The notes beneath the pieces were generated by a model. That model was not told where the DNA came from, ran no database searches, and saw nothing but the letters and a program-made list of their open reading frames with translations. A stretch of 64,000 nt of DNA from assembly GCF_008087625.1 (NCBI RefSeq), contig NZ_CP042997.1, forward strand, positions 9,424,001 to 9,488,000, written 5' to 3'. This document shows, piece by piece, positions 1 to 64,000 of this stretch (positions are counted from its first letter, which is position 1; every line of letters starts with the position of its first letter). The translations under genes and the position numbers were made by a program. Source of the stretch: Aquisphaera giovannonii (GTDB taxonomy: Bacteria; Planctomycetota; Planctomycetia; Isosphaerales; Isosphaeraceae).

Positions 1-1
1 C

Positions 2-3000
2 GACCAGGCGCCGGGGGTCCCCGGCCTGGGCATCCCCAAGGTGACGGACTTCGGGCTGGCCAAGCTGGTCGACGACGCGTCCGGGCTGACCCAGACCGAC
101 GCCGTGCTCGGCTCCCCCAGCTACATGGCGCCGGAGCAGGCCTCGGGCAAGGCCCGCGAGGCGGGCCGCGCCGCGGACGTGTACAGCCTGGGCGCGATCC
201 TCTACGAGCTGCTGACCGGCCGGCCGCCGTTCCGGGGCCCGACGACGTTCGACACGATCCGGCAGGTCCTCCACGCCGAGCCGGTGCCCCCGTCGCGGCT
301 GGCGGCGGACGTCCCCCGGGATGCGGAGACGATCGCGCTGAAGTGCCTGGCCAAGGATCCGGCGGCGCGGTACGCGACGGCCGCGGACCTGGCCGACGAC
401 CTGGAGCGGTTCCTCCGGGGCGAGCCGATCGCCGCCAGGCCGGTCTCGGCGCTGGGCCGGGCCGCGCGGTGGTGCAGCCGCAATCGCGCGGTCGCCGCGC
501 TCATCGGCGGCGTGGCGGCGTCGCTGCTCGCCGGCTCGGTCGTCTCCCTCGGCTTCGCCCTGGCGGCCGGCGCCCAGCGGCGGGCGGCCGAGCGGGCCCG
601 CGAGGACGAGGCGGCCCAGCGGCGGGTCGCCGGCCGCGAGCTCGTGGAGCTGAACGCCTCCTCGGGCCTGGCCGCCTCGCGGCGGGGGGATGAGGACCTG
701 GCTTTGCTCTGGTTCGCCCGCGCCGCCGGGCTGGCGGGCGACCTGCCGGAGCTGGAGGCCCTCAACCGAACGCGCGTCGCCAACTGGTCCCGGCACGTCG
801 CGACGCCCGTCGCGACGTTCGCGGTCCCCGGCTTCCGCTACCTGAAGGACCGCTTCCGCGTCTTCGCCTTCCGCCCCGGCGGGCACCACCTCCTGACGCT
901 GACCGACGCCGGCCGCTGCGACGTGTGGGACGCGGCCGCCGGCGCGAGGGTCCCGCTGCCGGGCGAGCCCCGCGACGTCACCGCGGCGGCCTGGTCGCCG
1001 GACGGGCGGGCGCTGGCCCTCGGACTGGAGGGCGGGGAGGTGGAGGTCGCCCGCTTCCCGTCCGGCGAGCGGCTCGATCGCTGCGAGTTCCCGCCCGCGG
1101 CCCGCGTGCTCGCGTTCGGCGGCGACGGCCGGCGTCTCGCCTGCGGCGGGGCCCCGGGCGTCCGCATCCGCGACGTCTCCCGGCGGGGGTGGGCCGGGCC
1201 GCCGCTCGGCCTGCCGCGCGAGGTCGCGTCGCTGTCGTTCGACCCCGCCGGCGCCCGCGCGATCGCCGCCTGCGAGGACGGCCTGGCCCGCGTCGTCTCC
1301 GCCGCCGACGGCGCGGCGATCGGCAAGCCGATCCCGCACGTCTTCCGGCTCCACAGCGAATCCCACGGCGGGACCGAGCTGGGGGCGCCGCTCTGGGTCG
1401 ACGACGGCCGCCAGGTCCTCACCCTGGACATGGACGCCGGCACCCTGGTGCGCGGCCTGCTCTGGTCGGACCCGGCCAGCGGCCGGGAGCTCCGCCGGAT
1501 CCCGCTGGAGCTCCCCTCGCAGAACGTCCTGGCCATGGCCGCGGGGGCGGGGGGGAAGGTCGTGGCGCTCGGCCTGCACCAGGGGCTGCGGCTGTTCGAC
1601 GCCTCCAGCGGTCGGACGCTCGCCGCCTTCGACCCGGGCCACGAGTTCACGGAGGACGTCCAGTTCCACCCGTCCGGCCGGTATTACGTCTCCTGCGGCC
1701 ACGACTCCGCGGTGAAGTCCTGGAGGATGCCCGGGCCCTCCGGCACCCGCGACGCGCCGCCGCGGCACCCGGCCCGCCACCCGGGGATCGTCGTCCGCGC
1801 CCGGTTCGCGGACGGGGGGGACCTGTTCGCGACCGCCCAGTGGGACGGTCGGATCGTCGCCTGGCGGCCGGAGGTGGGCGAGCCGCCGGCGCACGAGGTG
1901 CCCGCCGGCGGGTTCACCCTCCTGGCCTCGAGCCCGGACGGCCGGTTCGTGCTCCCGGCCTCCACGAGCTTCCGCTCCGCGACCATGCGGACGACGCAGG
2001 TCAGGCGGGCGGTCGACGGCCAGGCCGCCGGCCCGCCGATCTCCCCGGGCGGGATCCTGACCGACGCCGCCTTCTCCCCGGACGGCCTCACGGTCGCCAC
2101 GGCCAGCTCGGCCGGTTCGACGACCCCGGAGCGGGCCGCGAGGCAGTTCGAACCCGACGGCCGCGGCGGCGTCGTGCGGCTCTGGGACTGGCGAGCCGGC
2201 ACGCCCCGCGGCGGGCCGATCCCCATGCCGGCGGAGCCGCGAGGCCTCGCCTTCCGCCCCGACGGGTCGATGCTGGCGGCCTGCTGCGGCGACGGCCGGG
2301 TCGTCCTGGCGGACCCGGCCACCGGCCGGATCATCCGCTCGATGGACGGCGGCGCCCGCTCCCGGCCGTTCGGGCCCAACCTCTGGTACGCCAACGGCAT
2401 GGCCGAGTTCAGCCCCGACGGCCGGCACCTCGCCACCTGGGAGCTGCCGCCCGAGGTCCAGGTCTGGGACGTCGCCGATGGCCGGCTCCTCCACCGCCTC
2501 CGGCATGAGGGCCGGGTCCTGGCCGTCGCCTTCTCGCCGGACGGCCGGACGATCGCCTCGGGCGGCAGGGACTGCCAGGTCAGCCTGTGGGACGTGGAGA
2601 CGGGCCGCCCCGCGATGCCCCCCCGGCGGCACCCGCGGATCGTGCCCCGGCTGCGGTTCGTCGAGGGCGGCCGGAAGCTCGTGAGCAGTTGCGACGACGG
2701 ACGGCTGCGGACCTGGGACGCGCGGGATGGGCGCCTCCTCGAGTCGATCCCCGCGGACCTCTTCCCCGACGACTTCGCCTGGACGCCGGACCGGCGAAGC
2801 CTCGTCGCCGTCGGCGTGTCGGGCGTCGCGGTCCTCGACGCCGGGACCGGCACGCCGCTCGCCCCGCTGATGGCCGCGGAGCGGCCCCCGCTGCTCTCGG
2901 TCCGCATCTCCCCCGACGGCGCGACCGCCGCCGCCGCGGGCCTGGACCCCTCCGTCCTGTTCATCCCGCTCGCGGCCCTGAGGCGACCCGCCGAGGCGCC

Positions 3001-3157
3001 GATCGACGCCCTCCGCCTCCGCGCCGAGCTCGCCTCCTCCCACCGGATCCACGAGTCTGGCGCCCTCGTCCAGCTCACCCCCGACGAGTGGCTCGAACGC
3101 TGGGAACAGGCCGCGCGCGAGCCCCGCGCGGCCGACGCGGCCGCGGCCGGCCGTTAG
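2..3157 (+). CDS. Ser/Thr protein kinase with C-terminal WD40 repeats (5' partial)
   Basis: The reading frame is open at the left edge, so the kinase N-lobe and the HRD catalytic loop lie outside the window. What remains begins at the activation segment: VTDFGLAKL (DFG metal-binding motif), then YMAPEQASG (APE-like motif) and the C-lobe with [20 protein letters not shown] membrane-spanning stretch ([20 protein letters not shown]) at about nt 505-560 separates the cytosolic kinase from a roughly 850-residue region of repeated WD40-like units ([21 protein letters not shown] and similar), which would form one or two beta-propellers outside the membrane. This architecture (Hanks-type kinase, one helix, WD40 sensor or scaffold) is common in planctomycetes. 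The GTG at position 41 is only an internal codon, not a start. The ligand and substrate cannot be inferred. Confidence 0.93.
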
Positions 3158-3339
3158 CCCCCGCCCGGACCCGCCGCCCCGTCCTCGAAATCGCGACGGC
3201 GCGTGTCCCTTTCCGGCCCCGGCTCTCGCTCTCCTGTCAGGCATCCCCGCGAAGCCCGCCCCGCCCGCCCCGGGGCCCGCCGGCGGGGACGCCCTTCCCA
3301 TGCCCACGCCCATGCCCTCGAATCCATGAGGAGGCCACG

Positions 3340-3774
3340 ATGGACGGACGAGAATCGACGAACACGGAAGCGAGGCTCCTGCGCCTGGAGGAGGAGAACC
3401 GGCGGCTCGCCCGCGACGCCCGGCGCCTCCGGCGTGCCGGTCTCGCCTTCGCCCTCGGCATCGGTCTCCCCTGCGCGAGCCTGATCCTGATGGGGGCGTC
3501 CTACCAGCCGGGCCCCCCCGACCTCGTCGGCAGGTCGCTCGTCATCAAGGACGGGAACGGCGTCGACCGGATCTTCGCCGGCTTCAACAACGAGGGCGCC
3601 GGGCAGATCCTCTTCCGCGACGAGCAGGGCAAGGTCCACGTGCAGCTCGTCTCGACGGCCAATGGGGAGATTTCCGCCCTGAACCTCTTCGACATCGATG
3701 GCCAGTTGAAGGCGAACCTCTTCGTCAACCGCACCGGCCAGGGCATGACCGCCAACGGGCAGCGGATCCCGTGA
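3340..3774 (+). CDS. Small membrane-anchored coiled-coil protein, function unknown
   Basis: This 144-residue protein starts at ATG 3340, preceded by GAGGAGG about six bases upstream; the longer open frame upstream overlaps the kinase gene and is not credible. Residues 10-33 (EARLLRLEEENRRLARDARRL) form a charged coiled coil. One transmembrane helix (AGLAFALGIGLPCASLILMGASY) follows, then an extracytoplasmic tail with short beta-like repeats (LVIKDGNGVDRIFAGF, QILFRDEQGKVHVQL, LNLFDIDGQLKANLF). Tails of this type occur in many planctomycete hypothetical proteins, but I do not recognise a named family. Its stop codon overlaps the start of the following acetyltransferase (GTGA), which suggests translational coupling. 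Confidence 0.75.
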   Translation: MDGRESTNTEARLLRLEEENRRLARDARRLRRAGLAFALGIGLPCASLILMGASYQPGPPDLVGRSLVIKDGNGVDRIFAGFNNEGAGQILFRDEQGKVHVQLVSTANGEISALNLFDIDGQLKANLFVNRTGQGMTANGQRIP

Positions 3775-4433
3775 TCGCCCATTCGCCGCCGAGCACGGGG
3801 GGATTGCTCGCCATGGACCGGGACGGAAGCGTCGCGATCGAGCGGATCTCCCCGGCCTGCCTCGGCGAGGTCCTGCGGCTGCGGGCCCGCGCCTGGGCGA
3901 CCGAGGGCCTGCTTCCCCCCGGCCAGGGGCCGGGCGCCGACAGAGCGGACCCCCTGGACGGTTCGGCCCGACACTGGGTCATCCGGTCGGCGGGCGAGCT
4001 GGCCGCGGCGGCCCGGATGACGTTCCACGAGTCGATGGAGGACCTCCCCGACGAGGGCCTCCGCAGCCGGCCCACGCGGGCGCTACGCCCCCCCTTCGCG
4101 GCGATGAACCGGCTGGTCGTCGCCCCGGAATGGCGCGGCCGGGGCTTCGCCCGCCTCCTGGACGAATGCCGGATCCGCGACGCCCTCGAGGCGGGATGCA
4201 CCTGCGTCCTGGTGGAGGCACACGGCCCCCGCATCCGGGCGCTGGGCGAGCTCGGCTTCGAGCTCATGCACCGCGTCGACTCGCGATTCCGAGGGACCGA
4301 CGGCCACATCCGCCTCGTCCCGTCGGCCCTGCTCGTCCTGCCGCTGGGCGCGGGCCGAGACGTCGGATCCCTCGTGCCCGCCACCGAGGGACACCGCCTC
4401 GGGGCCGGGCATCCTCGCCGCCCCCGCCCCTGA
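3771..4433 (+). CDS. GNAT family N-acetyltransferase
   Basis: The GTG at 3771 overlaps the stop of the preceding gene by four bases; an alternative ATG lies at 3813 (MDRDGSVAIERI). The 220-residue product shows the acetyl-CoA binding motif A of GNAT enzymes: MNRLVVAPEWRGRGFARLLDECRIRDALEAG, where RGRGFA is the Q/RxxGxG/A pyrophosphate loop. The downstream beta strand and helix (CTCVLVEAHGPRIRALGELGFE) complete the fold. GNAT enzymes transfer acetyl from acetyl-CoA to an amine; the substrate cannot be inferred here. The last 30 or so residues are proline/arginine-rich and may be disordered. Confidence 0.82.
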   Translation: MIAHSPPSTGGLLAMDRDGSVAIERISPACLGEVLRLRARAWATEGLLPPGQGPGADRADPLDGSARHWVIRSAGELAAAARMTFHESMEDLPDEGLRSRPTRALRPPFAAMNRLVVAPEWRGRGFARLLDECRIRDALEAGCTCVLVEAHGPRIRALGELGFELMHRVDSRFRGTDGHIRLVPSALLVLPLGAGRDVGSLVPATEGHRLGAGHPRRPRP

Positions 4434-4476
4434 ACGGCCGCCCTGCAACCGCCCCACGAATCGAGGCACCGCGACC

Positions 4477-7400
4477 ATGAGACCCCTCCCGCGACGGAAT
4501 CGCAGCATGGCCAGGGTAGCAATGACGCTCCGGAGGGCCCGCCGGGCGCCGGCGTTCGATCCTCTGGAGCCGCGGACGCTGCTCTCCGCCTTCTACGCGC
4601 TGACGTCCGTCGCCTCCACGGCCGGGGGGAGGTTCACGGGGTTCGGCAACCTGCCGGCGACCAGCCGCAACGGCAATATCGCGTTCGTGGGCTCGACGGG
4701 GAACGCCTTCGGCGACAGCGGCATCTACGTGCAGGAGTCGGGCTCGACTTCGCTGGTCAACATCAATCCCACGTTCTCCGCGGACCCGAGCCGCAGCTTC
4801 GGCCGGCAGGCGGCCATCAACAACGACGGCCTGGTCACGGCCCGCGAGCAGCAGAACACCGACCCCTCCCAGTTCCGGGTCCGCGAGTGGAATTCGAACA
4901 CGCCGGACTCGAACACCATCCTCTCGCGGATCCCGACGACCGATCCCTCGGCGATCGACAATCAGTACTCCGGGCTGCTCACGTTCACGGACGTCAACGA
5001 CCGCGGGGACATCGCCTTCGTCTCCCAGAGCGGGGACACCGCGGACCGGCTGCTCCAGTACGTCGGCCATGGGAACGTCGGGACCGACACCTACACGACG
5101 ATCGCGGACGTGCCCGCCGGCACGAACCCCGCGCCCCGGCCGCAGCTCGACGACCTGGGGCGGGTGCTCTTCTACTCCGCCGACGACCACGCCATCGAGC
5201 TGCTCGACCCGAGCGGGGGGGGCGTGAAGAAGACGGTCATCGCCTCGGCGGGCGTGGGCGGGTTCCAGCGCCTGGGTTACGCGCCGGGGATCAGCGCCAA
5301 CGGCGAGGTCTTCGTCTTCACGGGCGACCGCGGCAAGGGGACGGGGGTCTTCGCGGCGTACTTCTCCGGCGGCACGGAGCGGATCGTCCGGATCGCCGGC
5401 GAGGGCCTGGACAACTTCGTCGCCTTCGACCCCAACCAGGCGGTCCAGGTGGGCGGCGGCAGCATGGGGACCGACGACCGCGGCGTCACGGTCGCCTTCG
5501 TCGGCACGAATCAGAGCATGGGCGAGGGGCTCTACACGGCCCGGCTCAGCTTCTTCGGCGCCTCGCCGGACGCCTACAACCCGGCCGCGGTCGCCTCGAC
5601 GCTCGTGAGCGGGATCGAGCCCGCGGCCCGCCTCCTCGACAAGCTCCCCGACGGCAAGACGATCGACCAGATCCAGTTCGGGTTCGGCCTCGACGACCGG
5701 GACCGGGGGCGGCTCGTCTTCTGGGTGCACACCACCGACGGCACGCAGGAGATCATGAAGGCGGAGCCGTATCAGGTCGTCTTCGTCGATTTCAGCCCGC
5801 GGGACGGCTCGACGATCGGCCTGTCCGCCGCAAACCTCGCCACCATGGCCGAGGTCGGGGTGACGGACCTGGGCGTCACCGACGGCATGGTCGCGGCCCT
5901 GGGCAAGCTCGGGCTGAGCACCGACTTCGACAAGCTCAAGGCCGGCATCGTCGCGGCCGTGCAGCAGAAGTACTCCGCCACGGGGGCGAACATCCTCATC
6001 GTCGGGGGGGACGCACCTCCGCCGAGCCTGGACTACATCCCCGAGCCCGTCCTGGACTCCCGGGGGAAGCCCGTCGTGGCCGGCGGGGCGCAGGTGCTCA
6101 GCGGGGCCTACAAGACCGTGGAGGTCATCGGCGGGTCCAGCATCAAGTACAGCGGACTGGCCACGGCGCCGGCCGGCGCGGGCCCGGTCGATTACTACAA
6201 CCAGGGCATGGACGACGACGCCTTCGTGCTGGTGAACACGATCTTCCAGTCCGCGGCCTTCCCGGCCGGGACCGCGATCTCGTCGCTGGACCCCAAGGTC
6301 GTCGTGGAGGCGATCTCCGACACCGTCGCGCACGAGGCGGGACACACGTTCGGCCTCTTCCACCTGAGGAAGCCGTTCGACGACAGCATCATGCACGACG
6401 GGACGCTGTCCGACGAGTACGACACGCCCCAGACCTTCCAGGCCACGGCCTACCCCGTGCCCCTCTACAACGCCGCGCTCGCGACCGTGAAGGAGAACTC
6501 CGCCAACCGGCTCCTCTTCGCGACCGACCAGGGGGGCGACGGCCCCAATCCGATCCTGCTGAAGCTCAACGACGACGGGACCCTCCGCGCCAAGCTCGCC
6601 CTCCCGGCCTCAGGCTCGGTGGCGGTGAAGGACCTGGTCGTCGGGATCGTCCCCTTCGGCGACTCGGACGCGACCCCCACCTTCGTGGACCTCGGCGGCG
6701 GCGACCTGGCGACGCTCCTGAACGACGCCGACCTCCCCGTGGGCCCGGACGACTCCGTCTTCGTGATCGGCTCCACGACCGGCACCGCGGCCGACATCGT
6801 CTCCGTGGCCCAGGGCCACGAAGGCGACCAGGATTCCTTCGCCTCGACCATCCTGGGCGTGCTCGCCGCGTCCGCCGACGCGGCGCCGGTCTCGGGAAGC
6901 GGGGCGGCCCTCCACTTCTATCAATTGAGCGGCGGCAAGTCCGTGGACCTCGGCCTGGCGCCCGTCCTGGTCACGCCCGTGAATCATCCGCCCACCCTGG
7001 CCACGATCGCCAACCAGGTCGTGACCCCGGGCACCGCCGTGACGTTCAAGGCCGCGGCGACCGACCCGGATTCCGGGCAGGCCATCGTCTACAGCCTCGA
7101 TCCCGGCGCGCCGACGGGCGCGACGATCGACCCGAAGACCGGCGCGTTCTCGTGGACGCCGACGATGGCGCAGGCCGGCCGCGTCGCGAGCATCACCGTC
7201 CGGGCGACGGACAGCGGCAGCCCGGCCCTCTCCGCCTCGCAGGTCGTGACGCTCAACGTCCAGGACCCGATCCGGGTCCTCGGCACGACGCTGCTGGCGG
7301 CGCCCAGCCCCGGGCCCATGAAGATTGCCATCGACTTCGGCAAGGCGCTCAAGCCCTCCTCGGCGCAGGTCGCCTCGCTCTACAAGATCGTCGGCGACTC

Positions 7401-10400
7401 GGGCGAATCGGTGCCGATCGCGTCGGCCGCCTACAGCGACAACGGCTCGCAGCACCGCGTCGTGCTCACGGTCGCCTCGGGGGCGAAGGTCACGCCGGAC
7501 CTCTACCACGTCTCGATCAACGCCGCCGGGCTCGCGGACTCCGCCGGCTCGGCCGCCGCGAGCGGCGCCGACCAGCTCTGGGCCGACGTCGAATCGACGA
7601 ACACCCTGCTGCCGATCCAGCCCCAGCCCGACGGATCGTTCGCGGCCGGCGCGGGCCTCCCGCTGGGCTACGAGGCCCCGCAGCAGGTCGTCGCGGGCAA
7701 CTTCACCGGCAGCGGCCTCGGCGACCTGGTCGTGAACACGAGCTACACGAACCAGTGGGACCTCGCGCCGCTGGTCCTCCTGAGGAACAACGGCGACGGC
7801 ACCTACGCGGCCCCCGTGCCGATCACCGTGCCGGGCTCGTTCACGACCATCAAGCTGGCCACGACGGACTGGAACGGCGACGGCATCCCCGACCTGGTCG
7901 TCACCGGCTACACGGGCAACTACAGCAACGGGATCGCCACCTACTATGAGTACGTCCTGCTCGACGACGGCCACGGCAACTTCTCGGACGCCCCCGACAC
8001 GCCGATCCCGCTCACGGGGCTCACCTACGGCGCGAACCTCCTGGACTTCCTGGGCGTCGCCGACCTCGACGGCGACGGGCACCCGGAGATCGTTCACCTC
8101 GGGCCGGCGACCGGCAAGGACTTCAGCGTGGAGGTCATCGGCAAGGATCCGTTCCTCGGCTACGGCCCGACGATGGAGCTGCCGCTCGGCCTGAACAACG
8201 GCGGCCAGGACCTCCCCGTGGACCTCAAATTCGCGGACCTCAACGGCGACGGCAAGGCGGACATCATCGCCCGCGACGGCGGCTACTACGCGGACAACCC
8301 GGGAATCACGGTCTTCCTCAGCACGCCGACCGGCTACGGCCCCGCGCTCCAGTTGATCCAGCCCTTCGGCGCCCCGACGGGCGTGGGGGCGGGCGCCTTC
8401 ACCGGCGCCGGCCACGAGGACATCGCCCTCACCTACGACGACTATCGCAACTCGGAGGACGACGCGAACGGGAACGTGATCCAGATCTTCCAGAACGACG
8501 GCCGCGGGAACTTCACGGGGCTTACCCCGCTGGGCCTGGGCCGCCGCGACACCGTGGCCTCCGCCTTCGGCGACCTGAACAACGACGGCCACCCGGACGT
8601 GGTCCTGCTGCTCTCCCCCGCCCCGCTGGACGGCTACAAGACCGTCACCGAGCTCTCCACCTGGACGTTCCTGGGCGACGGCCGCGGCGGCTTCACGCCC
8701 GCGACCGCGGCCCCCATCCCCCTGGGCTCGGCCGACCAGAGCTACAGCTACTCGCTCTCGCTGGCCGACCTGGACCACGACGGCCACCTCGACGCCGTCC
8801 TCGGCAGCGGGCGGATCGGCGAGGTCCGCTACGCCCTCAACGACGGCTCGGGCGCCATGCGTCCCCCGGCCGCCTTCCCCAGGCTCGGCAACGGGCCCCA
8901 GGCGCAGGGCGCCCCCGTGCCCCCGAGCGTGGCCCCGCAGGCCTACGGCGACTTCAACGGCGACAGCCTGACGGACGTCGCGAGCGTGGGGACGGCCTCG
9001 AACCGGCTGATCCAGGTCTACCTCGCCCGGCCCGGCGGGGGGTACACGCTCGGCCAGTCCCTCGTCCCGCCGGCCGACTACCCGGGGGACATCAACTGGC
9101 TCAAGGCCGGCGACCTGAACCGGGACGGCATCCCGGACCTGATCGGCGGGCCGTCCGGCGGCGTCGGCCCGGGCATGCTCGTCTTCCTGGGCAACGGCGA
9201 CGGCACCTTCCGGCGGGCCCCCACGCCGGTCGTCAGCCCCGGCGGCAACGCCGTCCTCAACGCGACCCTCGCCGACGTCAACGGCGACGGCAACCTCGAC
9301 GCCGTGGTCGTCCTCGGCGGGTCGGGGAGCGGCAACCTCCTCGGCTTCGCCGTCTGCTTCGGCGACGGCGCGGGGAACCTGGTCTACAACGCCAACACCT
9401 TCATCCCGGCCCAGGACGACATCTTCCAGGGCCTGCCCCAGCCGGCCCCCACGCTGGGCGACTTCAACGGCGACGGCAAGCTCGACCTGCTCGTGCCGAC
9501 CATCGAGGCCTCCACGGGGAACGTCGTCCTGACGGCCTATAACGGCAAGGGCAACGGCCTCTTCACCGCGGGCTCCGTCGTGTTCGACCACGCGAGCCAG
9601 GAGACCACCTTCCTCCTCGGCGACTTCAACGGCGACGGCGCGCTCGATATCCTCAGCTACGAGGCCGGGGTCGGCACCCCGTCGGACAACGTCCGCTTCT
9701 ACCTGGGCGACAAGAAGGGGGGCTTCCAGGCGGCCCCGTGGCTCGGGCTGAACGTCACGCTGACCGAGAACGGCCTGCCCTACCACTCCCAGCAGATGGC
9801 CGTCGGCGACTTCAACGGGGACGGCAAGCTCGACCTCGCGGTCGAGTACTACAGCGACAAGTATCCGGACCAGGTCGCCGTCTACGAGGGGGACGGCACC
9901 GGCCACTTCGCCGCGCCGTTGCTGGCGACCACGGGCTCGCAGACCTATGCGCTGGTGAGCGTCCCGGGCGCCCCGAGGCTGGACGCCGGGACCGTCGCGG
10001 TGGCCGACCGCGCGCCGGCCCCCGCCGGCGACGCGGCGACCGTCGCCGCGGGCTCCTCGGTGACGATCCCCGTGCTCGCGAACGACGCGGATCCCGACGG
10101 CGACACGCTCGCCGTCACCGCCGTCGGCGCGGCGGCCCACGGGACGGTCCACGTCTCCGCCGCGTCCGGCTCGCCCGTCGTCATCTACGCCCCCGCGGCG
10201 GGCTACACGGGGACCGATCAGTTCACCTACACCGTTACGGACCCCGCCGGCCTGGCGGCCACGGCGAGCGTCGCGATCACCGTGACCGCTTCCGGCACGG
10301 GAGGCGGCGGGGGCGGGGGCGGGGGCACCGGCGGCCCGGTGGCGACCAGCCTTTCCGTCCCGACGGCCACCGGAGCCTATGGGGGCGCGGTCACGCTCGC

Positions 10401-11607
10401 GGCCGTGCTGAGCGTCGGGGGGACCCCACTCCCGGGGAGGACCGTCGCGTTCACGATCGAGCGATTCGGCTTCCCGTTCCCGGTCGGGACCGCCACGACC
10501 GACGGCCAGGGGGTCGCGACGCTCGGCGGCGTCAGCGTCGCCGGGCTGAACGCCGGGACGTTCTTCGGCGCGATCGGGGCGGCGTTCGCGGGCGATTCGT
10601 CCGACCTGGCGAGCTCCGGCAGCGGGGAGCTGGCCATCAGCCGGGCCACGCCCACCCTGACCTGGCCGCGGCCCGCGGGGATCTCGTTCGGCATGGCGCT
10701 CAACGCGGTCCAGCTCGACGCGACGGCCTCGGTCCTGGGCACGTTCGCGTATTCCCCGGCCGCGGGCTCGATCCTCCCGCCGGGAGGTGGCGAGGTCCTC
10801 ACGGCGACGTTCACGCCGGCCGACCTCATCGACTACGCGACGGCGACCATCACGACGACCATCGACGTCGCCTCGTCCGGCCTGAGATTCACGCCCGTCA
10901 TCACCTGGCCCGCCCCGGCGGCGATCGTGGCCGGCACGGCGCTCGGCCCCGCGCAGCTCGACGCCACGGCGAGCTACGGCGGCGTCCCCGTCCCGGGCTT
11001 CTTCTCGTATTCGCCCGGCCCGGGGGCCGTCCTGGGACCGGGGGCCGGGCAGGCCCTGGCCGTCCACTTCAGCCCGTTCGACGCGGCCGATTACAACGAC
11101 GCGACCGGCACGACGACGATCGACGTGGGCCCTCCCCCGTCATCCTCGCCCCCCGTCGTCATCACCGGCGTGCACGTCCAGACCGTCCGCCTGACGAAGC
11201 GGAAGACGGCGACCGAGATCGTCGTCTCGTTCAGCGGGACGGACAACCTGCCGGGCGCGGGGGTCCTCGCGAACTTCCACCTGTACGCCGCCCGCAAGGT
11301 GAAGAAGGCCAAGGTCTACAGCAAGCCCGTCGGGCTGACCTCCGCGACGTACAACCGCGCCGGGGAAACGGTCGCCCTCCTGCCGAAGGGGGGCAAGCTG
11401 TCGCTGAAGACGCCGCTCCTGCTCCAGGTCACCGCCGCGGGGATCGTCGACGCCGAGGGCCGCGAGCTCGACGGCAACGGCGACGGCCAGGCCGGCGACG
11501 ACTACAAGGCGCTGCTGTCCCGGAAGGGAGTCCAGCCGATGGCGATCCCGGCCGTCGCGTCACCCGCGATCGCCCGGCCGGGAAGGCCAATCATTCGCAT
11601 TCGATAG
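4477..11607 (+). CDS. Giant secreted protein: metzincin-like protease signature, FG-GAP repeats and Ig-like domains
   Basis: The product has 2376 residues. Residues 30-37 (LEPRTLLS) are the short N-terminal motif seen at the start of many large exported planctomycete proteins. Residues 40-430 look like a repeated beta-rich (propeller-like) region. HEAGHTFGLFH at 619-629 matches the metzincin zinc site HExxHxxGxxH, and Met639 (SIMHDG) lies where a Met-turn is expected, so a zinc endopeptidase domain at roughly 440-680 is likely. An Ig-like (He_PIG-type) domain spans 835-928. Eleven calcium-binding FG-GAP/VCBS motifs (DxNGDGxxD style) lie between about 1100 and 1790. A cadherin-like domain (LANDADPDGD to QFTYTVTDPAG) covers about 1845-1940, followed by a Gly linker, further Ig-like repeats, and a basic C-terminal domain. 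No LPxTG or PEP-CTERM anchor is seen. The start is ATG 4477 with GAGG ten bases upstream. A surface adhesin or protease is the likely role. Confidence 0.88.
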   Translation: MRPLPRRNRSMARVAMTLRRARRAPAFDPLEPRTLLSAFYALTSVASTAGGRFTGFGNLPATSRNGNIAFVGSTGNAFGDSGIYVQESGSTSLVNINPTFSADPSRSFGRQAAINNDGLVTAREQQNTDPSQFRVREWNSNTPDSNTILSRIPTTDPSAIDNQYSGLLTFTDVNDRGDIAFVSQSGDTADRLLQYVGHGNVGTDTYTTIADVPAGTNPAPRPQLDDLGRVLFYSADDHAIELLDPSGGGVKKTVIASAGVGGFQRLGYAPGISANGEVFVFTGDRGKGTGVFAAYFSGGTERIVRIAGEGLDNFVAFDPNQAVQVGGGSMGTDDRGVTVAFVGTNQSMGEGLYTARLSFFGASPDAYNPAAVASTLVSGIEPAARLLDKLPDGKTIDQIQFGFGLDDRDRGRLVFWVHTTDGTQEIMKAEPYQVVFVDFSPRDGSTIGLSAANLATMAEVGVTDLGVTDGMVAALGKLGLSTDFDKLKAGIVAAVQQKYSATGANILIVGGDAPPPSLDYIPEPVLDSRGKPVVAGGAQVLSGAYKTVEVIGGSSIKYSGLATAPAGAGPVDYYNQGMDDDAFVLVNTIFQSAAFPAGTAISSLDPKVVVEAISDTVAHEAGHTFGLFHLRKPFDDSIMHDGTLSDEYDTPQTFQATAYPVPLYNAALATVKENSANRLLFATDQGGDGPNPILLKLNDDGTLRAKLALPASGSVAVKDLVVGIVPFGDSDATPTFVDLGGGDLATLLNDADLPVGPDDSVFVIGSTTGTAADIVSVAQGHEGDQDSFASTILGVLAASADAAPVSGSGAALHFYQLSGGKSVDLGLAPVLVTPVNHPPTLATIANQVVTPGTAVTFKAAATDPDSGQAIVYSLDPGAPTGATIDPKTGAFSWTPTMAQAGRVASITVRATDSGSPALSASQVVTLNVQDPIRVLGTTLLAAPSPGPMKIAIDFGKALKPSSAQVASLYKIVGDSGESVPIASAAYSDNGSQHRVVLTVASGAKVTPDLYHVSINAAGLADSAGSAAASGADQLWADVESTNTLLPIQPQPDGSFAAGAGLPLGYEAPQQVVAGNFTGSGLGDLVVNTSYTNQWDLAPLVLLRNNGDGTYAAPVPITVPGSFTTIKLATTDWNGDGIPDLVVTGYTGNYSNGIATYYEYVLLDDGHGNFSDAPDTPIPLTGLTYGANLLDFLGVADLDGDGHPEIVHLGPATGKDFSVEVIGKDPFLGYGPTMELPLGLNNGGQDLPVDLKFADLNGDGKADIIARDGGYYADNPGITVFLSTPTGYGPALQLIQPFGAPTGVGAGAFTGAGHEDIALTYDDYRNSEDDANGNVIQIFQNDGRGNFTGLTPLGLGRRDTVASAFGDLNNDGHPDVVLLLSPAPLDGYKTVTELSTWTFLGDGRGGFTPATAAPIPLGSADQSYSYSLSLADLDHDGHLDAVLGSGRIGEVRYALNDGSGAMRPPAAFPRLGNGPQAQGAPVPPSVAPQAYGDFNGDSLTDVASVGTASNRLIQVYLARPGGGYTLGQSLVPPADYPGDINWLKAGDLNRDGIPDLIGGPSGGVGPGMLVFLGNGDGTFRRAPTPVVSPGGNAVLNATLADVNGDGNLDAVVVLGGSGSGNLLGFAVCFGDGAGNLVYNANTFIPAQDDIFQGLPQPAPTLGDFNGDGKLDLLVPTIEASTGNVVLTAYNGKGNGLFTAGSVVFDHASQETTFLLGDFNGDGALDILSYEAGVGTPSDNVRFYLGDKKGGFQAAPWLGLNVTLTENGLPYHSQQMAVGDFNGDGKLDLAVEYYSDKYPDQVAVYEGDGTGHFAAPLLATTGSQTYALVSVPGAPRLDAGTVAVADRAPAPAGDAATVAAGSSVTIPVLANDADPDGDTLAVTAVGAAAHGTVHVSAASGSPVVIYAPAAGYTGTDQFTYTVTDPAGLAATASVAITVTASGTGGGGGGGGGTGGPVATSLSVPTATGAYGGAVTLAAVLSVGGTPLPGRTVAFTIERFGFPFPVGTATTDGQGVATLGGVSVAGLNAGTFFGAIGAAFAGDSSDLASSGSGELAISRATPTLTWPRPAGISFGMALNAVQLDATASVLGTFAYSPAAGSILPPGGGEVLTATFTPADLIDYATATITTTIDVASSGLRFTPVITWPAPAAIVAGTALGPAQLDATASYGGVPVPGFFSYSPGPGAVLGPGAGQALAVHFSPFDAADYNDATGTTTIDVGPPPSSSPPVVITGVHVQTVRLTKRKTATEIVVSFSGTDNLPGAGVLANFHLYAARKVKKAKVYSKPVGLTSATYNRAGETVALLPKGGKLSLKTPLLLQVTAAGIVDAEGRELDGNGDGQAGDDYKALLSRKGVQPMAIPAVASPAIARPGRPIIRIR

Positions 11608-11623
11608 CCTCAATGCGATCCTT

Positions 11624-11658
11624 GTGGGGGGGGCTATCGGGGCGCGGACGCCCCCCAC
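11624..11658. terminator. Hairpin between convergent genes, possible bidirectional terminator
   Basis: GTGGGGGG (11624-11631) pairs with CCCCCCAC (11651-11658) around a 19-base loop. It sits in the 69-bp gap between the stop of the giant secreted protein and the stop of aroC, which converge here. There is no clear T-run, so intrinsic termination is only a suggestion. Confidence 0.4.
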
Positions 11659-11676
11659 ACGAGACATGGACCGCAT

Positions 11677-12831
11677 TCACACCTGATCGGCCCACTTCGC
11701 GAGGTGCTCGCGGTTGAGCTCGTGCATCGCGGCCATGGAGGTCCTGATCGCGTCGAGGCTGGTGCCGACGTACTTGTCCACGATCGCGGAGGCGACCTCG
11801 AAGGCGACGACGGCCTCGACGATCACGCTGGCGGCGGGCACGGCGCAGACGTCCGACCGCTCGTAGGCGGCGGGGGACTCGGCCTTGGTGGCCATGTTGA
11901 TGGACGGCCCGCGGGCGGCCAGCGTGCTGATCGGCTTCTTCCCGGCGCGGACGACGATGGGCTCGCCGTTGGACGTGCCCCCCTCGATGCCCCCCGCGTT
12001 GTTGCTCGGCCGGCGGAAGCCGAAGCGGCGGTCGCTCGCGGGGTGGTCCGGGTCGTAGCGGATCGGGTCCATGACCTTCGAGCCGGGCCGGCGGGCGGCC
12101 TCGAAGCCGAGGCCGATCTCCACCCCCTTGATCGCCTGGATGCTCATCACCGCCGCGGCGAGCCGGGCGTCGAGCTTGCGGTCCCACTGGGCGTGCGTCC
12201 CCAGGCCGATCGGGCAGCCCGTGACCACGGCCTCGACCACGCCGCCGACCGTGTCCCCCGCCTTCTGCGCCGCGTCGATCGCGGCCACGATCTGCGCGTC
12301 GGCCTCGGGGTTCAGCGTGTAGACCGGGCTCGCGTCGCGGACGGCGAGGTCCAGCGACAGCGGCGGCGCGGCGATGCCGCCGAGCTCGATGACGTAGCCG
12401 AAGACGTCGATGCCCAGCTCCGTCAGCAGCAGCCGGGCGAGCCCGCCGACGGCGACCCGCATGGCGGTCTCGCGGGCGCTCGCGCGCTCGAGCACCTGGC
12501 GGATGCCCGTCTGGTAGTTGATCGCCCCGGCGAGGTCCACGTGGCCCCCTCGCGGCGCGGGGGGCTGGATCAGCCGCTCGAGCTTGGCGTCCCGGTTCAC
12601 GAGCCGCAGCGTGATCGGCCCGCCGGTCGTGACGCCGTGGTAGATCCCCGCGTCCACGATCACCCGGTCCGTCTCCAGCGTCTGCCGCTTCCCCCGGCCG
12701 TACCCCCCCTGCCGCCGCTCGAGCTCGCGGTCGATGACCGTCGTGTCCAGCGTCACGCCCGCGGGGAAACCCTCGACGATCGCCGTCAGGGCCTGGCCGT
12801 GCGACTCGCCCGATGTCATGTAGCGGAGCAT
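11677..12831 (-). CDS. aroC: Chorismate synthase
   Basis: The enzyme converts 5-enolpyruvylshikimate-3-phosphate to chorismate, the last step of the shikimate pathway, and needs reduced FMN. The 384-residue length is normal for the family. The N-terminus MLRYMTSGESHGQALTAIVEGFPAG and the later RxxRRQGGYGRGKRQ and SARETAMRVAVGG segments are diagnostic of chorismate synthase, including the conserved GESHG histidine region. ATG 12831 is the start. No other aromatic-pathway gene lies in the window, and the neighbour on the right is separated by 523 bp of repeat-rich non-coding sequence, so the gene is probably transcribed alone. Confidence 0.97.
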   Translation of the reverse strand: MLRYMTSGESHGQALTAIVEGFPAGVTLDTTVIDRELERRQGGYGRGKRQTLETDRVIVDAGIYHGVTTGGPITLRLVNRDAKLERLIQPPAPRGGHVDLAGAINYQTGIRQVLERASARETAMRVAVGGLARLLLTELGIDVFGYVIELGGIAAPPLSLDLAVRDASPVYTLNPEADAQIVAAIDAAQKAGDTVGGVVEAVVTGCPIGLGTHAQWDRKLDARLAAAVMSIQAIKGVEIGLGFEAARRPGSKVMDPIRYDPDHPASDRRFGFRRPSNNAGGIEGGTSNGEPIVVRAGKKPISTLAARGPSINMATKAESPAAYERSDVCAVPAASVIVEAVVAFEVASAIVDKYVGTSLDAIRTSMAAMHELNREHLAKWADQV

Positions 12832-13354
12832 GTCTCGATTCGATTCTTTCTTCGGTGACTCGGGTTCTGCCCGGAGAGTTCAGGATTCCGGGCTTCGGGA
12901 TCTCTGCCGATCATCCCTTGTGAGGGATGGCGCCAAATCTCCATTCCCCCTTGGCAAGGGGGGATACAGAGGGGTGAATTCGATCGCCCCAACCCCTGCC
13001 AGCCAATCTCCTCCCCCCTGTCGAAGCTTCTCGTTACCCACAACCCGAGCCGAAGCACCATTCCGGTCCCCTCCCCCCTGGTGGGGGAGGGTTAGGGAGA
13101 GGGGGACTCGCGGGCCTTCGATGACCGGGCAAGGCCAGGGATACGGGCGGGCTTCGACGGAGGATCGCAGGGTTTCTTTGCTTGTCCGAGGCGGTCGCCC
13201 CCTCTCCCTAACCCTCCCCCACCGGGGGGGAGGGGACAGAAAAAAACGGAACGTCTCGCGCCAGGGCTAACGAGGAGCTTCGCAAGGGGGAGAGCCGGAT
13301 TCCTTTTCGTCACTTACCAAGGAGCAGCAGACGATCTTTTCGGAGAAAGCGTGC
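12832..13354. other. Non-coding gap with several REP-like hairpins
   Basis: This 523-bp stretch upstream of aroC and downstream of purC has no convincing gene. It contains a hairpin with arms CATCCCT/AGGGATG (12912-12929), a second with arms CCCCCTT/AAGGGGG (12946-12962), and the large inverted repeat annotated separately. The promoter of aroC should lie near its right-hand start, but no clear -35/-10 pair was recognised. Short open frames here run through the repeats and are not credible. Confidence 0.6.
13066..13237. repeat. Paired-hairpin (REPIN-like) element A, 40-bp inverted arms
   Basis: The left arm is 13066-13105 and the right arm 13198-13237; one is the reverse complement of the other at 39 of 40 positions. 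Each arm contains its own C-run/G-run hairpin (CCTCCCCC...GGGGGAGG). The motif core reads GGGAGGGTTAGGGAGAGG. The arms are separated by 92 bp. Two inverted hairpins forming one larger foldback is the REPIN arrangement. No RAYT transposase gene is seen in the window. Confidence 0.8.
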
Positions 13355-14248
13355 TCACTTCCACGGGAAGGCGCGGCCGGTGATCCGCTCGAACGCCTCG
13401 ACGTAGCGGGCCCGCGTCCCCTCGACGACGTCGGCCGGGAGTTCCGGCGGCGGGCTCGCCTTATCCCAGCCGGTCGTCTCCAGCCAGTCACGGACGAACT
13501 GCTTGTCGAATGACGGCTGCGGGCCGCCGGGACGATAGGTCTCCTGCGACCAGTACCGCGAGCTGTCGGGCGTGAGGACCTCGTCCACCAGGAGCAGCTC
13601 GCCGGTGCGATCGTCGAAGCCCCACTCGAACTTCGTGTCGGCCAGGATCAGGCCCCGGCCCAGGGCATGCTCCGCGGCCGCCCGGTAGACCTCCAGGCTC
13701 ATCGACCGCAGGGTCTCGGCGACCTCCTTGCCGACCGCGTTGGCCATCACGTCGAACGACACGTTCTCGTCGTGGCCGGTCTCCGCCTTCGTGGCCGGGG
13801 TGAAGATCGGATCGATGCGGTCGCTCTCCACGAGCCCGGCCGGCAGCTTGATGCCGCAGACCGCACCGTTCGATCGGTACTCCTTCCAGCCGCTGCCCGA
13901 GAGATACCCGCGGACGACGCACTCGAACGGGACGACGCGGGCCTTGCGGGCGATCATGATCCGGCCGCGGAGCGACTCCCGCGTCTCCGGGTCGAGCTCG
14001 AGCGAGCGCGGGAGGTCCTCGACGGCGATCGACAGCAGGTGGTGCTGGACGTCGAGGAAGTCGAACCAGAAGGCGCTCAGGGCCGTTAGCACCCGGCCCT
14101 TGTCCGGGATGCCCGTCGGCAGCACCCAGTCGAACGCGCTGATGCGATCCGTGGCGACCAGCAGCAGCCGGTCCCCCAGGTCGTACACGTCGCGGACCTT
14201 CCCCCGCCGCACGGGGAGCCCCTCCAGCCTCGTCTCCAGCACCGCCAC
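13355..14248 (-). CDS. purC: Phosphoribosylaminoimidazole-succinocarboxamide synthase (SAICAR synthetase)
   Basis: The enzyme joins CAIR and aspartate using ATP in de novo purine synthesis. The frame is open to 14443, but I place the start at GTG 14248 (VAVLETRLEGLPVRRGKVRDVYDLGD). GGGAGG lies about nine bases upstream, the family N-terminus aligns there, and a longer start would overlap the divergent gene. That gives 297 residues, normal for the family. Signature segments include RRGKVRDVYDLGDRLLLVATDRISAFDWVLPTGIPDKGRVL, the ATP-binding and substrate region around ARVVPFECVVRGYLSGSGWKEY, and ILADTKFEWGFD. Purine genes are dispersed here; guaA lies 5 kb to the right. Confidence 0.96.
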   Translation of the reverse strand: MAVLETRLEGLPVRRGKVRDVYDLGDRLLLVATDRISAFDWVLPTGIPDKGRVLTALSAFWFDFLDVQHHLLSIAVEDLPRSLELDPETRESLRGRIMIARKARVVPFECVVRGYLSGSGWKEYRSNGAVCGIKLPAGLVESDRIDPIFTPATKAETGHDENVSFDVMANAVGKEVAETLRSMSLEVYRAAAEHALGRGLILADTKFEWGFDDRTGELLLVDEVLTPDSSRYWSQETYRPGGPQPSFDKQFVRDWLETTGWDKASPPPELPADVVEGTRARYVEAFERITGRAFPWK

Positions 14249-14436
14249 GCGATCGACCCTCCCGACTCGAACTCCACGCCGGGCAACCCGCCGGGCGAGA
14301 CGTCCATGATATCGCATCGCCCCCGGGCGTGGCGACCGGATCGGCCGGAAAGGCGGGCCGCGGCCTCGACAGGGGCCCGCCCTTGACTCAAACTGCCAGG
14401 ACGGCATTTCGGCGGACCGGCGAGGAGCAAGCGGAC

Positions 14437-16626
14437 ATGACATGCGGCGTCTCGACGTCCGGAGCTCGGCTCCGAGCCGGCCTTTGCGTGCTGGCCCTGC
14501 TCTGCCCCGCCCTCGCGGCGGCCGAGGGGCCGGCCGACGCCCCGCTCCCCGAGGTCACCGCTACGCAGCTCGCCGCGAAGCTCCGCGAGGCGATGGCGAG
14601 GAACGACGACAGGGGGACCATCCGGGTCCTCTTCACCAACACCCAGGACATCAACTTCCGGGGCACCGGCGAGCCGAACTGGGTCTCCTACCGGGGCCGG
14701 GCGCGGTACGAGGGCGACGGCACGCGATGGCGGGTCGAGTACGACGCGATGATTCCCAACGCCAACGTGGGCCGGACCATGCCGAGGTTGTCGCCCGACC
14801 GCTGGTCGACCGGGTTCGACGGCGAGCGGCTCTACGACCTCCAGGCCTCGCGGAACACGCTCCAGCTCGGCGCGACGACGATCTCGGCCATGCTCTGGAA
14901 GCCTCGCTATCTGATCTGGGAGCGGAGCCAGGACCTGCCGGAGACGCTCGAAGGGGTCGGCAAGCAGGAGGTCTCGATCTCGCAGCGGGTCGTCGACGGC
15001 GTGAGGTGCTACGCCGTGGAGAGCAAGAGCACGACCGCCCGGGGCTACGGCGGCGAGTGGCTCCTCGCGCCGAAGTGGGGCTACCTGCCGATCTCCCGGA
15101 AGTGGACCCACGACGGCAAGGCCTACTCCATCCGCACCCTTCAGGGCGTGCACGAGGCCGCGCCGGGCCTCTGGGCCCCCGAGCGGATCGAGGAGGAGTC
15201 GCTCAACGTCCGGGGCCCGACGCCGCAGCTCAATTCCCGGCGACGCATCCAGGTCCTCGAGTACCGGCCGGGCGCGGCTCCTCCGGCCGCCGCGTTCGAG
15301 TTGAAGATCCCCTACGGGATCGACGTGGTGGAGTTGGCGAACGGTTGGTCCTATCACAACGACCCCTGGTGGCCCGACGTCGCCCCAATGCTCCGCGACA
15401 AGTACGGCTGGCCGAAGCCCAACCTCTCGTGGCTGACGTTCCTGGGGAGCGGCTCGGAGAAGAAGCTCGACGGCGAGCCCGCCCCGCCGCTCCGCATCAA
15501 GGAGTGGGTGACCGGGGGACCGATGGACCTCACCTCGCTCCGCGGCAAGGTCACGCTGATCGAGTTCGGCTCCGTCCTCGACAGCCATTACGCCCCGCGA
15601 TATGCCGTGGCACTCCGGGAGTTGTACGCGGCCTACCACGCGGCGGGTCTGGAGATCCTCTCCTTCCAGGGAACGTCAAGGGAGGAGGTCGCGGAGATCC
15701 GGCGGTTCGCGAAGGAGTTCCGGGTACCCTACCCGATCGTCCTGGACGACGATCGCACCGACCCGGCCGGCGACACCGCGAAGGCGTTCGCCATCCGCGG
15801 GCGGATCTGCGCCTTCCTCATCGACCACGAGGGCAAGGTCCGTTCCGTCGGCGAGCCGACCATGAACGGGGGCCATGTCCTCGAGACGGTCGTCGCCGCG
15901 CTCCAGAAAGCCGGGGCTCGCGACCTGAAGGCCCTTTCTCTCGAGATGCCGAAGCTGCCCGTCGATGCCTATCGGGACGCGGAGGCCCTCTTCCGGGCGA
16001 AGGCGAAGGAGGCCCTTGGCCGCAACCCCGCCGGCAAGATCGCTGGGCGGATCGTGGACGAGAAGGGCCGGCCCATCGCCGGGGCGACGGTCCAGGCTTC
16101 GCTCCAGTTCACGTTCCTGATCTTCGCCGAGCCCGGCGGCTACTACCTCGCGTCCTACCAACGGCCGGAGGGGCCCTTCGCCGCCGAGTCCGACGGCGAC
16201 GGCCGGTTCGAGATCCCGGGGCTCTGCAAGGGGGGCTACCTCGTGAAGGTGACCGCCCCCGGCCGGGCCTGGGCGGAGCGGAAGGTCTTCGTCGGCCCCG
16301 ACCTCGCCCCGGCCCCGGCCGACTTCGAGATGAAGCAGGGCGATACCATTGCCGGCGTGGTCCGCGACAGGCAGGGCAAGCCGGTCGCCGGCGCGACCGT
16401 CACGCCCGACGGCCGGCAGAACTTCGTCGGCGACGAGATGAGTTCCACCGTCCATCCCCACATCCCGGGCGTCACGACCGGCGACGACGGCCGGTTCCGC
16501 TTCTCGAACCTCCAGGAGGGCCGCTACCTGCTCAAGATCGAGGCCCCGGGCTTCAAGCCCCTGGAGCCCGACGCCATCCCGGCCGGCACGCAGGACGCCA
16601 CGCTCACCCTCGAGCCAGGACCCTAG
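14437..16626 (+). CDS. Secreted protein with redox-inactive thioredoxin fold and carboxypeptidase-regulatory repeats
   Basis: The start is set at ATG 14437, with GAGGAG nine bases upstream and a signal peptide directly after it (RLRAGLCVLALLCPALAAAEG); the longer frame from 14329 has neither. Of 729 residues, about 30-330 form an unassigned beta-rich region. Residues 345-500 are a thioredoxin/peroxiredoxin-like domain (LRGKVTLIEFGSVLDSHYAPRYAVALRELYAAYHAAGLEILSF ... AFAIRGRICAFLIDHEGKVRSVG). Residues 534-620 and 635-729 are two carboxypeptidase-regulatory-like beta-sandwiches (GRIVDEKGRPIAGATV, GVVRDRQGKPVAGATV). The CxxC normally present after the first strand is replaced by SVLDS, so disulfide exchange is unlikely. 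This combination is common in planctomycetes; the function is unknown. Confidence 0.85.
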   Translation: MTCGVSTSGARLRAGLCVLALLCPALAAAEGPADAPLPEVTATQLAAKLREAMARNDDRGTIRVLFTNTQDINFRGTGEPNWVSYRGRARYEGDGTRWRVEYDAMIPNANVGRTMPRLSPDRWSTGFDGERLYDLQASRNTLQLGATTISAMLWKPRYLIWERSQDLPETLEGVGKQEVSISQRVVDGVRCYAVESKSTTARGYGGEWLLAPKWGYLPISRKWTHDGKAYSIRTLQGVHEAAPGLWAPERIEEESLNVRGPTPQLNSRRRIQVLEYRPGAAPPAAAFELKIPYGIDVVELANGWSYHNDPWWPDVAPMLRDKYGWPKPNLSWLTFLGSGSEKKLDGEPAPPLRIKEWVTGGPMDLTSLRGKVTLIEFGSVLDSHYAPRYAVALRELYAAYHAAGLEILSFQGTSREEVAEIRRFAKEFRVPYPIVLDDDRTDPAGDTAKAFAIRGRICAFLIDHEGKVRSVGEPTMNGGHVLETVVAALQKAGARDLKALSLEMPKLPVDAYRDAEALFRAKAKEALGRNPAGKIAGRIVDEKGRPIAGATVQASLQFTFLIFAEPGGYYLASYQRPEGPFAAESDGDGRFEIPGLCKGGYLVKVTAPGRAWAERKVFVGPDLAPAPADFEMKQGDTIAGVVRDRQGKPVAGATVTPDGRQNFVGDEMSSTVHPHIPGVTTGDDGRFRFSNLQEGRYLLKIEAPGFKPLEPDAIPAGTQDATLTLEPGP

Positions 16627-16651
16627 ACTGATCTTCACGTGTAAGTCTTTT

Positions 16652-16788
16652 GTAGGGTGCGTCTCGACGCACCGGACCGCCTCGTCATGGGGGCGATGCG
16701 GCGATCAAGGTTGACGTGCCCCGCCGTGCGAGACGGCCGGGGCCGTTCGCGGTGACGAGCCGGTCCGGTGCGTCGAGACGCACCCTAC
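16652..16788. repeat. Paired-hairpin (REPIN-like) element B, perfect 28-bp inverted arms
   Basis: The arm at 16652-16679 is the exact reverse complement of 16761-16788. After one unpaired base the match continues for seven more bases on the inner side (CTCGTCA 16681-16687 with TGACGAG 16753-16759). Each arm contains the hairpin GTGCGTC-TC-GACGCAC. The element lies between the stop of the thioredoxin-fold gene and the stop of the convergent small secreted protein gene, so it could also act as a foldback transcript end. Confidence 0.85.
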
Positions 16789-16876
16789 GAGAGTCGGACC
16801 GGTCCATCGCGGCTCGACCGGATGACTCTGCGTCAGGCGCGGCGCGGACGCACCCGACAAGACACCGCTCGCCCGA

Positions 16877-17482
16877 TCACTTCTTGTCGACGAACTCCAG
16901 GAACGTCGGGCCCAGGAAGATCCAGTTGCCGGGGGGGACGGAGATCGGGCCGTTGATGCCGAAGATCGCGATCTGGACGGTCTTGCCGGGCTCGGCCCCC
17001 TTCAGCTCGAGGCGGTTGGGGGCGTTGAAGCCGGCGACGATCGGGCCGCCGGAATCGCCGGGCTTGTAGGGGAGCTTGCCGTCCACCCAAACCTCGCCGT
17101 AGTCGTCCACCGTCGTCTGGAAGTAGACCGTCTTGCCGGCGGCCTCGGGGGGGATCGTGACCTTGATGCGATACCAGCAGAAGCAGATCTGCCCCGCCCC
17201 CCGGCGGTTCTTCAGGGTCTCCGGGATCAGGACCTCCCAGGACGAGTCGTCGAACTCCGGGCCCTTGGCCTTGGGCTCGTAGTTGTACGTCGTATTGGGC
17301 GAGCCGTCCGGGTTCTTGCCCGCGACCTCGATGAGCTTCACGTCGTGATAGCGCCACTGGCCCTTCACGGCGTCCGTCCCCGCCTTCGTGCGGAGGTCGA
17401 TCTTTGTGGATTGTGCGAGGGCGACGCCAGGGAGCAGGGAGAGGCACGCGAAGGCGACCAGCGGCGGGAGGGCTCTGCGCAT
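16877..17482 (-). CDS. Small secreted galactose-binding-like (GH2 sugar-binding-type) protein
   Basis: The 201-residue product has a clean signal peptide (MRRALPPLVAFACLSLLPGVALAQS). The mature part has a jelly-roll pattern typical of the sugar-binding N-terminal domain of GH2 glycosidases and related galactose-binding-like domains. Matching segments are FDDSSWEVLIPETL, CFCWYRIKVTIPPEAAGKTVYFQTTVDDYGEVWVDGKLPYKPGDSGGPIVAGFNAPNRLELKGAEPGKTVQIAIFGINGP and the closing strands. No catalytic domain is attached, so it is a stand-alone binding module or a structural protein. It is read in the same direction as the C45 hydrolase upstream, with a 34-bp gap, and the two could be cotranscribed. Confidence 0.75.
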   Translation of the reverse strand: MRRALPPLVAFACLSLLPGVALAQSTKIDLRTKAGTDAVKGQWRYHDVKLIEVAGKNPDGSPNTTYNYEPKAKGPEFDDSSWEVLIPETLKNRRGAGQICFCWYRIKVTIPPEAAGKTVYFQTTVDDYGEVWVDGKLPYKPGDSGGPIVAGFNAPNRLELKGAEPGKTVQIAIFGINGPISVPPGNWIFLGPTFLEFVDKK

Positions 17483-17516
17483 GGGAGGGCTCCGTGGGGC
17501 GGGGGGCGATCGCGGG

Positions 17517-18767
17517 TCAGCGGACCGCGGCTGCGGGCGTTCCCGCCTGCGCCGCGCGGCGAGGAGAAGCCTGCGGCGGAGCAGACGACGGGGGCGCCGG
17601 GAGGGCCGGGGTCGACGGGTCAGCCCGATGCTTCAGCAGGCCGGGGAAGTCGAACGCGTGGTACGGCTGCTCGGCGGCGGGCTGGCCCTCCTTCGTGGCG
17701 TTGGCGACCCACATCCGGCCGGTGGTCGTCTCGAAGAGGACGGAGTGGAGGTTCGACTTCATGGCCACGGGCCGGTCCATCAGGTGCCGGGCCGACTCCG
17801 CGTCGAACGTCCCGTGGCCGGCCTGCACGCGGCGGACGAGCTCCTTGTAGCGGTCGCCCGCGGAGAGCAGCACGGCGTCCTTCACGGCGGCGGGGAGCTT
17901 CTCGTTGCCCTCGCCCATCTTCACGACGTGGAAGGCATTCCACGACGCCTCCATGCCCACCCCCTGCCCCGTCTTGCCGTCGGCGATCACGAAGTAGTAC
18001 TCGCAGGTCCGCGGGTGGTCGCGGAAGACGGCGATCGCCTGGTCCAGGGTGTTCGCCTCCTCCAGCACCATCCGCATCAGGAAGGCCATCGGCACGCCGT
18101 CCCAGTGGCCCAGGCCCTTGCCCCCCATCTCGCCGATGGAGACCTTCAGGGCATTCATCCCCGTGACGGAGCCGACGAAGCCCGCATACGTCACGTTCAC
18201 GAACGGGATGCGGCCCTCGGGCTCGGCGATGGTGAGCACGGCGTGGTCCTGGAGCCGCCAGTCGCAGCCGTAGTCGAGGATCCGGCCGTGGTAGAGCGTG
18301 CCGTCCTTCGTCGCGGAGCCGGAGATCGCGAAGCCCGAGCAGTGGAAGAGCTCGGGGATGAAGTTCGCCGTGACGATGTCCTGCACGTCCATCCCCGCGC
18401 CGTCGGCCACGCCCCGCATCTCCTCGAAGAACCGCTCGGGGATGAGCTTCTTCTGCCGCGCGGCGATGCCGGCGATGACCTTCTTCGGGTCCAGCAGCTT
18501 CAGGCCGGCGAGCTCGACCTTCATCTCCTTCCCCTTCTCCTCGAAGAGGAAGCGGACGTTCTCGCGGATGTCGTCCTTCAGCAGGGCCCCCTGCTGGTAG
18601 CCCATCTGGTAGGGCGTGCCCTTGACGTGCAGCACGCGGTAGCCGTTCACTTCCTCCAGGAACCCCTCGCCGCAGCGGGCGATCGTCTTCGTCTCGGCCC
18701 GCGAGGGCGACGAGGCCGAGCCCGCGATCAGGACGAGCACCGCGATCCGCATCGACTTTCGCAGCAT
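17517..18767 (-). CDS. Secreted C45 family (acyl-CoA:6-APA acyltransferase-like) Ntn hydrolase
   Basis: This 416-residue protein has an N-terminal signal (MRIAVLVLIAGSASSPSRAE). Its central part matches peptidase family C45: HVKGTPYQMGYQQGALLKDDI near the N-terminus, then IVTANFIPELFHCSGFAISGSATKDGTLYHGRILDYG. The Cys of HCSGFA is in the position of the autocatalytic N-terminal nucleophile, and GRILDYG corresponds to the conserved G-R-N-x-D-W segment. Family members hydrolyse or transfer amide-linked acyl groups; the substrate here is unknown. The last 50 residues are Ala/Pro-rich and probably disordered. The family often undergoes self-cleavage before the Cys, which here would release about 150 residues. 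Confidence 0.82.
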   Translation of the reverse strand: MLRKSMRIAVLVLIAGSASSPSRAETKTIARCGEGFLEEVNGYRVLHVKGTPYQMGYQQGALLKDDIRENVRFLFEEKGKEMKVELAGLKLLDPKKVIAGIAARQKKLIPERFFEEMRGVADGAGMDVQDIVTANFIPELFHCSGFAISGSATKDGTLYHGRILDYGCDWRLQDHAVLTIAEPEGRIPFVNVTYAGFVGSVTGMNALKVSIGEMGGKGLGHWDGVPMAFLMRMVLEEANTLDQAIAVFRDHPRTCEYYFVIADGKTGQGVGMEASWNAFHVVKMGEGNEKLPAAVKDAVLLSAGDRYKELVRRVQAGHGTFDAESARHLMDRPVAMKSNLHSVLFETTTGRMWVANATKEGQPAAEQPYHAFDFPGLLKHRADPSTPALPAPPSSAPPQASPRRAAQAGTPAAAVR

Positions 18768-18914
18768 GGCCGGGATCCTTCGGATTTCGGGTGGCGGAGG
18801 ACGACGCCGGGGATGGTGCCTTCCTCTATATCCGAAGGGCGGCGGGATGCCAACGGAATAGCCGGGATTGATCGCGGGGATTGGAGGAGGAACAGTGAGA
18901 CAGGATCCGAGCCC

Positions 18915-19052
18915 CGTGGGAGCCGGCTCCGTCCGGCGACCGCGCCGGCCAAGGCCCGCCCGGTCGCCCCGTAAGAAGGGCCTCCGTACGCGAGCGGGCG
19001 GACCTTGGCTCGCACAGGCTCACCCGGTCGCCGGACGGAGCCGGCTCCCACG
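18915..19052. repeat. Paired-hairpin (REPIN-like) element C, perfect 28-bp inverted arms
   Basis: The arm at 18915-18942 is the exact reverse complement of 19025-19052, with 82 bp between them. Each arm contains the 12-bp palindrome GGAGCCGGCTCC followed by a GC-rich flank with GGCGACCG or its complement. Element length (138 bp) and arm length (28 bp) are almost identical to element B, although the sequences differ. A single arm of the same family recurs at 23475-23509. Confidence 0.85.
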
Positions 19053-19200
19053 GGATGAGCCTCATTCCCGCGGTCCGGCCTCCAGGCATTGGCTCACCCG
19101 GTCGCCGGGCGGGGCCGGCTCCCACGGGGTGAGCCTCATTCCCGCGGTCCGGCCTCCAGGCATTGGCTCACCCGGTCGCCGGGCGGGGCCGGCTCCCGCG
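19018..19200. repeat. 74-bp tandem direct repeat, about 2.5 copies
   Basis: Copies begin at 19018, 19092 and 19166, each starting GCTCACCCGGTCGCC. Copy 2 differs from copy 1 by a few substitutions in the arm segment (GGACGGAG to GGGCGGGG). Copy 3 breaks off after about 34 bp. The left end of each copy is the arm sequence of element C; the right half (ATGAGCCTCATTCCCGCGG...) is unique to this array. The array lies just downstream of guaA. Confidence 0.85.
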
Positions 19201-19239
19201 GAGGTGAACCTTGCGTCCGTGCCCCGCTACGGGTCGCCC

Positions 19240-20811
19240 TCACTCCCACTCGATCGTCCCCGGGGGCTTGCTGGTGACGTCGTAGACGACGCGGTTGACG
19301 CCCTTGACGGAGTTGATGATCCGGGTGCTGGTGCGCGCCAGCAGGTCATGCGGCAGGCGCGACCAGTCGGCGGTCATGAAGTCCTCGGTGTCGACGGAGC
19401 GAATCGCGATCACGTCTTCATAGGTGCGGGCGTCGCCCATGACGCCGACGGACTGGATCGGCAGGAGGACGGCGAAGGCCTGGGCGACCTGGCGGTCGAG
19501 GCCGGCGATCTTGAGCTCGTCGAGGAAGATGGCGTCGGCCTGGCGGAGGACCTCGAGCCTCGGCGCGGTGACCTCGCCCAGGCAGCGGACGGCCAGGCCG
19601 GGGCCGGGGAACGGGTGCCGCCAGACGAGGCTGTCGGGGAGGCCGAGCTCCAGGCCGAGGCGCCGGACCTCGTCCTTGAAGAGGTCGCGGAGCGGCTCGA
19701 TCAGCTCGAAGCCGAGCTCCTCCGGCAGGCCGCCGACGTTGTGATGGATCTTGATCGTCGCGGTCGGGCCGTCGGGCTCGCCGCCGCTCTCGATGACGTC
19801 CGGGTAGAGCGTCCCCTGCGCCAGGAAGTGGGCGCCGGAGATCGACTTCGCCTCGTCCTTGAAGACGTCGATGAACGTGTGGCCGATCCGCCGCCGCTTC
19901 TCCTGCGGCTCGGTCACGCCCTCGAGCGCCGCGAGGAACCGGTCCGCCGCGTCCACGACGCGGAGCTCGGCGCTCGTCCGCGAGCCGAACTCCTCCGCCA
20001 CGGCCACGCGCTCCCCGGCGCGGAGCAGGCCGGTGTCCACGAAGACGCAGACGACCCGCGGGCCCAGCGCCTTCGCCAGGAGCGCCGCGCAGACCGCCGA
20101 ATCGACGCCGCCGGAGAGGCCGCAGACGACCCGCTCGTTCGGGCCGACGCGGGCGGAGATCTGCTCGATGGAGCGCTCGATGAAGGCTTCCATCGTCCAG
20201 AGCTTCGGGTTGCCGCAGACCCGGTCGAGGAAGTTGCCGAGCATCAAGGACCCGTAGGCCGTGTGCGAGACCTCGGGGTGGAACTGCATCCCGTAGAACG
20301 GGAGCGACTTGTGCTTCGCGGCGGCGACGGGGCAGGTCGAGGTGACGGCCAGGGGGACGAAGTCGGATCCGGCGTCGTGGACCTGGTCGCCGTGGCTCAT
20401 CCAGACGATCGACTCGCGGGGGACGTCCCTGAACAGGGGCTCGGCCGGGTCGAGGATCCGGCACTCGGCGCGGCCGTACTCGCCGCGGGCCGTGGAGCCC
20501 TTCACCTTGCCCCCGAGGACCTCGGTGGCGAGCTGCATGCCGTAGCAGATCCCGAGCGTCGGGATGCCCATCCGGAAGAGCTCCGGGTCGCAGTGCGGCG
20601 CCCCCGGCTCGTAGACGCTCCTCGGCCCGCCGGAGAGGATCAGGGCCAGCGGGTTCAGCTCGCGGACCCGCTCCGGCGTGATGTCGTGCCGGACGATCCG
20701 CGCGAAGGCGTGCCGCTCGCGGACCCGCCGGGCGATGAGCTGGACGTACTGCGCTCCGAAATCGAGGACCAGGACCGGCCGCGACGAGGGGTCGTTGGGC
20801 TCCATGCTCAT
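19240..20811 (-). CDS. guaA: GMP synthase (glutamine-hydrolysing)
   Basis: The enzyme aminates XMP to GMP using glutamine and ATP. Residues 10-200 form the class I glutamine amidotransferase domain with nucleophile Cys in GICYGMQLA, the oxyanion-type LSGGPRSVY strand, and the catalytic His/Glu in [10 protein letters not shown]. The ATP pyrophosphatase domain follows with the PP-loop [15 protein letters not shown]. The C-terminal dimerisation domain ends in the family-typical [10 protein letters not shown] prefer ATG 20811 ([19 protein letters not shown]), giving 523 residues as is usual; the open frame extends to 20865 without homology. The gene is flanked by repeat elements on both sides and appears monocistronic. 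Confidence 0.96.
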
Positions 20812-21203
20812 CCGCGTCTCTCTGGGGGCCACCGGCGGGCTCGCGGAACGTCCCGCAGGCCGCAAACCGTCAGTCTACCAGGAAGGCGGAGGGACGAGAA
20901 CCCGAATGCGAGGCATCCGATCGAGCGATCCGGTCGCCATGGCCCGGCCTGGACGTTCGCGGAACGTCCTACAAATAGGTGACCACCCGCGTGAGCGGGT
21001 GGTTCAAACGGGCGAAGCCTCCAGCCTCGGGCGTGAGCCCGACCGGCATGCGGCGATGCGGACTCACCGAACCGGCAGGCCACGCCGCCCGGCTCCGGAT
21101 CGCACTGACGTGCGAGGCTGGAGGGCTGGCGCCCCGTCCGAACCACCGGCTCACGCCGGTGGTCACGCGCCCCGGGAGACTCCCCGAGGGGCTCTCTCGA
21201 CGC
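20812..21203. other. Non-coding gap largely occupied by repeat element D
   Basis: These 392 bp separate guaA (read leftward from 20811) from the 3' end of the double-esterase gene. The first 165 bp should carry the guaA promoter; nothing distinctive was recognised. The remainder is element D. Open frames of 60-110 codons on both strands run through element D and mirror one another, as expected from a quasi-palindrome. Confidence 0.6.
20979..21166. repeat. Paired-hairpin MITE/REPIN-like element D, 188 bp, with compensated terminal hairpins
   Basis: The ends 20979-21005 and 21140-21166 are inverted copies (25 of 27 positions). Each end folds on itself: the left has CCACCCGC/GCGGGTGG around loop GTGA, the right CCACCGGC/GCCGGTGG around loop TCAC. 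The only two differences between the ends are at paired stem positions and compensate each other, preserving both hairpins. An inner inverted pair, CCTCCAGCCTCG (21018-21029) with CGAGGCTGGAGG (21113-21124), lies inside. No coding capacity is likely. Confidence 0.85.
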
Positions 21204-24741
<3,538 letters not shown>

Positions 24742-24844
24742 GGCGGTCACGTTGGAGCCCCTTTCTGCCGGGATGTTCGGTCGATCGGTCGGGAGCGGGC
24801 CCGGGCACCGCGGCCACTCGCATGCGACCCCCGCGGGCGGACCA

Positions 24845-24858
24845 GGCAACCGTTTGCG
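24845..24858. promoter_or_regulatory. Predicted LacI-family operator 1 (xylanase side)
   Basis: GGCAACCGTTTGCG carries the LacI/GalR-type palindromic core GCAA-n-CG-n-TTGC. It lies immediately downstream of the proposed -10 of the leftward xylanase promoter, overlapping or just after the expected transcription start, a position suited to repression. A second site with the same core lies 85 bp away on the regulator side. Confidence 0.65.
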
Positions 24859-24863
24859 TTGCG

Positions 24864-24891
24864 AGTGTAACTTGACATAGCGTCGTGTCAA
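24864..24891 (-). promoter_or_regulatory. Predicted sigma-70-type promoter of the xylanase gene
   Basis: On the minus strand, TTGACA (24891-24886) is followed after 16 bases by TACACT (24869-24864, four of six matches to TATAAT). The -35 is a perfect consensus. It overlaps the divergent promoter of the LacI-type gene. Confidence 0.5.
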
Positions 24892-24900
24892 CGAGATGAT
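24872..24900 (+). promoter_or_regulatory. Predicted sigma-70-type promoter of the LacI-type regulator gene
   Basis: TTGACA (24872-24877) is followed after 17 bases by GATGAT (24895-24900, four of six matches). The predicted start near 24907 leaves operator 2 just downstream, consistent with autorepression. Confidence 0.5.
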
Positions 24901-24929
24901 GCCCCGAGATTCCCGGGAAATCCGATCGC

Positions 24930-24943
24930 GGCAAACGCTTGCC
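24930..24943. promoter_or_regulatory. Predicted LacI-family operator 2 (regulator side)
   Basis: GGCAAACGCTTGCC has the core GCAA-n-CG-n-TTGC, the same as operator 1. It lies in the expected 5' leader of the regulator gene, about 30 bp after its -10 box. The centre-to-centre distance to operator 1 is 85 bp, about eight helical turns, which would allow looping. Confidence 0.65.
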
Positions 24944-24999
24944 CTCATGGTCGCGGGGCGGCCCCTCGCCGGACGTCCCGGGCGCGCGAAAGGGCCCTC

Positions 25000-26001
25000 G
25001 TGCGAAGCCGTCCGACCCTCTCCGACGTCGCCAGGGAGTGCGGGGTCACGCCCTCGACGGTGAGCCGGGTCCTCAACCGGAAGGCGAGCTTCTCCACGAG
25101 CGCGGCGGTCCGCCGGAAGATCGAGGACGCGGCCGAGCGGCTCGGCTACGTGCCGGACCTCGCGGCGCGGAGCCTGAACCAGCGGACGACGCGGATCATC
25201 GCCATGTTCGCCTCGCCCTCCACCCACCTCGCCGAGGGGATCTACGAGCCCCTCATCGAGGGGAGCCTGGAGGTCCTGCACGCGAGCGACTACGACGTCT
25301 TCTTCGACCTCAGCGCCGGGCGCAGGAACCGCGTCCCCTTCTGGCGGTTCGACGGGGCGCTGCTCCAGCAGAGCCCTCGGCCGGAGACCGTGGAGGAGCT
25401 GGACCTCCGCCGCGTCCCGTACGTCTGCGTGAACGAGGCGGTGGGCCGCCCGGTGGCCCAGGTGCTGGCCGACGACCGGATGGGGATGCGCCGGGCCGTC
25501 GAGCACCTGGCCCAGCTCGGCCACCGCCGGCTCGCCTACGCCAACGCGAGGGCGGCGTACCTCGCCCACTACTCGATCGCCGAGCGGCACGAGACGCTGC
25601 TGGCCGTGGCGGCCGAGCTCGGCCTGGAGGTCGTCCCGGGCCACGGCCCGCCCTTCGCCGACGGCGCGGGGTTCCTCCGCGGGGCGGTGATCGGCGGCCG
25701 GGCGACGGCCGTGATCGCCTACGACCACCACATCGCGGTGACGCTCTACGGCGTCGCCGAGGGGCTGGGCCTGCGGATCCCGCGCGACTTCAGCCTGATC
25801 GGCTTCAACGACGTCTTCCCGGCCCCCCTGCTGCCGACGCCGCTGACCGCGGTGAGCGTGCCGGCCCGGGAGATGGGCCGGTGCAGCGCCCGGCAATTGC
25901 TCAACAGCCTGGCGGCGGCGGAGCCGGCCGCGACGAGGGAGATCCGCCTGGCGGAGGACCTCGTCGTGCGCCGCTCGACGGCCCCGCCGCCCCCCGATTG
26001 A
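25000..26001 (+). CDS. LacI/GalR family transcriptional regulator of the xylan locus
   Basis: The 333-residue protein starts at GTG 25000, with GAAAGGG a few bases upstream. Residues 6-26 (TLSDVARECGVTPSTVSRVLN) form the canonical LacI helix-turn-helix, followed by the hinge helix region (IEDAAERLGYVPDLAARSLNQRTTRIIAMF). Residues 60-333 form the periplasmic-binding-protein-like sugar sensor (DDRMGMRRAVEHLAQLGHRRLAYAN ... TAVIAYDHHIAVTLYGVAEGLGLRIPRDFSLIGFNDVFPAPLLPTPLTAVSVPAREMG). It lies between the GH10 xylanase and the GH43 gene. With the operators at 24845 and 24930 this strongly suggests repression of the xylan genes and itself, relieved by a xylan-derived sugar; the effector is an inference. 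Confidence 0.93.
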   Translation: MRSRPTLSDVARECGVTPSTVSRVLNRKASFSTSAAVRRKIEDAAERLGYVPDLAARSLNQRTTRIIAMFASPSTHLAEGIYEPLIEGSLEVLHASDYDVFFDLSAGRRNRVPFWRFDGALLQQSPRPETVEELDLRRVPYVCVNEAVGRPVAQVLADDRMGMRRAVEHLAQLGHRRLAYANARAAYLAHYSIAERHETLLAVAAELGLEVVPGHGPPFADGAGFLRGAVIGGRATAVIAYDHHIAVTLYGVAEGLGLRIPRDFSLIGFNDVFPAPLLPTPLTAVSVPAREMGRCSARQLLNSLAAAEPAATREIRLAEDLVVRRSTAPPPPD

Positions 26002-26031
26002 CGAGGCCCAAGGCCGCACGGAGAAATGCAC

Positions 26032-29000
26032 ATGAAAACGTTCTTTCTGGCAATCCTGGCGGCCCTGGCGCCCGCGAGCCTCGCGGCCCAGGACAACGGC
26101 GACGGCACCTACACCAACCCGCCGCTGCACGCGGACTATCCGGACCCGGACATCATCCGCGTGGGGGACGACTTCTACTTCGCCTCGACGACCTTCGCGA
26201 ACTCGCCGGGGCTCGTCCTCCTGCACTCGAAGGACCTGGTGAACTGGGAGACCGTCGGCCACGTCATGGACCGGCTGGACGGCGACCCGAAGTACGACAT
26301 GAAGGGGGGCAACTCCTACCGCAACGGCGTCTTCGCCCCCTCGCTGCGGTACCACAAGGGGACCTTCCACGTCGCCGTGACGCCCAACGGCAAGCCGACG
26401 CGGATCTACCACGCCTCGGACATCCGCGGCCCCTGGAAGTGCGACGTCCTGAAGGAGTCGGCCTTCGACCCCGGCCTCCTCTTCGACGACGACGGCACGC
26501 CGTACCTCTTCACCTGCGGCGGGTGGGACGGCCACGTCACGCTGAAGACGCTGAGCCCCGCGCTGGACCGGGTCGTCGCCAGCCGCCAGGTCTTCTACGT
26601 CCGCGGGATCGAGGGGAGCAAGGCCTTCAAGATCGACGGCTGGTACTACCTGTTCAACTCCCTGCCGGGCCGGCTGGCGCTCATGTGCTCCCGGGCCCGG
26701 AAGCTCGACGGGCCGTGGGAGACGATCAAGGTCCTCGACGATCGCGCGGGGGGCCACCAGGGGGCCATCGTGGACCTGCCGGGCGGGGGCTGGTACGGCT
26801 TCGTGATGCGCGACAGCGGCCCGATCGGCCGCGTGACCAACATCTGCCCGATCACCTGGAAGGACGGGTGGCCGCTCTGGGGCGAGCCGGAGAAGCCCGG
26901 CCGGGTCCCGCCCCGGGCGAAGAAGCCGATCGCCGGCCAGCCCGAGATCGCCCGGCCGATCTCGACCGGCTTCGACGGCCCGAAGCTCCCGCTCGACTGG
27001 TCCTGGAACCACAACCCCGACGATTCTCGCTGGTCCCTATCCGAGCGTCCCGGCTTCCTCCGGCTGAGGCCGACGGCGGCCCCGGACCTCTGGCACGCGA
27101 GGAACTCGCTCACGCACAAGGGCTGGGGGCCCTCGAGCTGCGCCGTCGCGACCCTGGACGTCGCGCACCTGCGGCCGGGCGACGTGGCGGGGCTCGGCAT
27201 GATCGGCAAGGGGCTCGTCACGCTCGCCGTGCAGCGGTCGGCCGACGGCCCGGCGAAGCTCGTCCTGAGCACAGGCGTCGAGCACGGCGCCGAGGTCGCG
27301 CCGAAGGCCGAGGCGGAGATCGGCAAGGCCGACGTCGTCCACCTCGCCCTGCGGATGGACTTCACCGCGGCGAAGGGTCGATGCGGCTACAGCCTGGACG
27401 GCAAGGCGTTCACGGCGATCGGCGGCGAGTTCCCGCTCCTGTGGGACTGGAGGACCGGGACGTTCCAGGGCGAGCAGTACGCGGTCTTCTGCTACAACCC
27501 GAAGCCGGGCGACGGATACCTGGACGTGGACGGCATCCGCTTCGAGTCGCCCGAGTTGAAGGAGCCGGCCGCGCGGCAGGCGGCCCGGCCGGCCTCCGAG
27601 CCGGACAGCGCCAAATCGGTGGCCTTCGAGTCGTTCTCCTACTCGGGGACCGACCCGATGTCGGCGAAGGTCGGGAGCGATTCCTACCTGAACCCGATCC
27701 TCGCGGGCTTCTATCCGGACCCGAGCGTCTGCCGCGTCGGCGACGACTTCTACCTGGTGAACTCGAGCTTCCTCTACTTCCCCGGCCTGCCGGTCTTCCA
27801 CAGCCGCGACCTGGTCCACTGGGAGCAGGTCGGCAACGCCATCCAGAGGCCCTCGCAGGCCCCGGCGCTGAGGGTCGGGAACGTCTCGGGCGGGATGTTC
27901 GCGCCGACGATCCGCCACCACGGCGGCAGGTTCCACGTGATCTGCACGCAGGTCGGCCCGCAGGGCGGCAACTTCGTCGTCTCGGCGGAGCGTCCGGAGG
28001 GGCCGTGGTCCGAGCCGACCTGGCTCCGGGGCGTCCCGGGCATCGACCCGTCGCTCTTCTTCGACGAGGGGCACGCCTACGTCGTCTTCAACGCCGAGGC
28101 CCCCGACAAGAAGCCGCTGTACGAGGGCCACCGGGCCCTCTGGCTCCAGCAGGTGGACCTCGACGGCGGCAAGCTCATCGGGCCCCGCAAGCTGCTCGTC
28201 AACGGGGGCACGGACCTTTCGAAGAAGCCGATCTGGATCGAGGGCCCGCACCTGCTGAGGAAGGACGGCTGGTACATCCTCATCGCCGCGGAAGGGGGCA
28301 CGGGCCCGGCGCACTCGGAGGTCGTCTTCCGCAGCCGCGACCTCGCCGGGCCGTACGTGCCTTACGAGAAGAACCCGATCCTCACCCAGCGCGACCTGCC
28401 CCGCGGCCGGCCCGACCCGATCACGTGCACCGGGCATGCGGACCTCGTCGAGCTGCCCAACGGCGACTGGTGGGCCGTCTTCCTCGGCTGCCGTCCCGAC
28501 GCGGCCGGCCACGGCCTCCTCGGCCGCGAGACGTTCCTCCTGCCCGTGAAGTGGGCGGACGGCTGGCCGGCCATCCTCGAGCACGGCGCGGAGGTCCCTC
28601 GCGTCGTGAAGCGGCCCGCGCTCGCGGAGTCCACGCCGCCGGGCTGGCGCCCGATGACGGGGGACTTCACCGCGACCGACGACTTCGACGGCAAGGCGCC
28701 CGGCCTCGGCTGGATGGGGCTGAGGACGCCGACGTCCTCGTGGTGGAGCCTCGACGCGAAGTCGGGCGAGTTCCGCCTCATGCCCCGGAAGGCGAGGCTG
28801 ACGACCAGGGCGGAGGATCCCTCCTTCCTCTGCCGGAGGTTGCAGCACGCCTCGTACACGGCGAGGACGGCGATCCGCCTCGACGCCGGGACGCCGGACG
28901 GCGACGCCGGGCTGGTCGTCTTCCAGGACGAGGGGCATCACCTCCTCGCCGGCGTCCGGGTCCGCGGGGGCCAGGCGAAGGAGGCCTTCGTCGAGCGCGT

Positions 29001-29268
29001 CGCGGCGAGGGGCCGGTTCTCCCGGCAGGCGCCCGAGCCGGACGTCCTCTCCGCGGCCCCCCTGCCCGGCGGCTGCCGGCGGCTGGAGATCGAGGCGAGG
29101 GGCGAGGGCACGTCCCTGACCTTCCGCTATCGGGCCGATGGCGGCGACTGGTCCCCGCTCGGGGACCGCGTGGATGCGACCTTCCTGGACGGCCAGGCCG
29201 CGGGGGGCTTCACGGGCGTCTGCCTCGGCGTCCACGCCCGGACCCCGGCCGATGGGCCGGCCCGCTGA
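26032..29268 (+). CDS. Secreted tandem GH43 beta-xylosidase/alpha-L-arabinofuranosidase (GH43-C2-GH43-C2)
   Basis: I start at ATG 26032 (MKTFFLAILAALAPASLAAQ, a signal peptide) because GGAG lies eight bases upstream; ATG 26026 is too close to it. The 1078-residue product has two full GH43 five-bladed propellers. The first (about 20-300) opens with HADYPDPDIIRVGDDFYF (catalytic base Asp) and has GIEGSKAFKIDGWYYLF (catalytic Glu). The second (about 550-850) has AGFYPDPSVCRVGDDFYLVNSSF and IEGPHLLRKDGWYILIAAEGGTG. Each is followed by a concanavalin-like GH43 C2 beta-sandwich (about 310-535 and 880-1070). Such enzymes release xylose or arabinose from xylo-oligosaccharides. It follows the regulator by 30 bp and is probably cotranscribed. 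Two catalytic modules in one chain is unusual and suggests complementary specificities. Confidence 0.92.
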   Translation: MKTFFLAILAALAPASLAAQDNGDGTYTNPPLHADYPDPDIIRVGDDFYFASTTFANSPGLVLLHSKDLVNWETVGHVMDRLDGDPKYDMKGGNSYRNGVFAPSLRYHKGTFHVAVTPNGKPTRIYHASDIRGPWKCDVLKESAFDPGLLFDDDGTPYLFTCGGWDGHVTLKTLSPALDRVVASRQVFYVRGIEGSKAFKIDGWYYLFNSLPGRLALMCSRARKLDGPWETIKVLDDRAGGHQGAIVDLPGGGWYGFVMRDSGPIGRVTNICPITWKDGWPLWGEPEKPGRVPPRAKKPIAGQPEIARPISTGFDGPKLPLDWSWNHNPDDSRWSLSERPGFLRLRPTAAPDLWHARNSLTHKGWGPSSCAVATLDVAHLRPGDVAGLGMIGKGLVTLAVQRSADGPAKLVLSTGVEHGAEVAPKAEAEIGKADVVHLALRMDFTAAKGRCGYSLDGKAFTAIGGEFPLLWDWRTGTFQGEQYAVFCYNPKPGDGYLDVDGIRFESPELKEPAARQAARPASEPDSAKSVAFESFSYSGTDPMSAKVGSDSYLNPILAGFYPDPSVCRVGDDFYLVNSSFLYFPGLPVFHSRDLVHWEQVGNAIQRPSQAPALRVGNVSGGMFAPTIRHHGGRFHVICTQVGPQGGNFVVSAERPEGPWSEPTWLRGVPGIDPSLFFDEGHAYVVFNAEAPDKKPLYEGHRALWLQQVDLDGGKLIGPRKLLVNGGTDLSKKPIWIEGPHLLRKDGWYILIAAEGGTGPAHSEVVFRSRDLAGPYVPYEKNPILTQRDLPRGRPDPITCTGHADLVELPNGDWWAVFLGCRPDAAGHGLLGRETFLLPVKWADGWPAILEHGAEVPRVVKRPALAESTPPGWRPMTGDFTATDDFDGKAPGLGWMGLRTPTSSWWSLDAKSGEFRLMPRKARLTTRAEDPSFLCRRLQHASYTARTAIRLDAGTPDGDAGLVVFQDEGHHLLAGVRVRGGQAKEAFVERVAARGRFSRQAPEPDVLSAAPLPGGCRRLEIEARGEGTSLTFRYRADGGDWSPLGDRVDATFLDGQAAGGFTGVCLGVHARTPADGPAR

Positions 29269-29375
29269 GGCGCGAGGCGGGCCGCGGCCGGCCGTCGCAC
29301 CGGCTTGACACGCCCCGCCGCCGGTCCGAGACTGTTGGGGAGAGCCATCCGCCGTCCAGCGCAAGGACCCGACCG

Positions 29376-29993
29376 ATGCCATCGAACGAACCGGCCCAGG
29401 GCGCGGGCCCCGCCGCCCCGCCGCCGCCACCCCTGCGTGCGGCACCGCCGCTGGCTCCCCTCGCGGCGGAGGACGGGCCGGAGCGAGGGCAGTACGAGTT
29501 CTCCTACGCGGACAACGCGACGATCCACGACCTGGGCTCGAAGATGAGCTTCGTCGGGTTCTTCATGCTGGGCATCGGCCTGTTCTTCTTCGGGACCGGC
29601 ATCGTCCGCTGGGTGCAGGACCGCAACCTCGAAGTGGGGATGCTGTTCCTCTCGCTCCTGTTCATGGTCGTCGGCATCTGGACGCACCGCGGGGGCCGGG
29701 AGTTCCTGGACGTCGCCCGCACGCACGGGAACGACATCAGCCACCTCATGGTCGCGCTCGCGAACCTGCGGCGGTTCTACACGCTGCTGTACCTGCTGTT
29801 CTTCGTCGCCCTGATCTTCGCGGTGATCCAGCTCGGGGCGCACAGCCTCTACGGCACGAAGGAGCAGCACGTCGGCGCGATCCGGCCGGCGAGGGCCCCG
29901 AGGAGGCTCCCGATCGAGTCCGGCAAGGCGCCGGAGGCGCCCGCTCAGCCCCAGGGCTCGACGTCGAAGGGGGAGCCGTCCTCGACCCGGTGA
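29376..29993 (+). CDS. Three-helix membrane protein of unknown function
   Basis: The start is ATG 29376 with AAGGA eight bases upstream, giving 205 residues. The first 45 residues are Pro/Ala-rich and disordered. Two adjacent transmembrane helices (MSFVGFFMLGIGLFFFGTGIVRW and VGMLFLSLLFMVVGIWTH) and a third (FYTLLYLLFFVALIFAVIQLGAHSLY) follow, the last preceded by an amphipathic segment DVARTHGNDISHLMVALANLRR. The tail is basic and hydrophilic. I do not recognise the family. Its last 49 bp overlap the 3' end of the convergent metallophosphoesterase gene, so the two transcripts are antisense at their ends. Confidence 0.75.
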   Translation: MPSNEPAQGAGPAAPPPPPLRAAPPLAPLAAEDGPERGQYEFSYADNATIHDLGSKMSFVGFFMLGIGLFFFGTGIVRWVQDRNLEVGMLFLSLLFMVVGIWTHRGGREFLDVARTHGNDISHLMVALANLRRFYTLLYLLFFVALIFAVIQLGAHSLYGTKEQHVGAIRPARAPRRLPIESGKAPEAPAQPQGSTSKGEPSSTR

Positions 29994-30568
29994 TGGGTCA
30001 CCTTGCCGGCCTCCAGGTCAAGGACGGCGAAGCTCCGCGAGGTCTCGACCACCGGCGCCGAGATGACCGCCCCGGGGTTCACCACGAGCCCGCCCGACGG
30101 CCCGCGATACCGCATCGGCCGATGGGTGTGGCCGACGACCAGGACGTCGCAGCGGATGTCCTCCAGGTAGCCGTCCAGGACGCCCGGCGGGTGGGTGTCC
30201 CGGCCGACGAACTCCATGTCGCTGCGGGGCGACCCGTGGACGACCACGATGACCTTGCCGCCGAGCTCGAAGGCCAGGTCCCCGGGCAGGCCGGCGAGGT
30301 ATCCGAGCGTCTCGTCCGAGGGCGTGCCGCCGCCGAACCGGCAGGGGGCGCCGGGCCCTCGCTCGAGCGCCCAGCGGTCGTGATTGCCGCGGACCGACGG
30401 GATGCCCCGCTCCCGAAGGAAGGCGGCGACGCGGTCGGGGAACGGGCCGTAGCCGACGACGTCCCCCGCGCAGGCGATCCGGTCGACGCCCATCGTGATC
30501 AGGTGGGCCCAGGCGAGCTCCAGGGCCGCGAAGTCGCCGTGGATGTCGGAGATGAGCCCCAGCTTCAT
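29945..30568 (-). CDS. Calcineurin-like metallophosphoesterase (YfcE/MJ0936 type)
   Basis: This 207-residue cytosolic protein contains all dimetal-site motifs of the family in order: GLISDIHGDFAAL (DxH), CAGDVVGYGPFP (GD), RGNHDRWAL (GNHD), VVVHGSPRSD (H) and VVGHTHRPMRY (GHTH). Proteins of this small type are phosphodiesterases of broad in vitro specificity; the natural substrate is unknown. Its ATG overlaps the proC stop codon (ATGA), so it is translationally coupled to proC. Its 3' end overlaps the convergent membrane protein gene. Confidence 0.92.
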   Translation of the reverse strand: MKLGLISDIHGDFAALELAWAHLITMGVDRIACAGDVVGYGPFPDRVAAFLRERGIPSVRGNHDRWALERGPGAPCRFGGGTPSDETLGYLAGLPGDLAFELGGKVIVVVHGSPRSDMEFVGRDTHPPGVLDGYLEDIRCDVLVVGHTHRPMRYRGPSGGLVVNPGAVISAPVVETSRSFAVLDLEAGKVTHHRVEDGSPFDVEPWG

Positions 30569-31449
30569 GGCCGCGGCCTGGCGGCGGGGGGCTCGGCCGG
30601 CGTCGCGGCGGCGGAGAGCTCGGCCGAGCGTGCGGTGGCGGCCTCGACGGCGTCGATCAGGGCGCCGCGGACCCCGCGGGCCTCCAGGGCGTGGACGCCG
30701 GCGATGGTCGTGCCGCCGGGGCTGGTGACCTGGTCCTTGAGCACGCCGGGGTGCAGGCCGGTCTCAAGCACCATGCGGGCGGCGCCCAGGACCGTCTGGG
30801 CGGCGAGGGTGGTGGCGATGTCCCGCGGCAGGCCGACGCGGACGCCGCCGTCGGAGAGGGCCTCGATCATCAGGTAGACGAACGCCGGCCCGCTGCCGGA
30901 GAGCCCGGTGACGGCGTCCAGGAGAGCCTCCGGGACGCGAACCACCCGGCCGACCGAGGTCAGGAACCGCTCGACGAGGTCCTGGTCGGCCGCGGCGACC
31001 CCCGGGCCGAGGGCGTAGGCGGAGGCCCCCTCGCCGAGCAGGGCCGGGGTGTTCGGCATGACGCGGACGACCCGGCGATCCGGGCCGAGGCCCGCGACGA
31101 GCGTGGAGATCGGCACGCCGGCGGCGATCGAGATCACGAGGTGCTCGGGGCCGACGAGCGGCCGCAGCTCGGCCAGCACCTTGCGCATCGATTGCGGCTT
31201 CACGGCCAGGACGAGGATGTCGCTGACCTCGACGACCGGCGGGTTCTCCGGGAAGACGGCGACCCCGGTCTCCACCCCCAGCGACGTCCGGGCCGCCTCC
31301 AGGGGGTCGGATGCCGCGATCTCCGGGCGCTCGGCCGCCCCGCTGCGGAGCATCCCCTGCACCAGCGCCGTGGCCATCTTGCCCGCGCCGATGAACCCCC
31401 AGCGCCTGCCCACGGAGGCCGGCCGCGTGTCCTCGCTCGATCTCGTCAT
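30565..31449 (-). CDS. proC: Pyrroline-5-carboxylate reductase
   Basis: The enzyme reduces 1-pyrroline-5-carboxylate to proline with NAD(P)H. The 294-residue product has the N-terminal Rossmann motif WGFIGAGKMATALVQGML, the NADP-domain strand DILVLAVKPQSMRKVL, VVRVMPNTPALLGEGASAYA, and the C-terminal signature LSGSGPAFVYLMIEALSDGGVRVGLPRDIA with LKDQVTSPGGTTIAGVHALE. ATG 31449 starts about 13 codons before the Rossmann strand. The final 20 residues are an Ala/Pro-rich extension. The gene forms a two-gene unit with the metallophosphoesterase. Confidence 0.96.
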   Translation of the reverse strand: MTRSSEDTRPASVGRRWGFIGAGKMATALVQGMLRSGAAERPEIAASDPLEAARTSLGVETGVAVFPENPPVVEVSDILVLAVKPQSMRKVLAELRPLVGPEHLVISIAAGVPISTLVAGLGPDRRVVRVMPNTPALLGEGASAYALGPGVAAADQDLVERFLTSVGRVVRVPEALLDAVTGLSGSGPAFVYLMIEALSDGGVRVGLPRDIATTLAAQTVLGAARMVLETGLHPGVLKDQVTSPGGTTIAGVHALEARGVRGALIDAVEAATARSAELSAAATPAEPPAARPRP

Positions 31450-32009
31450 GGCGTGACTGCCCTGCCTTTGCTCGGTGTCCGTCCCGGATGGCCCCCCGGA
31501 TACACCCTTGATGAGGGGGACGCGAAATCAGGCTCTTTCCCCGATCGAGTCTCTCTGCGATCCGCGATCCAAGAGGGCCTTCAGCACCCCACTTAGCCTG
31601 CGAATCCTCGGGACAATCCTGACGACGCGGCCACTTCCGTCCCCTCTCCCGCCGAGCGGGAGAGGGAGGAGGATCGTGGCTCGCAGCTCGATGTCGCGTA
31701 AGCCTCGAGGGGCGCGGTGCGGCGGCCTGGCCTTCGGCGGAGCATGATCACCAGGGGGAGTCGGAAGGCGTCCCGGATCCGCGACACCGGCATCCCGGGT
31801 CGGGTTCGCGGAGGCGACCCGGCCGCGCCCTCATCGGAATCGGGCCCGCGTGCAGGATACGCAACCCCGCGACCGGCCATCAAGGCCGACGGCCGGGCCC
31901 CGGGCCGCCCCGGCGACCTGTCGGCGGCGGGGCGGGAGGTATATGATGGCGCGACGGGGATCCACCTCGGGCTCCATCTCGGCCCGATCCCCGGCCACGG
32001 GAGAGGTCC
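31450..32009. other. Non-coding gap with a REP-like hairpin
   Basis: This 560-bp divergent region between proC and the NTF2/lipocalin gene holds no credible gene. A strong hairpin with 11-bp perfect arms, CCCTCTCCCGC (31642-31652) and GCGGGAGAGGG (31656-31666), and a CGA loop resembles the arms of element A. It should contain the promoters of both flanking genes, but no consensus pair was identified. Confidence 0.6.
31642..31666. repeat. Solitary REP-like hairpin (11-bp perfect stem)
   Basis: Arms CCCTCTCCCGC and GCGGGAGAGGG flank a three-base CGA loop. It is related in base pattern (CCCTCTCCC) to the arms of element A at 13066-13237 but lacks a second inverted copy. There is no T-run, and it lies upstream of both neighbouring genes, so it is not a terminator for either. 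Confidence 0.7.
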
Positions 32010-33041
32010 ATGACCATGAAACGTTCCAGCTTTCTGATCGGGCTCGGCCTCGCCGGCCTGCTCGCCGCGATGGCGCCGGCGCGGTCGAGGGCCGTCCAGG
32101 GGCCGGCGAACCAGGCCCCGACGGCGGAGGCGAGGACGAGGACGCAGGCGACGGCCGACGAGCGGGCCGCGGACCGCGAGGCGATCCAGGGCCTCGTGGC
32201 CTCGTTCGTGAAGGCCTTCGACGCGGGGGACGCAAGGGCGATCGGGGCGATGTTCACGCCGGGCGCCCGCCTCACGACGATGGACGGCCAGGTGGTCGAG
32301 GGCCGGGAGTCGATCGAGAGGCGGTTCGCCGCGTCGTTCGAGGAGTCGCCCGGCCAGAAGATCGAGATCAAGACGGAGAGCCTGCGGTTCCTCGACGCCG
32401 ACGCCGCGATCGAGGAGGGCACCGCCGCGGTCTCCTCGCCGGACGGCTCCGGCGAGCCGGCCGCGGGCACGACCCGGTACACGGTCGCCTACGTGAAGCG
32501 CGACGGCAGGTGGCTCCAGGACAGCCTCCACGACCAGCCGATCCCCCGGGTCGCGGCCGAGCCGACGGCGGCCGATCGCCTGAAGGAGCTGGAATGGCTC
32601 GTGGGCGAGTGGATCGACGAGAGCGACGACGCCGAGGTGAGGACGACCTGCACCTGGGCCGAGAACCGCTCGTTCCTGATCCGGGCCTTCCGCGTGAAGG
32701 TCGCGGGCAAGGAGGTCATGACGGGCACGCAGCGGATCGGCTGGGATCCGAGGGACAAGCAGTTCCGGTCGTGGGTCTTCGACTCCGCCGGCGGCTTCTC
32801 CGAGGGCCGCTGGTCCCGCGAGGGCGACCGCTGGCTGATCAAGAGCACCGGCACCCTCAAGGACGGCCGCACCGCCTCGGCGACCAACATCGTGACCCGC
32901 GTGGGCAAGAACACCATGAAGTGGACATCCACCGACCGGACCCTGGGCGAGGAGATCATGCCGGACGAGGAGGAGGTGACCCTCGTCCGCATCCCCCCCC
33001 TGCCCCGAGGCGCCAGGCCCGTCGCGACGGAAGGAAAGTGA
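32010..33041 (+). CDS. Secreted SnoaL/NTF2-like plus lipocalin-like protein
   Basis: The 343-residue product has a signal peptide (SSFLIGLGLAGLLAAMAPARSRA). Residues 50-180 match the SgcJ/EcaC-type NTF2 fold: DREAIQGLVASFVKAFDAGDARAIGAMFTPGARLTTMDGQVVEGRESIERRFA ... TRYTVAYVKRDGRWLQDSLHDQP. Residues 185-325 resemble a DUF1579/lipocalin-like beta-barrel (RLKELEWLVGEWIDESDDAEVRTTCTWAENRSFLIRAF ... QRIGWDPRDKQFRSWVFDSAGGFSEGRWSREGDRWLIKSTG). This pair occurs repeatedly in planctomycete genomes with no known function. ATG 32016 is an alternative start. It is followed after two bases by the first Gly-rich TPR gene, so the two are probably in one operon. Confidence 0.82.
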   Translation: MTMKRSSFLIGLGLAGLLAAMAPARSRAVQGPANQAPTAEARTRTQATADERAADREAIQGLVASFVKAFDAGDARAIGAMFTPGARLTTMDGQVVEGRESIERRFAASFEESPGQKIEIKTESLRFLDADAAIEEGTAAVSSPDGSGEPAAGTTRYTVAYVKRDGRWLQDSLHDQPIPRVAAEPTAADRLKELEWLVGEWIDESDDAEVRTTCTWAENRSFLIRAFRVKVAGKEVMTGTQRIGWDPRDKQFRSWVFDSAGGFSEGRWSREGDRWLIKSTGTLKDGRTASATNIVTRVGKNTMKWTSTDRTLGEEIMPDEEEVTLVRIPPLPRGARPVATEGK

Positions 33042-33043
33042 TC

Positions 33044-34912
33044 ATGAAAAGGCATATCATCCTGGCCGCCGTCCTGGCGGTCGCCGTGCCGGCGTCCGGG
33101 GCCCTGGCACAACGAGGCGGCCGGGGCGGCGGCGGCGCCCGGGGCGGTGGTGGCGGCGGCGGCGGGGCACGCCCCGGCGGCGGGGCACGCCCCGGCGGGG
33201 GCTACGGCGGCGGCGGGGCAGCCGCACGACCCTCGTTCAACCGCACGCCGACATATAACCCGATGCCCTCGCGACCGAACTACGGCGGCGCCGCGCCGGG
33301 TGCCGGGCAGGTCAACCGGCCGAACGTCGGCGGCCCCGGCGCGGGGGCCGGCGGACCAGGCCGACCCAACCCCGGCGCCCGGCCCCCCATCGGCGACGCG
33401 AACCGGCCCAACGCCGGCGCCCGCCCGCCGATCGGCGAGGCGAACCGGCCCAATGTGAACCGCCCCGGCGGCGGCAATAACGTCAACGTCAACCGCCCCG
33501 GCGGCGGCAACAACGTCAACGTCAACCGCCCCGGCGGCGGCAACAACGTCAATGTGAACCGGCCCGGCGGCGGCAATAACGTGAACGTGAACCGGCCGGG
33601 CGGCGGCAACAACGTGAACGTGAACCGGCCGGGCGGCGGCAACAACGTCAATGTGAACCGGCCCGGCGGCAATGTCAACAACATCAATAACATCAACGTG
33701 CACCGCCCGGCGTGGGTGAACGGCAACCCGAACTGGGCCTATCGGCCGGGTTGGGGCCGCCACAATTCCTGGGTCAACGGCTACTGGCACGGGCGGAACA
33801 GCAACTGGATGGGGAACTGGGGCGGCGGCTTCATGACCGGGCTGGCGGTGGGCGGCATCGGCGCCTGGGGCATCGGCTCGTCGCTCTGGGGCTGGGGGCT
33901 CCAGCCGTACGCGAACCCGTTCGTCGTGCAGCAGCCGGTGGTGGTCCAGCAGCCGGTCATGATCCAGGATCCGGCCGCCGCGCAGCAGGTGGCGGGCCTT
34001 GTGTCGCAGCCCCCGATCGACTACAACCAGCCGCTCAACAATACCTCCCCCGAGCCGGCGCCGGAGACGGCCGACCCGGCCATGCAGAAGTTCGACGACG
34101 CCCGCGCGGCGTTCAAGTCGGGCAACTACGTCGAGGCCCTGCGGCTGACCGACGAGACGCTCAAGGCCCTCCCCAGCGACGCGGCCATCAATGAATTCCG
34201 CGCCCTCTGCCTGTTCGCCCTCGGGCAGTACGACCCCGCCGCGGCCACGCTCTACGCGGTGCTCTCGGCCGGTCCGGGCTGGGACTGGACCACGCTCATC
34301 GGGCTCTATCCCGACATCGACACCTACACCAACCAGCTCCGGGCGCTGGAGGACTTCACGCGGGCCAATCCGCAATCGGCCTCGGCACGGTTCGTGCTGG
34401 GATATCATTATCTGACCCAGGGCCACACGGACGCCGCCGTGGCGACCTTCCAGGAGGTCGCCAGGCTGCAGCCGAACGATCAGCTCGCGACGCAACTCGT
34501 GAAGCTGCTCTCGGGCGACGGGTCCGGTGCCGCCGCGGCGCCCTCGCCGCCCCCGTCCTCTGCGTCCGCCGCCCCCGGGGCGGGTCAGCAGGCGGGGCCG
34601 CAGGCGGAGTCGGCCCCCTCGGCCCCCGTCCCGGCCGAGAAGCTCCTCGGCGCGTGGAAGGGGACGCCCGCGGCCGGGACCACGATCGAGCTGACCCTGA
34701 AGCCCGACAAGACGTTCCTGTGGAACATCGTCGCCCAGGGGAAGACCCAGCCCATCACCGGGACGTTCTCCCTCGAGGACAACGTCCTGACCCTGTCCCA
34801 GAGCGAGGACAACGCGATGGTCGGCAAGGTCGCCTTGCAGGACGACAACCATTTCCTGTTCCAGGCCATGGGCGGAGGGCCCAACGACCCCGGCCTGGTC
34901 TTCAGCAAGTAG
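33044..34912 (+). CDS. Secreted Gly/Asn-rich protein with TPR-like and lipocalin-like C-terminal regions (copy 1)
   Basis: The start is ATG 33044 (MKRHIILAAVLAVAVPASGALAQ, a signal peptide), two bases after the previous stop and with AAGGA nine bases upstream; 622 residues. Residues 22-60 are poly-Gly/Arg. Residues 139-204 contain six perfect NRPGGGNNVNV repeats. A hydrophobic aromatic block follows (NGYWHGRNSNWMGNWGGGFMTGLAVGGIGAWGIGSSLWGWG), then a TPR-like helical segment (AMQKFDDARAAFKSGNYVEALRLTDETLKALPSDAAINEFRALCLFALGQYDPAAATLYAVLSAGPGWDWTTLIGLYPD ... HYLTQGHTDAAVATFQEVARLQPND). It ends in a beta-rich domain (AWKGTPAAGTTIELTLKPDKTFLWNI ... HFLFQAMGGGPNDPGLVFSK). The next gene is a paralogue. 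The role is unknown; an envelope-structural protein is plausible. Confidence 0.85.
   Translation: MKRHIILAAVLAVAVPASGALAQRGGRGGGGARGGGGGGGGARPGGGARPGGGYGGGGAAARPSFNRTPTYNPMPSRPNYGGAAPGAGQVNRPNVGGPGAGAGGPGRPNPGARPPIGDANRPNAGARPPIGEANRPNVNRPGGGNNVNVNRPGGGNNVNVNRPGGGNNVNVNRPGGGNNVNVNRPGGGNNVNVNRPGGGNNVNVNRPGGNVNNINNINVHRPAWVNGNPNWAYRPGWGRHNSWVNGYWHGRNSNWMGNWGGGFMTGLAVGGIGAWGIGSSLWGWGLQPYANPFVVQQPVVVQQPVMIQDPAAAQQVAGLVSQPPIDYNQPLNNTSPEPAPETADPAMQKFDDARAAFKSGNYVEALRLTDETLKALPSDAAINEFRALCLFALGQYDPAAATLYAVLSAGPGWDWTTLIGLYPDIDTYTNQLRALEDFTRANPQSASARFVLGYHYLTQGHTDAAVATFQEVARLQPNDQLATQLVKLLSGDGSGAAAAPSPPPSSASAAPGAGQQAGPQAESAPSAPVPAEKLLGAWKGTPAAGTTIELTLKPDKTFLWNIVAQGKTQPITGTFSLEDNVLTLSQSEDNAMVGKVALQDDNHFLFQAMGGGPNDPGLVFSK
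33458..33655 (+). repeat. 33-bp in-frame tandem repeat, six copies
   Basis: Six 33-bp units, each encoding NRPGGGNNVNV, lie within the Gly/Asn-rich protein gene. Copies differ only at synonymous positions (AAC/AAT, GTC/GTG, CGC/CGG). A seventh, divergent unit (NRPGGNVNNINNINV) follows. The repeat is coding and may expand or contract by slippage. Confidence 0.9.
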
Positions 34913-34953
34913 GCCGCCACCGATCCGCACCGCCGACCCGAGAGGACCACGCC

Positions 34954-36534
34954 ATGCGAGCCTCCTTCGCCATCGCCCTCGTCGCGAGCCTCGCCCTCGC
35001 GTCCACCCCGGGCCAGGTCCTGGCCCAGCGGGGAGGCCGCGGCGGAGGAGGATTCCGGGGCGGCGGCGGGTTCCGCGGGGGCGGCATGCGGATGGGCGGA
35101 TACGGCGGCGGCATGCGGATGGGCGGGTACGGCGGCGGGATGCCGGCGCGGATGCCCTCCTTCAACCGCACCCCCTCCTACAGCGTGCCGGCCGCGCGGC
35201 CCAACTTCCCGCAGGCGCGGCCCGGCGGCAACTTCGGGAACGTAGGCGGCCGGCCGGGCGGTTATCCCGGCAACGTCGCCGGCAGGCCGGGCAACATCGC
35301 CGGCAGGCCCGGCGGTTATGCAGGGAATCTCGCGGGCAGGCCCGGCTATGCCGGCAACCTCGCGGGCAGGCCCGGCTACGGCGGCGTCGCGGGCCGTGGC
35401 GGATGGCCGAACGGCCGGCCCGCGTGGTCATACCGTCCCGGGTGGGGATACCACCAGGGCTGGATCAACGGCTACTGGCACGGCGCGAACAACCTCTGGT
35501 GGAACAACTGGGGCGCCGGCCTGGGGACCGGCCTCTTCCTGGGCGGCATCGGGGCCTGGGGGATCGGATCGTCGCTCTGGAACTGGGGGTACATGCCCTA
35601 TTCCAACCCCTACTACGGCGGGGGCGGCGCGGTGGTGGACCAGCCGGCCGCGGTCGCGCCCGCGTACGACTACTCCCAGCCGCTGGCGACGGATACGCCG
35701 GACCCCGACCAGTCGGTCGCGGATCCGGCGGTCCAGACCTTCGACGAGGGCCGGGCCCAGTTCCTCTCCGGGGATTACCCGGGCGCGCTGGCGAAGACGG
35801 ACGAGGCCCTCAAGGCCCTCCCGAATGACGCGGCGCTCCACGAGTTCCGCGCCCTCTGCCTCTTCGCCCTCAAGCGGTACGACGAGGCCGCGGCCACGCT
35901 CTACGCCGTGCTCTCCGCCGGCCCCGGTTGGGACTGGACGACCATGGTGCGGCTCTACCCGGACGTGGAGACCTACACCGCGCAGCTCCGGGCCCTGGAG
36001 GCCTACGTCACCGCGAACCCCGGCTCGGCGCCGGCGCGGTTCGTGCTGGCCTACCACTACCTGACTCAGGGGTTCACGGACGCCGCCGTCGCCGAGTTCC
36101 GGGAGGTCGTCAAGATCCAGCCGGCCGACACGCTCTCCACCCAGCTCGTCGCCCAGCTCACCAAACCCGCCGACGGATCGCAGGGGGGCGACGCGGCCGC
36201 GTCGACGACGCCGCCGGCGCAGGCCCCGGACGGGCCGCCGGCCTCGCCGGCCAAGGGAGGGGACCTCGTCGGGACGTGGAAGGCGAGCCCCCGCCCCGAG
36301 ACGGCGATCGAGCTCACCCTGGGGGGCGACGGCCAGTTCCGGTGGACCGTGACGGACCGGGGGAAGGCCCGGCCCATCGCCGGCACCTACGCCTACGGCA
36401 ACGGCATCCTGACGCTGAGCCAGGGCGACGCCGGCGCGCTGGTGGGGCGGGTCACCTGGCGGGACGACGCCCACTTCCTCTTCCAGGCGATGGGCGGCGG
36501 GGCCGGAGACCCGGGGCTGGCCTTCAGCAAGTAG
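34954..36534 (+). CDS. Secreted Gly-rich protein with TPR-like and lipocalin-like C-terminal regions (copy 2)
   Basis: This 526-residue paralogue of the preceding gene starts at ATG 34954 with a signal peptide (MRASFAIALVASLALASTPGQVLAQ). The Gly/Met-rich segment has two copies of RMGGYGGGM and an array of NxAGRPGxxG repeats instead of the NRPGGGNNVNV repeats of copy 1. The aromatic block is nearly identical in pattern (NGYWHGANNLWWNNWGAGLGTGLFLGGIGAWGIGSSLWNWG). The TPR-like region (VQTFDEGRAQFLSGDYPGALAKTDEALKALPNDAALHEFRALCLFALKRYDEAAATLYAVLSAGPGWDWTTM) and the C-terminal FQAMGGGAGDPGLAFSK also match closely. The low-complexity N-terminal halves have diverged while the folded parts are conserved, the signature of an old tandem duplication. 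Confidence 0.85.
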   Translation: MRASFAIALVASLALASTPGQVLAQRGGRGGGGFRGGGGFRGGGMRMGGYGGGMRMGGYGGGMPARMPSFNRTPSYSVPAARPNFPQARPGGNFGNVGGRPGGYPGNVAGRPGNIAGRPGGYAGNLAGRPGYAGNLAGRPGYGGVAGRGGWPNGRPAWSYRPGWGYHQGWINGYWHGANNLWWNNWGAGLGTGLFLGGIGAWGIGSSLWNWGYMPYSNPYYGGGGAVVDQPAAVAPAYDYSQPLATDTPDPDQSVADPAVQTFDEGRAQFLSGDYPGALAKTDEALKALPNDAALHEFRALCLFALKRYDEAAATLYAVLSAGPGWDWTTMVRLYPDVETYTAQLRALEAYVTANPGSAPARFVLAYHYLTQGFTDAAVAEFREVVKIQPADTLSTQLVAQLTKPADGSQGGDAAASTTPPAQAPDGPPASPAKGGDLVGTWKASPRPETAIELTLGGDGQFRWTVTDRGKARPIAGTYAYGNGILTLSQGDAGALVGRVTWRDDAHFLFQAMGGGAGDPGLAFSK

Positions 36535-36571
36535 CCGCCAGCCCGCCGGGCCGCCGGCCCGGGCGGCCCGG

Positions 36572-37576
36572 TCAGCAGGCGAGGGCGCCGGGGCAGTACG
36601 CCCCGTCCGCGGCGACGGCCGTGTTCCGCCCGCGGGCCTGGGCCCGCTCCATGGCGGCGTCCGCCTCGTCGATGAGCGAATAGACCGACGGGGCGCTCGC
36701 CGGGAATTCCGCCACGCCGGCCGAGACCGTCAGGCCGCCGAGCTCGGGGAACAGCTCCGGGGCATCCTCGACCGCACGGCAGATCTTCCGGGCGACGGCC
36801 AGCCCGCTCGGGAGGCAGGCCCTGGGCAGGATGATCAGGAACCGATTGTCCTCCATCCGGCAGACCACGTCGCTGGCGCGGACGATCCCGACGATCTTCG
36901 CCCCCACCCGGCCGGCCAACCGCTCCACGGTGCCTTCGCCCAGAAGCTCGCGGAGCCCGGCCAGCCTGTCGATGGCCAGGCAGACCAGGCAGAGGGGCTC
37001 CTGGTGGCGCCTCGCCTGGCTCACCGCGAACGGGAGGACGGCCTTCAGGAATGTGCCGTCCTGGACCTGGAGCGGGCACTCCGAGGCGGGCTCCTCTTGC
37101 CACGACTCGCCGCAATCCGGCGTCAGGCCGATCGGCCCGAGCCCCGCGCCCGCGCCCTCGGCGTCAGGCCCGGTGAAGCGGCAGGCACACCCCGCCCGGC
37201 TCCGGGCGAGCGCCGCATCGGCCACGACGCAGAGGGTCCTCAACCTCTGGTAAGCCGACGGCGGCGTGTCCGGGCCCGGCACCACGAGCAGGCGCCTCCG
37301 CCCGTCGCCCCGCCGCGCCGGGAACTCCCAGCACGACGCCCGCCTCGCCCCCGCGGGCCCCCCGTCGACGGCGGCGCCGCGGCCCCCCTCCTCATCGACC
37401 CACCGCGCCTCCCCCCCGCGCGTGATCCATCCGGCCGCGCCGAGCAACGTCTGCTCGATCGCACCCGCGTCGTCCATCCCATCGATCGCGGCGCAGAGCT
37501 CGTGGAAGACGTCCTCTGCCTCTCGGATCGACAGCGGGCCCGCCACGAGCCCCGCGAACGTTTGACTCCAGAGCAT
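36572..37576 (-). CDS. GGDEF-domain protein with degenerate active site
   Basis: The 334-residue protein has a C-terminal GGDEF-type fold (about 165-325): FLKAVLPFAVSQARRHQEPLCLVCLAIDRLAGLRELLGEGTVERLAGRVGAKIVGIVRASDVVCRMEDNRFLIILPRACLPSGLAVARKICRAVEDAPELFPELGGLTVSAGVAEFP. Where active diguanylate cyclases have GG(D/E)EF, this protein has MEDNR at 241-245, so GTP cyclisation is unlikely. The second metal-binding Asp is conserved as AIDRL. The N-terminal 150 residues may be a GAF-like sensor; several Cys are present there (ACRF, CGES). It is probably a nucleotide-binding or signalling protein without cyclase activity. It converges with the Gly-rich paralogue to its left. Confidence 0.8.
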   Translation of the reverse strand: MLWSQTFAGLVAGPLSIREAEDVFHELCAAIDGMDDAGAIEQTLLGAAGWITRGGEARWVDEEGGRGAAVDGGPAGARRASCWEFPARRGDGRRRLLVVPGPDTPPSAYQRLRTLCVVADAALARSRAGCACRFTGPDAEGAGAGLGPIGLTPDCGESWQEEPASECPLQVQDGTFLKAVLPFAVSQARRHQEPLCLVCLAIDRLAGLRELLGEGTVERLAGRVGAKIVGIVRASDVVCRMEDNRFLIILPRACLPSGLAVARKICRAVEDAPELFPELGGLTVSAGVAEFPASAPSVYSLIDEADAAMERAQARGRNTAVAADGAYCPGALAC

Positions 37577-38309
37577 CGCGCTTCTTCCCCATCAAGGAGA
37601 CATCCGGGCCATTCGAATCGCAACCCGACCGGCAACGACCCGAGGCCGGTCTTCATCCGATGCAGCGAGTTTATTTAAACAGACACACGACAGGACCCGG
37701 CGGGCCGTTTTGCGACGCCGGCCTCCCCGGACCGGGGCCGAGCCTTCGGGGCCGCCGCCCCGCGAGCAAAAATCAGGCCGCAACCGCCCTCCGAGCGGAG
37801 CGACCGCGAAAACCTTGCGGGTCACGCCGAGTTTGCGGACGGAAATCGACGGAGATCCGGGCCTCAACGGCCGCCGGGGGGCCGGCGACATCCCGGAGGC
37901 CCCGTCCGGGGGGGGTCCGCGCGCCCCATCCGAAGGAATCCTAGGTCAGGTTTCGACGGTGCATCGACTCATCGCCTCGGTCGCGCCTTGAGGCGGGAAT
38001 CGGCCTTGCCAGGATCCGGGAAAACGGCGACCATCCCGCGACGACGGGCCAGGGCCGCCCGGCGCCGCGGCCGGCCGAGCACGGAGGGCCGGGTGCCGCC
38101 GGGCAGGGGCCGGGCCGTCGCATTTCTATGGGTACGAGCCGGGCGGGGCCTCGGAGCCCGGCCGGGCATGACTCGTCGGCGAGGCATGACGGCCGGCCGA
38201 CGGGCCGCGGGACGCCCGCTGCCGAGGGCGGGCCGGGGTGGATGGCACGGCCGGCGCGGGACGCGCCGACGAGCCGGCGGTCGGGCCTATCAGGATGGGG
38301 CCTCGAATC
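37577..38309. other. Non-coding gap upstream of two divergent genes
   Basis: This 733-bp region separates the leftward GGDEF gene and the rightward lipoprotein gene. An A/T-rich patch (TTTATTTAAAC, 37670-37680) stands out against the GC-rich surroundings and may be part of the GGDEF-gene promoter. Several open frames exist but lack ribosome sites and recognisable features. Nothing else was identified. Confidence 0.5.
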
Positions 38310-38918
38310 ATGCGAACGACGCAAGTCGCGGCGGCGAGCCTGCTTGGCCTGGCCGCGGCGGTGATCGGACAGGCGGGCTGCTCCTCGATGAGCGCGCTGC
38401 ATGCGCCCGGGTTGTCGCGGATCCTCTCGCCCAGGCCCGTGGCCGAGAACCCCCTGGCGGTCCCCATCAACGACTTCGAAGCGGTCTGGAAGAAGGCCGT
38501 CGAGGTGACGGACCGGTACTTCGACATCGACCAGGAAGACCGGCTGGCCCACACGATCGTCACGCAGCCGAAGATCGGGGCGACGCTGCTGGAGCCGTGG
38601 AGCAGCGACTCGGTCAGCTTCACGGACCGGCTCGAATCGACCCTCCAGACGATCCGCCGGTTCGCGATCATCAAGGTGGAGCCGGCGCAGGCCGGCGGCT
38701 ACCTGGTGCGGGTCGAGGTGCGGAAGCAGCTGGAGGACATGGTGAAGCCCGACCGCGCGGCGGCCGGGCGGGCGGTCTTCAACAACGACTTCCCGGTGAA
38801 CCGGACGCACGAGATCGTCGGGCCGGTCCCCGTGCCGCTGGGGTGGATCGACCGGGGGAGGGATGCGAACCTGGAGCAGGCCATCCTGGCGGGCATCCGC
38901 GACGCCCTCTTCCTGTGA
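38310..38918 (+). CDS. Lipoprotein of unknown function
   Basis: I start at ATG 38310 (MRTTQVAAASLLGLAAAVIGQAGCSSMS), which gives a type II signal peptide with lipobox GQAGC and a GGGG stretch nine bases upstream. ATG 38295 is an alternative. The 202-residue product has a globular region with alternating strands: AVPINDFEAVWKKAVEVTDRYFDIDQEDRLAHTIVTQPKIGATLLEPWSSDSVSFTDRLESTLQTIRRFAIIKVEPAQAGGYLVRVEVRKQLEDM. Proteins of this kind recur in planctomycetes, but I know no function. It probably sits on the periplasmic face of a membrane. Confidence 0.78.
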   Translation: MRTTQVAAASLLGLAAAVIGQAGCSSMSALHAPGLSRILSPRPVAENPLAVPINDFEAVWKKAVEVTDRYFDIDQEDRLAHTIVTQPKIGATLLEPWSSDSVSFTDRLESTLQTIRRFAIIKVEPAQAGGYLVRVEVRKQLEDMVKPDRAAAGRAVFNNDFPVNRTHEIVGPVPVPLGWIDRGRDANLEQAILAGIRDALFL

Positions 38919-39245
38919 CGCCGGGGGCGACGCGCGGCGATCGGGGCCGCATCCCTGCGGCGGGCCGGCCTCCCTGCCCCCTCGCGACGCCCGGCCGGGC
39001 CGCCGCGATGATCGCCCCGCGGTGAGCACGACTGGCACCCCCGCCCTGCCCCGCCCCGCATCCGCGAGGCGCGCGGCCGGCTCCGGCCGGCTGCACGGGC
39101 CGGGTCCCCGAGGGAACCTCCACCGACAGGGCGACATCCGGGGTCCAACCTGGATCGTCGCGGGCCGTCTCCCGATCAGGGACGCCCCGGAATCCTTCCT
39201 CGCCGCCGGACGTCGGCGACGACTCCTCGATCCATCAGCACGCCG
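38919..39245. other. Gap between convergent genes, nothing recognised
   Basis: These 327 bp lie between the stops of the lipoprotein gene and the convergent CAP-domain gene. No repeat, ribosome-binding site or coding signature was noticed. Confidence 0.5.
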
Positions 39246-39926
39246 TCAATAGGCGTTGAACGTCCAGTAGGCGCCGGCCGCCGCGATCCCGATCGCGGTG
39301 ATCGTCGGGTCCAGCAGGGCCGCACGGTGGGCCGGGGACGCCATCCACATCGCGCCGGGGAAGACGCCGCCCGCGGCGGAATTCTGCCGCCGCGCCGGGC
39401 CCATCACGAAATGCCCGAGCCCGTGGGAGAGCTGCGCGTTGTTGTTCTGCGCCGCCCAGTTGCTCAGGTTCTGGTCCAGGCCGACGGGGGCCAGGCCATA
39501 CGAGGCCCGGGTCGCGTTGAGCCAGGGCAGGAAGCCGTAGGGGTCGCCGTAGGAGGGCTGGGCCGGGGCCTCCTGCGCGACCTGGGCGGGCTGCGCCTCC
39601 GCCGTGGGGACCGCGTAGGCCGTCGGGATGACCTGGGCCCCGTTCAGCGTCTGGGCCGGCTCCGCCACCTGATACGTCGGCTGGGCGGCCGTGTACTGGG
39701 GGGTATAGGCCGGCTGCTGCGGGTAGTAATAGTAATACTGGGGAGTATAGGTAGGGGAAGTCGAATAGACGTAGGAAGGCTGGGTGTAGTAGGCCGGGGC
39801 CTGAGTCCCGCCCGTCGTGTAGTAGTACTGCTGGGCAGATGCCTGCGAACCCGCCGCAAGACTCGCGGCGACGGCCAGGATGGCCGCCACCGTCCCGCGA
39901 GCCGGGACCGTTGATGCATACGACAA
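39246..39926 (-). CDS. Secreted CAP/SCP-domain protein with Tyr/Pro/Gln-rich linker
   Basis: The frame is open to 40037, but TTG 39926 is the best start: TGGGAG lies eight bases upstream and a signal peptide follows within 15 codons (GTVAAILAVAASLAAGSQASAQ). The 226-residue product then has a 60-residue low-complexity stretch (QQYYYTTGG, PTYTPQYYYYYPQQPAYTPQYTAAQPTYQ). A short CAP (SCP/PR1/allergen-V5) domain follows: FLPWLNATRASYGLAPVGLDQNLSNWAAQNNNAQLSHGLGHFVMGPARRQNSAAGGVFPGAMWMASPAHRAALLDPTITAIGIAAAGAYWTFNAY, with the family's W-x-xSPxHR and AxGxA segments. CAP proteins are extracellular with varied roles. The use of TTG is inferred from position only. Confidence 0.8.
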   Translation of the reverse strand: MSYASTVPARGTVAAILAVAASLAAGSQASAQQYYYTTGGTQAPAYYTQPSYVYSTSPTYTPQYYYYYPQQPAYTPQYTAAQPTYQVAEPAQTLNGAQVIPTAYAVPTAEAQPAQVAQEAPAQPSYGDPYGFLPWLNATRASYGLAPVGLDQNLSNWAAQNNNAQLSHGLGHFVMGPARRQNSAAGGVFPGAMWMASPAHRAALLDPTITAIGIAAAGAYWTFNAY

Positions 39927-40485
39927 AGGATCTTCTCCCAAGAGGTCCGCACGGGAGGATGCCGCGACGCACGACACCCGCACACGCCGGAGGAAAACCC
40001 GAATCCGGGAAAACCCGGGTCGGTGTTCCCGTGGCAACCCGTGCAGGGTGCTAACTTGGGATGTCGTTCCACAGAATGCAACACGTTTCTGGGATGTTTA
40101 AAAAAAACAACACTACCCAAAATGCCGTTGCATCCTTTCCGCAGAGCCTTCTTATGTTTCCTTGATCCGCATGTCTGCACAAGTCGATTTTACGGGCCGT
40201 TCGACGCAACCCCCTTTTGTGTCTACAAAAGCGGCCTGGAACGCAAGAATTTAATAGAAAATCAGGCGTCCGGCTTCCAACTTCTTGCGATCGAGCCGCC
40301 CGGCGACGATTAAACGATCGCATTTATCCTGCATTGACCGTCGATCCCGTTTGCAGAAGACCCTCCCCGGTCGGGGGCGCGCGGGGGCCGGGGATGCGAC
40401 GCCGGCGTCGATGGGAAGCCGGATTCCCGGGCGGCGGGCGAGGGGGCGGCGCGCGCGGCCGCCCGGAGGGCCCCGCGCGGCCGGG
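39927..40485. other. A/T-rich non-coding island upstream of the CAP gene
   Basis: Between about 40050 and 40320 the base composition falls to around half GC, far below the flanking genes. The stretch contains an A-run (TTTAAAAAAAACAAC near 40099-40113) and a hairpin CTTTTGT-GTCT-ACAAAAG (40215-40232). Both flanking genes are read leftward, so it lies upstream of the CAP gene and downstream of the RND pump. A 90-codon minus-strand frame (40051-40323) has no ribosome site and no recognisable features. Confidence 0.55.
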
Positions 40486-43400
40486 TCAGTGCGAGGCGGG
40501 AAGCGGTGTCCCCTCTTTCGTCGCCGGGGCGAACCACGGGTAGATGGCCGGCAGGACGAGGCACGTGAGCATCGTCGAGGTGAACAGGCCGCCGATCACG
40601 ACGGTGGCCAGCGGGCGCTGGATCTCGGCCCCGGGGGTCGTCGAGGCCGCCATCGGGATGAAGCCCAGGCCGGCGACCATCGCGGTCATGAGGATCGGGC
40701 GGAGGCGGACGATGGCGGCCTCGCGGGCGGCCTCGTGGGGCTCCACCCCCTCGGCGCGGAGGTGCTCCACCGCGCTGACCCAGACCAGGCCGTTGAGGAC
40801 CGCCACGCCGAAGAGGGCGATGAAGCCCACCGCCGCCGAGATCGAGAACGGCAGGTCCCGCAGGACCAGGGCGAAGACCCCCCCGGTGGCGGCCATGGGG
40901 ACCGCGAGGTAGATCAGGAAGGCCAGCCGCATCGAGTGGAAGGTGCTGTAGAGGAGCAGGAAGATGAGGAGCATGGCCACGGGCACGACGACGGCGAGCC
41001 GCCTAGTCGCGGTCTCCAGGTGCTCGAACTGCCCGCCCCAGCGGAAGAGGTAGCCGGGGGGCCGGCGGACCTGCGCGTCGATGGCGGCCTGGGCCTCGGC
41101 CACGTAGCTGGCGATGTCCCGGCCCCGGACGTTCACGCCGACGTACACGCGCCGCTGCACGTTCTCGCGCTCCACCTCGCTCGGGCCCTCCTCGAAGGAC
41201 AGCTCGGCCAGGTCCTTCAGGGCGACCGGCCGCCCGCGGCCGTCGACGACCCGGATCGACCCGATCCGCTCGGCGTCGTTCCGCCAGGCCTCCGGCAGCC
41301 GGACCCGGATCGGGTATCGCCTCTGCCCCTCGAAGAGCGTGCCGACGGTCGTCCCCCCCAGGGCCGAGACCGCGTCGAGCACGTCGGAGGCCTTGACCCC
41401 GTACCGCGCGAGCTGGTCGCGGCGGACGTTGATCCGCAGCATGGGGAGCCGCCCGGCCGAGGGCACCTTGATGTCCCGCGTGCCCGGGATCCGGGAGAGG
41501 ACCCGCTCCACGTCCGCCGCCAGGCCGCCGAGCACGTCCAGGTCCGGCCCGGAGATGAGCACGGCGACGTCGCTCTTGACGCCGGCGACCAGCTCGTTGA
41601 CCCGCATCTCGATCGGCTGGCTGAAGCCGAACTTCACGCCCGGCACGTTCTCCGTCAGCAGCGCGTTCATCTCCTCGATGAGCGCCTCGCGGGTCAGGCC
41701 CGGCCGCCACTCCTCCTGCGGCCGCAGCAGGGTCCAGACGTCCGTCTGGTGGACGCCCATGACGTCGTTGGCGATCTCCGGCCGCCCGGTCTTGCAGTAG
41801 ACCAGGTGCACCTCCGGGATGGTCTTCAGCAGGCCCTCGATCTGGGACGACGCGGCGACGGCCCCCTCCAGCGACGCCGACGGGATCCGCACGGCCTCGA
41901 TCAGCAGGTCCCCCTCGTTGAGCGTGGGCATGAACTCCGCCCCCATGTTCCAGGCCACCGGCAGGCTGACGAGCACCAGCGCCGCGGCCAGCCCCACCGC
42001 CAGGAACGGGTGGCGGACGAAGCGGTCGAGGAGCGGGACGTACGCCCGCTTCAGCGCGCGGATCAGCCAGAGCTCCTTCTCCCGGGCCCGGTCGCTCAGG
42101 CCCAGCGAGGCCATCACCGGCATGAACGAGAGGGACAGCACCATCGAGCCGGCCAGGGCGAAGATGACCGTCAGCGCCATCGGCCGGAAGAGCTTCCCCT
42201 CGGTCCCCTGGAGGGCCAGGATGGGCAGGTAGACGATGGCGATGATCAGCTCGCCGAACATCGTCGGCTTGCGGACCTCGATGGCCGCGTCGCGGACGAT
42301 GTCCAGCTTGGGGCGGGTCCCGCCCTCGTGGGCCAGGCGGCGGACGCAGTTCTCCACCATGATCACGCTCGAGTCCACGATCAGGCCGAAGTCGATGGCC
42401 CCCAGGCTCATCAGGCTGGCGGACAGGCCGGTGGCGAGCATGACGTTGGCCGCGAAGAGCATGGACAGCGGGATCGCCAGCGCCACGATCAGGCCGCCGC
42501 GGATGTTGCCGAGCATCAGCAGCAGGACGACGATCACGAGCGCGCCGCCGGCCACGAGGTTGTGCTCCACCGTCCCCAGCGTCTGGGCGATCAGGTGGGA
42601 GCGGTCGTAGAGCGGCTCGATGGTCACGCCCGGCGGCAGGCTCTTCTGCAGCTCGGCGATCTCCCGCTTGACGTCGGCCACGACCCGCCGGCCGTTGCCG
42701 CCGATGAGCATCATCACGAGGCCGGAGACGATCTCCCCCCCGCCGTCGCGGGTGGCGAGGCCCGCCCGGATCATCGGCGCGGGGAGGACCCGGGCCACGC
42801 TGCCGATGGTGACGGGCACCCCCTCGCGCTCGTCGATGACGATGGCCGCGATGTCCTCCGCGGTGCGGGCCTGGCTGACGCCGCGGATGTAGCGGGCCTC
42901 CCCCTCGTGGACGAGGTAGCCGCCCCCCACGTTGGCGTTGTTGTCCTTCAGGGCCTGGAAGACGTCGGTCATGGTCAGCCGATAGTTGCCCAGGCGGTCG
43001 GGGTCCACCTCGACCTGGAAGGTCTTCATCTCGCCGCCGTGCGCGTTGATCTCCGTGACGCCCGGCACCTTGCGGAGCTGGAAGGCGATGTACCAGTCCA
43101 GCAGCGTCCGCAGGTCCATGAGGCTCATGCCCGACTCGGGGGTCGCCTTCACCTGGAACTGGAAGACCTCGCCGAGAGCCGTGGCGATCGGCCCGAGCAT
43201 GGGGGTGCCGTACCCCGGCGGGATCGCCTCGGCGGCGCGCGGGAGCCGCTCGCCGACGAGTTGCCGGGCCCGGTAGATGTCGGTCCCCTCCTCGAAGATG
43301 ACCGTGACGACGGAGATCCCGAACTTGGAGATGGAGCGGATCTGCTCCACGCCCGGCAGCCCGCTCATCGCCCCCTCCACGGGGAACGAGAGGAGCGACT

Positions 43401-43584
43401 CCACCTCCAGCGGCGAGAGCGCGGGGGCCTCCGTGATGACCTGGACCTGCACGTTCGTCAGGTCGGGCACGGCGTCGATGGGCAGGCTCGCGGCCGAGTA
43501 GACGCCCAGGCCGGCCACGAGCGCCGTGGCCATCAGCACCAGCAGGCGGTTGTTCAGCGCCCCTTCGATGATCGCGTTGAGCAT
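40486..43584 (-). CDS. CzcA/CusA family heavy-metal efflux RND transporter
   Basis: This 1032-residue inner-membrane pump exports cations by proton antiport through a tripartite complex. It shows the family N-terminus (MLNAIIEGALNNRLLVLMATALVAGLGVYSA), the porter-domain segments IRSISKFGISVVTVIFEEGTDIYRARQLVGERL, and the TM4 motif LGAIDFGLIVDSSVIMVENCVRRLAHEG with the membrane Asp and Glu typical of the HME subgroup. A second set of helices (LRAEGVEPHEAAREAAIVRLRPILMTAMVAGLGFIPMA) ends the protein. It follows the membrane-fusion protein gene by 27 bp and is the last gene of a three-gene operon. The metal specificity (Cu/Ag versus Co/Zn/Cd) cannot be settled by eye. No CzcC/CusC-like outer-membrane factor gene is adjacent. 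Confidence 0.94.
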   Translation of the reverse strand: MLNAIIEGALNNRLLVLMATALVAGLGVYSAASLPIDAVPDLTNVQVQVITEAPALSPLEVESLLSFPVEGAMSGLPGVEQIRSISKFGISVVTVIFEEGTDIYRARQLVGERLPRAAEAIPPGYGTPMLGPIATALGEVFQFQVKATPESGMSLMDLRTLLDWYIAFQLRKVPGVTEINAHGGEMKTFQVEVDPDRLGNYRLTMTDVFQALKDNNANVGGGYLVHEGEARYIRGVSQARTAEDIAAIVIDEREGVPVTIGSVARVLPAPMIRAGLATRDGGGEIVSGLVMMLIGGNGRRVVADVKREIAELQKSLPPGVTIEPLYDRSHLIAQTLGTVEHNLVAGGALVIVVLLLMLGNIRGGLIVALAIPLSMLFAANVMLATGLSASLMSLGAIDFGLIVDSSVIMVENCVRRLAHEGGTRPKLDIVRDAAIEVRKPTMFGELIIAIVYLPILALQGTEGKLFRPMALTVIFALAGSMVLSLSFMPVMASLGLSDRAREKELWLIRALKRAYVPLLDRFVRHPFLAVGLAAALVLVSLPVAWNMGAEFMPTLNEGDLLIEAVRIPSASLEGAVAASSQIEGLLKTIPEVHLVYCKTGRPEIANDVMGVHQTDVWTLLRPQEEWRPGLTREALIEEMNALLTENVPGVKFGFSQPIEMRVNELVAGVKSDVAVLISGPDLDVLGGLAADVERVLSRIPGTRDIKVPSAGRLPMLRINVRRDQLARYGVKASDVLDAVSALGGTTVGTLFEGQRRYPIRVRLPEAWRNDAERIGSIRVVDGRGRPVALKDLAELSFEEGPSEVERENVQRRVYVGVNVRGRDIASYVAEAQAAIDAQVRRPPGYLFRWGGQFEHLETATRRLAVVVPVAMLLIFLLLYSTFHSMRLAFLIYLAVPMAATGGVFALVLRDLPFSISAAVGFIALFGVAVLNGLVWVSAVEHLRAEGVEPHEAAREAAIVRLRPILMTAMVAGLGFIPMAASTTPGAEIQRPLATVVIGGLFTSTMLTCLVLPAIYPWFAPATKEGTPLPASH

Positions 43585-43611
43585 GGCGGCCTCCCGACGG
43601 CTCCCGGCCGT

Positions 43612-45204
43612 TCAGTCCTCGTCCCCGGTGTCCCGGCCCAGGAGCAGCTCGCTCTTGAGCTGGTAGGCGCCGGCGGAGACCACCAGGTCCCCCTCCTTGA
43701 TCCCCCCGCTCAGGATGACCCGGTCGCCCAGCTCGCGGCCGGGGACGACGGGCCGGAAGGCGAAGGCCGCGCCGGGATCCCCGCCCGGGGCGGCGGTGCC
43801 GGCCGCGGGGCCCTCCGAGGGGACGAAGACGCCGGGCTTGCCGTCGATCTCGACGAGCGCGGCGCGGGGGACGGTGAGGGCCCGCTCGCGGGTCGGGCTG
43901 TCCAGCTCGATCCGCACGAACATGCCGGGCCGGAGCAGGCCCTCGCGGTTGTCGGCCCCGGCCAGGAGCGCGACCGTGCGGGTCTGGGGGTCCACGATGG
44001 CCCCGACCGACAGCAGCTTCGCCTGGAAGGTGCGGCCGCCGTAGGCCGCCGACGAGAGGCGGATCGCCCCCCCCTCCACCGCCGGCAGGCTCGCCACGTC
44101 GGACTCGGGCACGTTCGCCGTCACCCAGACGGTGCTCAGGTCGGCGACGGCGTAGAGGACCTCGTTGAGCTCCGCCTTCTGGCTGGCCACGGCGGCCTTC
44201 GCGATGACCGTGCCGTCGAACGGCGCGACGAGCTTGTAGGCGGTGACGTCCTCGTCGATGGCCAGGGCGTCGGCCCGCTCCGGGTGGTCCAGGAGGGCCC
44301 GCACGTCCTCGGAGACGCCGAGGATCCTCAGCCTCTGGGCGGCGTCCACGACCTCGGACTCGGCAAGCCGCTCCCGCTGGTCGGAGAGCCGCTTCTCCTG
44401 GGCCGCGTCGAACTTCACCTGCTCGATGGCGGCGTAGAGCTTGGCCTGGAGCCCCTCGCGGGTGTGCCGGGCGACGACCGCCGGGTGCTCGCCGATGACC
44501 TGCTCGCTGCGCAGGCCGGCGGTCTTCTCCTCCTCGTGGGCGGCGATGTCGAAGTCCGCGTAGGCCTGCAGGAGCGTCCCGCGGTACATGCCCAGGGGCC
44601 TGTCCGCGAAGTCCTTCTGGATGACGCTCGGGTCGGTCCCCTTGCGGATCTCCGGGATCAGGAGCTCCACCGCGGAGGCGACGTCGGTCTTCCACCGGTT
44701 CTCGATCCTCGCCGTGCTCAGCTCGCGCTGGCGGGCCCGCAGGTTGAGCCGAGCGGTGCCGACCTCGGGGCTGTCGATCATGACGAGCGGCTGCCCCTTC
44801 TTGACGCCCTGGCCGAGCGTGGCGTAGACCTCCCGGACGACGCCGGCGGCCCTCGGGCGGATGTCGATCCGCCGGTCCGCGTTCACCTCGATCCGGCCGG
44901 AGACGCCGAGCTCCCTGGGGACCTCGTCGTAGCGGGCCGCCGCGGTCCCGATGTTCGCGGCCTTCAGCTTGGCGGCGGTGAGGGCCACGGTCGTCGGGGA
45001 CGCCTCGGCCTTCGCGTCGGCGGGGGCCGCCTGGGCGGCCTTCGTCAGCCCCTCGCTCGCCTCGGCTCGCCGCCGGCCGTTCACGAAGTCGAAGGCCAGG
45101 TGCCCCGCCAGGAGCGCCAGGCAGGCGCCCATCCCGATCCAGGGGAGCAGCTCGCGGGCGCCGCCCCATCGCCAGGCCGGGCGTTCCAGGACCGCGGAAA
45201 CCAT
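43612..45204 (-). CDS. CzcB-type RND efflux periplasmic adaptor (membrane-fusion protein)
   Basis: The adaptor couples the RND pump to an outer-membrane channel. The start is ATG 45204, with GGAGG eight bases upstream, giving 530 residues. A single N-terminal helix (LLPWIGMGACLALLAGHLAFDFV) anchors it. The lipoyl/barrel-sandwich halves (GRIEVNADRRIDIRPRAAGVVREVYATLGQGVKKGQPLVMIDSPEVG and APFDGTVIAKAAVASQKAELNEVLYAVADLSTVWVTANVPESDVASL) flank a long helical hairpin. The beta-barrel and membrane-proximal domains follow (SSAAYGGRTFQAKLLSVGAIVDPQTRTVALLAG ... LRPGMFVRIEL). An unusually long hairpin insertion with two extra charged helices lies at about 190-310. An Ala/Gly-rich insertion (PSEGPAAGTAAPGGDPGAAFAFR) precedes the last domain. 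Confidence 0.92.
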   Translation of the reverse strand: MVSAVLERPAWRWGGARELLPWIGMGACLALLAGHLAFDFVNGRRRAEASEGLTKAAQAAPADAKAEASPTTVALTAAKLKAANIGTAAARYDEVPRELGVSGRIEVNADRRIDIRPRAAGVVREVYATLGQGVKKGQPLVMIDSPEVGTARLNLRARQRELSTARIENRWKTDVASAVELLIPEIRKGTDPSVIQKDFADRPLGMYRGTLLQAYADFDIAAHEEEKTAGLRSEQVIGEHPAVVARHTREGLQAKLYAAIEQVKFDAAQEKRLSDQRERLAESEVVDAAQRLRILGVSEDVRALLDHPERADALAIDEDVTAYKLVAPFDGTVIAKAAVASQKAELNEVLYAVADLSTVWVTANVPESDVASLPAVEGGAIRLSSAAYGGRTFQAKLLSVGAIVDPQTRTVALLAGADNREGLLRPGMFVRIELDSPTRERALTVPRAALVEIDGKPGVFVPSEGPAAGTAAPGGDPGAAFAFRPVVPGRELGDRVILSGGIKEGDLVVSAGAYQLKSELLLGRDTGDED

Positions 45205-45329
45205 GATCGATCCTCCGGTAGACGTACGTCGGTTCGTCTCGAAACCTGCTGGTGGCGCGGGGGCACGCGAGCCGGCGAGCGACGTCGGCAACTCGGTGCG
45301 CGGGGGCGGGGCCGGGAGGATCGGCGCCC

Positions 45330-45884
45330 TCAGCAGTTCAGGCGTTGGCAGCAGCCGCGATCGGGCGCAGCGGGCGCGCGGGGCGCGCAGCCGGCTGCGG
45401 CGAGCCGACCGGGATCGATGCGGAGCTGCGGGCATTCCGCGATGAGGTGGGGTGCGGCGCCCATCCCGTCGAGGCCCGGCGCGGGAGGGTTGGCGCCCCG
45501 GCGAGGGTCCGGGTCGATCGCGACGGTGCGTCCCCAGTCGGGGGCGGTCGCGTCGAGCGGGAGGTAGGCGTGCAGGGCGGGGCCGGCCGGGACGCCGCGA
45601 TGGCCGAGGTCGTTGCTCAGGCCGTCGGTCTCGGGGGGGCTGCCCCCCTGCCGGTTCGGCGGCAGCCAGTGCCAGTGGAGCATGGCCACGTCGTCGGCCG
45701 CCCCGGCCGAGGGGTGCCAGCGGAGCAGGTGCTCATGGTTGGGGCACAGCTCGCCGTCGCCGTCGTGGTGGCGCACGTTGTGGAAGTCGGCCTGCGGCAG
45801 CGGGACGTGGAAGAGCCCGGGGATCAGCAGGGCGATCCCGATCAGCCTCCCCAGGCATACCCTCGCGGGCCGACGGACGCTCAC
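45330..45884 (-). CDS. His-rich secreted protein, first gene of the metal-efflux operon
   Basis: The 184-residue product starts at GTG 45884 and has an N-terminal hydrophobic segment (VCLGRLIGIALLIPGLFHVPLPQA). The mature part is rich in His and Cys: DFHNVRHHDGDGELCPNHEHLLRWHPSAG, MLHWHWLPPN, and the C-terminal CGCC-like segment AAGCAPRAPAAPDRGCCQRLNC. Such composition suits extracytoplasmic metal binding. I do not recognise a named family, but its position directly behind the operator-promoter of the RND efflux genes suggests a periplasmic metal chaperone or sensor. The 125-bp gap to the adaptor gene contains no evident terminator. Confidence 0.75.
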   Translation of the reverse strand: MSVRRPARVCLGRLIGIALLIPGLFHVPLPQADFHNVRHHDGDGELCPNHEHLLRWHPSAGAADDVAMLHWHWLPPNRQGGSPPETDGLSNDLGHRGVPAGPALHAYLPLDATAPDWGRTVAIDPDPRRGANPPAPGLDGMGAAPHLIAECPQLRIDPGRLAAAGCAPRAPAAPDRGCCQRLNC

Positions 45885-45934
45885 GGCCGGTTCCCATCCG
45901 GTTGGCGACGAAGGCTCCCCAATGACGCTCGGTA

Positions 45935-45963
45935 ATTATGGAACCACGTACGGCCGTGGTCAA
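45935..45963 (-). promoter_or_regulatory. Predicted promoter of the metal-efflux operon with internal MerR-style dyad
   Basis: On the minus strand, -35 TTGACC (45963-45958) is followed after 17 bases by -10 CATAAT (45940-45935, five of six matches). The spacer and -35 contain the dyad ACCACGtacggcCGTGGT (45943-45960), which begins inside the -35 just as operators do in metal-responsive MerR-family promoters such as those of CueR and ZntR. Those promoters have 19-20-bp spacers, so with a 17-bp spacer an ordinary repressor (ArsR/CopY-like) is also possible. No such regulator gene is next to the operon. Confidence 0.55.
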
Positions 45964-46015
45964 GCGAACGCGCCCGACCGGCGCCCTCCCCCCCCCTGCC
46001 CCGCCGGCCCCCGCG

Positions 46016-46516
46016 TCAGGGATTGAGCCTCCAGAGGGCATAATTCAGGGTCGCGGCGAAGGACACCCAGGCCAGGTAGGGGACGAGGAGGGAGGCGGCC
46101 GGCCTGCTGACGCGGACGAAGGCCACGAGGGTGGCCAGGATGGCGGCCCAGAGCAGCAGGATTTCCGCGAAGGCCAGGTCCGGGCGCCGCATCGCGAAGA
46201 AGAGGGCGGGCCAGGCGAGGTTGAGCGCCAACTGGGCGCCGTGGAGGGAGAGCGGGAGCCGGGCCCCGGCGAGGCCCCCGCGCCGCCAGACGAGCCAGGC
46301 CGCGACGGCCATCAGGGTGTAGAGGACGGTCCAGACGGAGCCGATGACGCCGCCGGGCGGCGTCCACGGCGGCTTGCGGAGGCCGTCGTACCAGGGCCCC
46401 AGGCCGAGGCTCGTCCAGTAGCCACCCAGGCCGGCCACGGCGAAGCAGAGGGCCAGGGAGATGACCAGGGCCCCGAGGTCCCGGGCCGGATTCCTGCGAG
46501 CGGGATTCGCGTCCAT
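46016..46516 (-). CDS. TspO/MBR family membrane protein
   Basis: I set the start at ATG 46516 because AGGA lies six bases upstream; ATG 46522 is possible. The 166-residue product has five transmembrane helices with TspO signatures: LGGYWTSLGLGPWYDGLRKPPWTPPGGVIGSVWTVLYTLMAVAAWLVWRRGG (the W-Y-x-x-L-x-K-P-x-W-x-P-P and VW..LY motifs) and LALNLAWPALFFAMRRPDLAFAEILLLW. The family binds porphyrins and cholesterol-like ligands and often takes part in tetrapyrrole or stress responses. The hydrolase gene lies 23 bp upstream on the same strand, suggesting cotranscription. Confidence 0.92.
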   Translation of the reverse strand: MDANPARRNPARDLGALVISLALCFAVAGLGGYWTSLGLGPWYDGLRKPPWTPPGGVIGSVWTVLYTLMAVAAWLVWRRGGLAGARLPLSLHGAQLALNLAWPALFFAMRRPDLAFAEILLLWAAILATLVAFVRVSRPAASLLVPYLAWVSFAATLNYALWRLNP

Positions 46517-46539
46517 CGGCATTCCTCGTCCTGCAAGGG

Positions 46540-47028
46540 TCAGGGCCGCATCCCCGCGTCTCGGCGGCGGGCGGCCCCGAGGCAGGCGTCCCGCATCGCG
46601 GCCAGGGGCTCGGGATCGGCCAGCCGATGATCGGTGCCGACGACGACCAGGGCGGAGTCGGGCAGGCCGCTGGACCGCACGAGCTCCCGGCTGTCGGCGA
46701 TCGGGATCACGTCGTCGGCCTCGGAGTGCAGGATGACGGTCCCCGGCTTGACGGCCGCGGCCGTCCCCCATCGCCTCCAGGCCGGGCAGAGCAGCACCAG
46801 CGGGGTCGAGCCCGCGTCGATGTTCATCGCCACCGCCCCGCCGCGGGAGGAGCCGACGACCACGTCCGGGCGATGCCGGTCATGCTCGGCCTGGGCGGTC
46901 CGCACGGCCCGGTCGAAGTCGTCGTCATCGAGCGCCGGGTTGATGACCTCGAGGCCGTGCCGGGCCAGATAGCTCGGCTTCACGCCGCCCGGGACCGAGT
47001 GCCAGCCGTGCAGGAAGAGGATCTTCAT
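46540..47028 (-). CDS. Small alpha/beta hydrolase
   Basis: The start is ATG 47028 (MKILFLHGWHSVPGGVKPSYLARHGLEVINPALDDDDFDRAV), which begins directly at the first beta strand with the HG oxyanion motif. The nucleophile elbow is GSSRGG (VVVGSSRGGAVAMN), the acidic residue is in SEADDVIPI, and the catalytic His in GTDHRLADPE. At 162 residues it belongs to the short YqiA/RBBP9-like group that lacks a lid. The substrate is unknown. The longer frame to 47397 runs into the divergent LRR gene and is unlikely. Confidence 0.85.
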   Translation of the reverse strand: MKILFLHGWHSVPGGVKPSYLARHGLEVINPALDDDDFDRAVRTAQAEHDRHRPDVVVGSSRGGAVAMNIDAGSTPLVLLCPAWRRWGTAAAVKPGTVILHSEADDVIPIADSRELVRSSGLPDSALVVVGTDHRLADPEPLAAMRDACLGAARRRDAGMRP

Positions 47029-47211
47029 CGACGTTCGAGCCTCGAGGCGGTGACTGCCGGGACGCCCCCGATTCTCGCCCCATCCCGCCGCCGGGACAAG
47101 CCGTGAGCCGTGAACCGCACCGAAGCGAGAGACGCACTGGCCAGGGGGGAAGCCGGGGTGCGAAGATGTCACGGCAATCCCGCGCCCATCTCTTGGCGAG
47201 GCCCCCCGCCC

Positions 47212-48627
47212 ATGACGACTGATGACACGCCCGCGGAGCGCTCTGCCGGAAGGCGTCTCCCTCGCTGGCGGCTCACGCTGAGCGTGCGCACCGGCCTGGT
47301 CCTGGTGCTCCTCGTGGCGGCGTCCCTGGCGCCGATGGCGAATCGCGCGTCCCGCCAGCGTCGCGCGAAGGCGATCATCAACGAGGCCGGCGGGCATGTC
47401 ACGTTATGGGAAACCACCTGGCTGGGGCGGTACTTCGCGGGCGACTTGGCCGGGTGGATCGGCGAGGACTATCTCAAGGCGGTCAAGGCCGTGGACCTCC
47501 GGGGCACCCCACGCGTTGACGGCCGATTGGTGAGGGCGATGGAAGGATTGCCGAGCCTGGAAATGGCGTACCTGGACGGCGCGACCCTCGACGGCGAGGC
47601 CATCCAGCGGCTCGGGGCGCTGACGAGCCTCCGGGTCCTCCGCATGGCCAACTGCAACCTGGACCTCCCGGGCCTCTCGCCACTGTCGCGGCTGAAGGCC
47701 CTCCAGTCGCTGAACCTCTCGAACACCGACGTCGATGACGAGGACCTTACCGCCCTCGAGGGACTCTCCCAGCTCCAATTGCTCAACCTGGGCGACACGT
47801 CGGTCCAAGATGGCGGCCTGAAGCACCTCGCCGGCCTCGAGAATCTGCGTACGCTCAACCTCCGCGGCAGCCGGGTGACCGACGCCGGCATGGCCGCGAT
47901 CGGCGAGCTCCGGGGCCTGACCGACCTGGACCTCGGGAGGACCGGGATCGGGGACGAGGGCCTGCGACATCTCGCGAGCCTGACGGGGCTCGACTCGCTG
48001 ATGCTCAACGGCACGCGCGTGACCGACGACGGACTCCGGGCGATCGAGTCCTTGACGACGATCACCGAGCTGGACATCTCCGAGACCGCCGTGGACGACG
48101 CGGGCCTCACCCACCTGTCCAGGCTGGCGGGCCTTCAAACCCTGGTGCTGTCCCGGACCCGGATCTCCAGCGCAGGGCTCGCCGCGCTCACGCCCCTCGC
48201 CAGCCTCCATCACCTGGAGCTGGAGGGCACGCGGATCGGAGACGAGGGGCTGGCCCACCTGGGGAGGATCGCCGGGAGCCCGCCCCCGTTGAGGATCCTC
48301 ACCCTGGGCGGGACCGACGTCGGGGACGAGGGCCTCGTGCACCTCGTGAGGTTCACCGGGCTCTCGTCCCTGTACCTGGCTCGGACGCGGGTCGGTGACG
48401 CCGGGCTGGCCCACATCCGGGGCCTGGTCGGCTTGTCCGACCTGAACCTGTCCGGCACGTCCGTCGGCGACGAGGGGCTGATCGGCCTCGCGTCGCTCAC
48501 CGGCCTGAAGGCCATCGGCTCCGCCGGTTCGAGGGTCACGCCCCGCGGGCTCATGCGCCTGAAGCAACTGCGGCCGGATATCACGCTCGCGGCGTCCCAG
48601 GGCGAGGAGGCCCCCGACGGCCCCTGA
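47212..48627 (+). CDS. Membrane-anchored leucine-rich-repeat protein
   Basis: The start is ATG 47212, with GCGAGG upstream; the frame is open from 47110 but that stretch lacks coding character. The 471-residue protein has one N-terminal transmembrane helix (LSVRTGLVLVLLVAASLAPMA), followed by about fourteen leucine-rich repeats of roughly 24 residues in the pattern LxxLxxLxLxxTxVxDxGLxxL (for example LKALQSLNLSNTDVDDEDLTALEGL and LTDLDLGRTGIGDEGLRHLASL). This is the bacterial GALA/RNI-like type that is abundant in planctomycetes. Such proteins are thought to mediate protein contacts; the partner is unknown. No signal peptidase site is evident, so it is probably anchored. Confidence 0.87.
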   Translation: MTTDDTPAERSAGRRLPRWRLTLSVRTGLVLVLLVAASLAPMANRASRQRRAKAIINEAGGHVTLWETTWLGRYFAGDLAGWIGEDYLKAVKAVDLRGTPRVDGRLVRAMEGLPSLEMAYLDGATLDGEAIQRLGALTSLRVLRMANCNLDLPGLSPLSRLKALQSLNLSNTDVDDEDLTALEGLSQLQLLNLGDTSVQDGGLKHLAGLENLRTLNLRGSRVTDAGMAAIGELRGLTDLDLGRTGIGDEGLRHLASLTGLDSLMLNGTRVTDDGLRAIESLTTITELDISETAVDDAGLTHLSRLAGLQTLVLSRTRISSAGLAALTPLASLHHLELEGTRIGDEGLAHLGRIAGSPPPLRILTLGGTDVGDEGLVHLVRFTGLSSLYLARTRVGDAGLAHIRGLVGLSDLNLSGTSVGDEGLIGLASLTGLKAIGSAGSRVTPRGLMRLKQLRPDITLAASQGEEAPDGP

Positions 48628-48684
48628 CGGGGGCGGGCGACGCCTCGCTCGTGGCGGCCCGCGCCCGGCCCCGACGACGGGCCA

Positions 48685-49863
48685 TCACCCGTTCCGCTCG
48701 GCCGGCAGCCAGCCGAAGGGGTGGAGGGCCTCCTTGATGGAGAGGCCGCGGGCCTCGATGTTGGCCGGATCGTTCGTGCCCAGCCCGAGGGCGGCGGCCA
48801 TGGCCAGGTGGTTGTCGCCCGGGAAGACGCCGGAGCCGGGCGCGGCCGTCGGGTCGTAGCCCATCACGGCCGTGGCGACGGCATCCGTGCAGACCGGGTT
48901 GCGGCCGGCGAGCAGCAGGCCGGGGCGCTGGACCTTCAGGCTCGGGAGCCACGGCCCCTCGCCGCCGGAGACGGTCTCGATGCCGTCGATGATGGTCAGG
49001 TCGATGGGGCGGATGCCCAGGGCGTCCACCGTGTGCCGGGGGACGCGGTAGGTCGGCCGCCGGGGCGAGGCCGGGTCGAGCTCCTGCGGCAGCCCGTCCG
49101 CGGGCCGCTGCTCGCCGGAGTGGAAGACGGCGACGCGGGCCGACATCGCCTGCTCGTTGGGCTCGTGGTGCGAGTAGAGCGCCGGGGGGGTGATGCCGAA
49201 GTTGTTCTTGATGCCGAGCGTCACCCCCGCGACCCCGTGGTTCTTCAGCTTGGCCAGCGAGACATAAACGTCGCAATCGACGTACGAGTGGTTGAGGTGA
49301 TAGGCCGGGAAGAGGCTCCCGCCCCAGGGCACCTTCACCTCGTGGTACTTCGCCCCCCTGCCGAGGTTCCGCGTGTCCTCGTATTCGACCTTCGCCTTGA
49401 GGGCGCCCAGGGCGTTCAGGTCCCAGCCGCCGGCCTTCAGGTACGTCTCGAACGGGTCGCCCTGGTAGGTGCACTCGAGGAACCGAATCCGCTTCGCCCC
49501 GGCGCGGTCCAGCAGCGCGGCCGTGGCGACCACGAGGTCGGGATGCACGTGATACGTCCGCCACGCGGGCAGGCCGAGCGCGTCCTCCTTCATCGAGCCG
49601 GTGAGGTTCACCTTCACCGCGACCGTCTTGCCCGACACCAGCTGGGAGATCCCGCCGAGCTGATCCATCATCGCCTGGAGCTGGCGATAGAGCGCCTCGC
49701 GGTCATAGCCCGTGCAGCGGGCGATGCTCACCGGCAGCGAGGGGGCCGCCCCCGCCGGGCCGGCCTGCGCGGCCCGCACCGCGCGGGACGACGGGGCGAG
49801 CGTCGTGAGGAGCGAGGCGCCGGCAACCCTCAAGAAATCCCGGCGATTGCGACAGGGTCCCAT
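48685..49863 (-). CDS. Tat-exported DUF362 domain protein
   Basis: The start is ATG 49863, giving 392 residues that open with a twin-arginine signal (NRRDFLRVAGASLLTTLAPSSRAVRAAQA). The rest matches DUF362: GKTVAVKVNLTGSM, AWRTYHVHPDLVVATAALLDRAGAKRIRFLECTYQ, DVYVSLAKLKNHGVAGVTLGIKNNFGITPP, DLTIIDGIETVSGGEGPWL and LLLAGRNPVCTDAVATAVMGYDPTA. No ferredoxin-like Cys cluster accompanies it. DUF362 proteins have no established activity. Tat export implies folding, and perhaps cofactor loading, before secretion. The gene converges with the LRR gene. Confidence 0.85.
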   Translation of the reverse strand: MGPCRNRRDFLRVAGASLLTTLAPSSRAVRAAQAGPAGAAPSLPVSIARCTGYDREALYRQLQAMMDQLGGISQLVSGKTVAVKVNLTGSMKEDALGLPAWRTYHVHPDLVVATAALLDRAGAKRIRFLECTYQGDPFETYLKAGGWDLNALGALKAKVEYEDTRNLGRGAKYHEVKVPWGGSLFPAYHLNHSYVDCDVYVSLAKLKNHGVAGVTLGIKNNFGITPPALYSHHEPNEQAMSARVAVFHSGEQRPADGLPQELDPASPRRPTYRVPRHTVDALGIRPIDLTIIDGIETVSGGEGPWLPSLKVQRPGLLLAGRNPVCTDAVATAVMGYDPTAAPGSGVFPGDNHLAMAAALGLGTNDPANIEARGLSIKEALHPFGWLPAERNG

Positions 49864-50202
49864 GCGGCTTCCCCATTCTGGAGGATCGAGTCTGCGGTGA
49901 AGGCCTCGCCTCGGACGCGATGCGGAGGGGGTCATCGGGATTCCGCGAGGCGGAGGGGCCGAATGCTCCCGTCCCATCCCAGCCTCGGGCGATCCCTCAA
50001 GTAGACCGTCGCCCCCGAACCGCGTCCAGCGCGTTCCGTCTCGCGGCGGGAGCCGGTGCCGGCAGGTGCTGTCGGGCGTGAAGGGATCGGGAACTCGTCC
50101 ACGAATTCTTGGTTCGGTATCAAATATGCTTCCCGAATAAGAGCATAGGTCGGCCGGCATGATCGAGGCGCCGGCCGCAACTTCGACCACAAGGAGCTCG
50201 TC

Positions 50203-50331
50203 ATGCATCAGCCCGAATACCTCCTGCTCGCCGTCTCCGCCTGGCGGTACTCCGCGGCCTATCTCCTCTGCGGCGGTGGCGTCTTCGGTGCCATCGTCGT
50301 CTTCCTCGGGGCCAAGCTCCTGCGCAAGTAA
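50203..50331 (+). CDS. 42-residue single-helix membrane peptide
   Basis: ATG 50203 is preceded by a perfect AAGGAG (50191-50196) seven bases upstream. The product reads MHQPEYLLLAVSAWRYSAAY, then a hydrophobic Gly-rich helix LLCGGGVFGAIVVFLGAKLL, and ends RK-TAA. A single transmembrane segment with a positive C-terminus is typical of small bacterial membrane proteins. The 90 bp before it are unusually A/T-rich for this genome (CAAATATGCTTCCCGAATAAG), as expected of a promoter. No family is recognised. The gene is short, but the ribosome site, the helix and the leader together make it credible. Confidence 0.6.
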   Translation: MHQPEYLLLAVSAWRYSAAYLLCGGGVFGAIVVFLGAKLLRK

Positions 50332-50614
50332 GGCCGCGCCCGAATGGCCGAGCCGGGTCCGCGACGCGAGTCGACGCGGCGTGGGGTCGGGCCGTCCTTC
50401 CTTCGGGCGGCCTCCGCGTCCGCCCGGGATCGGGACGTCGGGCGGTGGCTTGCCGTACGATCAGAAAGCCGCGCGGGATCCCATCCCGCCAATCCGTGCG
50501 CGGCGCAGGCCTCCGATCTGAGGTAGCCGATCCTCGACTCGAGGATCATCCGCGCCCGCCCTTGCGCCCGAGGGCGCGGACGCGAGAGAGCCGCAGTCCC
50601 GATCGGGGAAGGGT

Positions 50615-51349
50615 TCAGGAGAATGTCACGCTCAGCGGCCCGGAGTAATCGGTCGGGCTCTTGGCGGTGACCTCGGCGGTGCTGGAGCCGGCGGCCATCG
50701 GGTCGATGCTCGGGTAGAGCGTCTGGGCGTGGAGGTGCCCCAGGGGGGAATCCTTGGATCGGAGCGTGGCCGTGACCGAGCCCATATCCCTCCGCTGGAA
50801 CCAGACGAAGTTGCGTGCGCTCGACATGTCGCCCTTCGGGACCACATTGCTCGACGGCGCGCCCACGCCCACGAGCTGGGCCTCTCGCTCGAAGAACTCG
50901 GTGCCACCGGGCATGCCCAGGACGACGGTCACGCTCACGCGGGGGTTGTTCTTCAGGACGTCGAGGGCCCAGATGCCTCCCCCGGACTCCAGGATCAGTT
51001 TCAGGCACATCCCGGCCTGGAGATCGTCCCGGAACTGCGAGTGGAATGTGTTGCCCCCGGGCGTGAAGCTGCCGTCGGGGGCGATCTTGATGGCGGCCTT
51101 GAAGTTGCCGATGTTGGGCCCCCCCTTGAGCTCCTTCTCGATCGGCAACGGGCCCCGGAAGTGATACGTGTCCTCCAGCCTGCGCACGGCCCCGGCCGGA
51201 TCCTGGTACGAGTGCTGGAGCGGATGCCCCTCGACCTGCCAGACCGAATTGGCCCTGACCCCTTCGGAGGCGGTCAGCACGTCCACGCACTCCGAGACGG
51301 TGATCGTCTTCGCCTTCGCCGCCGTGAGAAGATCCTGAATCGTGGGCAT
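50615..51349 (-). CDS. Unrecognised cytosolic protein
   Basis: This 244-residue protein starts at ATG 51349 ([41 protein letters not shown]). It has no signal peptide or transmembrane segment. The C-terminal two thirds are rich in short strands ([66 protein letters not shown]) and end in LSVTFS. The frame has normal codon use and no competing frame. I recognise no domain. The flanking gaps (283 and 342 bp) indicate it is transcribed alone. Confidence 0.65.
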
Positions 51350-51691
51350 GGACGCGTCCCCGAGGCATTCTGTGCCGGAAACCGAGACGTAACTCCGTCG
51401 AGATATCCTACGGCCCGACGGAAGCCCCCCGGCGAAGACCTCGAGGGGCCGGCCCGTCGGCCCGGGAGGGCCGGGTCTGGACTCGTCACGCTCGCGGCGA
51501 TATTCTGCAACGCGTCCGGCCGGCGATCGTCGGCAACCGACGCGATCGGCGGCATGTGGACTCCCCTCTCAACCGCCATCCGGTGTCACCTCGATCTCGA
51601 GCCGCCGGCCCTCGTGGCTCGCCATGGCATGTGCCCCGAGATCGCGATAGCTCCCTCACCCCGACGTGGCCCCTGACGGAGGATCGGGACG
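51350..51691. other. Divergent promoter region, nothing specific recognised
   Basis: These 342 bp separate the unrecognised gene (leftward) and the molybdenum-hydroxylase operon (rightward). They must carry both promoters, but no consensus boxes or repeats were noticed. Confidence 0.5.
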
Positions 51692-52198
51692 ATGGAAGAC
51701 CCTGCGCCGGTCACGGCGACACCCCTGCCCGCCGAGGTGGCGATCGGCCTCACGGTCAACGGCGTCCGGCGGCAATTGCACGTCGCCCCGTGGACGACCC
51801 TGCTCGACGCACTCCGCGAGCACCTCGGACTCACGGGGACCAAGAAGGGCTGCGACCACGGCCAGTGCGGCGCCTGCACGGTGCTCGTGGACGGCCGGCG
51901 GATCAACGCTTGCCTGACGCTGGCCGTGATGCGCGACGGCGCGGAGGTCACGACGATCGAGGGCCTCGCCGACGGCGACGCCCTGCACGCCCTCCAGGAG
52001 GCCTTCATCGAGCACGACGCCTTCCAGTGCGGCTATTGCACGCCCGGCCAGATCTGCTCGGCGGCCGGCCTCATCCGCGAAGGGCACGCGAAGACGCGGG
52101 ACGAGATCCGCGAGCTGATGAGCGGCAACATCTGCCGGTGCGGGGCCTATCCGAACATCGTCGCCGCGATCGAGCAGGCGATGGGAGGGGCGGCATGA
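51692..52198 (+). CDS. Molybdenum hydroxylase, 2Fe-2S subunit (YagT/PaoA type)
   Basis: This is the iron-sulfur subunit of a three-subunit xanthine dehydrogenase-family enzyme. The start is ATG 51692 with GGAGG nine bases upstream; 168 residues. Residues 15-95 are a plant-type ferredoxin domain with the cluster ligands in [23 protein letters not shown]. Residues 95-165 are the helical second 2Fe-2S domain with CGYCTPGQ and GNICRCGAY. No Tat signal is present, unlike periplasmic PaoA, so the enzyme is probably cytosolic. The stop overlaps the next ATG by four bases, coupling translation. Confidence 0.95.
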
Positions 52199-53187
52199 AT
52201 CCCTTCACCTACGGCCGCGCCGAGGACGCGGCGGCGGCCGTCCGCGAGGTCTCCTCGGCTGCCGGGGCCCGGTTCATCGCCGGGGGCACCAACCTCCTCG
52301 ACCTCATGAAGGAGCACGTCGAGCGGCCCGCCCGGCTGATCGACATCAACCGCCTCCCGCTCCGCGAGATCCGCCGGACCGCCGACGGGGGGCTCGAGAT
52401 CGGCGCCCTGGTGACGAACGCGGACGTCGCCTACGACGCAGAAGTCGAGCGGTCCTACCCGCTCCTGTCCCGGGCCATCCTCGCCGGGGCGTCGGCCCAG
52501 CTCCGCAACATGGCGACGACCGGCGGCAACCTCCTCCAGCGGACCCGCTGCTCGTACTTCTACGACGCCGCCACGCCGTGCAACAAGCGCGAGCCGGGCA
52601 GCGGGTGCCCGGCCATCGGCGGCTACAACCGCTACCACGCGATCCTCGGGCACAGCGAGTCCTGCATCGCCACGCACCCGTCCGACATGTGCGTCGCCCT
52701 GGCGGCCCTGGGCGCCGTCGTCCGCGTCACCGGGACGGGCGGCGAGCGGTCCATCCCGTTCGCGGAGTTCCACCGTCTGCCCGGCGACCGCCCCGAGCTC
52801 GACACCACGCTGGCCCCGTGCGAGCTCATCACCGCGGTGATCCTGCCGGCCGCGGGCTTCCCCGAGCATCATGCCTACCTGAAGGTCCGCGACCGCACCT
52901 CCTACGCCTTCGCCCTGATCTCGGTCGCGGCCGCCCTTGAGGTCGACGGGGGAAAGGTCGCGGAGGCGCGCATCGCCCTCGGCGGCGTGGCGCACAAGCC
53001 CTGGCGTGACCTCGACGCCGAGGCCATCCTCCGCGGGAAGGAGCCGACGAGGGGGAACTTCGCGGAGGCGGCCGGGGCCATCCTCCGCGACGCCCGGGGG
53101 TTCGAGCACAACGGGTTCAAGATCGAGCTGGCCCGGCGCACCGTCGTCCGGGCCCTGGCCGAGGCCGCCGGGGAGGCACTCCAATGA
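52195..53187 (+). CDS. Molybdenum hydroxylase, FAD-binding subunit (YagS/PaoB type)
   Basis: ATG 52195 overlaps the previous stop (ATGA); the frame is open further upstream, but that is a shadow. The 330-residue product has the FAD-domain signature [23 protein letters not shown] and [22 protein letters not shown]. It then has a Cys-rich insertion, [48 protein letters not shown]. Four Cys in this position hold an additional 4Fe-4S cluster in PaoB-type and 4-hydroxybenzoyl-CoA-reductase-type subunits, so a third cluster is likely. The C-terminal CO-dehydrogenase flavoprotein domain follows ([32 protein letters not shown]). Its stop overlaps the Mo-subunit start. Confidence 0.94.
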
Positions 53188-55400
53188 GCACCGCCCACAT
53201 CGGGAAGCCGATCCGCCGCATCGACGGCCGCGCCAAGGTCACGGGCGAGGCGAAGTATGCCGCCGAGTACGCCACGCCGGACCTCGCCCACGGCTGGGTC
53301 GTCTCCAGCCCCATCGCCCGAGGCAAGATCACCGCGATCGACGCGAGCGAGGCGCTGAAGCTGCCCGGCGTGATCCAGGTCTTCTCCCACGAGAACCGGC
53401 CGAAGATGGCCTGGTTCGACTCGAGCTACCGCGACCAGATCGCGCCGCCGGGCTCCCCGTTCCGGCCGCTCTACGACGCGGAGGTCCATTTCAACGCCCA
53501 GCCCGTGGCCCTGGTCGTGGCGAGCTCGCCGGAGCTGGCGCGGTATGCCTCGACGCTCGTGCGGATCGAGTACAAGGCCCGCACGCACGCCACCGAGCTG
53601 GCGGCCAACCTCGAATCGGCCCGCACGCCGAAGGAGCGGGAGGGCATCAAGCCGCCGCCGAAGGCGCGCGGCCACGCGGACCGGGCCCTCGCCGCGGCGC
53701 CGGTGAAGGTGGACGTCGAGTACGAGGTCCCCGTCGAGCACCACAACCCGATGGAGACCTTCGCGACGACGGTGGTGCGGGACGAGGACGGCAGCTTCAC
53801 CGTCTACGACAAGACCCAGGGCGTGCAGAACGTCCGCGACTACCTGTGCAACGCCCTCGGCTTCAAGGCGGATGAGATCCGCGTCATCACCGCGTTCGTG
53901 GGCGGGGCCTTCGGCTCGGGCCTGCGCCCGCAGTACCAGGTGTTCCTCGCGGCGATGGCCGCCAAGGAGCTCCAGCGGTCCGTCCGGGTGGTCCTGACCC
54001 GCCAGCAGATGTTCAGCCTCGGGCATCGTCCCACCACCCGCCAGCGGGTCGCCCTGGGGGCGTCCGCCGACGGGGCGCTCCGGGCGGTCATCCACGAGGC
54101 GACCGCCGAGACCTCGCGGCACGAGGACTACAGCGAGGAGGTCGTCAACTGGTCGGGCCTGCTCTATCGGTGCGACGACGCCCGGTTCGAGCACAAGGTC
54201 GTCCCGCTGGACCTGCCCACCCCGTGCGACATGCGGGCCCCGGGCGCGGTCTGGGGCGTCTTCGCCCTCGAGTCCGCCATGGACGAGCTCGCCGTCGCCC
54301 TCGGGACCGACCCCGTCGAGCTCAGGCTGCGGAACTACGCCGAGGAGGACCAGAACGACGGCAAGCCGTTCACGAGCAAGGAGCTGAGGGAGTGCTACCG
54401 CCGGGCCGCCGGGCGGTTCGGCTGGGCCCGGCGCGACCCGACCCCACGCTCGATGCGGCGCGGCTCGACGCTCATCGGCTGGGGCATGGCCGGGGGGGCC
54501 TGGGAGTCGATGCAGCAGGAGGCGGCGGCCTCGGCGCGGCTGACGGTGGACGGCAGGCTCACGGTCTCCAGCGCGACCGAGGACATCGGCACCGGGACCT
54601 ACACGGTCATGACCCAGATCGCCGCCGAGCTGCTCGGGCTCCCGCTGGAAGACGTCACGTTCAAGCTCGGCGACTCCGCGCTGCCGCAGGCCCCGGTCGA
54701 AGGCGGCTCGTTCACGGTCGCGTCGGTCGGCTCGGCGATCAAGGCCGCGTGCGGGGCCGTCGGGGAGACGCTCCTGAAGCTCGCCCGCAAGGTCGAGGGG
54801 GCGCCGCTCGGCAAGCCGACGCCCGACGAGGTCGAGTTCGCGGAAGGCCGGATCCGCCTGAAGGCCGACCCGTCGCGCTCGGTCGCGATCGCCGAGGCGA
54901 TGCGGGCCGGCGGGGTCGACGTCATCGCGCAGGAGGCGGCGGCCGGGCCGAAGCAGGACAAATACTCGCGCCACGCGCACTCGGCGATCTTCGCCGAGGT
55001 CGAGGTGGACGAGGACTTCGGCACGGTCCGCGTCACCCGGGTCGTGACCGCGATCGCGGGGGGGCGGATCATCAACCCGAGGACCGCCCGGAGCCAGGTG
55101 ATGGGCGGCATCGTCTGGGGGATAGGGTCGGCCCTGCACGAGGCGAGCGTCCTCGACCACCGCTTCGGCCGGTTCATGACGCACAACCTCGCCGACTACC
55201 ACGTCCCGGTCCAGGCCGACGTCGAGGAGATCGAGGTGATCTTCGTCGACGAGCGCGACGAGCTGGTCAACCCGCTCGGGGCCAAGGGCCTGGGCGAGAT
55301 CGGCGTCGTGGGCGTCGCGGCCGCCGTCGCCAACGCCGTCCACCACGCGACCGGCAGGCGCGTCCGGTCGTTGCCGATCACCCTGGACAAGCTCCTCTGA
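53184..55400 (+). CDS. Molybdenum hydroxylase, molybdopterin-binding catalytic subunit (YagR/PaoC type)
   Basis: This 738-residue catalytic subunit binds the Mo cofactor and oxidises aldehydes or purines. The N-terminal half matches the a/b hammerhead domain ([44 protein letters not shown]). Further cofactor-binding segments are [47 protein letters not shown] and [21 protein letters not shown]. The catalytic Glu lies in [21 protein letters not shown]. The gene overlaps the FAD-subunit gene by four bases and ends the three-gene unit. No XdhC/PaoD-type Mo-cofactor sulfurase chaperone gene is visible nearby, so it must come from elsewhere. Aldehyde oxidation is the best guess from resemblance to PaoABC. 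Confidence 0.95.
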
Positions 55401-55526
55401 AGCGGGGCTACCCAGGGGGAGCGACTGCGCCCGGGGCCACGGATGCGGCTCACCGATCCGCCCCCGGTCGCGTGCGCACACGTCAAGAAGCCGGAACCAT
55501 GAACGCAAATAAGGAGTTCAGATCGA

Positions 55527-56069
55527 ATGGCGCAGGCATCGGATAAGGCCGTCGTCGAGCAGCCGCGGCCGATCACCCACGTGGGCGTGACCGTGACGGA
55601 CATCGACGCGGCGATCGACTGGTATCGGCGGGTGCTCGGCTTCCAGCTCCTGCACGGGCCGGTGGACTACACCGCCGGGGAGGGCTACTTCGGGCGGCTG
55701 GTCGCCGACATGCTCGGGCCCAAGGTCGTGCGCGGCCGGATCGCCATGCTGGACGCCGGCAACAGCGTGGGCCTGGAGCTGTTCGAGTTCTCCGAGCCTA
55801 AGCCGGACCGCCGGGTGCCGGAGGAGAACCAGGAATTCTACCTGCACAAGACCGGCACGTTCCACTTCTGCGTCGTCGACCCGGACATCGAGGGCCTGGC
55901 CCGGCGGATCGTCGAGGCCGGGGGCCGGCAGCGCAGCGCGGTCTGGGAGTTCGCGCCCGGCGTCGGCTTCTACGTCTGCTACTGCGAGGACCCGTTCGGC
56001 AACATCGTCGAGATCTACTCCCACGGCACGGCCCACATCTGGAGCACGCTGGCCCAGATGAGCAAGTAG
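55527..56069 (+). CDS. VOC superfamily (glyoxalase/dioxygenase-like) protein
   Basis: The start is ATG 55527 with AAGGAG ten bases upstream; 180 residues. Two beta-alpha-beta-beta-beta halves are visible: ITHVGVTVTDIDAAIDWYRRVLGFQLLHG and FHFCVVDPDIEGLARRIVEAGGRQRSAVWEFAPGVGFYVCYCEDPFGNIVEIYSHG. Metal ligands of the VOC fold are present (His in THVGV, Glu in GLELFEF, His in TFHFCV, Glu in NIVEIYS). Members isomerise or cleave small oxygenated compounds; the substrate is unknown. It follows the molybdenum hydroxylase by 126 bp and may act on its product. Confidence 0.85.
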   Translation: MAQASDKAVVEQPRPITHVGVTVTDIDAAIDWYRRVLGFQLLHGPVDYTAGEGYFGRLVADMLGPKVVRGRIAMLDAGNSVGLELFEFSEPKPDRRVPEENQEFYLHKTGTFHFCVVDPDIEGLARRIVEAGGRQRSAVWEFAPGVGFYVCYCEDPFGNIVEIYSHGTAHIWSTLAQMSK

Positions 56070-56121
56070 CCGGACGAGCAAGGGCCATGGGCGGTCGTCC
56101 CGCTCATGCGTCGTCGCCGTC

Positions 56122-57045
56122 TCACCCGCCTGCTCGCGCCGGACGGAGGAGTACTCTCCGAGTCGCGAAGTCCGTCGGCCGGTTCGCCTCACGCCCGCCC
56201 GGGCGCTGGCTTCCCGGGCCCGGTATCACCGGGGGGGTCGCGCCGGCGGCCGCCTCGATGGCGAAGTCGAGCTGGTCCTTCGTGATCTCCTTCAGCTCGG
56301 CGACCGTGCCGGCGCCGTGCTCGATCGCGTGCGTCGCGCCCAGCTCCTTCGCGAGGGCCAGCCGCTCGGGCACCTCGTCCACGGCGATGATCCGCGTCGC
56401 GCCGGTCATCCGGGCCGCCATGATCGCCGCCAGGCCGACGCCCCCGGTGCCGAAGATCGCGATCGACGAGCCGGGGTAGGGCTTCAGCTCGTTGAGCACC
56501 GTCCCGGCCCTCGTGGAGATGGAGCAGCCGTAGGGCCCCGTCAGGTCGACGTCGAGCCCCTCGGGCACGACGGCGAGTTGCCGGTCCAGCGCGAGCGTGT
56601 AGGTGGCCCACGAGGACTGCTGGAAGAACCGCCCGGCGAGCTTCTCCCAGCCCGGCCGCCTCATCGGGCTGGAGCCATCGAGGCGGTAGCCGGAGAAGGT
56701 CAGCCCCATGTCGTCCTGGCAGTACCTCGGCTCGCCGCGACGGCAGGTTCGGCAGCGGCCGCAATAGGGGACGCCGATCATCACCCGGTCGCCGGGTTTC
56801 ACCATCGTGACCCGCGAGCCGACCTCCTCGACGCCCCCCGCCCCCTCGTGCCCGAGCACGCCGGGAGTCGGGAACGGCTCGAGCCCGTGGATGACCCCCT
56901 TGTCCGTTCCGCAGACGCCGCAACTGGTCACGCGGATGAGGACCTCGTCCTCGCGCGGCCCCTCGAGCTCGACATCCTCCAGCTCGATCTTGCGTCGCGC
57001 GAGGACTGCGTCGGCCTTCTCCATCACGGCGGCGGTGATCCGCAT
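56122..57045 (-). pseudogene. Zinc-dependent alcohol dehydrogenase, C-terminally truncated
   Basis: The start is ATG 57045 with GAGGAG six bases upstream. The first 265 or so residues form a normal medium-chain dehydrogenase: catalytic zinc ligands in SCGVCGTDKG and LGHEGAGGVEEVG, the structural zinc loop CGRCRTCRRGEPRYC, and the NAD Rossmann motif IFGTGGVGLAAIMAARMTGATRIIAVDEVPERLALAKELGATHAIEHG. After DFAIEAAAGATPPVIPGPG the family sequence stops and an unrelated Arg/Pro-rich tail runs to the stop codon. Full-length relatives have about 370 residues, so roughly 100 residues of the Rossmann/C-terminal part are missing. A deletion or frameshift is the likely cause. The protein would probably be inactive. 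Confidence 0.75.
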
Positions 57046-57176
57046 GGCGTGCTCCTCGTCTGCGTGCCGCGGGCGGCTCCAGGGGGCGGCACGAGCCCGC
57101 AAGGGGGCATGCCGTCGGTGCGACGACCAGGACGGGGCGCGACTTGATCGCGACGAGGAGCTCCCCGGCCCCCGGA

Positions 57177-57371
57177 TCAGTCGCCCTGCTGCTCGGGCGG
57201 GTCGCCGCCCGACGGCTTCAGCCGTTCCGCCCCGGCCCGCTCCTCGGCGGGGGCGGCCGACGGAGGCGCGGCCTTCGCCGTCCCGCACTCGCCCTCCCCC
57301 GCCTCCCTGGCCGTCTCCTGCCTGGAGACCGGCTCGTCCCGCTCCTTGCTGAGCTGCTCGTCGCGTCCCAT
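57177..57371 (-). CDS. Small hydrophilic protein, doubtful
   Basis: The 64-residue product (MGRDEQLSKERDEPVSRQET...) is highly charged, with no helix able to span a membrane and no recognised family. ATG 57371 is preceded by GGGGGAG seven bases upstream, which is the main support for it. It is read in the same direction as the truncated dehydrogenase. Low-complexity composition and the GC-rich context mean it could be a chance frame. Confidence 0.35.
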   Translation of the reverse strand: MGRDEQLSKERDEPVSRQETAREAGEGECGTAKAAPPSAAPAEERAGAERLKPSGGDPPEQQGD

Positions 57372-57875
57372 GATCGGACTCCCCCGAGGACCCGGCCGCG
57401 TCCATTAGGCAATTGCACCCCCAGGAGCGGCCGCGCGGATGCCGGCGGGCCGCGGCCCGCCGGTATCGATGTCCCAGCAATCCGGATGCCCGTCGCCGCC
57501 GAGCCGTCGGCGAGGAGCCGCCTGGACCGAGGCGGCCCGCGCCCGCGGAGGCCGGTCCGCTCAAACAAAATTCACACCCTATCATTCGATTCATTCATCA
57601 AGTTGGCGCCCCCTCATCCGGGGCGTCGGGCCGGGCCGGGGGCCATGATCGAGGGGGACGCCGGGCCGCCGCCGGCATGAGGTTTGCCCCGATCTTGGCC
57701 TCCGGCACCGGCCCGATCCCTCCCGGCCCGTGACCGTCACCGGCCCGGTCAGGCTTCTCCTCACCGACCCCTCCAACGCGTCAGGAAAACGAGCGGCCCG
57801 GCCCAGGGAAGGGCCGTGCCGAGCCCCCCCCCATGACATCGGATCGACGGCCCCGCCGACAGAGAGGAGCGCCTC
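57372..57875. other. Non-coding gap in the decay zone
   Basis: About 500 bp with no credible gene lie between the doubtful small ORF and the dehydrogenase remnant. A short A/T-rich patch (57561-57602, containing ACAAAATTCACACCCTATC) could be a promoter. No repeats were noticed. Confidence 0.5.
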
Positions 57876-58022
57876 GTGCATGTCCAACTGAGGCCGCTGA
57901 GCGAGCAGGTGATCGTCATCACCGGGGCGAGCAGCGGGATCGGGCTGGTGACCGCGCGGATGGCCTGCTTCGCCGACGTGGCCTTCGCCGACGGCCAGGT
58001 CCGCCTGGCCCGCGAACCCTAG
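57876..58022 (+). pseudogene. Remnant of a short-chain dehydrogenase/reductase gene
   Basis: GTG 57876, with GAGGAG seven bases upstream, begins a 48-codon frame reading VHVQLRPLSEQVIVITGASS, then GIGLVTARMACFADVAFADG and QVRLAREP before TAG. The segment VIVITGASSGIG is the NAD(P)-binding signature at the N-terminus of SDR enzymes, with the correct distance from the start and an intact ribosome site. The sequence departs from the family right after the second helix (ARMA), so almost the entire enzyme (over 200 residues) has been lost by deletion. It sits next to the truncated alcohol dehydrogenase. Confidence 0.7.
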
Positions 58023-58169
58023 CGCCGAAGGCCCGGAGGAGCCGGGCCCTTCCCCGCCGCCGGGCGGCCCCGAATAATGGCGGCGGTGAACATACGGGAC
58101 AGCCCGGCCCCGCGGCTCGTGGCCGGGCCGTCGGCATGATCCTCATTTCCTGGGAGCGGACGGGCGGAC

Positions 58170-58997
58170 ATGGTTCAGGACGAGGACGCGGCCTACGCCT
58201 GCTGCTCGATCGGGATCGGTCGGTGGTACTGGGCCGCCTGGGGGAGCGAGGAGGACGCCAGGGCCCTGGCCCGCCCGTTCGCGAGCGGATACGAGAAGAA
58301 CTCCGACGCGGCGGAGAAGAAGGCCATCGAGGCGGCCGGGGCGGGCGCGAAACGTCTGCCGGCGAAGTGGGCCTCCGCCTACAAGCGCGGCGGCCCCGCG
58401 TCTGACGGGGAGGGCGCCGAGAAGCGGGAGAAGCCCCGGAGCCGCCTCAGCCGGCCCGCCGGCACCGCCGCGAGGCCGGCGGCCCCGGACCGTCCGCGCT
58501 TCCTGTACGCCGCGTCCGAGAGCGATGAGGCCGGCTCGCGCGGCGAGGTCGTCATCGTCAAGCACCGGATCGTCCGGCAGACCGCCGGGAAGATCTACGT
58601 CGATCGCGAGCCCTTCCGCGAGGAGGAGTGGCGGGGCCGCGAGGGCGCCGATCCCTCGGCGGAGGCCCCGAAGCCGAAGACCCTGGCCGTCGACCGCGAG
58701 ACGCTGAGGCGCGAGGGGCGGTTCCCGCACCGCGGGGCGGCCTTCTACTCCAGCGAGGAGGCCGGCATCCGGGACGTCCACGCGGCCCTGACCTCGCGGC
58801 ACGCCTGGTGCGCCGCGCTCGGCGTGAAGTTCCCCTGCTCGGCGGCGTCAATCAAGGCCGCCTACCGGCGACTCGCCCGGGAGACCCACCCGGACGCAGG
58901 CGGCGACCCGGTCCAGTTCCAGGCCGTGGAGCGCGCCTATCGCGAGGCCCTCGCCTACTTCTCCTCGCCCGATGACCCGGCGGGACTCGGGGCGTGA
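58170..58997 (+). CDS. Protein with C-terminal J domain
   Basis: This 275-residue protein carries at its C-terminus (about 205-270) a J domain: HAWCAALGVKFPCSAASIKAAYRRLARETHPDAGGDPVQFQAVERAYREALAYF, including the HPD tripeptide essential for stimulating DnaK ATPase. The N-terminal part (AAYACCSIGIGRWYWAAWGSEEDARALARPFASGYEKNSDAAEKKAIEAAG) is unassigned, and a charged linker follows. The central KHRIVRQTAGKIYVDREPF motif may be a small beta domain. Neither the Gly/Phe-rich nor the zinc-finger region of DnaJ is present, so it is a class C J protein that probably recruits Hsp70 to a specific client. It starts at ATG 58170 just after the decay zone. Confidence 0.83.
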   Translation: MVQDEDAAYACCSIGIGRWYWAAWGSEEDARALARPFASGYEKNSDAAEKKAIEAAGAGAKRLPAKWASAYKRGGPASDGEGAEKREKPRSRLSRPAGTAARPAAPDRPRFLYAASESDEAGSRGEVVIVKHRIVRQTAGKIYVDREPFREEEWRGREGADPSAEAPKPKTLAVDRETLRREGRFPHRGAAFYSSEEAGIRDVHAALTSRHAWCAALGVKFPCSAASIKAAYRRLARETHPDAGGDPVQFQAVERAYREALAYFSSPDDPAGLGA

Positions 58998-59198
58998 GGA
59001 CCGTCCCCCGCCTCCGACGGAACTCCGCCAAGAACACGCCGGGAGGCGGGCACATCCGTCTGGCGGCCGCCCGCGAGGGGGCCGCGGCCGCATCAGCGTC
59101 CAGTGCGACGGCGACGGCATCGCCGCCGAGGCGCCGGTCGGACATCGCAGCCGTCGCGTGAGCCTCCCTCGCGGGCGTGGCCGATGGAGGCCCCGCGC

Positions 59199-60284
59199 TC
59201 AAGGCGTCACGGCCTGCCACGGCCAGAATTGGTCCTTCGTCTCCAGGTTGTGGGCGAATCGGCACTCCACGAAGGTGAACAGGAGGATCGCGACGAGGAA
59301 CGCCGCCGGGAGGCCCATCAATCGACTTATCAAGAAATAACCGGCATCCTTTCCTGACGTGAAGAGGGAGGTCAGGTGGCTGCACAGGCCGAAGACCGAG
59401 AAGTGGGTCAGGAAGAGGGAATAGGACCGCTCGCCGAGCCAGACCATCGGGGGCGAGGCCAGGCTCGTGATCCGGCCGGTCTGGGCCAGGCCCACCAGCC
59501 CGGCGTAGAGGAAGCCGTAGCCGGTCAGCCCGTTCTCCACGAGGCGTGCGCCGGATGCCGCGACGAGCCCGGCCCCCATGAGGCATATCGCCAGGAGCGT
59601 ATACCGCGAGAAATCCACGCGGGCGAGGATCACCCCCCAGGCGAAGCACGCGAGGTATTGGAGGAAAGCGCCCAGGACGGGCACGCTCCAGCTCACGCGC
59701 GCGGCGTACTCCGCGACGATCGCGGCGGCGGACATCGCGACGACGATGAGCACCGCGCCGAAAGAGACCCGCTGCCCGATCATGCCGAGGAAGGGGGCGA
59801 TCAGGTAGAAGACGCACTCGACGGTGAGGGTCCACCAGGCGAAGTTGTACAGGTTGTTCCCCAGGTACACGATCGGCAACTGCTGGAGCCAATCCCGGGC
59901 CGCGAACGTCGGCAGGGCCGAGGCCCGGGTCCACCAGGTCGGGTACTCGGTCGCGAGCCAGACGGCCAGCCCCGCGAGCAGCCATGCCCCGAAATAGGGA
60001 GGCCAGAGCCGCACGACCCTGCGCTCGGCATACCGGACGACCCGGACGGGCTTACCTTGGCGAAAATACGGCCGCAAGAGCACCGCACCGCTCAGCACGA
60101 AGAAGAGCTCGACGCCGCTCGCCGTGAACCCGGCGACCATCCTGCCGACGCCCTCCTGCCCCATGGACTGCAGCCTGCCCTCGACTGCATTCATGATAAA
60201 GTGATGCATAACCACAAGTGAAGCGGCGATGGCCCGAAGCCCGTCGAGTTCACTGATCCGGTGGTTGGCGGCTGGAATCTTCAC
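59199..60284 (-). CDS. Acyltransferase 3 family membrane protein (OafA/YrhL type)
   Basis: The family moves acyl groups, usually acetyl, across the membrane onto surface polysaccharides. I prefer GTG 60284 (VKIPAANHRISELDGLRAIAASLVVMHHF) because GGGAG lies five bases upstream and the family N-terminus begins there; the frame runs to 60371. The 361-residue product has about ten transmembrane helices and the family motifs ELDGLRAIAASLVVMHHF, GVELFFVLSGAVLLRPYF, RRVVRLWPPYFGAWLLAGL and LWWTLTVE-like FAWWTLTVECVFYLIAPF. The catalytic His is the one in MHHF. The start codon is inferred. Confidence 0.88.
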   Translation of the reverse strand: MKIPAANHRISELDGLRAIAASLVVMHHFIMNAVEGRLQSMGQEGVGRMVAGFTASGVELFFVLSGAVLLRPYFRQGKPVRVVRYAERRVVRLWPPYFGAWLLAGLAVWLATEYPTWWTRASALPTFAARDWLQQLPIVYLGNNLYNFAWWTLTVECVFYLIAPFLGMIGQRVSFGAVLIVVAMSAAAIVAEYAARVSWSVPVLGAFLQYLACFAWGVILARVDFSRYTLLAICLMGAGLVAASGARLVENGLTGYGFLYAGLVGLAQTGRITSLASPPMVWLGERSYSLFLTHFSVFGLCSHLTSLFTSGKDAGYFLISRLMGLPAAFLVAILLFTFVECRFAHNLETKDQFWPWQAVTP

Positions 60285-60725
60285 ATCCACTCCCGAAGGC
60301 GCGCTCTGGGCGGGGTCGAAACGTCCTGTCAAGGCGGGCAAAATATAACAAAAAGGCCACGCTCCGATCAATCAGCCGAGGGCCCGGCCCGGGCGCAGCG
60401 AGCGTCGGCCCGCGCGATTTATGGCCCGGAAATTCCGATCATTTCCGCCGGCGAGTTGGCGATTGGGCGCGGCCGCCCGGGTCCGTACGGACGCGTAATC
60501 CGCCCGACCGCGGCCCGATCGCCGGGGCGGCCCGCCGCACCGGCGCTCGCCTCGTCGGGGGCCGTGGGGAGTTCAAATCCGTATTGAACTTTCTCCCTCC
60601 TTCCCAGGATTCAAGTTCGAAATCCGCGCATTTTTTGTCATCGGGCCGCTGGCGAGCCCCCCTATAATGGCCAGCCACGTTGCGGTGAGGTCGCCTCAAG
60701 GGTGGACATCCGGGGGAACATGACG
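60285..60725. other. Divergent promoter region
   Basis: Both flanking genes are read outward from this 441-bp region. It is less GC-rich at 60580-60640 and contains an exact TATAAT at 60663-60668, facing the rightward gene, preceded by TTGTCA at 60635-60640. The 22-base spacer is too long for a standard promoter, so only the -10-like box is supported. Confidence 0.5.
60663..60668 (+). promoter_or_regulatory. -10-like TATAAT upstream of the large unrecognised gene
   Basis: A perfect TATAAT lies 58 bp before the start codon at 60726, in a genome where A/T-rich hexamers are rare. No well-spaced -35 accompanies it. Confidence 0.35.
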
Positions 60726-62414
60726 ATGAGCTATCTCGGCGTCCCGAGGTTGCATTTCGCGGGCACGTTCCTGGCCCGGCCGTCGACGATCAACAACGAC
60801 ATCGCCAACTACGACCCGACGACTTCACCCCTCGACCCGGGGTGGAATCCCGACGGCGATGCGCGCTGGGACCTGCTCGGCTGCCAGGTCACCGCCGCGT
60901 ACTACGCCGACGGGACTTCCGCCGCGTCCGCCTCGGCCGACCCGATCGTCGGCACGCCCTTGATCTCGATCAGCTCGCCCCCCGCGAAGATCGTCGACCT
61001 CGACCCCGACCAGCAGCTCGTCTCGGAGATCTGGGGCCTGAGGGTCAGGCTCGGCGGCCCGGCCTCCGGCTCGCTCGATGCCCGCTACCGCGTCGCCGCC
61101 TTCTGCGACCTCTGGCCCCGCGCCCAGCAGTCCACCGGCGACCAGCCGCTCGGGGCGTCCTACCAGTCGGCCCTGGAGGACATCGAGTGGCCCCAGGCGC
61201 CCGCGTCGCGGTTCCTCGCGGACCTTCACCGGGCGAGCCCCGACCTGCTCTCGATCAAGTTCAACCTCGATGGCATCAACCTGGACCAGGGGCCGACGCT
61301 CGGGCATGGCCGCGTCGTGGGCACCGTCGGGCCGGCCTCGGCGGACGAGCCGAAGCACTTCGTCCTCGGCCGGCTGCTCCGGCCCAGCCGCCAGCAGGGC
61401 AAGAACCAGCGATCGGCCTTCACGTTCGCCCAGGCCCGGGTCTGCACGGACCGGAAGAAGGTGATCGTGGACCTCGGCAACAGCCTGCCCACCACGACCC
61501 CGGGCGGCCCGATCGACGCGTCCCTCATCGGCGAGGTCGAGCTGGCGGTCGTCGACCAGGGCGGCCGGGCCACGACGCTCGGGCCGGTCCAGTACCAGGC
61601 CGACGACTGGTACACCTCGACGGCCGGCGTCCAGGAGTTCCCCGACGGCCGGACGCTGTCCGATGCCCAGCTCGCCGCGCTGGAGGGCGGCCGCCTGGCC
61701 CTGCTCCCGGCCGGGTCGGGCGGCGTGGGCCCGGCCTCCCGGCCCCCCCTGATCGAGAACGCGTCGTCCAGCGTCCTCCGGGCCGACCGATACGTCTATC
61801 GCCTCAACCCCGGCGACGAGGCCACGGTCGAGCTCTACCTGACGAAGGCCGGCAAGCCGTTGGCCGGCGAGACCATCGCCCTGGCCTATGCCCCGCAGCG
61901 CCTGCCGGCCGAGGAGACGGTCGGCACCCCCGAGAGCGCGCTGGCGTTCCCCACGCCGACGATCCCCGAGAAGACCGACGGGAACGGCCGAGTCCGCTTC
62001 ACGCTCAAGGCGGCCGACCCGGGCAACCCCCGCCAGTTCATCGACGGGCAGGTCTACGGGGTCGCATACTCGTGGCCGCAGGAGCAGCCGGGCCAGGCCC
62101 AGGCCGACCCCTCGCTGTTCGTCAGCGCGCTGGTCTGGGACGCGTTCACGTTCACGCCGCCCGCGACCTGGTGGGGCACCGTGCAGCCGATCCTCTCGCA
62201 ATACGCCCGCCTCTACCCCTTCATGATGCAGTTCGTGGACCTGGGCGACTACGGGAGCGTCGTGGCCAACCGGAGCCGGATCGAGCAGGTCATGAAGCTC
62301 GACCCGGAGCACCCGGGCTACATGCCGGTGACGCGCGACCTCTCGCGGGCCAAGCGCGACATGATCCTCGGCTGGTTCGCCGCCGGGGCGCCGGAGGGCA
62401 CCCCGCCGTCGTGA
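60726..62414 (+). CDS. Large unrecognised protein with VioB-like N-terminal segment
   Basis: I set the start at ATG 60726 (MSYLGVPRLHFAGTFLARPSTINNDIANYDPTT), with GGGGGA eight bases upstream; 562 residues. The opening LGVPRLHFAGTF...NND resembles the start of iminophenyl-pyruvate dimer synthase (VioB)-like proteins, though the remainder is not obviously that enzyme. The middle contains repeated beta segments (VTAAYYADG, GRVVGTVGPA, VIVDLGNSLPTTTPGGPIDASLIGEVELAVVDQGG) and an Ig-like stretch (RLNPGDEATVELYLTKAGKPLAGETIALAY ... DGNGRVRFTLKAADPG). The C-terminus is helical (WWGTVQPILSQYARLYPFMMQFVDLGDYGSVVANRSRIEQVMKL ... YMPVTRDLSRAKRDMILGWFAAG). No signal peptide is present. The function is unknown and the resemblance is tentative. 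Confidence 0.75.
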   Translation: MSYLGVPRLHFAGTFLARPSTINNDIANYDPTTSPLDPGWNPDGDARWDLLGCQVTAAYYADGTSAASASADPIVGTPLISISSPPAKIVDLDPDQQLVSEIWGLRVRLGGPASGSLDARYRVAAFCDLWPRAQQSTGDQPLGASYQSALEDIEWPQAPASRFLADLHRASPDLLSIKFNLDGINLDQGPTLGHGRVVGTVGPASADEPKHFVLGRLLRPSRQQGKNQRSAFTFAQARVCTDRKKVIVDLGNSLPTTTPGGPIDASLIGEVELAVVDQGGRATTLGPVQYQADDWYTSTAGVQEFPDGRTLSDAQLAALEGGRLALLPAGSGGVGPASRPPLIENASSSVLRADRYVYRLNPGDEATVELYLTKAGKPLAGETIALAYAPQRLPAEETVGTPESALAFPTPTIPEKTDGNGRVRFTLKAADPGNPRQFIDGQVYGVAYSWPQEQPGQAQADPSLFVSALVWDAFTFTPPATWWGTVQPILSQYARLYPFMMQFVDLGDYGSVVANRSRIEQVMKLDPEHPGYMPVTRDLSRAKRDMILGWFAAGAPEGTPPS

Positions 62415-62596
62415 GGCGGGGCGGAGGTGACCGGGGGCGGGCCCGTCCGCTCCCGTCCAGCCCCGGGCATCGATGGCCCGGCCTCGGCACCGGCGGGCTC
62501 GCGACGCGGAGCTGGACTCCCCGTTCGACCCCGGCTAGGATCGGTCCCGCGGCGACGGCGCGAGCGGCGGGCGAGGGCTGGACGGGAGGGCGAGAC

Positions 62597-63205
62597 GTGA
62601 CAGGAGACGCGACGGCCCGGGCTCTCAATCTCCCCGTGCTGGTCGGCTCGGTCCGCGAGGGCCGCCGGAGCATCCACGTCGCTCGCCACGTCGGCGATGC
62701 GCTCGCCCGCCGCGAAGGGATCGAGGCGGGCCTGATCGACCTGTCCGAGTTCGACCTGCCGATCCTCATCGAGCGCCCGCAGCAGGCCGACCGGCCGCCG
62801 CCGGGATACGAGCCGTTCCAGTCGAGGCTCCGGGCCGCGGACGGGCTCGTGATCGTCTCGCCCGAGTACAAGGGGGGGATCCCGGGCGTCCTGAAGAACG
62901 CGCTCGATCACCTGGAGCCCGGGGTCTTCCGCCGCAGGCCGATCGGGATCGTGACGGTCTCCGCCGGGGGGCTCGGCGGGGTGGGCTGCCTGGCGCAGCT
63001 CCGCCAGGTCTGCCTGTCCATGGGCGGCCTGCCGATCCCGGTCGCCCTCCCGGTGTCGGAGGTCGAGGCCCTGTTCGACGAGCGGGGGGACGCGGTCGAC
63101 GACCGCCTCGCTCGTCGACTCGGCCCGTTCCTCGACGAGCTGATCTGGTACGTCGGCGCCACCGCCCGGCAGCGCAGGCTCGATGCGGCGTCGGGCGGGG
63201 CCTGA
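62597..63205 (+). CDS. NAD(P)H-dependent FMN reductase
   Basis: The 202-residue flavodoxin-fold protein starts at GTG 62597 with GGGAGGG about seven bases upstream. It shows the FMN phosphate-binding loop LVGSVREGRRSIHVARHVGDAL, then VIVSPEYKGGIPGVLKNALDHLEP and PIGIVTVSAGGLGGVGCLAQLRQVCLSMGG, all characteristic of the NADPH-dependent FMN reductase/azoreductase family. It reduces flavins or quinones and may supply reduced flavin. It is 182 bp downstream of the large unrecognised gene and is probably expressed from its own promoter. Confidence 0.9.
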   Translation: MTGDATARALNLPVLVGSVREGRRSIHVARHVGDALARREGIEAGLIDLSEFDLPILIERPQQADRPPPGYEPFQSRLRAADGLVIVSPEYKGGIPGVLKNALDHLEPGVFRRRPIGIVTVSAGGLGGVGCLAQLRQVCLSMGGLPIPVALPVSEVEALFDERGDAVDDRLARRLGPFLDELIWYVGATARQRRLDAASGGA

Positions 63206-63216
63206 GCCGCCGCCCG

Positions 63217-63999
63217 TCAGCCGGCGAAGGCGGGCAGATGCGCCCGGATCAGGTCCCGGAGCTGCACGGCGAGCCGGTGGTGGGTTTCCTCGTCCTGGCC
63301 GCTGGGGTCGGGGATGTCGCCGCCGGCGTCGAGCCGGCGGATCTTCGCCGTCGCCTCGGGGAACCGGCCAACGAGCGCCAGGCGCTGGTCCTCGGTCATG
63401 CAGAAGACGGCCTCGGCCTGGGCGACGAGGTCGCGGGTGACCTCGCGCGTGACGTGGTCGTGTGGGACGAGTCCGAGGCGTTGCAGGGCCGCCCGCGAGG
63501 CCGGCGTGAAGCTCCGGCCGGGCGTCGTCGTCAGCCCGGCGCTGACCGCCTCGACCCGGCGGAACGCCCCGCCCCGCGACGCCAGGTCGAGGCGCCGCGC
63601 CAGCTCGTCGTTGCAGATCGCCTGGGCCATCGGCGACCGGCTGGTATTGCCGCCGCAGACGAACAGGACGATGCGACGCGGGGCCGCCATCACCGCCCGC
63701 CGCCTGGCCAGGAGCGTCGCGCCCATCAGGACCTCGAGGGCCGCGACGATCAGCACGACGCCGATCAGCTCGGACGTCGACGGCGGCCGTCGTCCGAGCA
63801 GGGAGCACAGCCCATACGAGGCGACGACCCCGGCGAGCAGGCTCGAGCAACGGTTCAGGGGGATGCAGAAGGTGTTCTCGCGGGCATCCAGGTAGATCCA
63901 GGTCCCGAACAGGTAGAGGCAGCCGTACAGCAGCCCGATGAGGACCGCCGGCACGACCGCGGGCGTGGCGAGGAAGACGGTGAAGCCCGCGCGCAACTC
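63217..63999 (-). CDS. Membrane domain fused to a low-molecular-weight protein tyrosine phosphatase (5' partial)
   Basis: The reading frame is open at the right edge of the window, so the N-terminus is missing; the TTG at 63996 is probably internal. The visible N-terminal part has about three transmembrane helices (FTVFLATPAVVPAVLIGLLYGCLYLFG, SLLAGVVASYGLCSLLG, TSELIGVVLIVAALEVLMGATLLARRR) resembling one half of an EamA/DMT-type transporter fold. The C-terminal 150 residues are a LMW phosphotyrosine phosphatase: VLFVCGGNTSRSPMAQAICNDEL with P-loop C-x5-R, and the general acid Asp in GGDIPDPSGQDEETHHRLAVQLRDLI. Phosphatases of this type dephosphorylate tyrosine kinases of polysaccharide export systems. 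Fusion to a multi-helix membrane domain is unusual. Confidence 0.82.
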   Translation of the reverse strand, partial: ELRAGFTVFLATPAVVPAVLIGLLYGCLYLFGTWIYLDARENTFCIPLNRCSSLLAGVVASYGLCSLLGRRPPSTSELIGVVLIVAALEVLMGATLLARRRAVMAAPRRIVLFVCGGNTSRSPMAQAICNDELARRLDLASRGGAFRRVEAVSAGLTTTPGRSFTPASRAALQRLGLVPHDHVTREVTRDLVAQAEAVFCMTEDQRLALVGRFPEATAKIRRLDAGGDIPDPSGQDEETHHRLAVQLRDLIRAHLPAFAG

Positions 64000-64000
64000 C

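Follow-up and report, generated by a model that had tools for sequence, protein, structure and literature searches.

How is the expression of two oppositely oriented sets of xylan genes coordinated in the planctomycete Aquisphaera giovannonii? The window, i.e. the whole stretch of 64,000 nucleotides that was analysed (contig NZ_CP042997.1, positions 9,424,001 to 9,488,000), contains a GH10 xylanase gene and a LacI-family regulator gene that point away from each other. We consider it likely, with a probability of roughly 75%, that the DNA between them is the control region of a xylan divergon, on which the local LacI-family repressor would act through two operators, probably with formation of a loop, and would respond to a xylose-type inducer.

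Genes and predicted overlapping promoters of the divergon

The features of the region are as follows.

21204-23480, minus strand: esterase gene (feruloyl-esterase-like), 3' of the xylanase gene and the probable second gene of the xylanase operon
23542-24750, minus strand: GH10 xylanase gene (PF00331, 1.7e-94), 402 aa from the probable GTG at 24750
24845-24858, no strand: operator 1, GGCAACCGTTTGCG, from the sequence and from matching sites at five other loci
24864-24891, minus strand: leftward xylanase promoter, TTGACA 24891-24886, 16 bp, TACACT 24869-24864, from a promoter scan
24872-24900, plus strand: rightward promoter, TTGACA 24872-24877, 17 bp, GATGAT 24895-24900, from a promoter scan
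24930-24943, no strand: operator 2, GGCAAACGCTTGCC, from the sequence and from matches in A. insulae
25000-26001, plus strand: LacI-family regulator gene, 333 aa (PF00356, 3.5e-13; PF13377, 2.5e-23)
26026-29268, plus strand: GH43 enzyme gene, with two matched GH43 stretches plus GH43_C2, the probable second gene of the regulator operon

GTG 24750 was chosen as the probable xylanase start from a comparison with A. insulae, which keeps both a GTG and the conserved AGAAAGGGG that precedes it; the first ATG lies at 24741. The neighboring esterase resembles the esterase portion of bifunctional xylanase/feruloyl esterases. Its order relative to GH10 is the same in A. insulae (L052), and an esterase gene also adjoins GH10 in the relatives G040 and G042. 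On the other side, the regulator has an intact LacI HTH (PF00356, residues 6-53) and an intact sugar-binding domain (PF13377, residues 167-327), both scoring above cut-off. The GH43 gene, which encodes a single 1080-aa protein, begins 24 bp after the regulator stop codon. Given this short gap and the likely co-transcription of the two genes, operator 2 would govern GH43 besides the regulator. With GH43 following the regulator and the esterase following the xylanase, the operators would thus govern a xylan divergon.

The scanner picked up both sigma-70-type promoters independently, where shuffled sequences were expected to give none, and thereby agrees with the earlier note, which had described head-to-head TTGACA boxes with usable -10 boxes at 16- and 17-bp spacers. 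The two promoters overlap, each -35 box lying within the spacer of the other. Because of this overlap they probably exclude each other, so that one polymerase at a time would occupy the region. Together, the -35 boxes make up an inverted repeat of 20 bp, TTGACA-N8-TGTCAA (24872-24891), which recurs with an identical 8-bp gap in G040. Placed 7 bp beyond the -10 boxes, the predicted transcription starts fall near 24857 (minus strand) and 24907 (plus strand).

A rare pair of probable LacI-type operators

Both operator sequences were found where the earlier note had located them, 85 bp apart from centre to centre. They share the core GCAANCGNTTGC, a palindrome with a central CG. The cores had been described as identical, which holds for GCAANCGNTTGC itself but not for its N positions, which differ. 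Site 1 is symmetric in 5 of 7 pairs, with the outermost pair mismatched, and site 2 in 6 of 7. Operator 1 had been assigned to the xylanase start region; it does cover the predicted transcription start of the xylanase and is centred around -55 relative to the rightward promoter, but the likely GTG lies 94 bp downstream of it. Operator 2 falls within the regulator leader as proposed, at about +30 from the predicted rightward start and 56 bp ahead of the GTG at 25000. With their CG centres and these distances to the start codons, both sites conform to the LacI-family norm of an even, CG-centred palindrome located mostly 30-140 bp before the start codon (PMC4052901).

Could both sites be chance palindromes? 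The core is short, and degenerate versions of it arise randomly in a 10 Mb genome. However, a scan for the core, as the earlier note had called for, returned 4 copies in the 10.5 Mb window genome, 2 of which are the window operators, and GGCAANCGNTTGCC has a single exact match in the genome, namely operator 2. When the 249-bp intergenic stretch was shuffled 20,000 times with dinucleotides preserved, GCAANCGNTTGC appeared once in 10 of the shuffles and twice in none. The geometry is, moreover, conserved elsewhere (see below). A chance origin is therefore extremely improbable, and conservation effectively refutes it.

Conservation of the operator-promoter geometry in relatives

Regulators with 72-73% identity are encoded in A. 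insulae, G040 and G042, as well as by a paralog in the window genome (C1:8253193). PF00356 proteins number two in the window genome (the local regulator and the 72% paralog), one in A. insulae, one in G042 and two in G040; the counts refer to the assemblies at hand, which for A. insulae and some relatives are drafts. A. insulae has a GH10/GH43 divergon (L052 7518-7703, G002:C25) with both operators 85 bp apart, and the regulator gene is absent between these operators and GH43. The single LacI-family gene detected in its draft assembly lies on another contig, has an operator pair of its own, and is followed by a xylose isomerase gene. The encoded protein is 86% identical to the paralog of the window genome, which likewise adjoins a xylose isomerase (TIGR02630, 703 bits, downstream of both regulators). 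At these two loci (L039 5048-7697 and L041 5218-7812), the paralogous regulator precedes the xylose isomerase, and the operator pair, 84 bp apart, surrounds the promoter. Both genomes carry a second xylose isomerase copy elsewhere.

The site spacing is 85 bp in the window, 85 bp at the A. insulae xylan divergon, 86 bp in G040, and 84 bp at both the paralog and the A. insulae regulator-xylA locus. This corresponds to 8.0-8.2 helical turns at all five loci, placing the operators in helical phase on either side of the promoters, as is characteristic of GalR-type pairs. These five loci, drawn from three genomes and partly sharing descent, have in common the layout site, 13-14 bp, -35, 17-18 bp, -10, 27-29 bp, site. 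The rightward boxes are identical at the A. insulae xylan divergon (TTGACA-17-GATGAT) and related at the other loci; the leftward boxes (TTGACA-16-TACACT) are also present in G040, and G042 reads TTGACA-16-TAGACT. Sites, promoter boxes, gene order and the fixed geometry in relatives are thus visible in the DNA itself. Together with the adjoining LacI-family gene, the recurring layout strongly supports the assignment, already made in the earlier note, of these sites as probable LacI-type operators over divergent promoters.

Conservation of the second site is less uniform. In G040 it is degenerate (GGCGAACGCTCGCC), scoring 8.5 bits vs 15.8-22.3 bits for the others on a matrix built from these same operator sites, and G042 keeps operator 1 and the xylanase promoter but not operator 2. 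The pair is therefore not indispensable everywhere. Sites at the xylan and xylose isomerase loci deviate from the consensus GGYAANYGNTTRCC at no more than one position. All exact GGYAANYGNTTRCC matches in A. insulae (4 in 10 Mb) belong to its two pairs, and a search for the exact pair among 398 genomes of the class returned A. insulae only, at both loci; the two pairs of the window genome, each with one departure from the exact pattern, were not expected among the matches. The flanks of more distant regulators (29-35% identity) contained no comparably good sites. The regulator gene tree does not fix the branching order among the window regulator, those of G040 and G042, and the paralog pair, so the lack of a local copy in A. 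insulae is compatible with loss or with never having had one.

Proposed switch and cooperation between the operators

The paired sites very probably form a genuine switch of a well-known kind; the control region itself appears to be real and conserved, with an unusually clean two-site geometry. In our best reading, repression would be exerted by the local regulator or by its 72% paralog and relieved by a xylose-type sugar. When the sugar is absent, the repressor encoded by the first rightward gene would bind both operators. Bound at operator 1, it would cover the start of the leftward GH10-esterase transcript; bound at operator 2, it would limit the regulator-GH43 transcript and, in this way, itself. 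With eight helical turns between the operators and both promoters enclosed by them, dimers bound at the two sites would probably cooperate; a small GalR-like loop silencing both promoters is the most likely way. A xylose-type sugar would then free the repressor. The nature of the target genes, GH10, GH43 and esterase, suggests that the inducer is probably xylose or a xylo-oligosaccharide, and the xylose isomerase beside both the paralog and the A. insulae regulator points to xylose.

Looping between the operators is plausible, as it fits the eight-turn spacing and the survival of the pair where no divergent gene exists. The gene upstream of the regulator at the xylose isomerase loci belongs to the carboxymuconolactone decarboxylase family and is co-oriented with the regulator. 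Site 1 there faces no divergent gene that it could control, yet its offset is kept. This favours cooperation between the sites over a model with one site per promoter and, along with the regulator-free xylan pair of A. insulae, is the weightiest observation of the comparison. Aligned to full-length LacI (1lbg, 360 aa), the window regulator matches up to its residue 330 of 333, and the alignment ends at LacI residue 332, short of the tetramerisation helix. LacI-type tetramers are therefore not expected, and any loop would have to rely on contacts between dimers as in GalR, perhaps aided by HU.

Alternatively, the operators could be real but act independently, operator 1 blocking the xylanase start and operator 2 forming a roadblock to the regulator-GH43 transcript, with no loop. 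Each site is indeed placed where one bound dimer would block its own promoter, operator 1 stands alone in G042, and the missing tetramerisation helix fits dimers acting separately. It is harder to reconcile with the xylose isomerase loci, where site 1 is retained 84 bp from site 2 and at the same -35 offset with no divergent promoter, and with a spacing that remains in helical phase. We thus regard independent action as rather unlikely and favour cooperation between the two bound dimers.

CcpA activates from some of its sites, and operator 1 might similarly activate the rightward promoter in addition to repressing the xylanase. Its position near -55 is kept at all five loci, and E. coli GalR bound at -60.5 activates one gal promoter while repressing the other (PMC4693257). 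The second site at about +30 nevertheless suggests repression, and there is no sign of a co-activating condition, which makes an activating role quite improbable. We tentatively suggest that the two-operator bracket of 84-86 bp, with mutually exclusive overlapping promoters inside and an eight-turn loop formed by a LacI-family protein that has no tetramer helix, may be a separately evolving module of the Isosphaeraceae. Such a module would persist at the A. insulae xylan divergon, where the regulator gene is lacking, and be reused at the regulator-xylose isomerase promoter.

A probable single repressor at two loci

The A. insulae xylan pair has no local regulator, and the sole LacI-family gene lies elsewhere, which suggests that a single repressor probably acts on both loci in trans. 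The retention of the GH10/GH43 pair in a genome with one LacI-family protein also supports the proposal of the earlier note that one regulator could control both directions. Does the paralog C1:8253193 also bind the window operators, by itself or jointly with the local protein, giving one regulon of xylan and xylose genes with two interchangeable repressors? The A. insulae protein, the sole candidate for the xylan pair there, is the close counterpart of this paralog, and the sites of both loci match a common consensus. On the other hand, the local sites read GGCAA vs GGTAA at the paralog, and identity over the first 62 aligned columns, where the HTH lies, is 68%, so preference may have diverged somewhat. 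Sharing of the sites by the paralog is thus possible, although we would not assume it. Neither this potential sharing nor the likely control of GH43 by operator 2 is considered in the earlier note.

Comparison with known systems

Two LacI-family operators at a similarly short spacing surround the promoter in E. coli lac (O1-O3). E. coli LacI is tetrameric via its C-terminal helix, whereas the window regulator has no such helix. The closer parallel is E. coli gal, in which two operators in helical phase bracket the promoters and dimers of GalR, a regulator of the same family, form a loop that represses both promoters (PMC4693257). There, the operators OE and OI are 113 bp apart, equal to 11 turns, and half-turn changes abolish repression (PMC4693257). 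Unlike in gal, the window promoters are divergent with good -35 boxes, the spacing is 84-86 bp, and operator 2 lies in an untranslated leader, whereas OI is inside galE.

In terms of targets, the window resembles the system of XynR (Athe_0566), a LacI-family xylan regulator of Caldicellulosiruptorales. Its sites, e.g. gtaaacgcttac, were confirmed by binding assays in Anaerocellum bescii (PMC12285236). The likeness is one of family, kind of target gene and a closely similar operator core. XynR belongs to a different phylum, and no paired-site geometry appears in the passages considered here (PMC12285236). Local repressors that also control their own genes are the rule in this family: autoregulation applies to more than three-quarters of local LacI-family regulators, and about 20% of LacI-family operons have several sites (PMC4052901). 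The same 2014 comparative study reports inter-site peaks at 13, 22 and 32 bp, vs 84-86 bp here, and does not mention Planctomycetes (PMC4052901). LacI goes unmentioned in a paper that compares four Isosphaeraceae (PMC5352709), and our literature search found no paper combining planctomycete, LacI family, binding motif and regulon. The present analysis therefore offers a concrete operator consensus and a small predicted regulon (xylan divergon and regulator-xylose isomerase) for a group in which gene control is little known. The A. insulae arrangement provides a natural test of one repressor at two loci, and the window promoter could become a sugar-inducible tool for Planctomycetes.

Other matches to the operator motif

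Several motif matches were set aside. The match at C1:3358483 is inside a short predicted frame whose surroundings include a phage-capsid gene, that at C1:8626168 has a low score and lies between alpha/beta hydrolase and GH77 genes, and that at C1:7887164 is within a DUF1559 gene. In each of the two Aquisphaera genomes, the GGTAATTGATTAGC matches lie on either side of IS66-type transposase genes and resemble the ends of such elements. Two of these genes (L054 3337-4812 and L055 5137-6629) are bordered by inverted GGTAATTGATTAGC-like ends, which a scan can mistake for the operator. In G042, an operator-like sequence, GGTAAGGGCTTGCC (L063 1419-1432), lies 76 bp ahead of a xylose isomerase ATG; having no central CG, it is listed as a tentative site.

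Follow-up and report, generated by a model that had tools for sequence, protein, structure and literature searches.

The mnxG operon of P. putida GB-1 consists, in the six-gene list of the published description, of mnxG, a YVTN propeller gene, two SCO1 genes, a gene whose substrate-binding product bears a cytochrome c domain, and SurA (PMC11409713). A DMT/EamA exporter, CntI, is described in a metallophore cluster of P. aeruginosa; its loss is reported to leave less pseudopaline outside the cell and more inside (PMC5719457). The arginine phosphatases YwlE and PtpB carry Thr at position 5 of the P-loop, where Thr is reported to favour phosphoarginine and Ile phosphotyrosine (PMC8001253). The DMT superfamily includes the triose-phosphate/phosphate translocator 5y78, SLC35B1 and LicB. 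The LMW-phosphatase fold is otherwise known as a soluble, mostly protein-directed enzyme. Here we describe a protein in which a predicted DMT-fold transporter domain and an LMW-phosphatase domain form one chain, often encoded beside a set of genes resembling the mnxG operon.

The window, by which we mean the whole 64,000-nucleotide stretch of Aquisphaera giovannonii DNA that was analysed, ends inside the gene of this fusion. As the earlier note had supposed, the N-terminus lies beyond the window: the gene runs 707 nt further (residues 1-235), up to the start ATG at G000:C1:9488707 (L003:8708), and its stop is at window position 63217. The ORF list of the window and the adjoining sequence give a single 496-aa ORF, in which the transporter-like membrane domain (residues 1-340) is joined directly to the phosphatase domain, with an intact C-x5-R loop and acid Asp, just as that note had read it. 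An internal ATG at codon 340, with a purine-rich stretch ahead of it, lies directly before the phosphatase domain and might serve as the start of an additional free phosphatase. The fusion is genuine, rare and conserved; its parts are of known kinds and the combination is apparently new.

Table 1. Positions of the features discussed (bare numbers are positions in the window)
Feature	Position	Strand	Basis or remark
DMT-LMW-phosphatase fusion, C-terminal 260 residues (237-496)	63217..63999	-	ORF call
Part of the predicted DMT-fold membrane domain and linker, residues 237-344	63676..63999	-	Alignment; model of homologue L042
LMW phosphatase domain PF01451, residues 347-488	63244..63669	-	Pfam
P-loop C351-GGNTS-R357, Thr355 at position 5	63637..63657	-	Sequence, alignment
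Acid loop D467-P-S-G	63298..63309	-	Sequence, alignment
Internal ATG at codon 340 and stretch ahead	63667-63690	-	
NADPH-dependent FMN reductase PF03358	62597..63205	+	Neighbouring gene, convergent; G437, G594 and G715 have homologues near their fusions
570-aa protein, no assigned function	60702..62414	+	Homologue beside the Alphaproteobacteria MAG fusion (L042); cluster membership uncertain
AroDE-like protein	L003:8776-10350 = G000:C1:9488775-9490349	-	Adjoins the fusion; laid out like the plant-type DHQ dehydratase/shikimate dehydrogenase
Two small proteins (140 and 156 aa)	L003:10869-11754	+	No Pfam match; homologous pair in other clusters
Giant MnxG-like multicopper-oxidase protein, 2267 aa	L067:9118-15921 = G000:C1:9508117-9514920	-	Beside SCO1, beta-propeller and cytochrome c genes
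TsaC (Sua5/YrdC)-LMWPc fusion, same genome	L004:7706-9070 = G000:C1:3952705-3954069		
Dehydrogenase-like and monooxygenase-like genes near the cluster-less Acidobacteria fusion	L060:4691-8951		By eye

Full fusions are present in eight genomes, and the seven beyond the window's own belong to Bacteroidota, Acidobacteria and one Alphaproteobacteria MAG. Scanning genome contigs yielded four homologues over the full length, at 39-46% identity: L041 from a Bacteroidia MAG, L042 from an Alphaproteobacteria MAG, L043 from Aquimarina sediminis and L044 from an Acidobacteria MAG; two further fusions (L058, L059) come from the family of the Aquimarina genome and one (L060) from the phylum of G438, Acidobacteria. 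The fusion alignment contains these eight together with the unfused relative L061, which is 48% identical to the window's protein. All eight genomes have this junction within a single uninterrupted frame. This argues against chance, and on this ground we reject an assembly error or a frameshift, both of which the earlier note had named as grounds for refutation. The note's other proposed test, absence of the fusion from relatives, would have misled, because family and phylum relatives lack the fusion, yet three other phyla hold it. Indeed, the fusion is found in 1 of 45 genomes of the window's family; the other 44 matched only the phosphatase half, with no match beginning before residue 297. 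Across the phylum, the membrane half occurs in 6 of 392 genomes, of which one is the window's own; in the remaining five the phosphatase loop is absent from the frame, that is, the protein is unfused. Vertical planctomycete inheritance is thus not supported. At E 1e-60 or better, matches were obtained in at least 3 of 299 genomes from the family of the Aquimarina genome (Aquimarina itself included), in at least 3 of 297 of the phylum of G438 (including G438 itself and the unfused L061), in 1 of 22 and 1 of 15 of the orders of G435 and G436, and in at least 1 of 395 and at least 1 of 398 of their phyla, G435 and G436 themselves in each case; in the widest draws scoring was confined to the top 3 to 5 candidates of each genome, so these counts are lower bounds. 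The scattered occurrence points to horizontal transfer. That the fusion arose once is favoured by the phosphatase half: of the 43 rows gathered, 24 were used for a tree, which carries long-branch warnings, and in it the eight domains form one clade (support 98/96). The membrane half gives no such backing; its tree shows no single clade and rejects none: the fusions group together in 17% of bootstrap trees, and the one-clade topology has a p-AU of 0.309.

The membrane half was called EamA-like in the earlier note, a label that is valid at the level of fold only, because a Pfam match is absent and the homologue model has the DMT fold. In Pfam, LMWPc was the only match at E <=1 for the 260-aa part and <=0.1 for the whole protein; the membrane part has none, and the EamA profile PF00892 does not match the fusion protein. 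The structure was modelled for L042 (46% identity to the window's protein) from a 5-row alignment, with a mean pLDDT of 74.7 and a pTM of 0.58. In the fold search, this model matches 5y78 with Z 21.2 over 292 residues at 3.9 A, SLC35B1 with Z 19.2 and LicB with Z 18.4, which exceeds the level counted as common among helical bundles. The membrane half is thus predicted to have the DMT-superfamily fold with 10 helices, common to these proteins at Z 18.4-21.2 over 275-292 residues; unlike them, the window's protein has no Pfam EamA match and bears a fused phosphatase. With helix borders taken from the L042 model, the loops on the N-terminal side contain 13-21 Lys and Arg residues versus 1-5 on the opposite side in all eight fusions. 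On this bias the phosphatase domain is predicted to be cytoplasmic, with both the N- and C-terminal ends inside.

Related membrane domains also occur as separate genes. In a plasmid search 16 records matched, none covering more than 80% of the query; seven matched the membrane half and nine the phosphatase half. The unfused DMT proteins on Croceicoccus and Novosphingobium plasmids are 36-39% identical to the fusion over the matched part and have no LMWP domain, and in both records inspected of the seven the gene adjoins a PF09587 (CapA-family) gene. CapA proteins resemble metallophosphoesterases, and this neighbour is a lead towards a second tie of this transporter group to phosphate chemistry. 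Around seven unfused relatives, tblastn found no cluster set and, beside the plasmid genes, no mnx cluster genes except one weak match in L069 to the acyl-CoA-dehydrogenase-like protein (ACAD) of the fusion loci; at L049 (G175), one of these relatives, not even the query was matched with the cut-off used.

The gene context of the eight fusion loci was established by clustering of neighbouring ORFs, tblastn maps and Pfam. ACAD is present at seven of the eight loci, SsuD-like FMN monooxygenases (LLM) at six, the AroDE-like protein and the small proteins at five each, and FMN reductase at four. The beta-propeller and SCO1 are likewise found at five loci each, as is the cytochrome c protein with a binding-protein domain (partial in G435 and G438), and the MnxG-like oxidase at five (the window's own genome, G435, G437, G594 and G438); in 5/8 loci all four lie on the contig of the fusion. 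In G435, G437 and G594 the order is identical, namely MnxG, propeller, SCO1, cytochrome c protein, AroDE, small, small, ACAD, fusion, LLM, LLM, and in Aquimarina the 13 gaps from the propeller to FMN reductase measure -4 to 80 nt. The set is rearranged across 32 kb in the window's genome (G000:C1:9484702 to about 9516860). In G438 the run AroDE-small-small-ACAD-fusion-LLM is intact and the remainder lies elsewhere on the same 42-kb contig; G436, on a 20.3-kb contig, has ACAD and the 570-aa family and no MnxG; G715 is a short contig of 9.2 kb. In G811 (L060) the fusion stands with no other cluster gene within 68.5 kb. Near it, genes were noticed that by eye resemble a dehydrogenase of the opine type and an FAD monooxygenase like ornithine hydroxylase.

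The AroDE-like protein retains Lys305 and Asp341 of the dehydrogenase in all five members of alignment A5. None of the five has both the His and the Lys at what we take to be the catalytic positions of the dehydratase, which were carried over to A5 by eye, by way of the alignment between 2gpt and the L041 protein; a functioning dehydratase is therefore doubtful. A homologue of the small proteins is modelled as an avidin/FABP-like beta-barrel; avidin comes closest in fold, at E 3.2e-3, and the calycin-like label is weak because no fold match reaches 1e-3 or better. An MptE-like protein, scoring 29.2 bits against a Pfam cut-off of 34.6, occurs at three of the eight loci. Considering the three kinds of flavin enzymes, the AroDE-like dehydrogenase with its degenerate dehydratase half and the small barrels, the cluster appears to be biosynthetic rather than catabolic. 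The earlier note had suggested that the fusion may tie dephosphorylation to membrane transport or polysaccharide export and had proposed a look at the adjoining sequence for kinase or polysaccharide genes. Coupling to transport is the reading we favour below. Polysaccharide export found no support: a GT4 glycosyltransferase of the cluster is present at four of the eight loci, all Bacteroidota, and glycosyltransferases vary between loci and lie outside the common core. No kinase for a phosphorylated precursor was recognised in the cluster, the MptE-like protein being under its Pfam cut-off. A literature search, with subscription journals and preprints outside its coverage, found, among the papers listed, no description of the fusion or of the linked biosynthetic genes.

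The giant protein of the window's genome is labelled MnxG-like because it matches MnxG (9bxa) at E 3.6e-92 in phmmer and because of copper-site motifs in proteins of this kind; HCHFYPH and HDHxGPSTH are present in all four proteins read of the five MnxG-like proteins. In Pfam it falls just below the multicopper-oxidase cut-off (20.2 versus 21 bits). MnxG-like sequences of planctomycetes have already been described (PMC3600357). Compared with P. putida GB-1, all genes of the six-gene list but SurA have counterparts here and make up one half of the fusion's cluster; the list, in its published form, is without AroDE, flavin monooxygenases and the DMT-LMWP fusion (PMC11409713). The fusion cluster may have a role in Mn oxidation.

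The anatomy of the fusion, the fold of the homologue, the topology signal, the single clade of phosphatase domains and the gene context are established, and on them we propose a model in which we infer the substrate, the direction, and the order of dephosphorylation and export. The cluster would combine an mnxG-type periplasmic multicopper-oxidase set with a cytoplasmic pathway made up of the AroDE-like dehydrogenase, the two small beta-barrel proteins, the ACAD-like flavoprotein, two SsuD-like FMN monooxygenases and, in some loci, FMN reductase. This pathway would make a small molecule, perhaps metal-binding or redox-active, that is held phosphorylated in the cell. At the mouth of the transporter the phosphatase domain, on the cytoplasmic face, would strip the phosphate, and the DMT domain, of about 10 helices, would carry the dephosphorylated product out to the periplasm, the compartment in which the oxidase would act. 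CntI provides a precedent, as a DMT exporter encoded among metallophore genes (PMC5719457). The unfused relatives (L061, the five phylum genomes and the plasmids) and the cluster-less G811 are points against the model, as are the missing MnxG on the G436 contig, the replaced general-acid Asp of the four Bacteroidota fusions and the membrane-half tree, which does not group the fusions. Since no kinase is recognised in the cluster, we hold it tentatively, with a probability of roughly 0.4.

The phosphatase half offers a different reading. It matches PF01451 at E 1.7e-16 (61.2 bits versus a cut-off of 23.2), and among solved structures the nearest in sequence are 2cwd (2.5e-10) and YwlE (5e-10), with which the fold matches concur. 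The earlier description of a tyrosine phosphatase was right as to the fold; tyrosine specificity is doubtful, as Thr, and in no case Ile, occupies position 5 of the P-loop in all eight fusions. With YwlE and PtpB (the latter from PMC8001253), the window's protein shares the fold, this Thr and an Asp-Pro acid loop. It is possible, though on the whole unlikely, that the domain is a regulatory or protein-directed switch of the arginine-phosphatase kind, which would act on phosphoproteins or sense redox and gate the transporter, leaving the cargo untouched. Cys436, present in 8/8 fusions and in 0/35 of the other domains compared, is a possible redox partner for such a switch. However, the Thr, although it is the residue of YwlE-type enzymes, is weakly telling, because it is also present in 33 of the 35 comparison domains (29/29 longer, TsaC-type rows and 4/6 shorter ones) and so marks the branch more than the function; it may be mere inheritance. 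The loss of the acid Asp in half of the fusions also fits poorly with any conserved catalytic switch. In contrast to YwlE, a single-domain protein in the solved entries, the fusion domain is the tail of a transporter; furthermore, Ser or Gly precedes the P-loop Arg in 6/8 fusions, and Cys436 is particular to the fusions within the compared set. The 29 comparison rows were called TsaC by the position of the loop within the frame; the domain is confirmed for the protein of the window's genome and annotated as such for L077. In this confirmed case a C-terminal LMWPc domain with the same Thr P-loop is joined to a threonylcarbamoyl-AMP synthase domain (PF01300), and it falls outside the clade of the DMT fusions; akin matches occur in 44 other genomes of the family, most of them in frames long enough for the TsaC fusion.

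An importer or exchanger is likewise an unlikely alternative to the export model, slightly behind the switch. Here a phosphorylated substrate would enter, as in the triose-phosphate/phosphate translocators, and be dephosphorylated inside by the domain, for which the predicted cytoplasmic position is suitable. The best solved match of the membrane half, 5y78, is a phosphate/triose-phosphate exchanger, and LicB, which also matches, is an importer; but the DMT fold is common to importers and exporters, so that fold rank tells little, and the apparently biosynthetic rather than catabolic character of the cluster speaks against import.

A further alternative, to which we give slightly less credence still, is that the phosphatase domain serves chiefly in structure or assembly and its catalysis is dispensable, ancestral activity being left in some lineages only. 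The general-acid Asp is retained in four of the eight fusions (D467 of the window's protein, L042, L044 and L060), and in the Bacteroidota members L041, L043, L058 and L059 it is replaced by N, I, V and V; thus, catalysis in these four is unsure, and unfused transporters of the same group do exist. Against this, the nucleophile Cys and the P-loop Arg are kept in 8/8, the four Bacteroidota included, and in these four a His directly after the Pro of the acid loop might stand in for the missing Asp. Finally, a thiol redox enzyme like ArsC, acting on arsenate or similar and fused to a transporter that exports what it has reduced, is very improbable: the fold group is the same, an NCBIfam arsenate reductase matches at E 0.0092 over residues 344-379 only, and Cys436 would be the second invariant Cys beside C351, but that match is far under its cut-off (16.3 versus 215 bits) and of the three redox cysteines of the thioredoxin-coupled arsenate reductase the third, seven residues past Cys436, is not found in the alignment, so that this identity was rejected.

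Returning to the export model, a wider reading is conceivable, though we regard it as doubtful: the clusters could be a class of biosynthetic island, undescribed and spread over several phyla, that pairs an mnxG-type operon with a flavin-monooxygenase pathway. The molecule of such an island, for example a metal ligand or a redox mediator, would be a partner of the oxidase outside the cytoplasm and would be uncaged during export by the fused phosphatase. The context of the fusion is unusual and apparently undescribed. A rare fusion that recurs in distant bacteria, often in a common cluster with a manganese-oxidase-like operon, suggests an undescribed pathway for making and exporting a small molecule. 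The fusion would be a case of an LMW-phosphatase domain built permanently into a transporter of small molecules. If an mnxG-type operon is linked to its own exporter and to conserved genes for a cytoplasmic biosynthesis, this would offer a testable handle: once the molecule is found, one can ask how the oxidase uses it.
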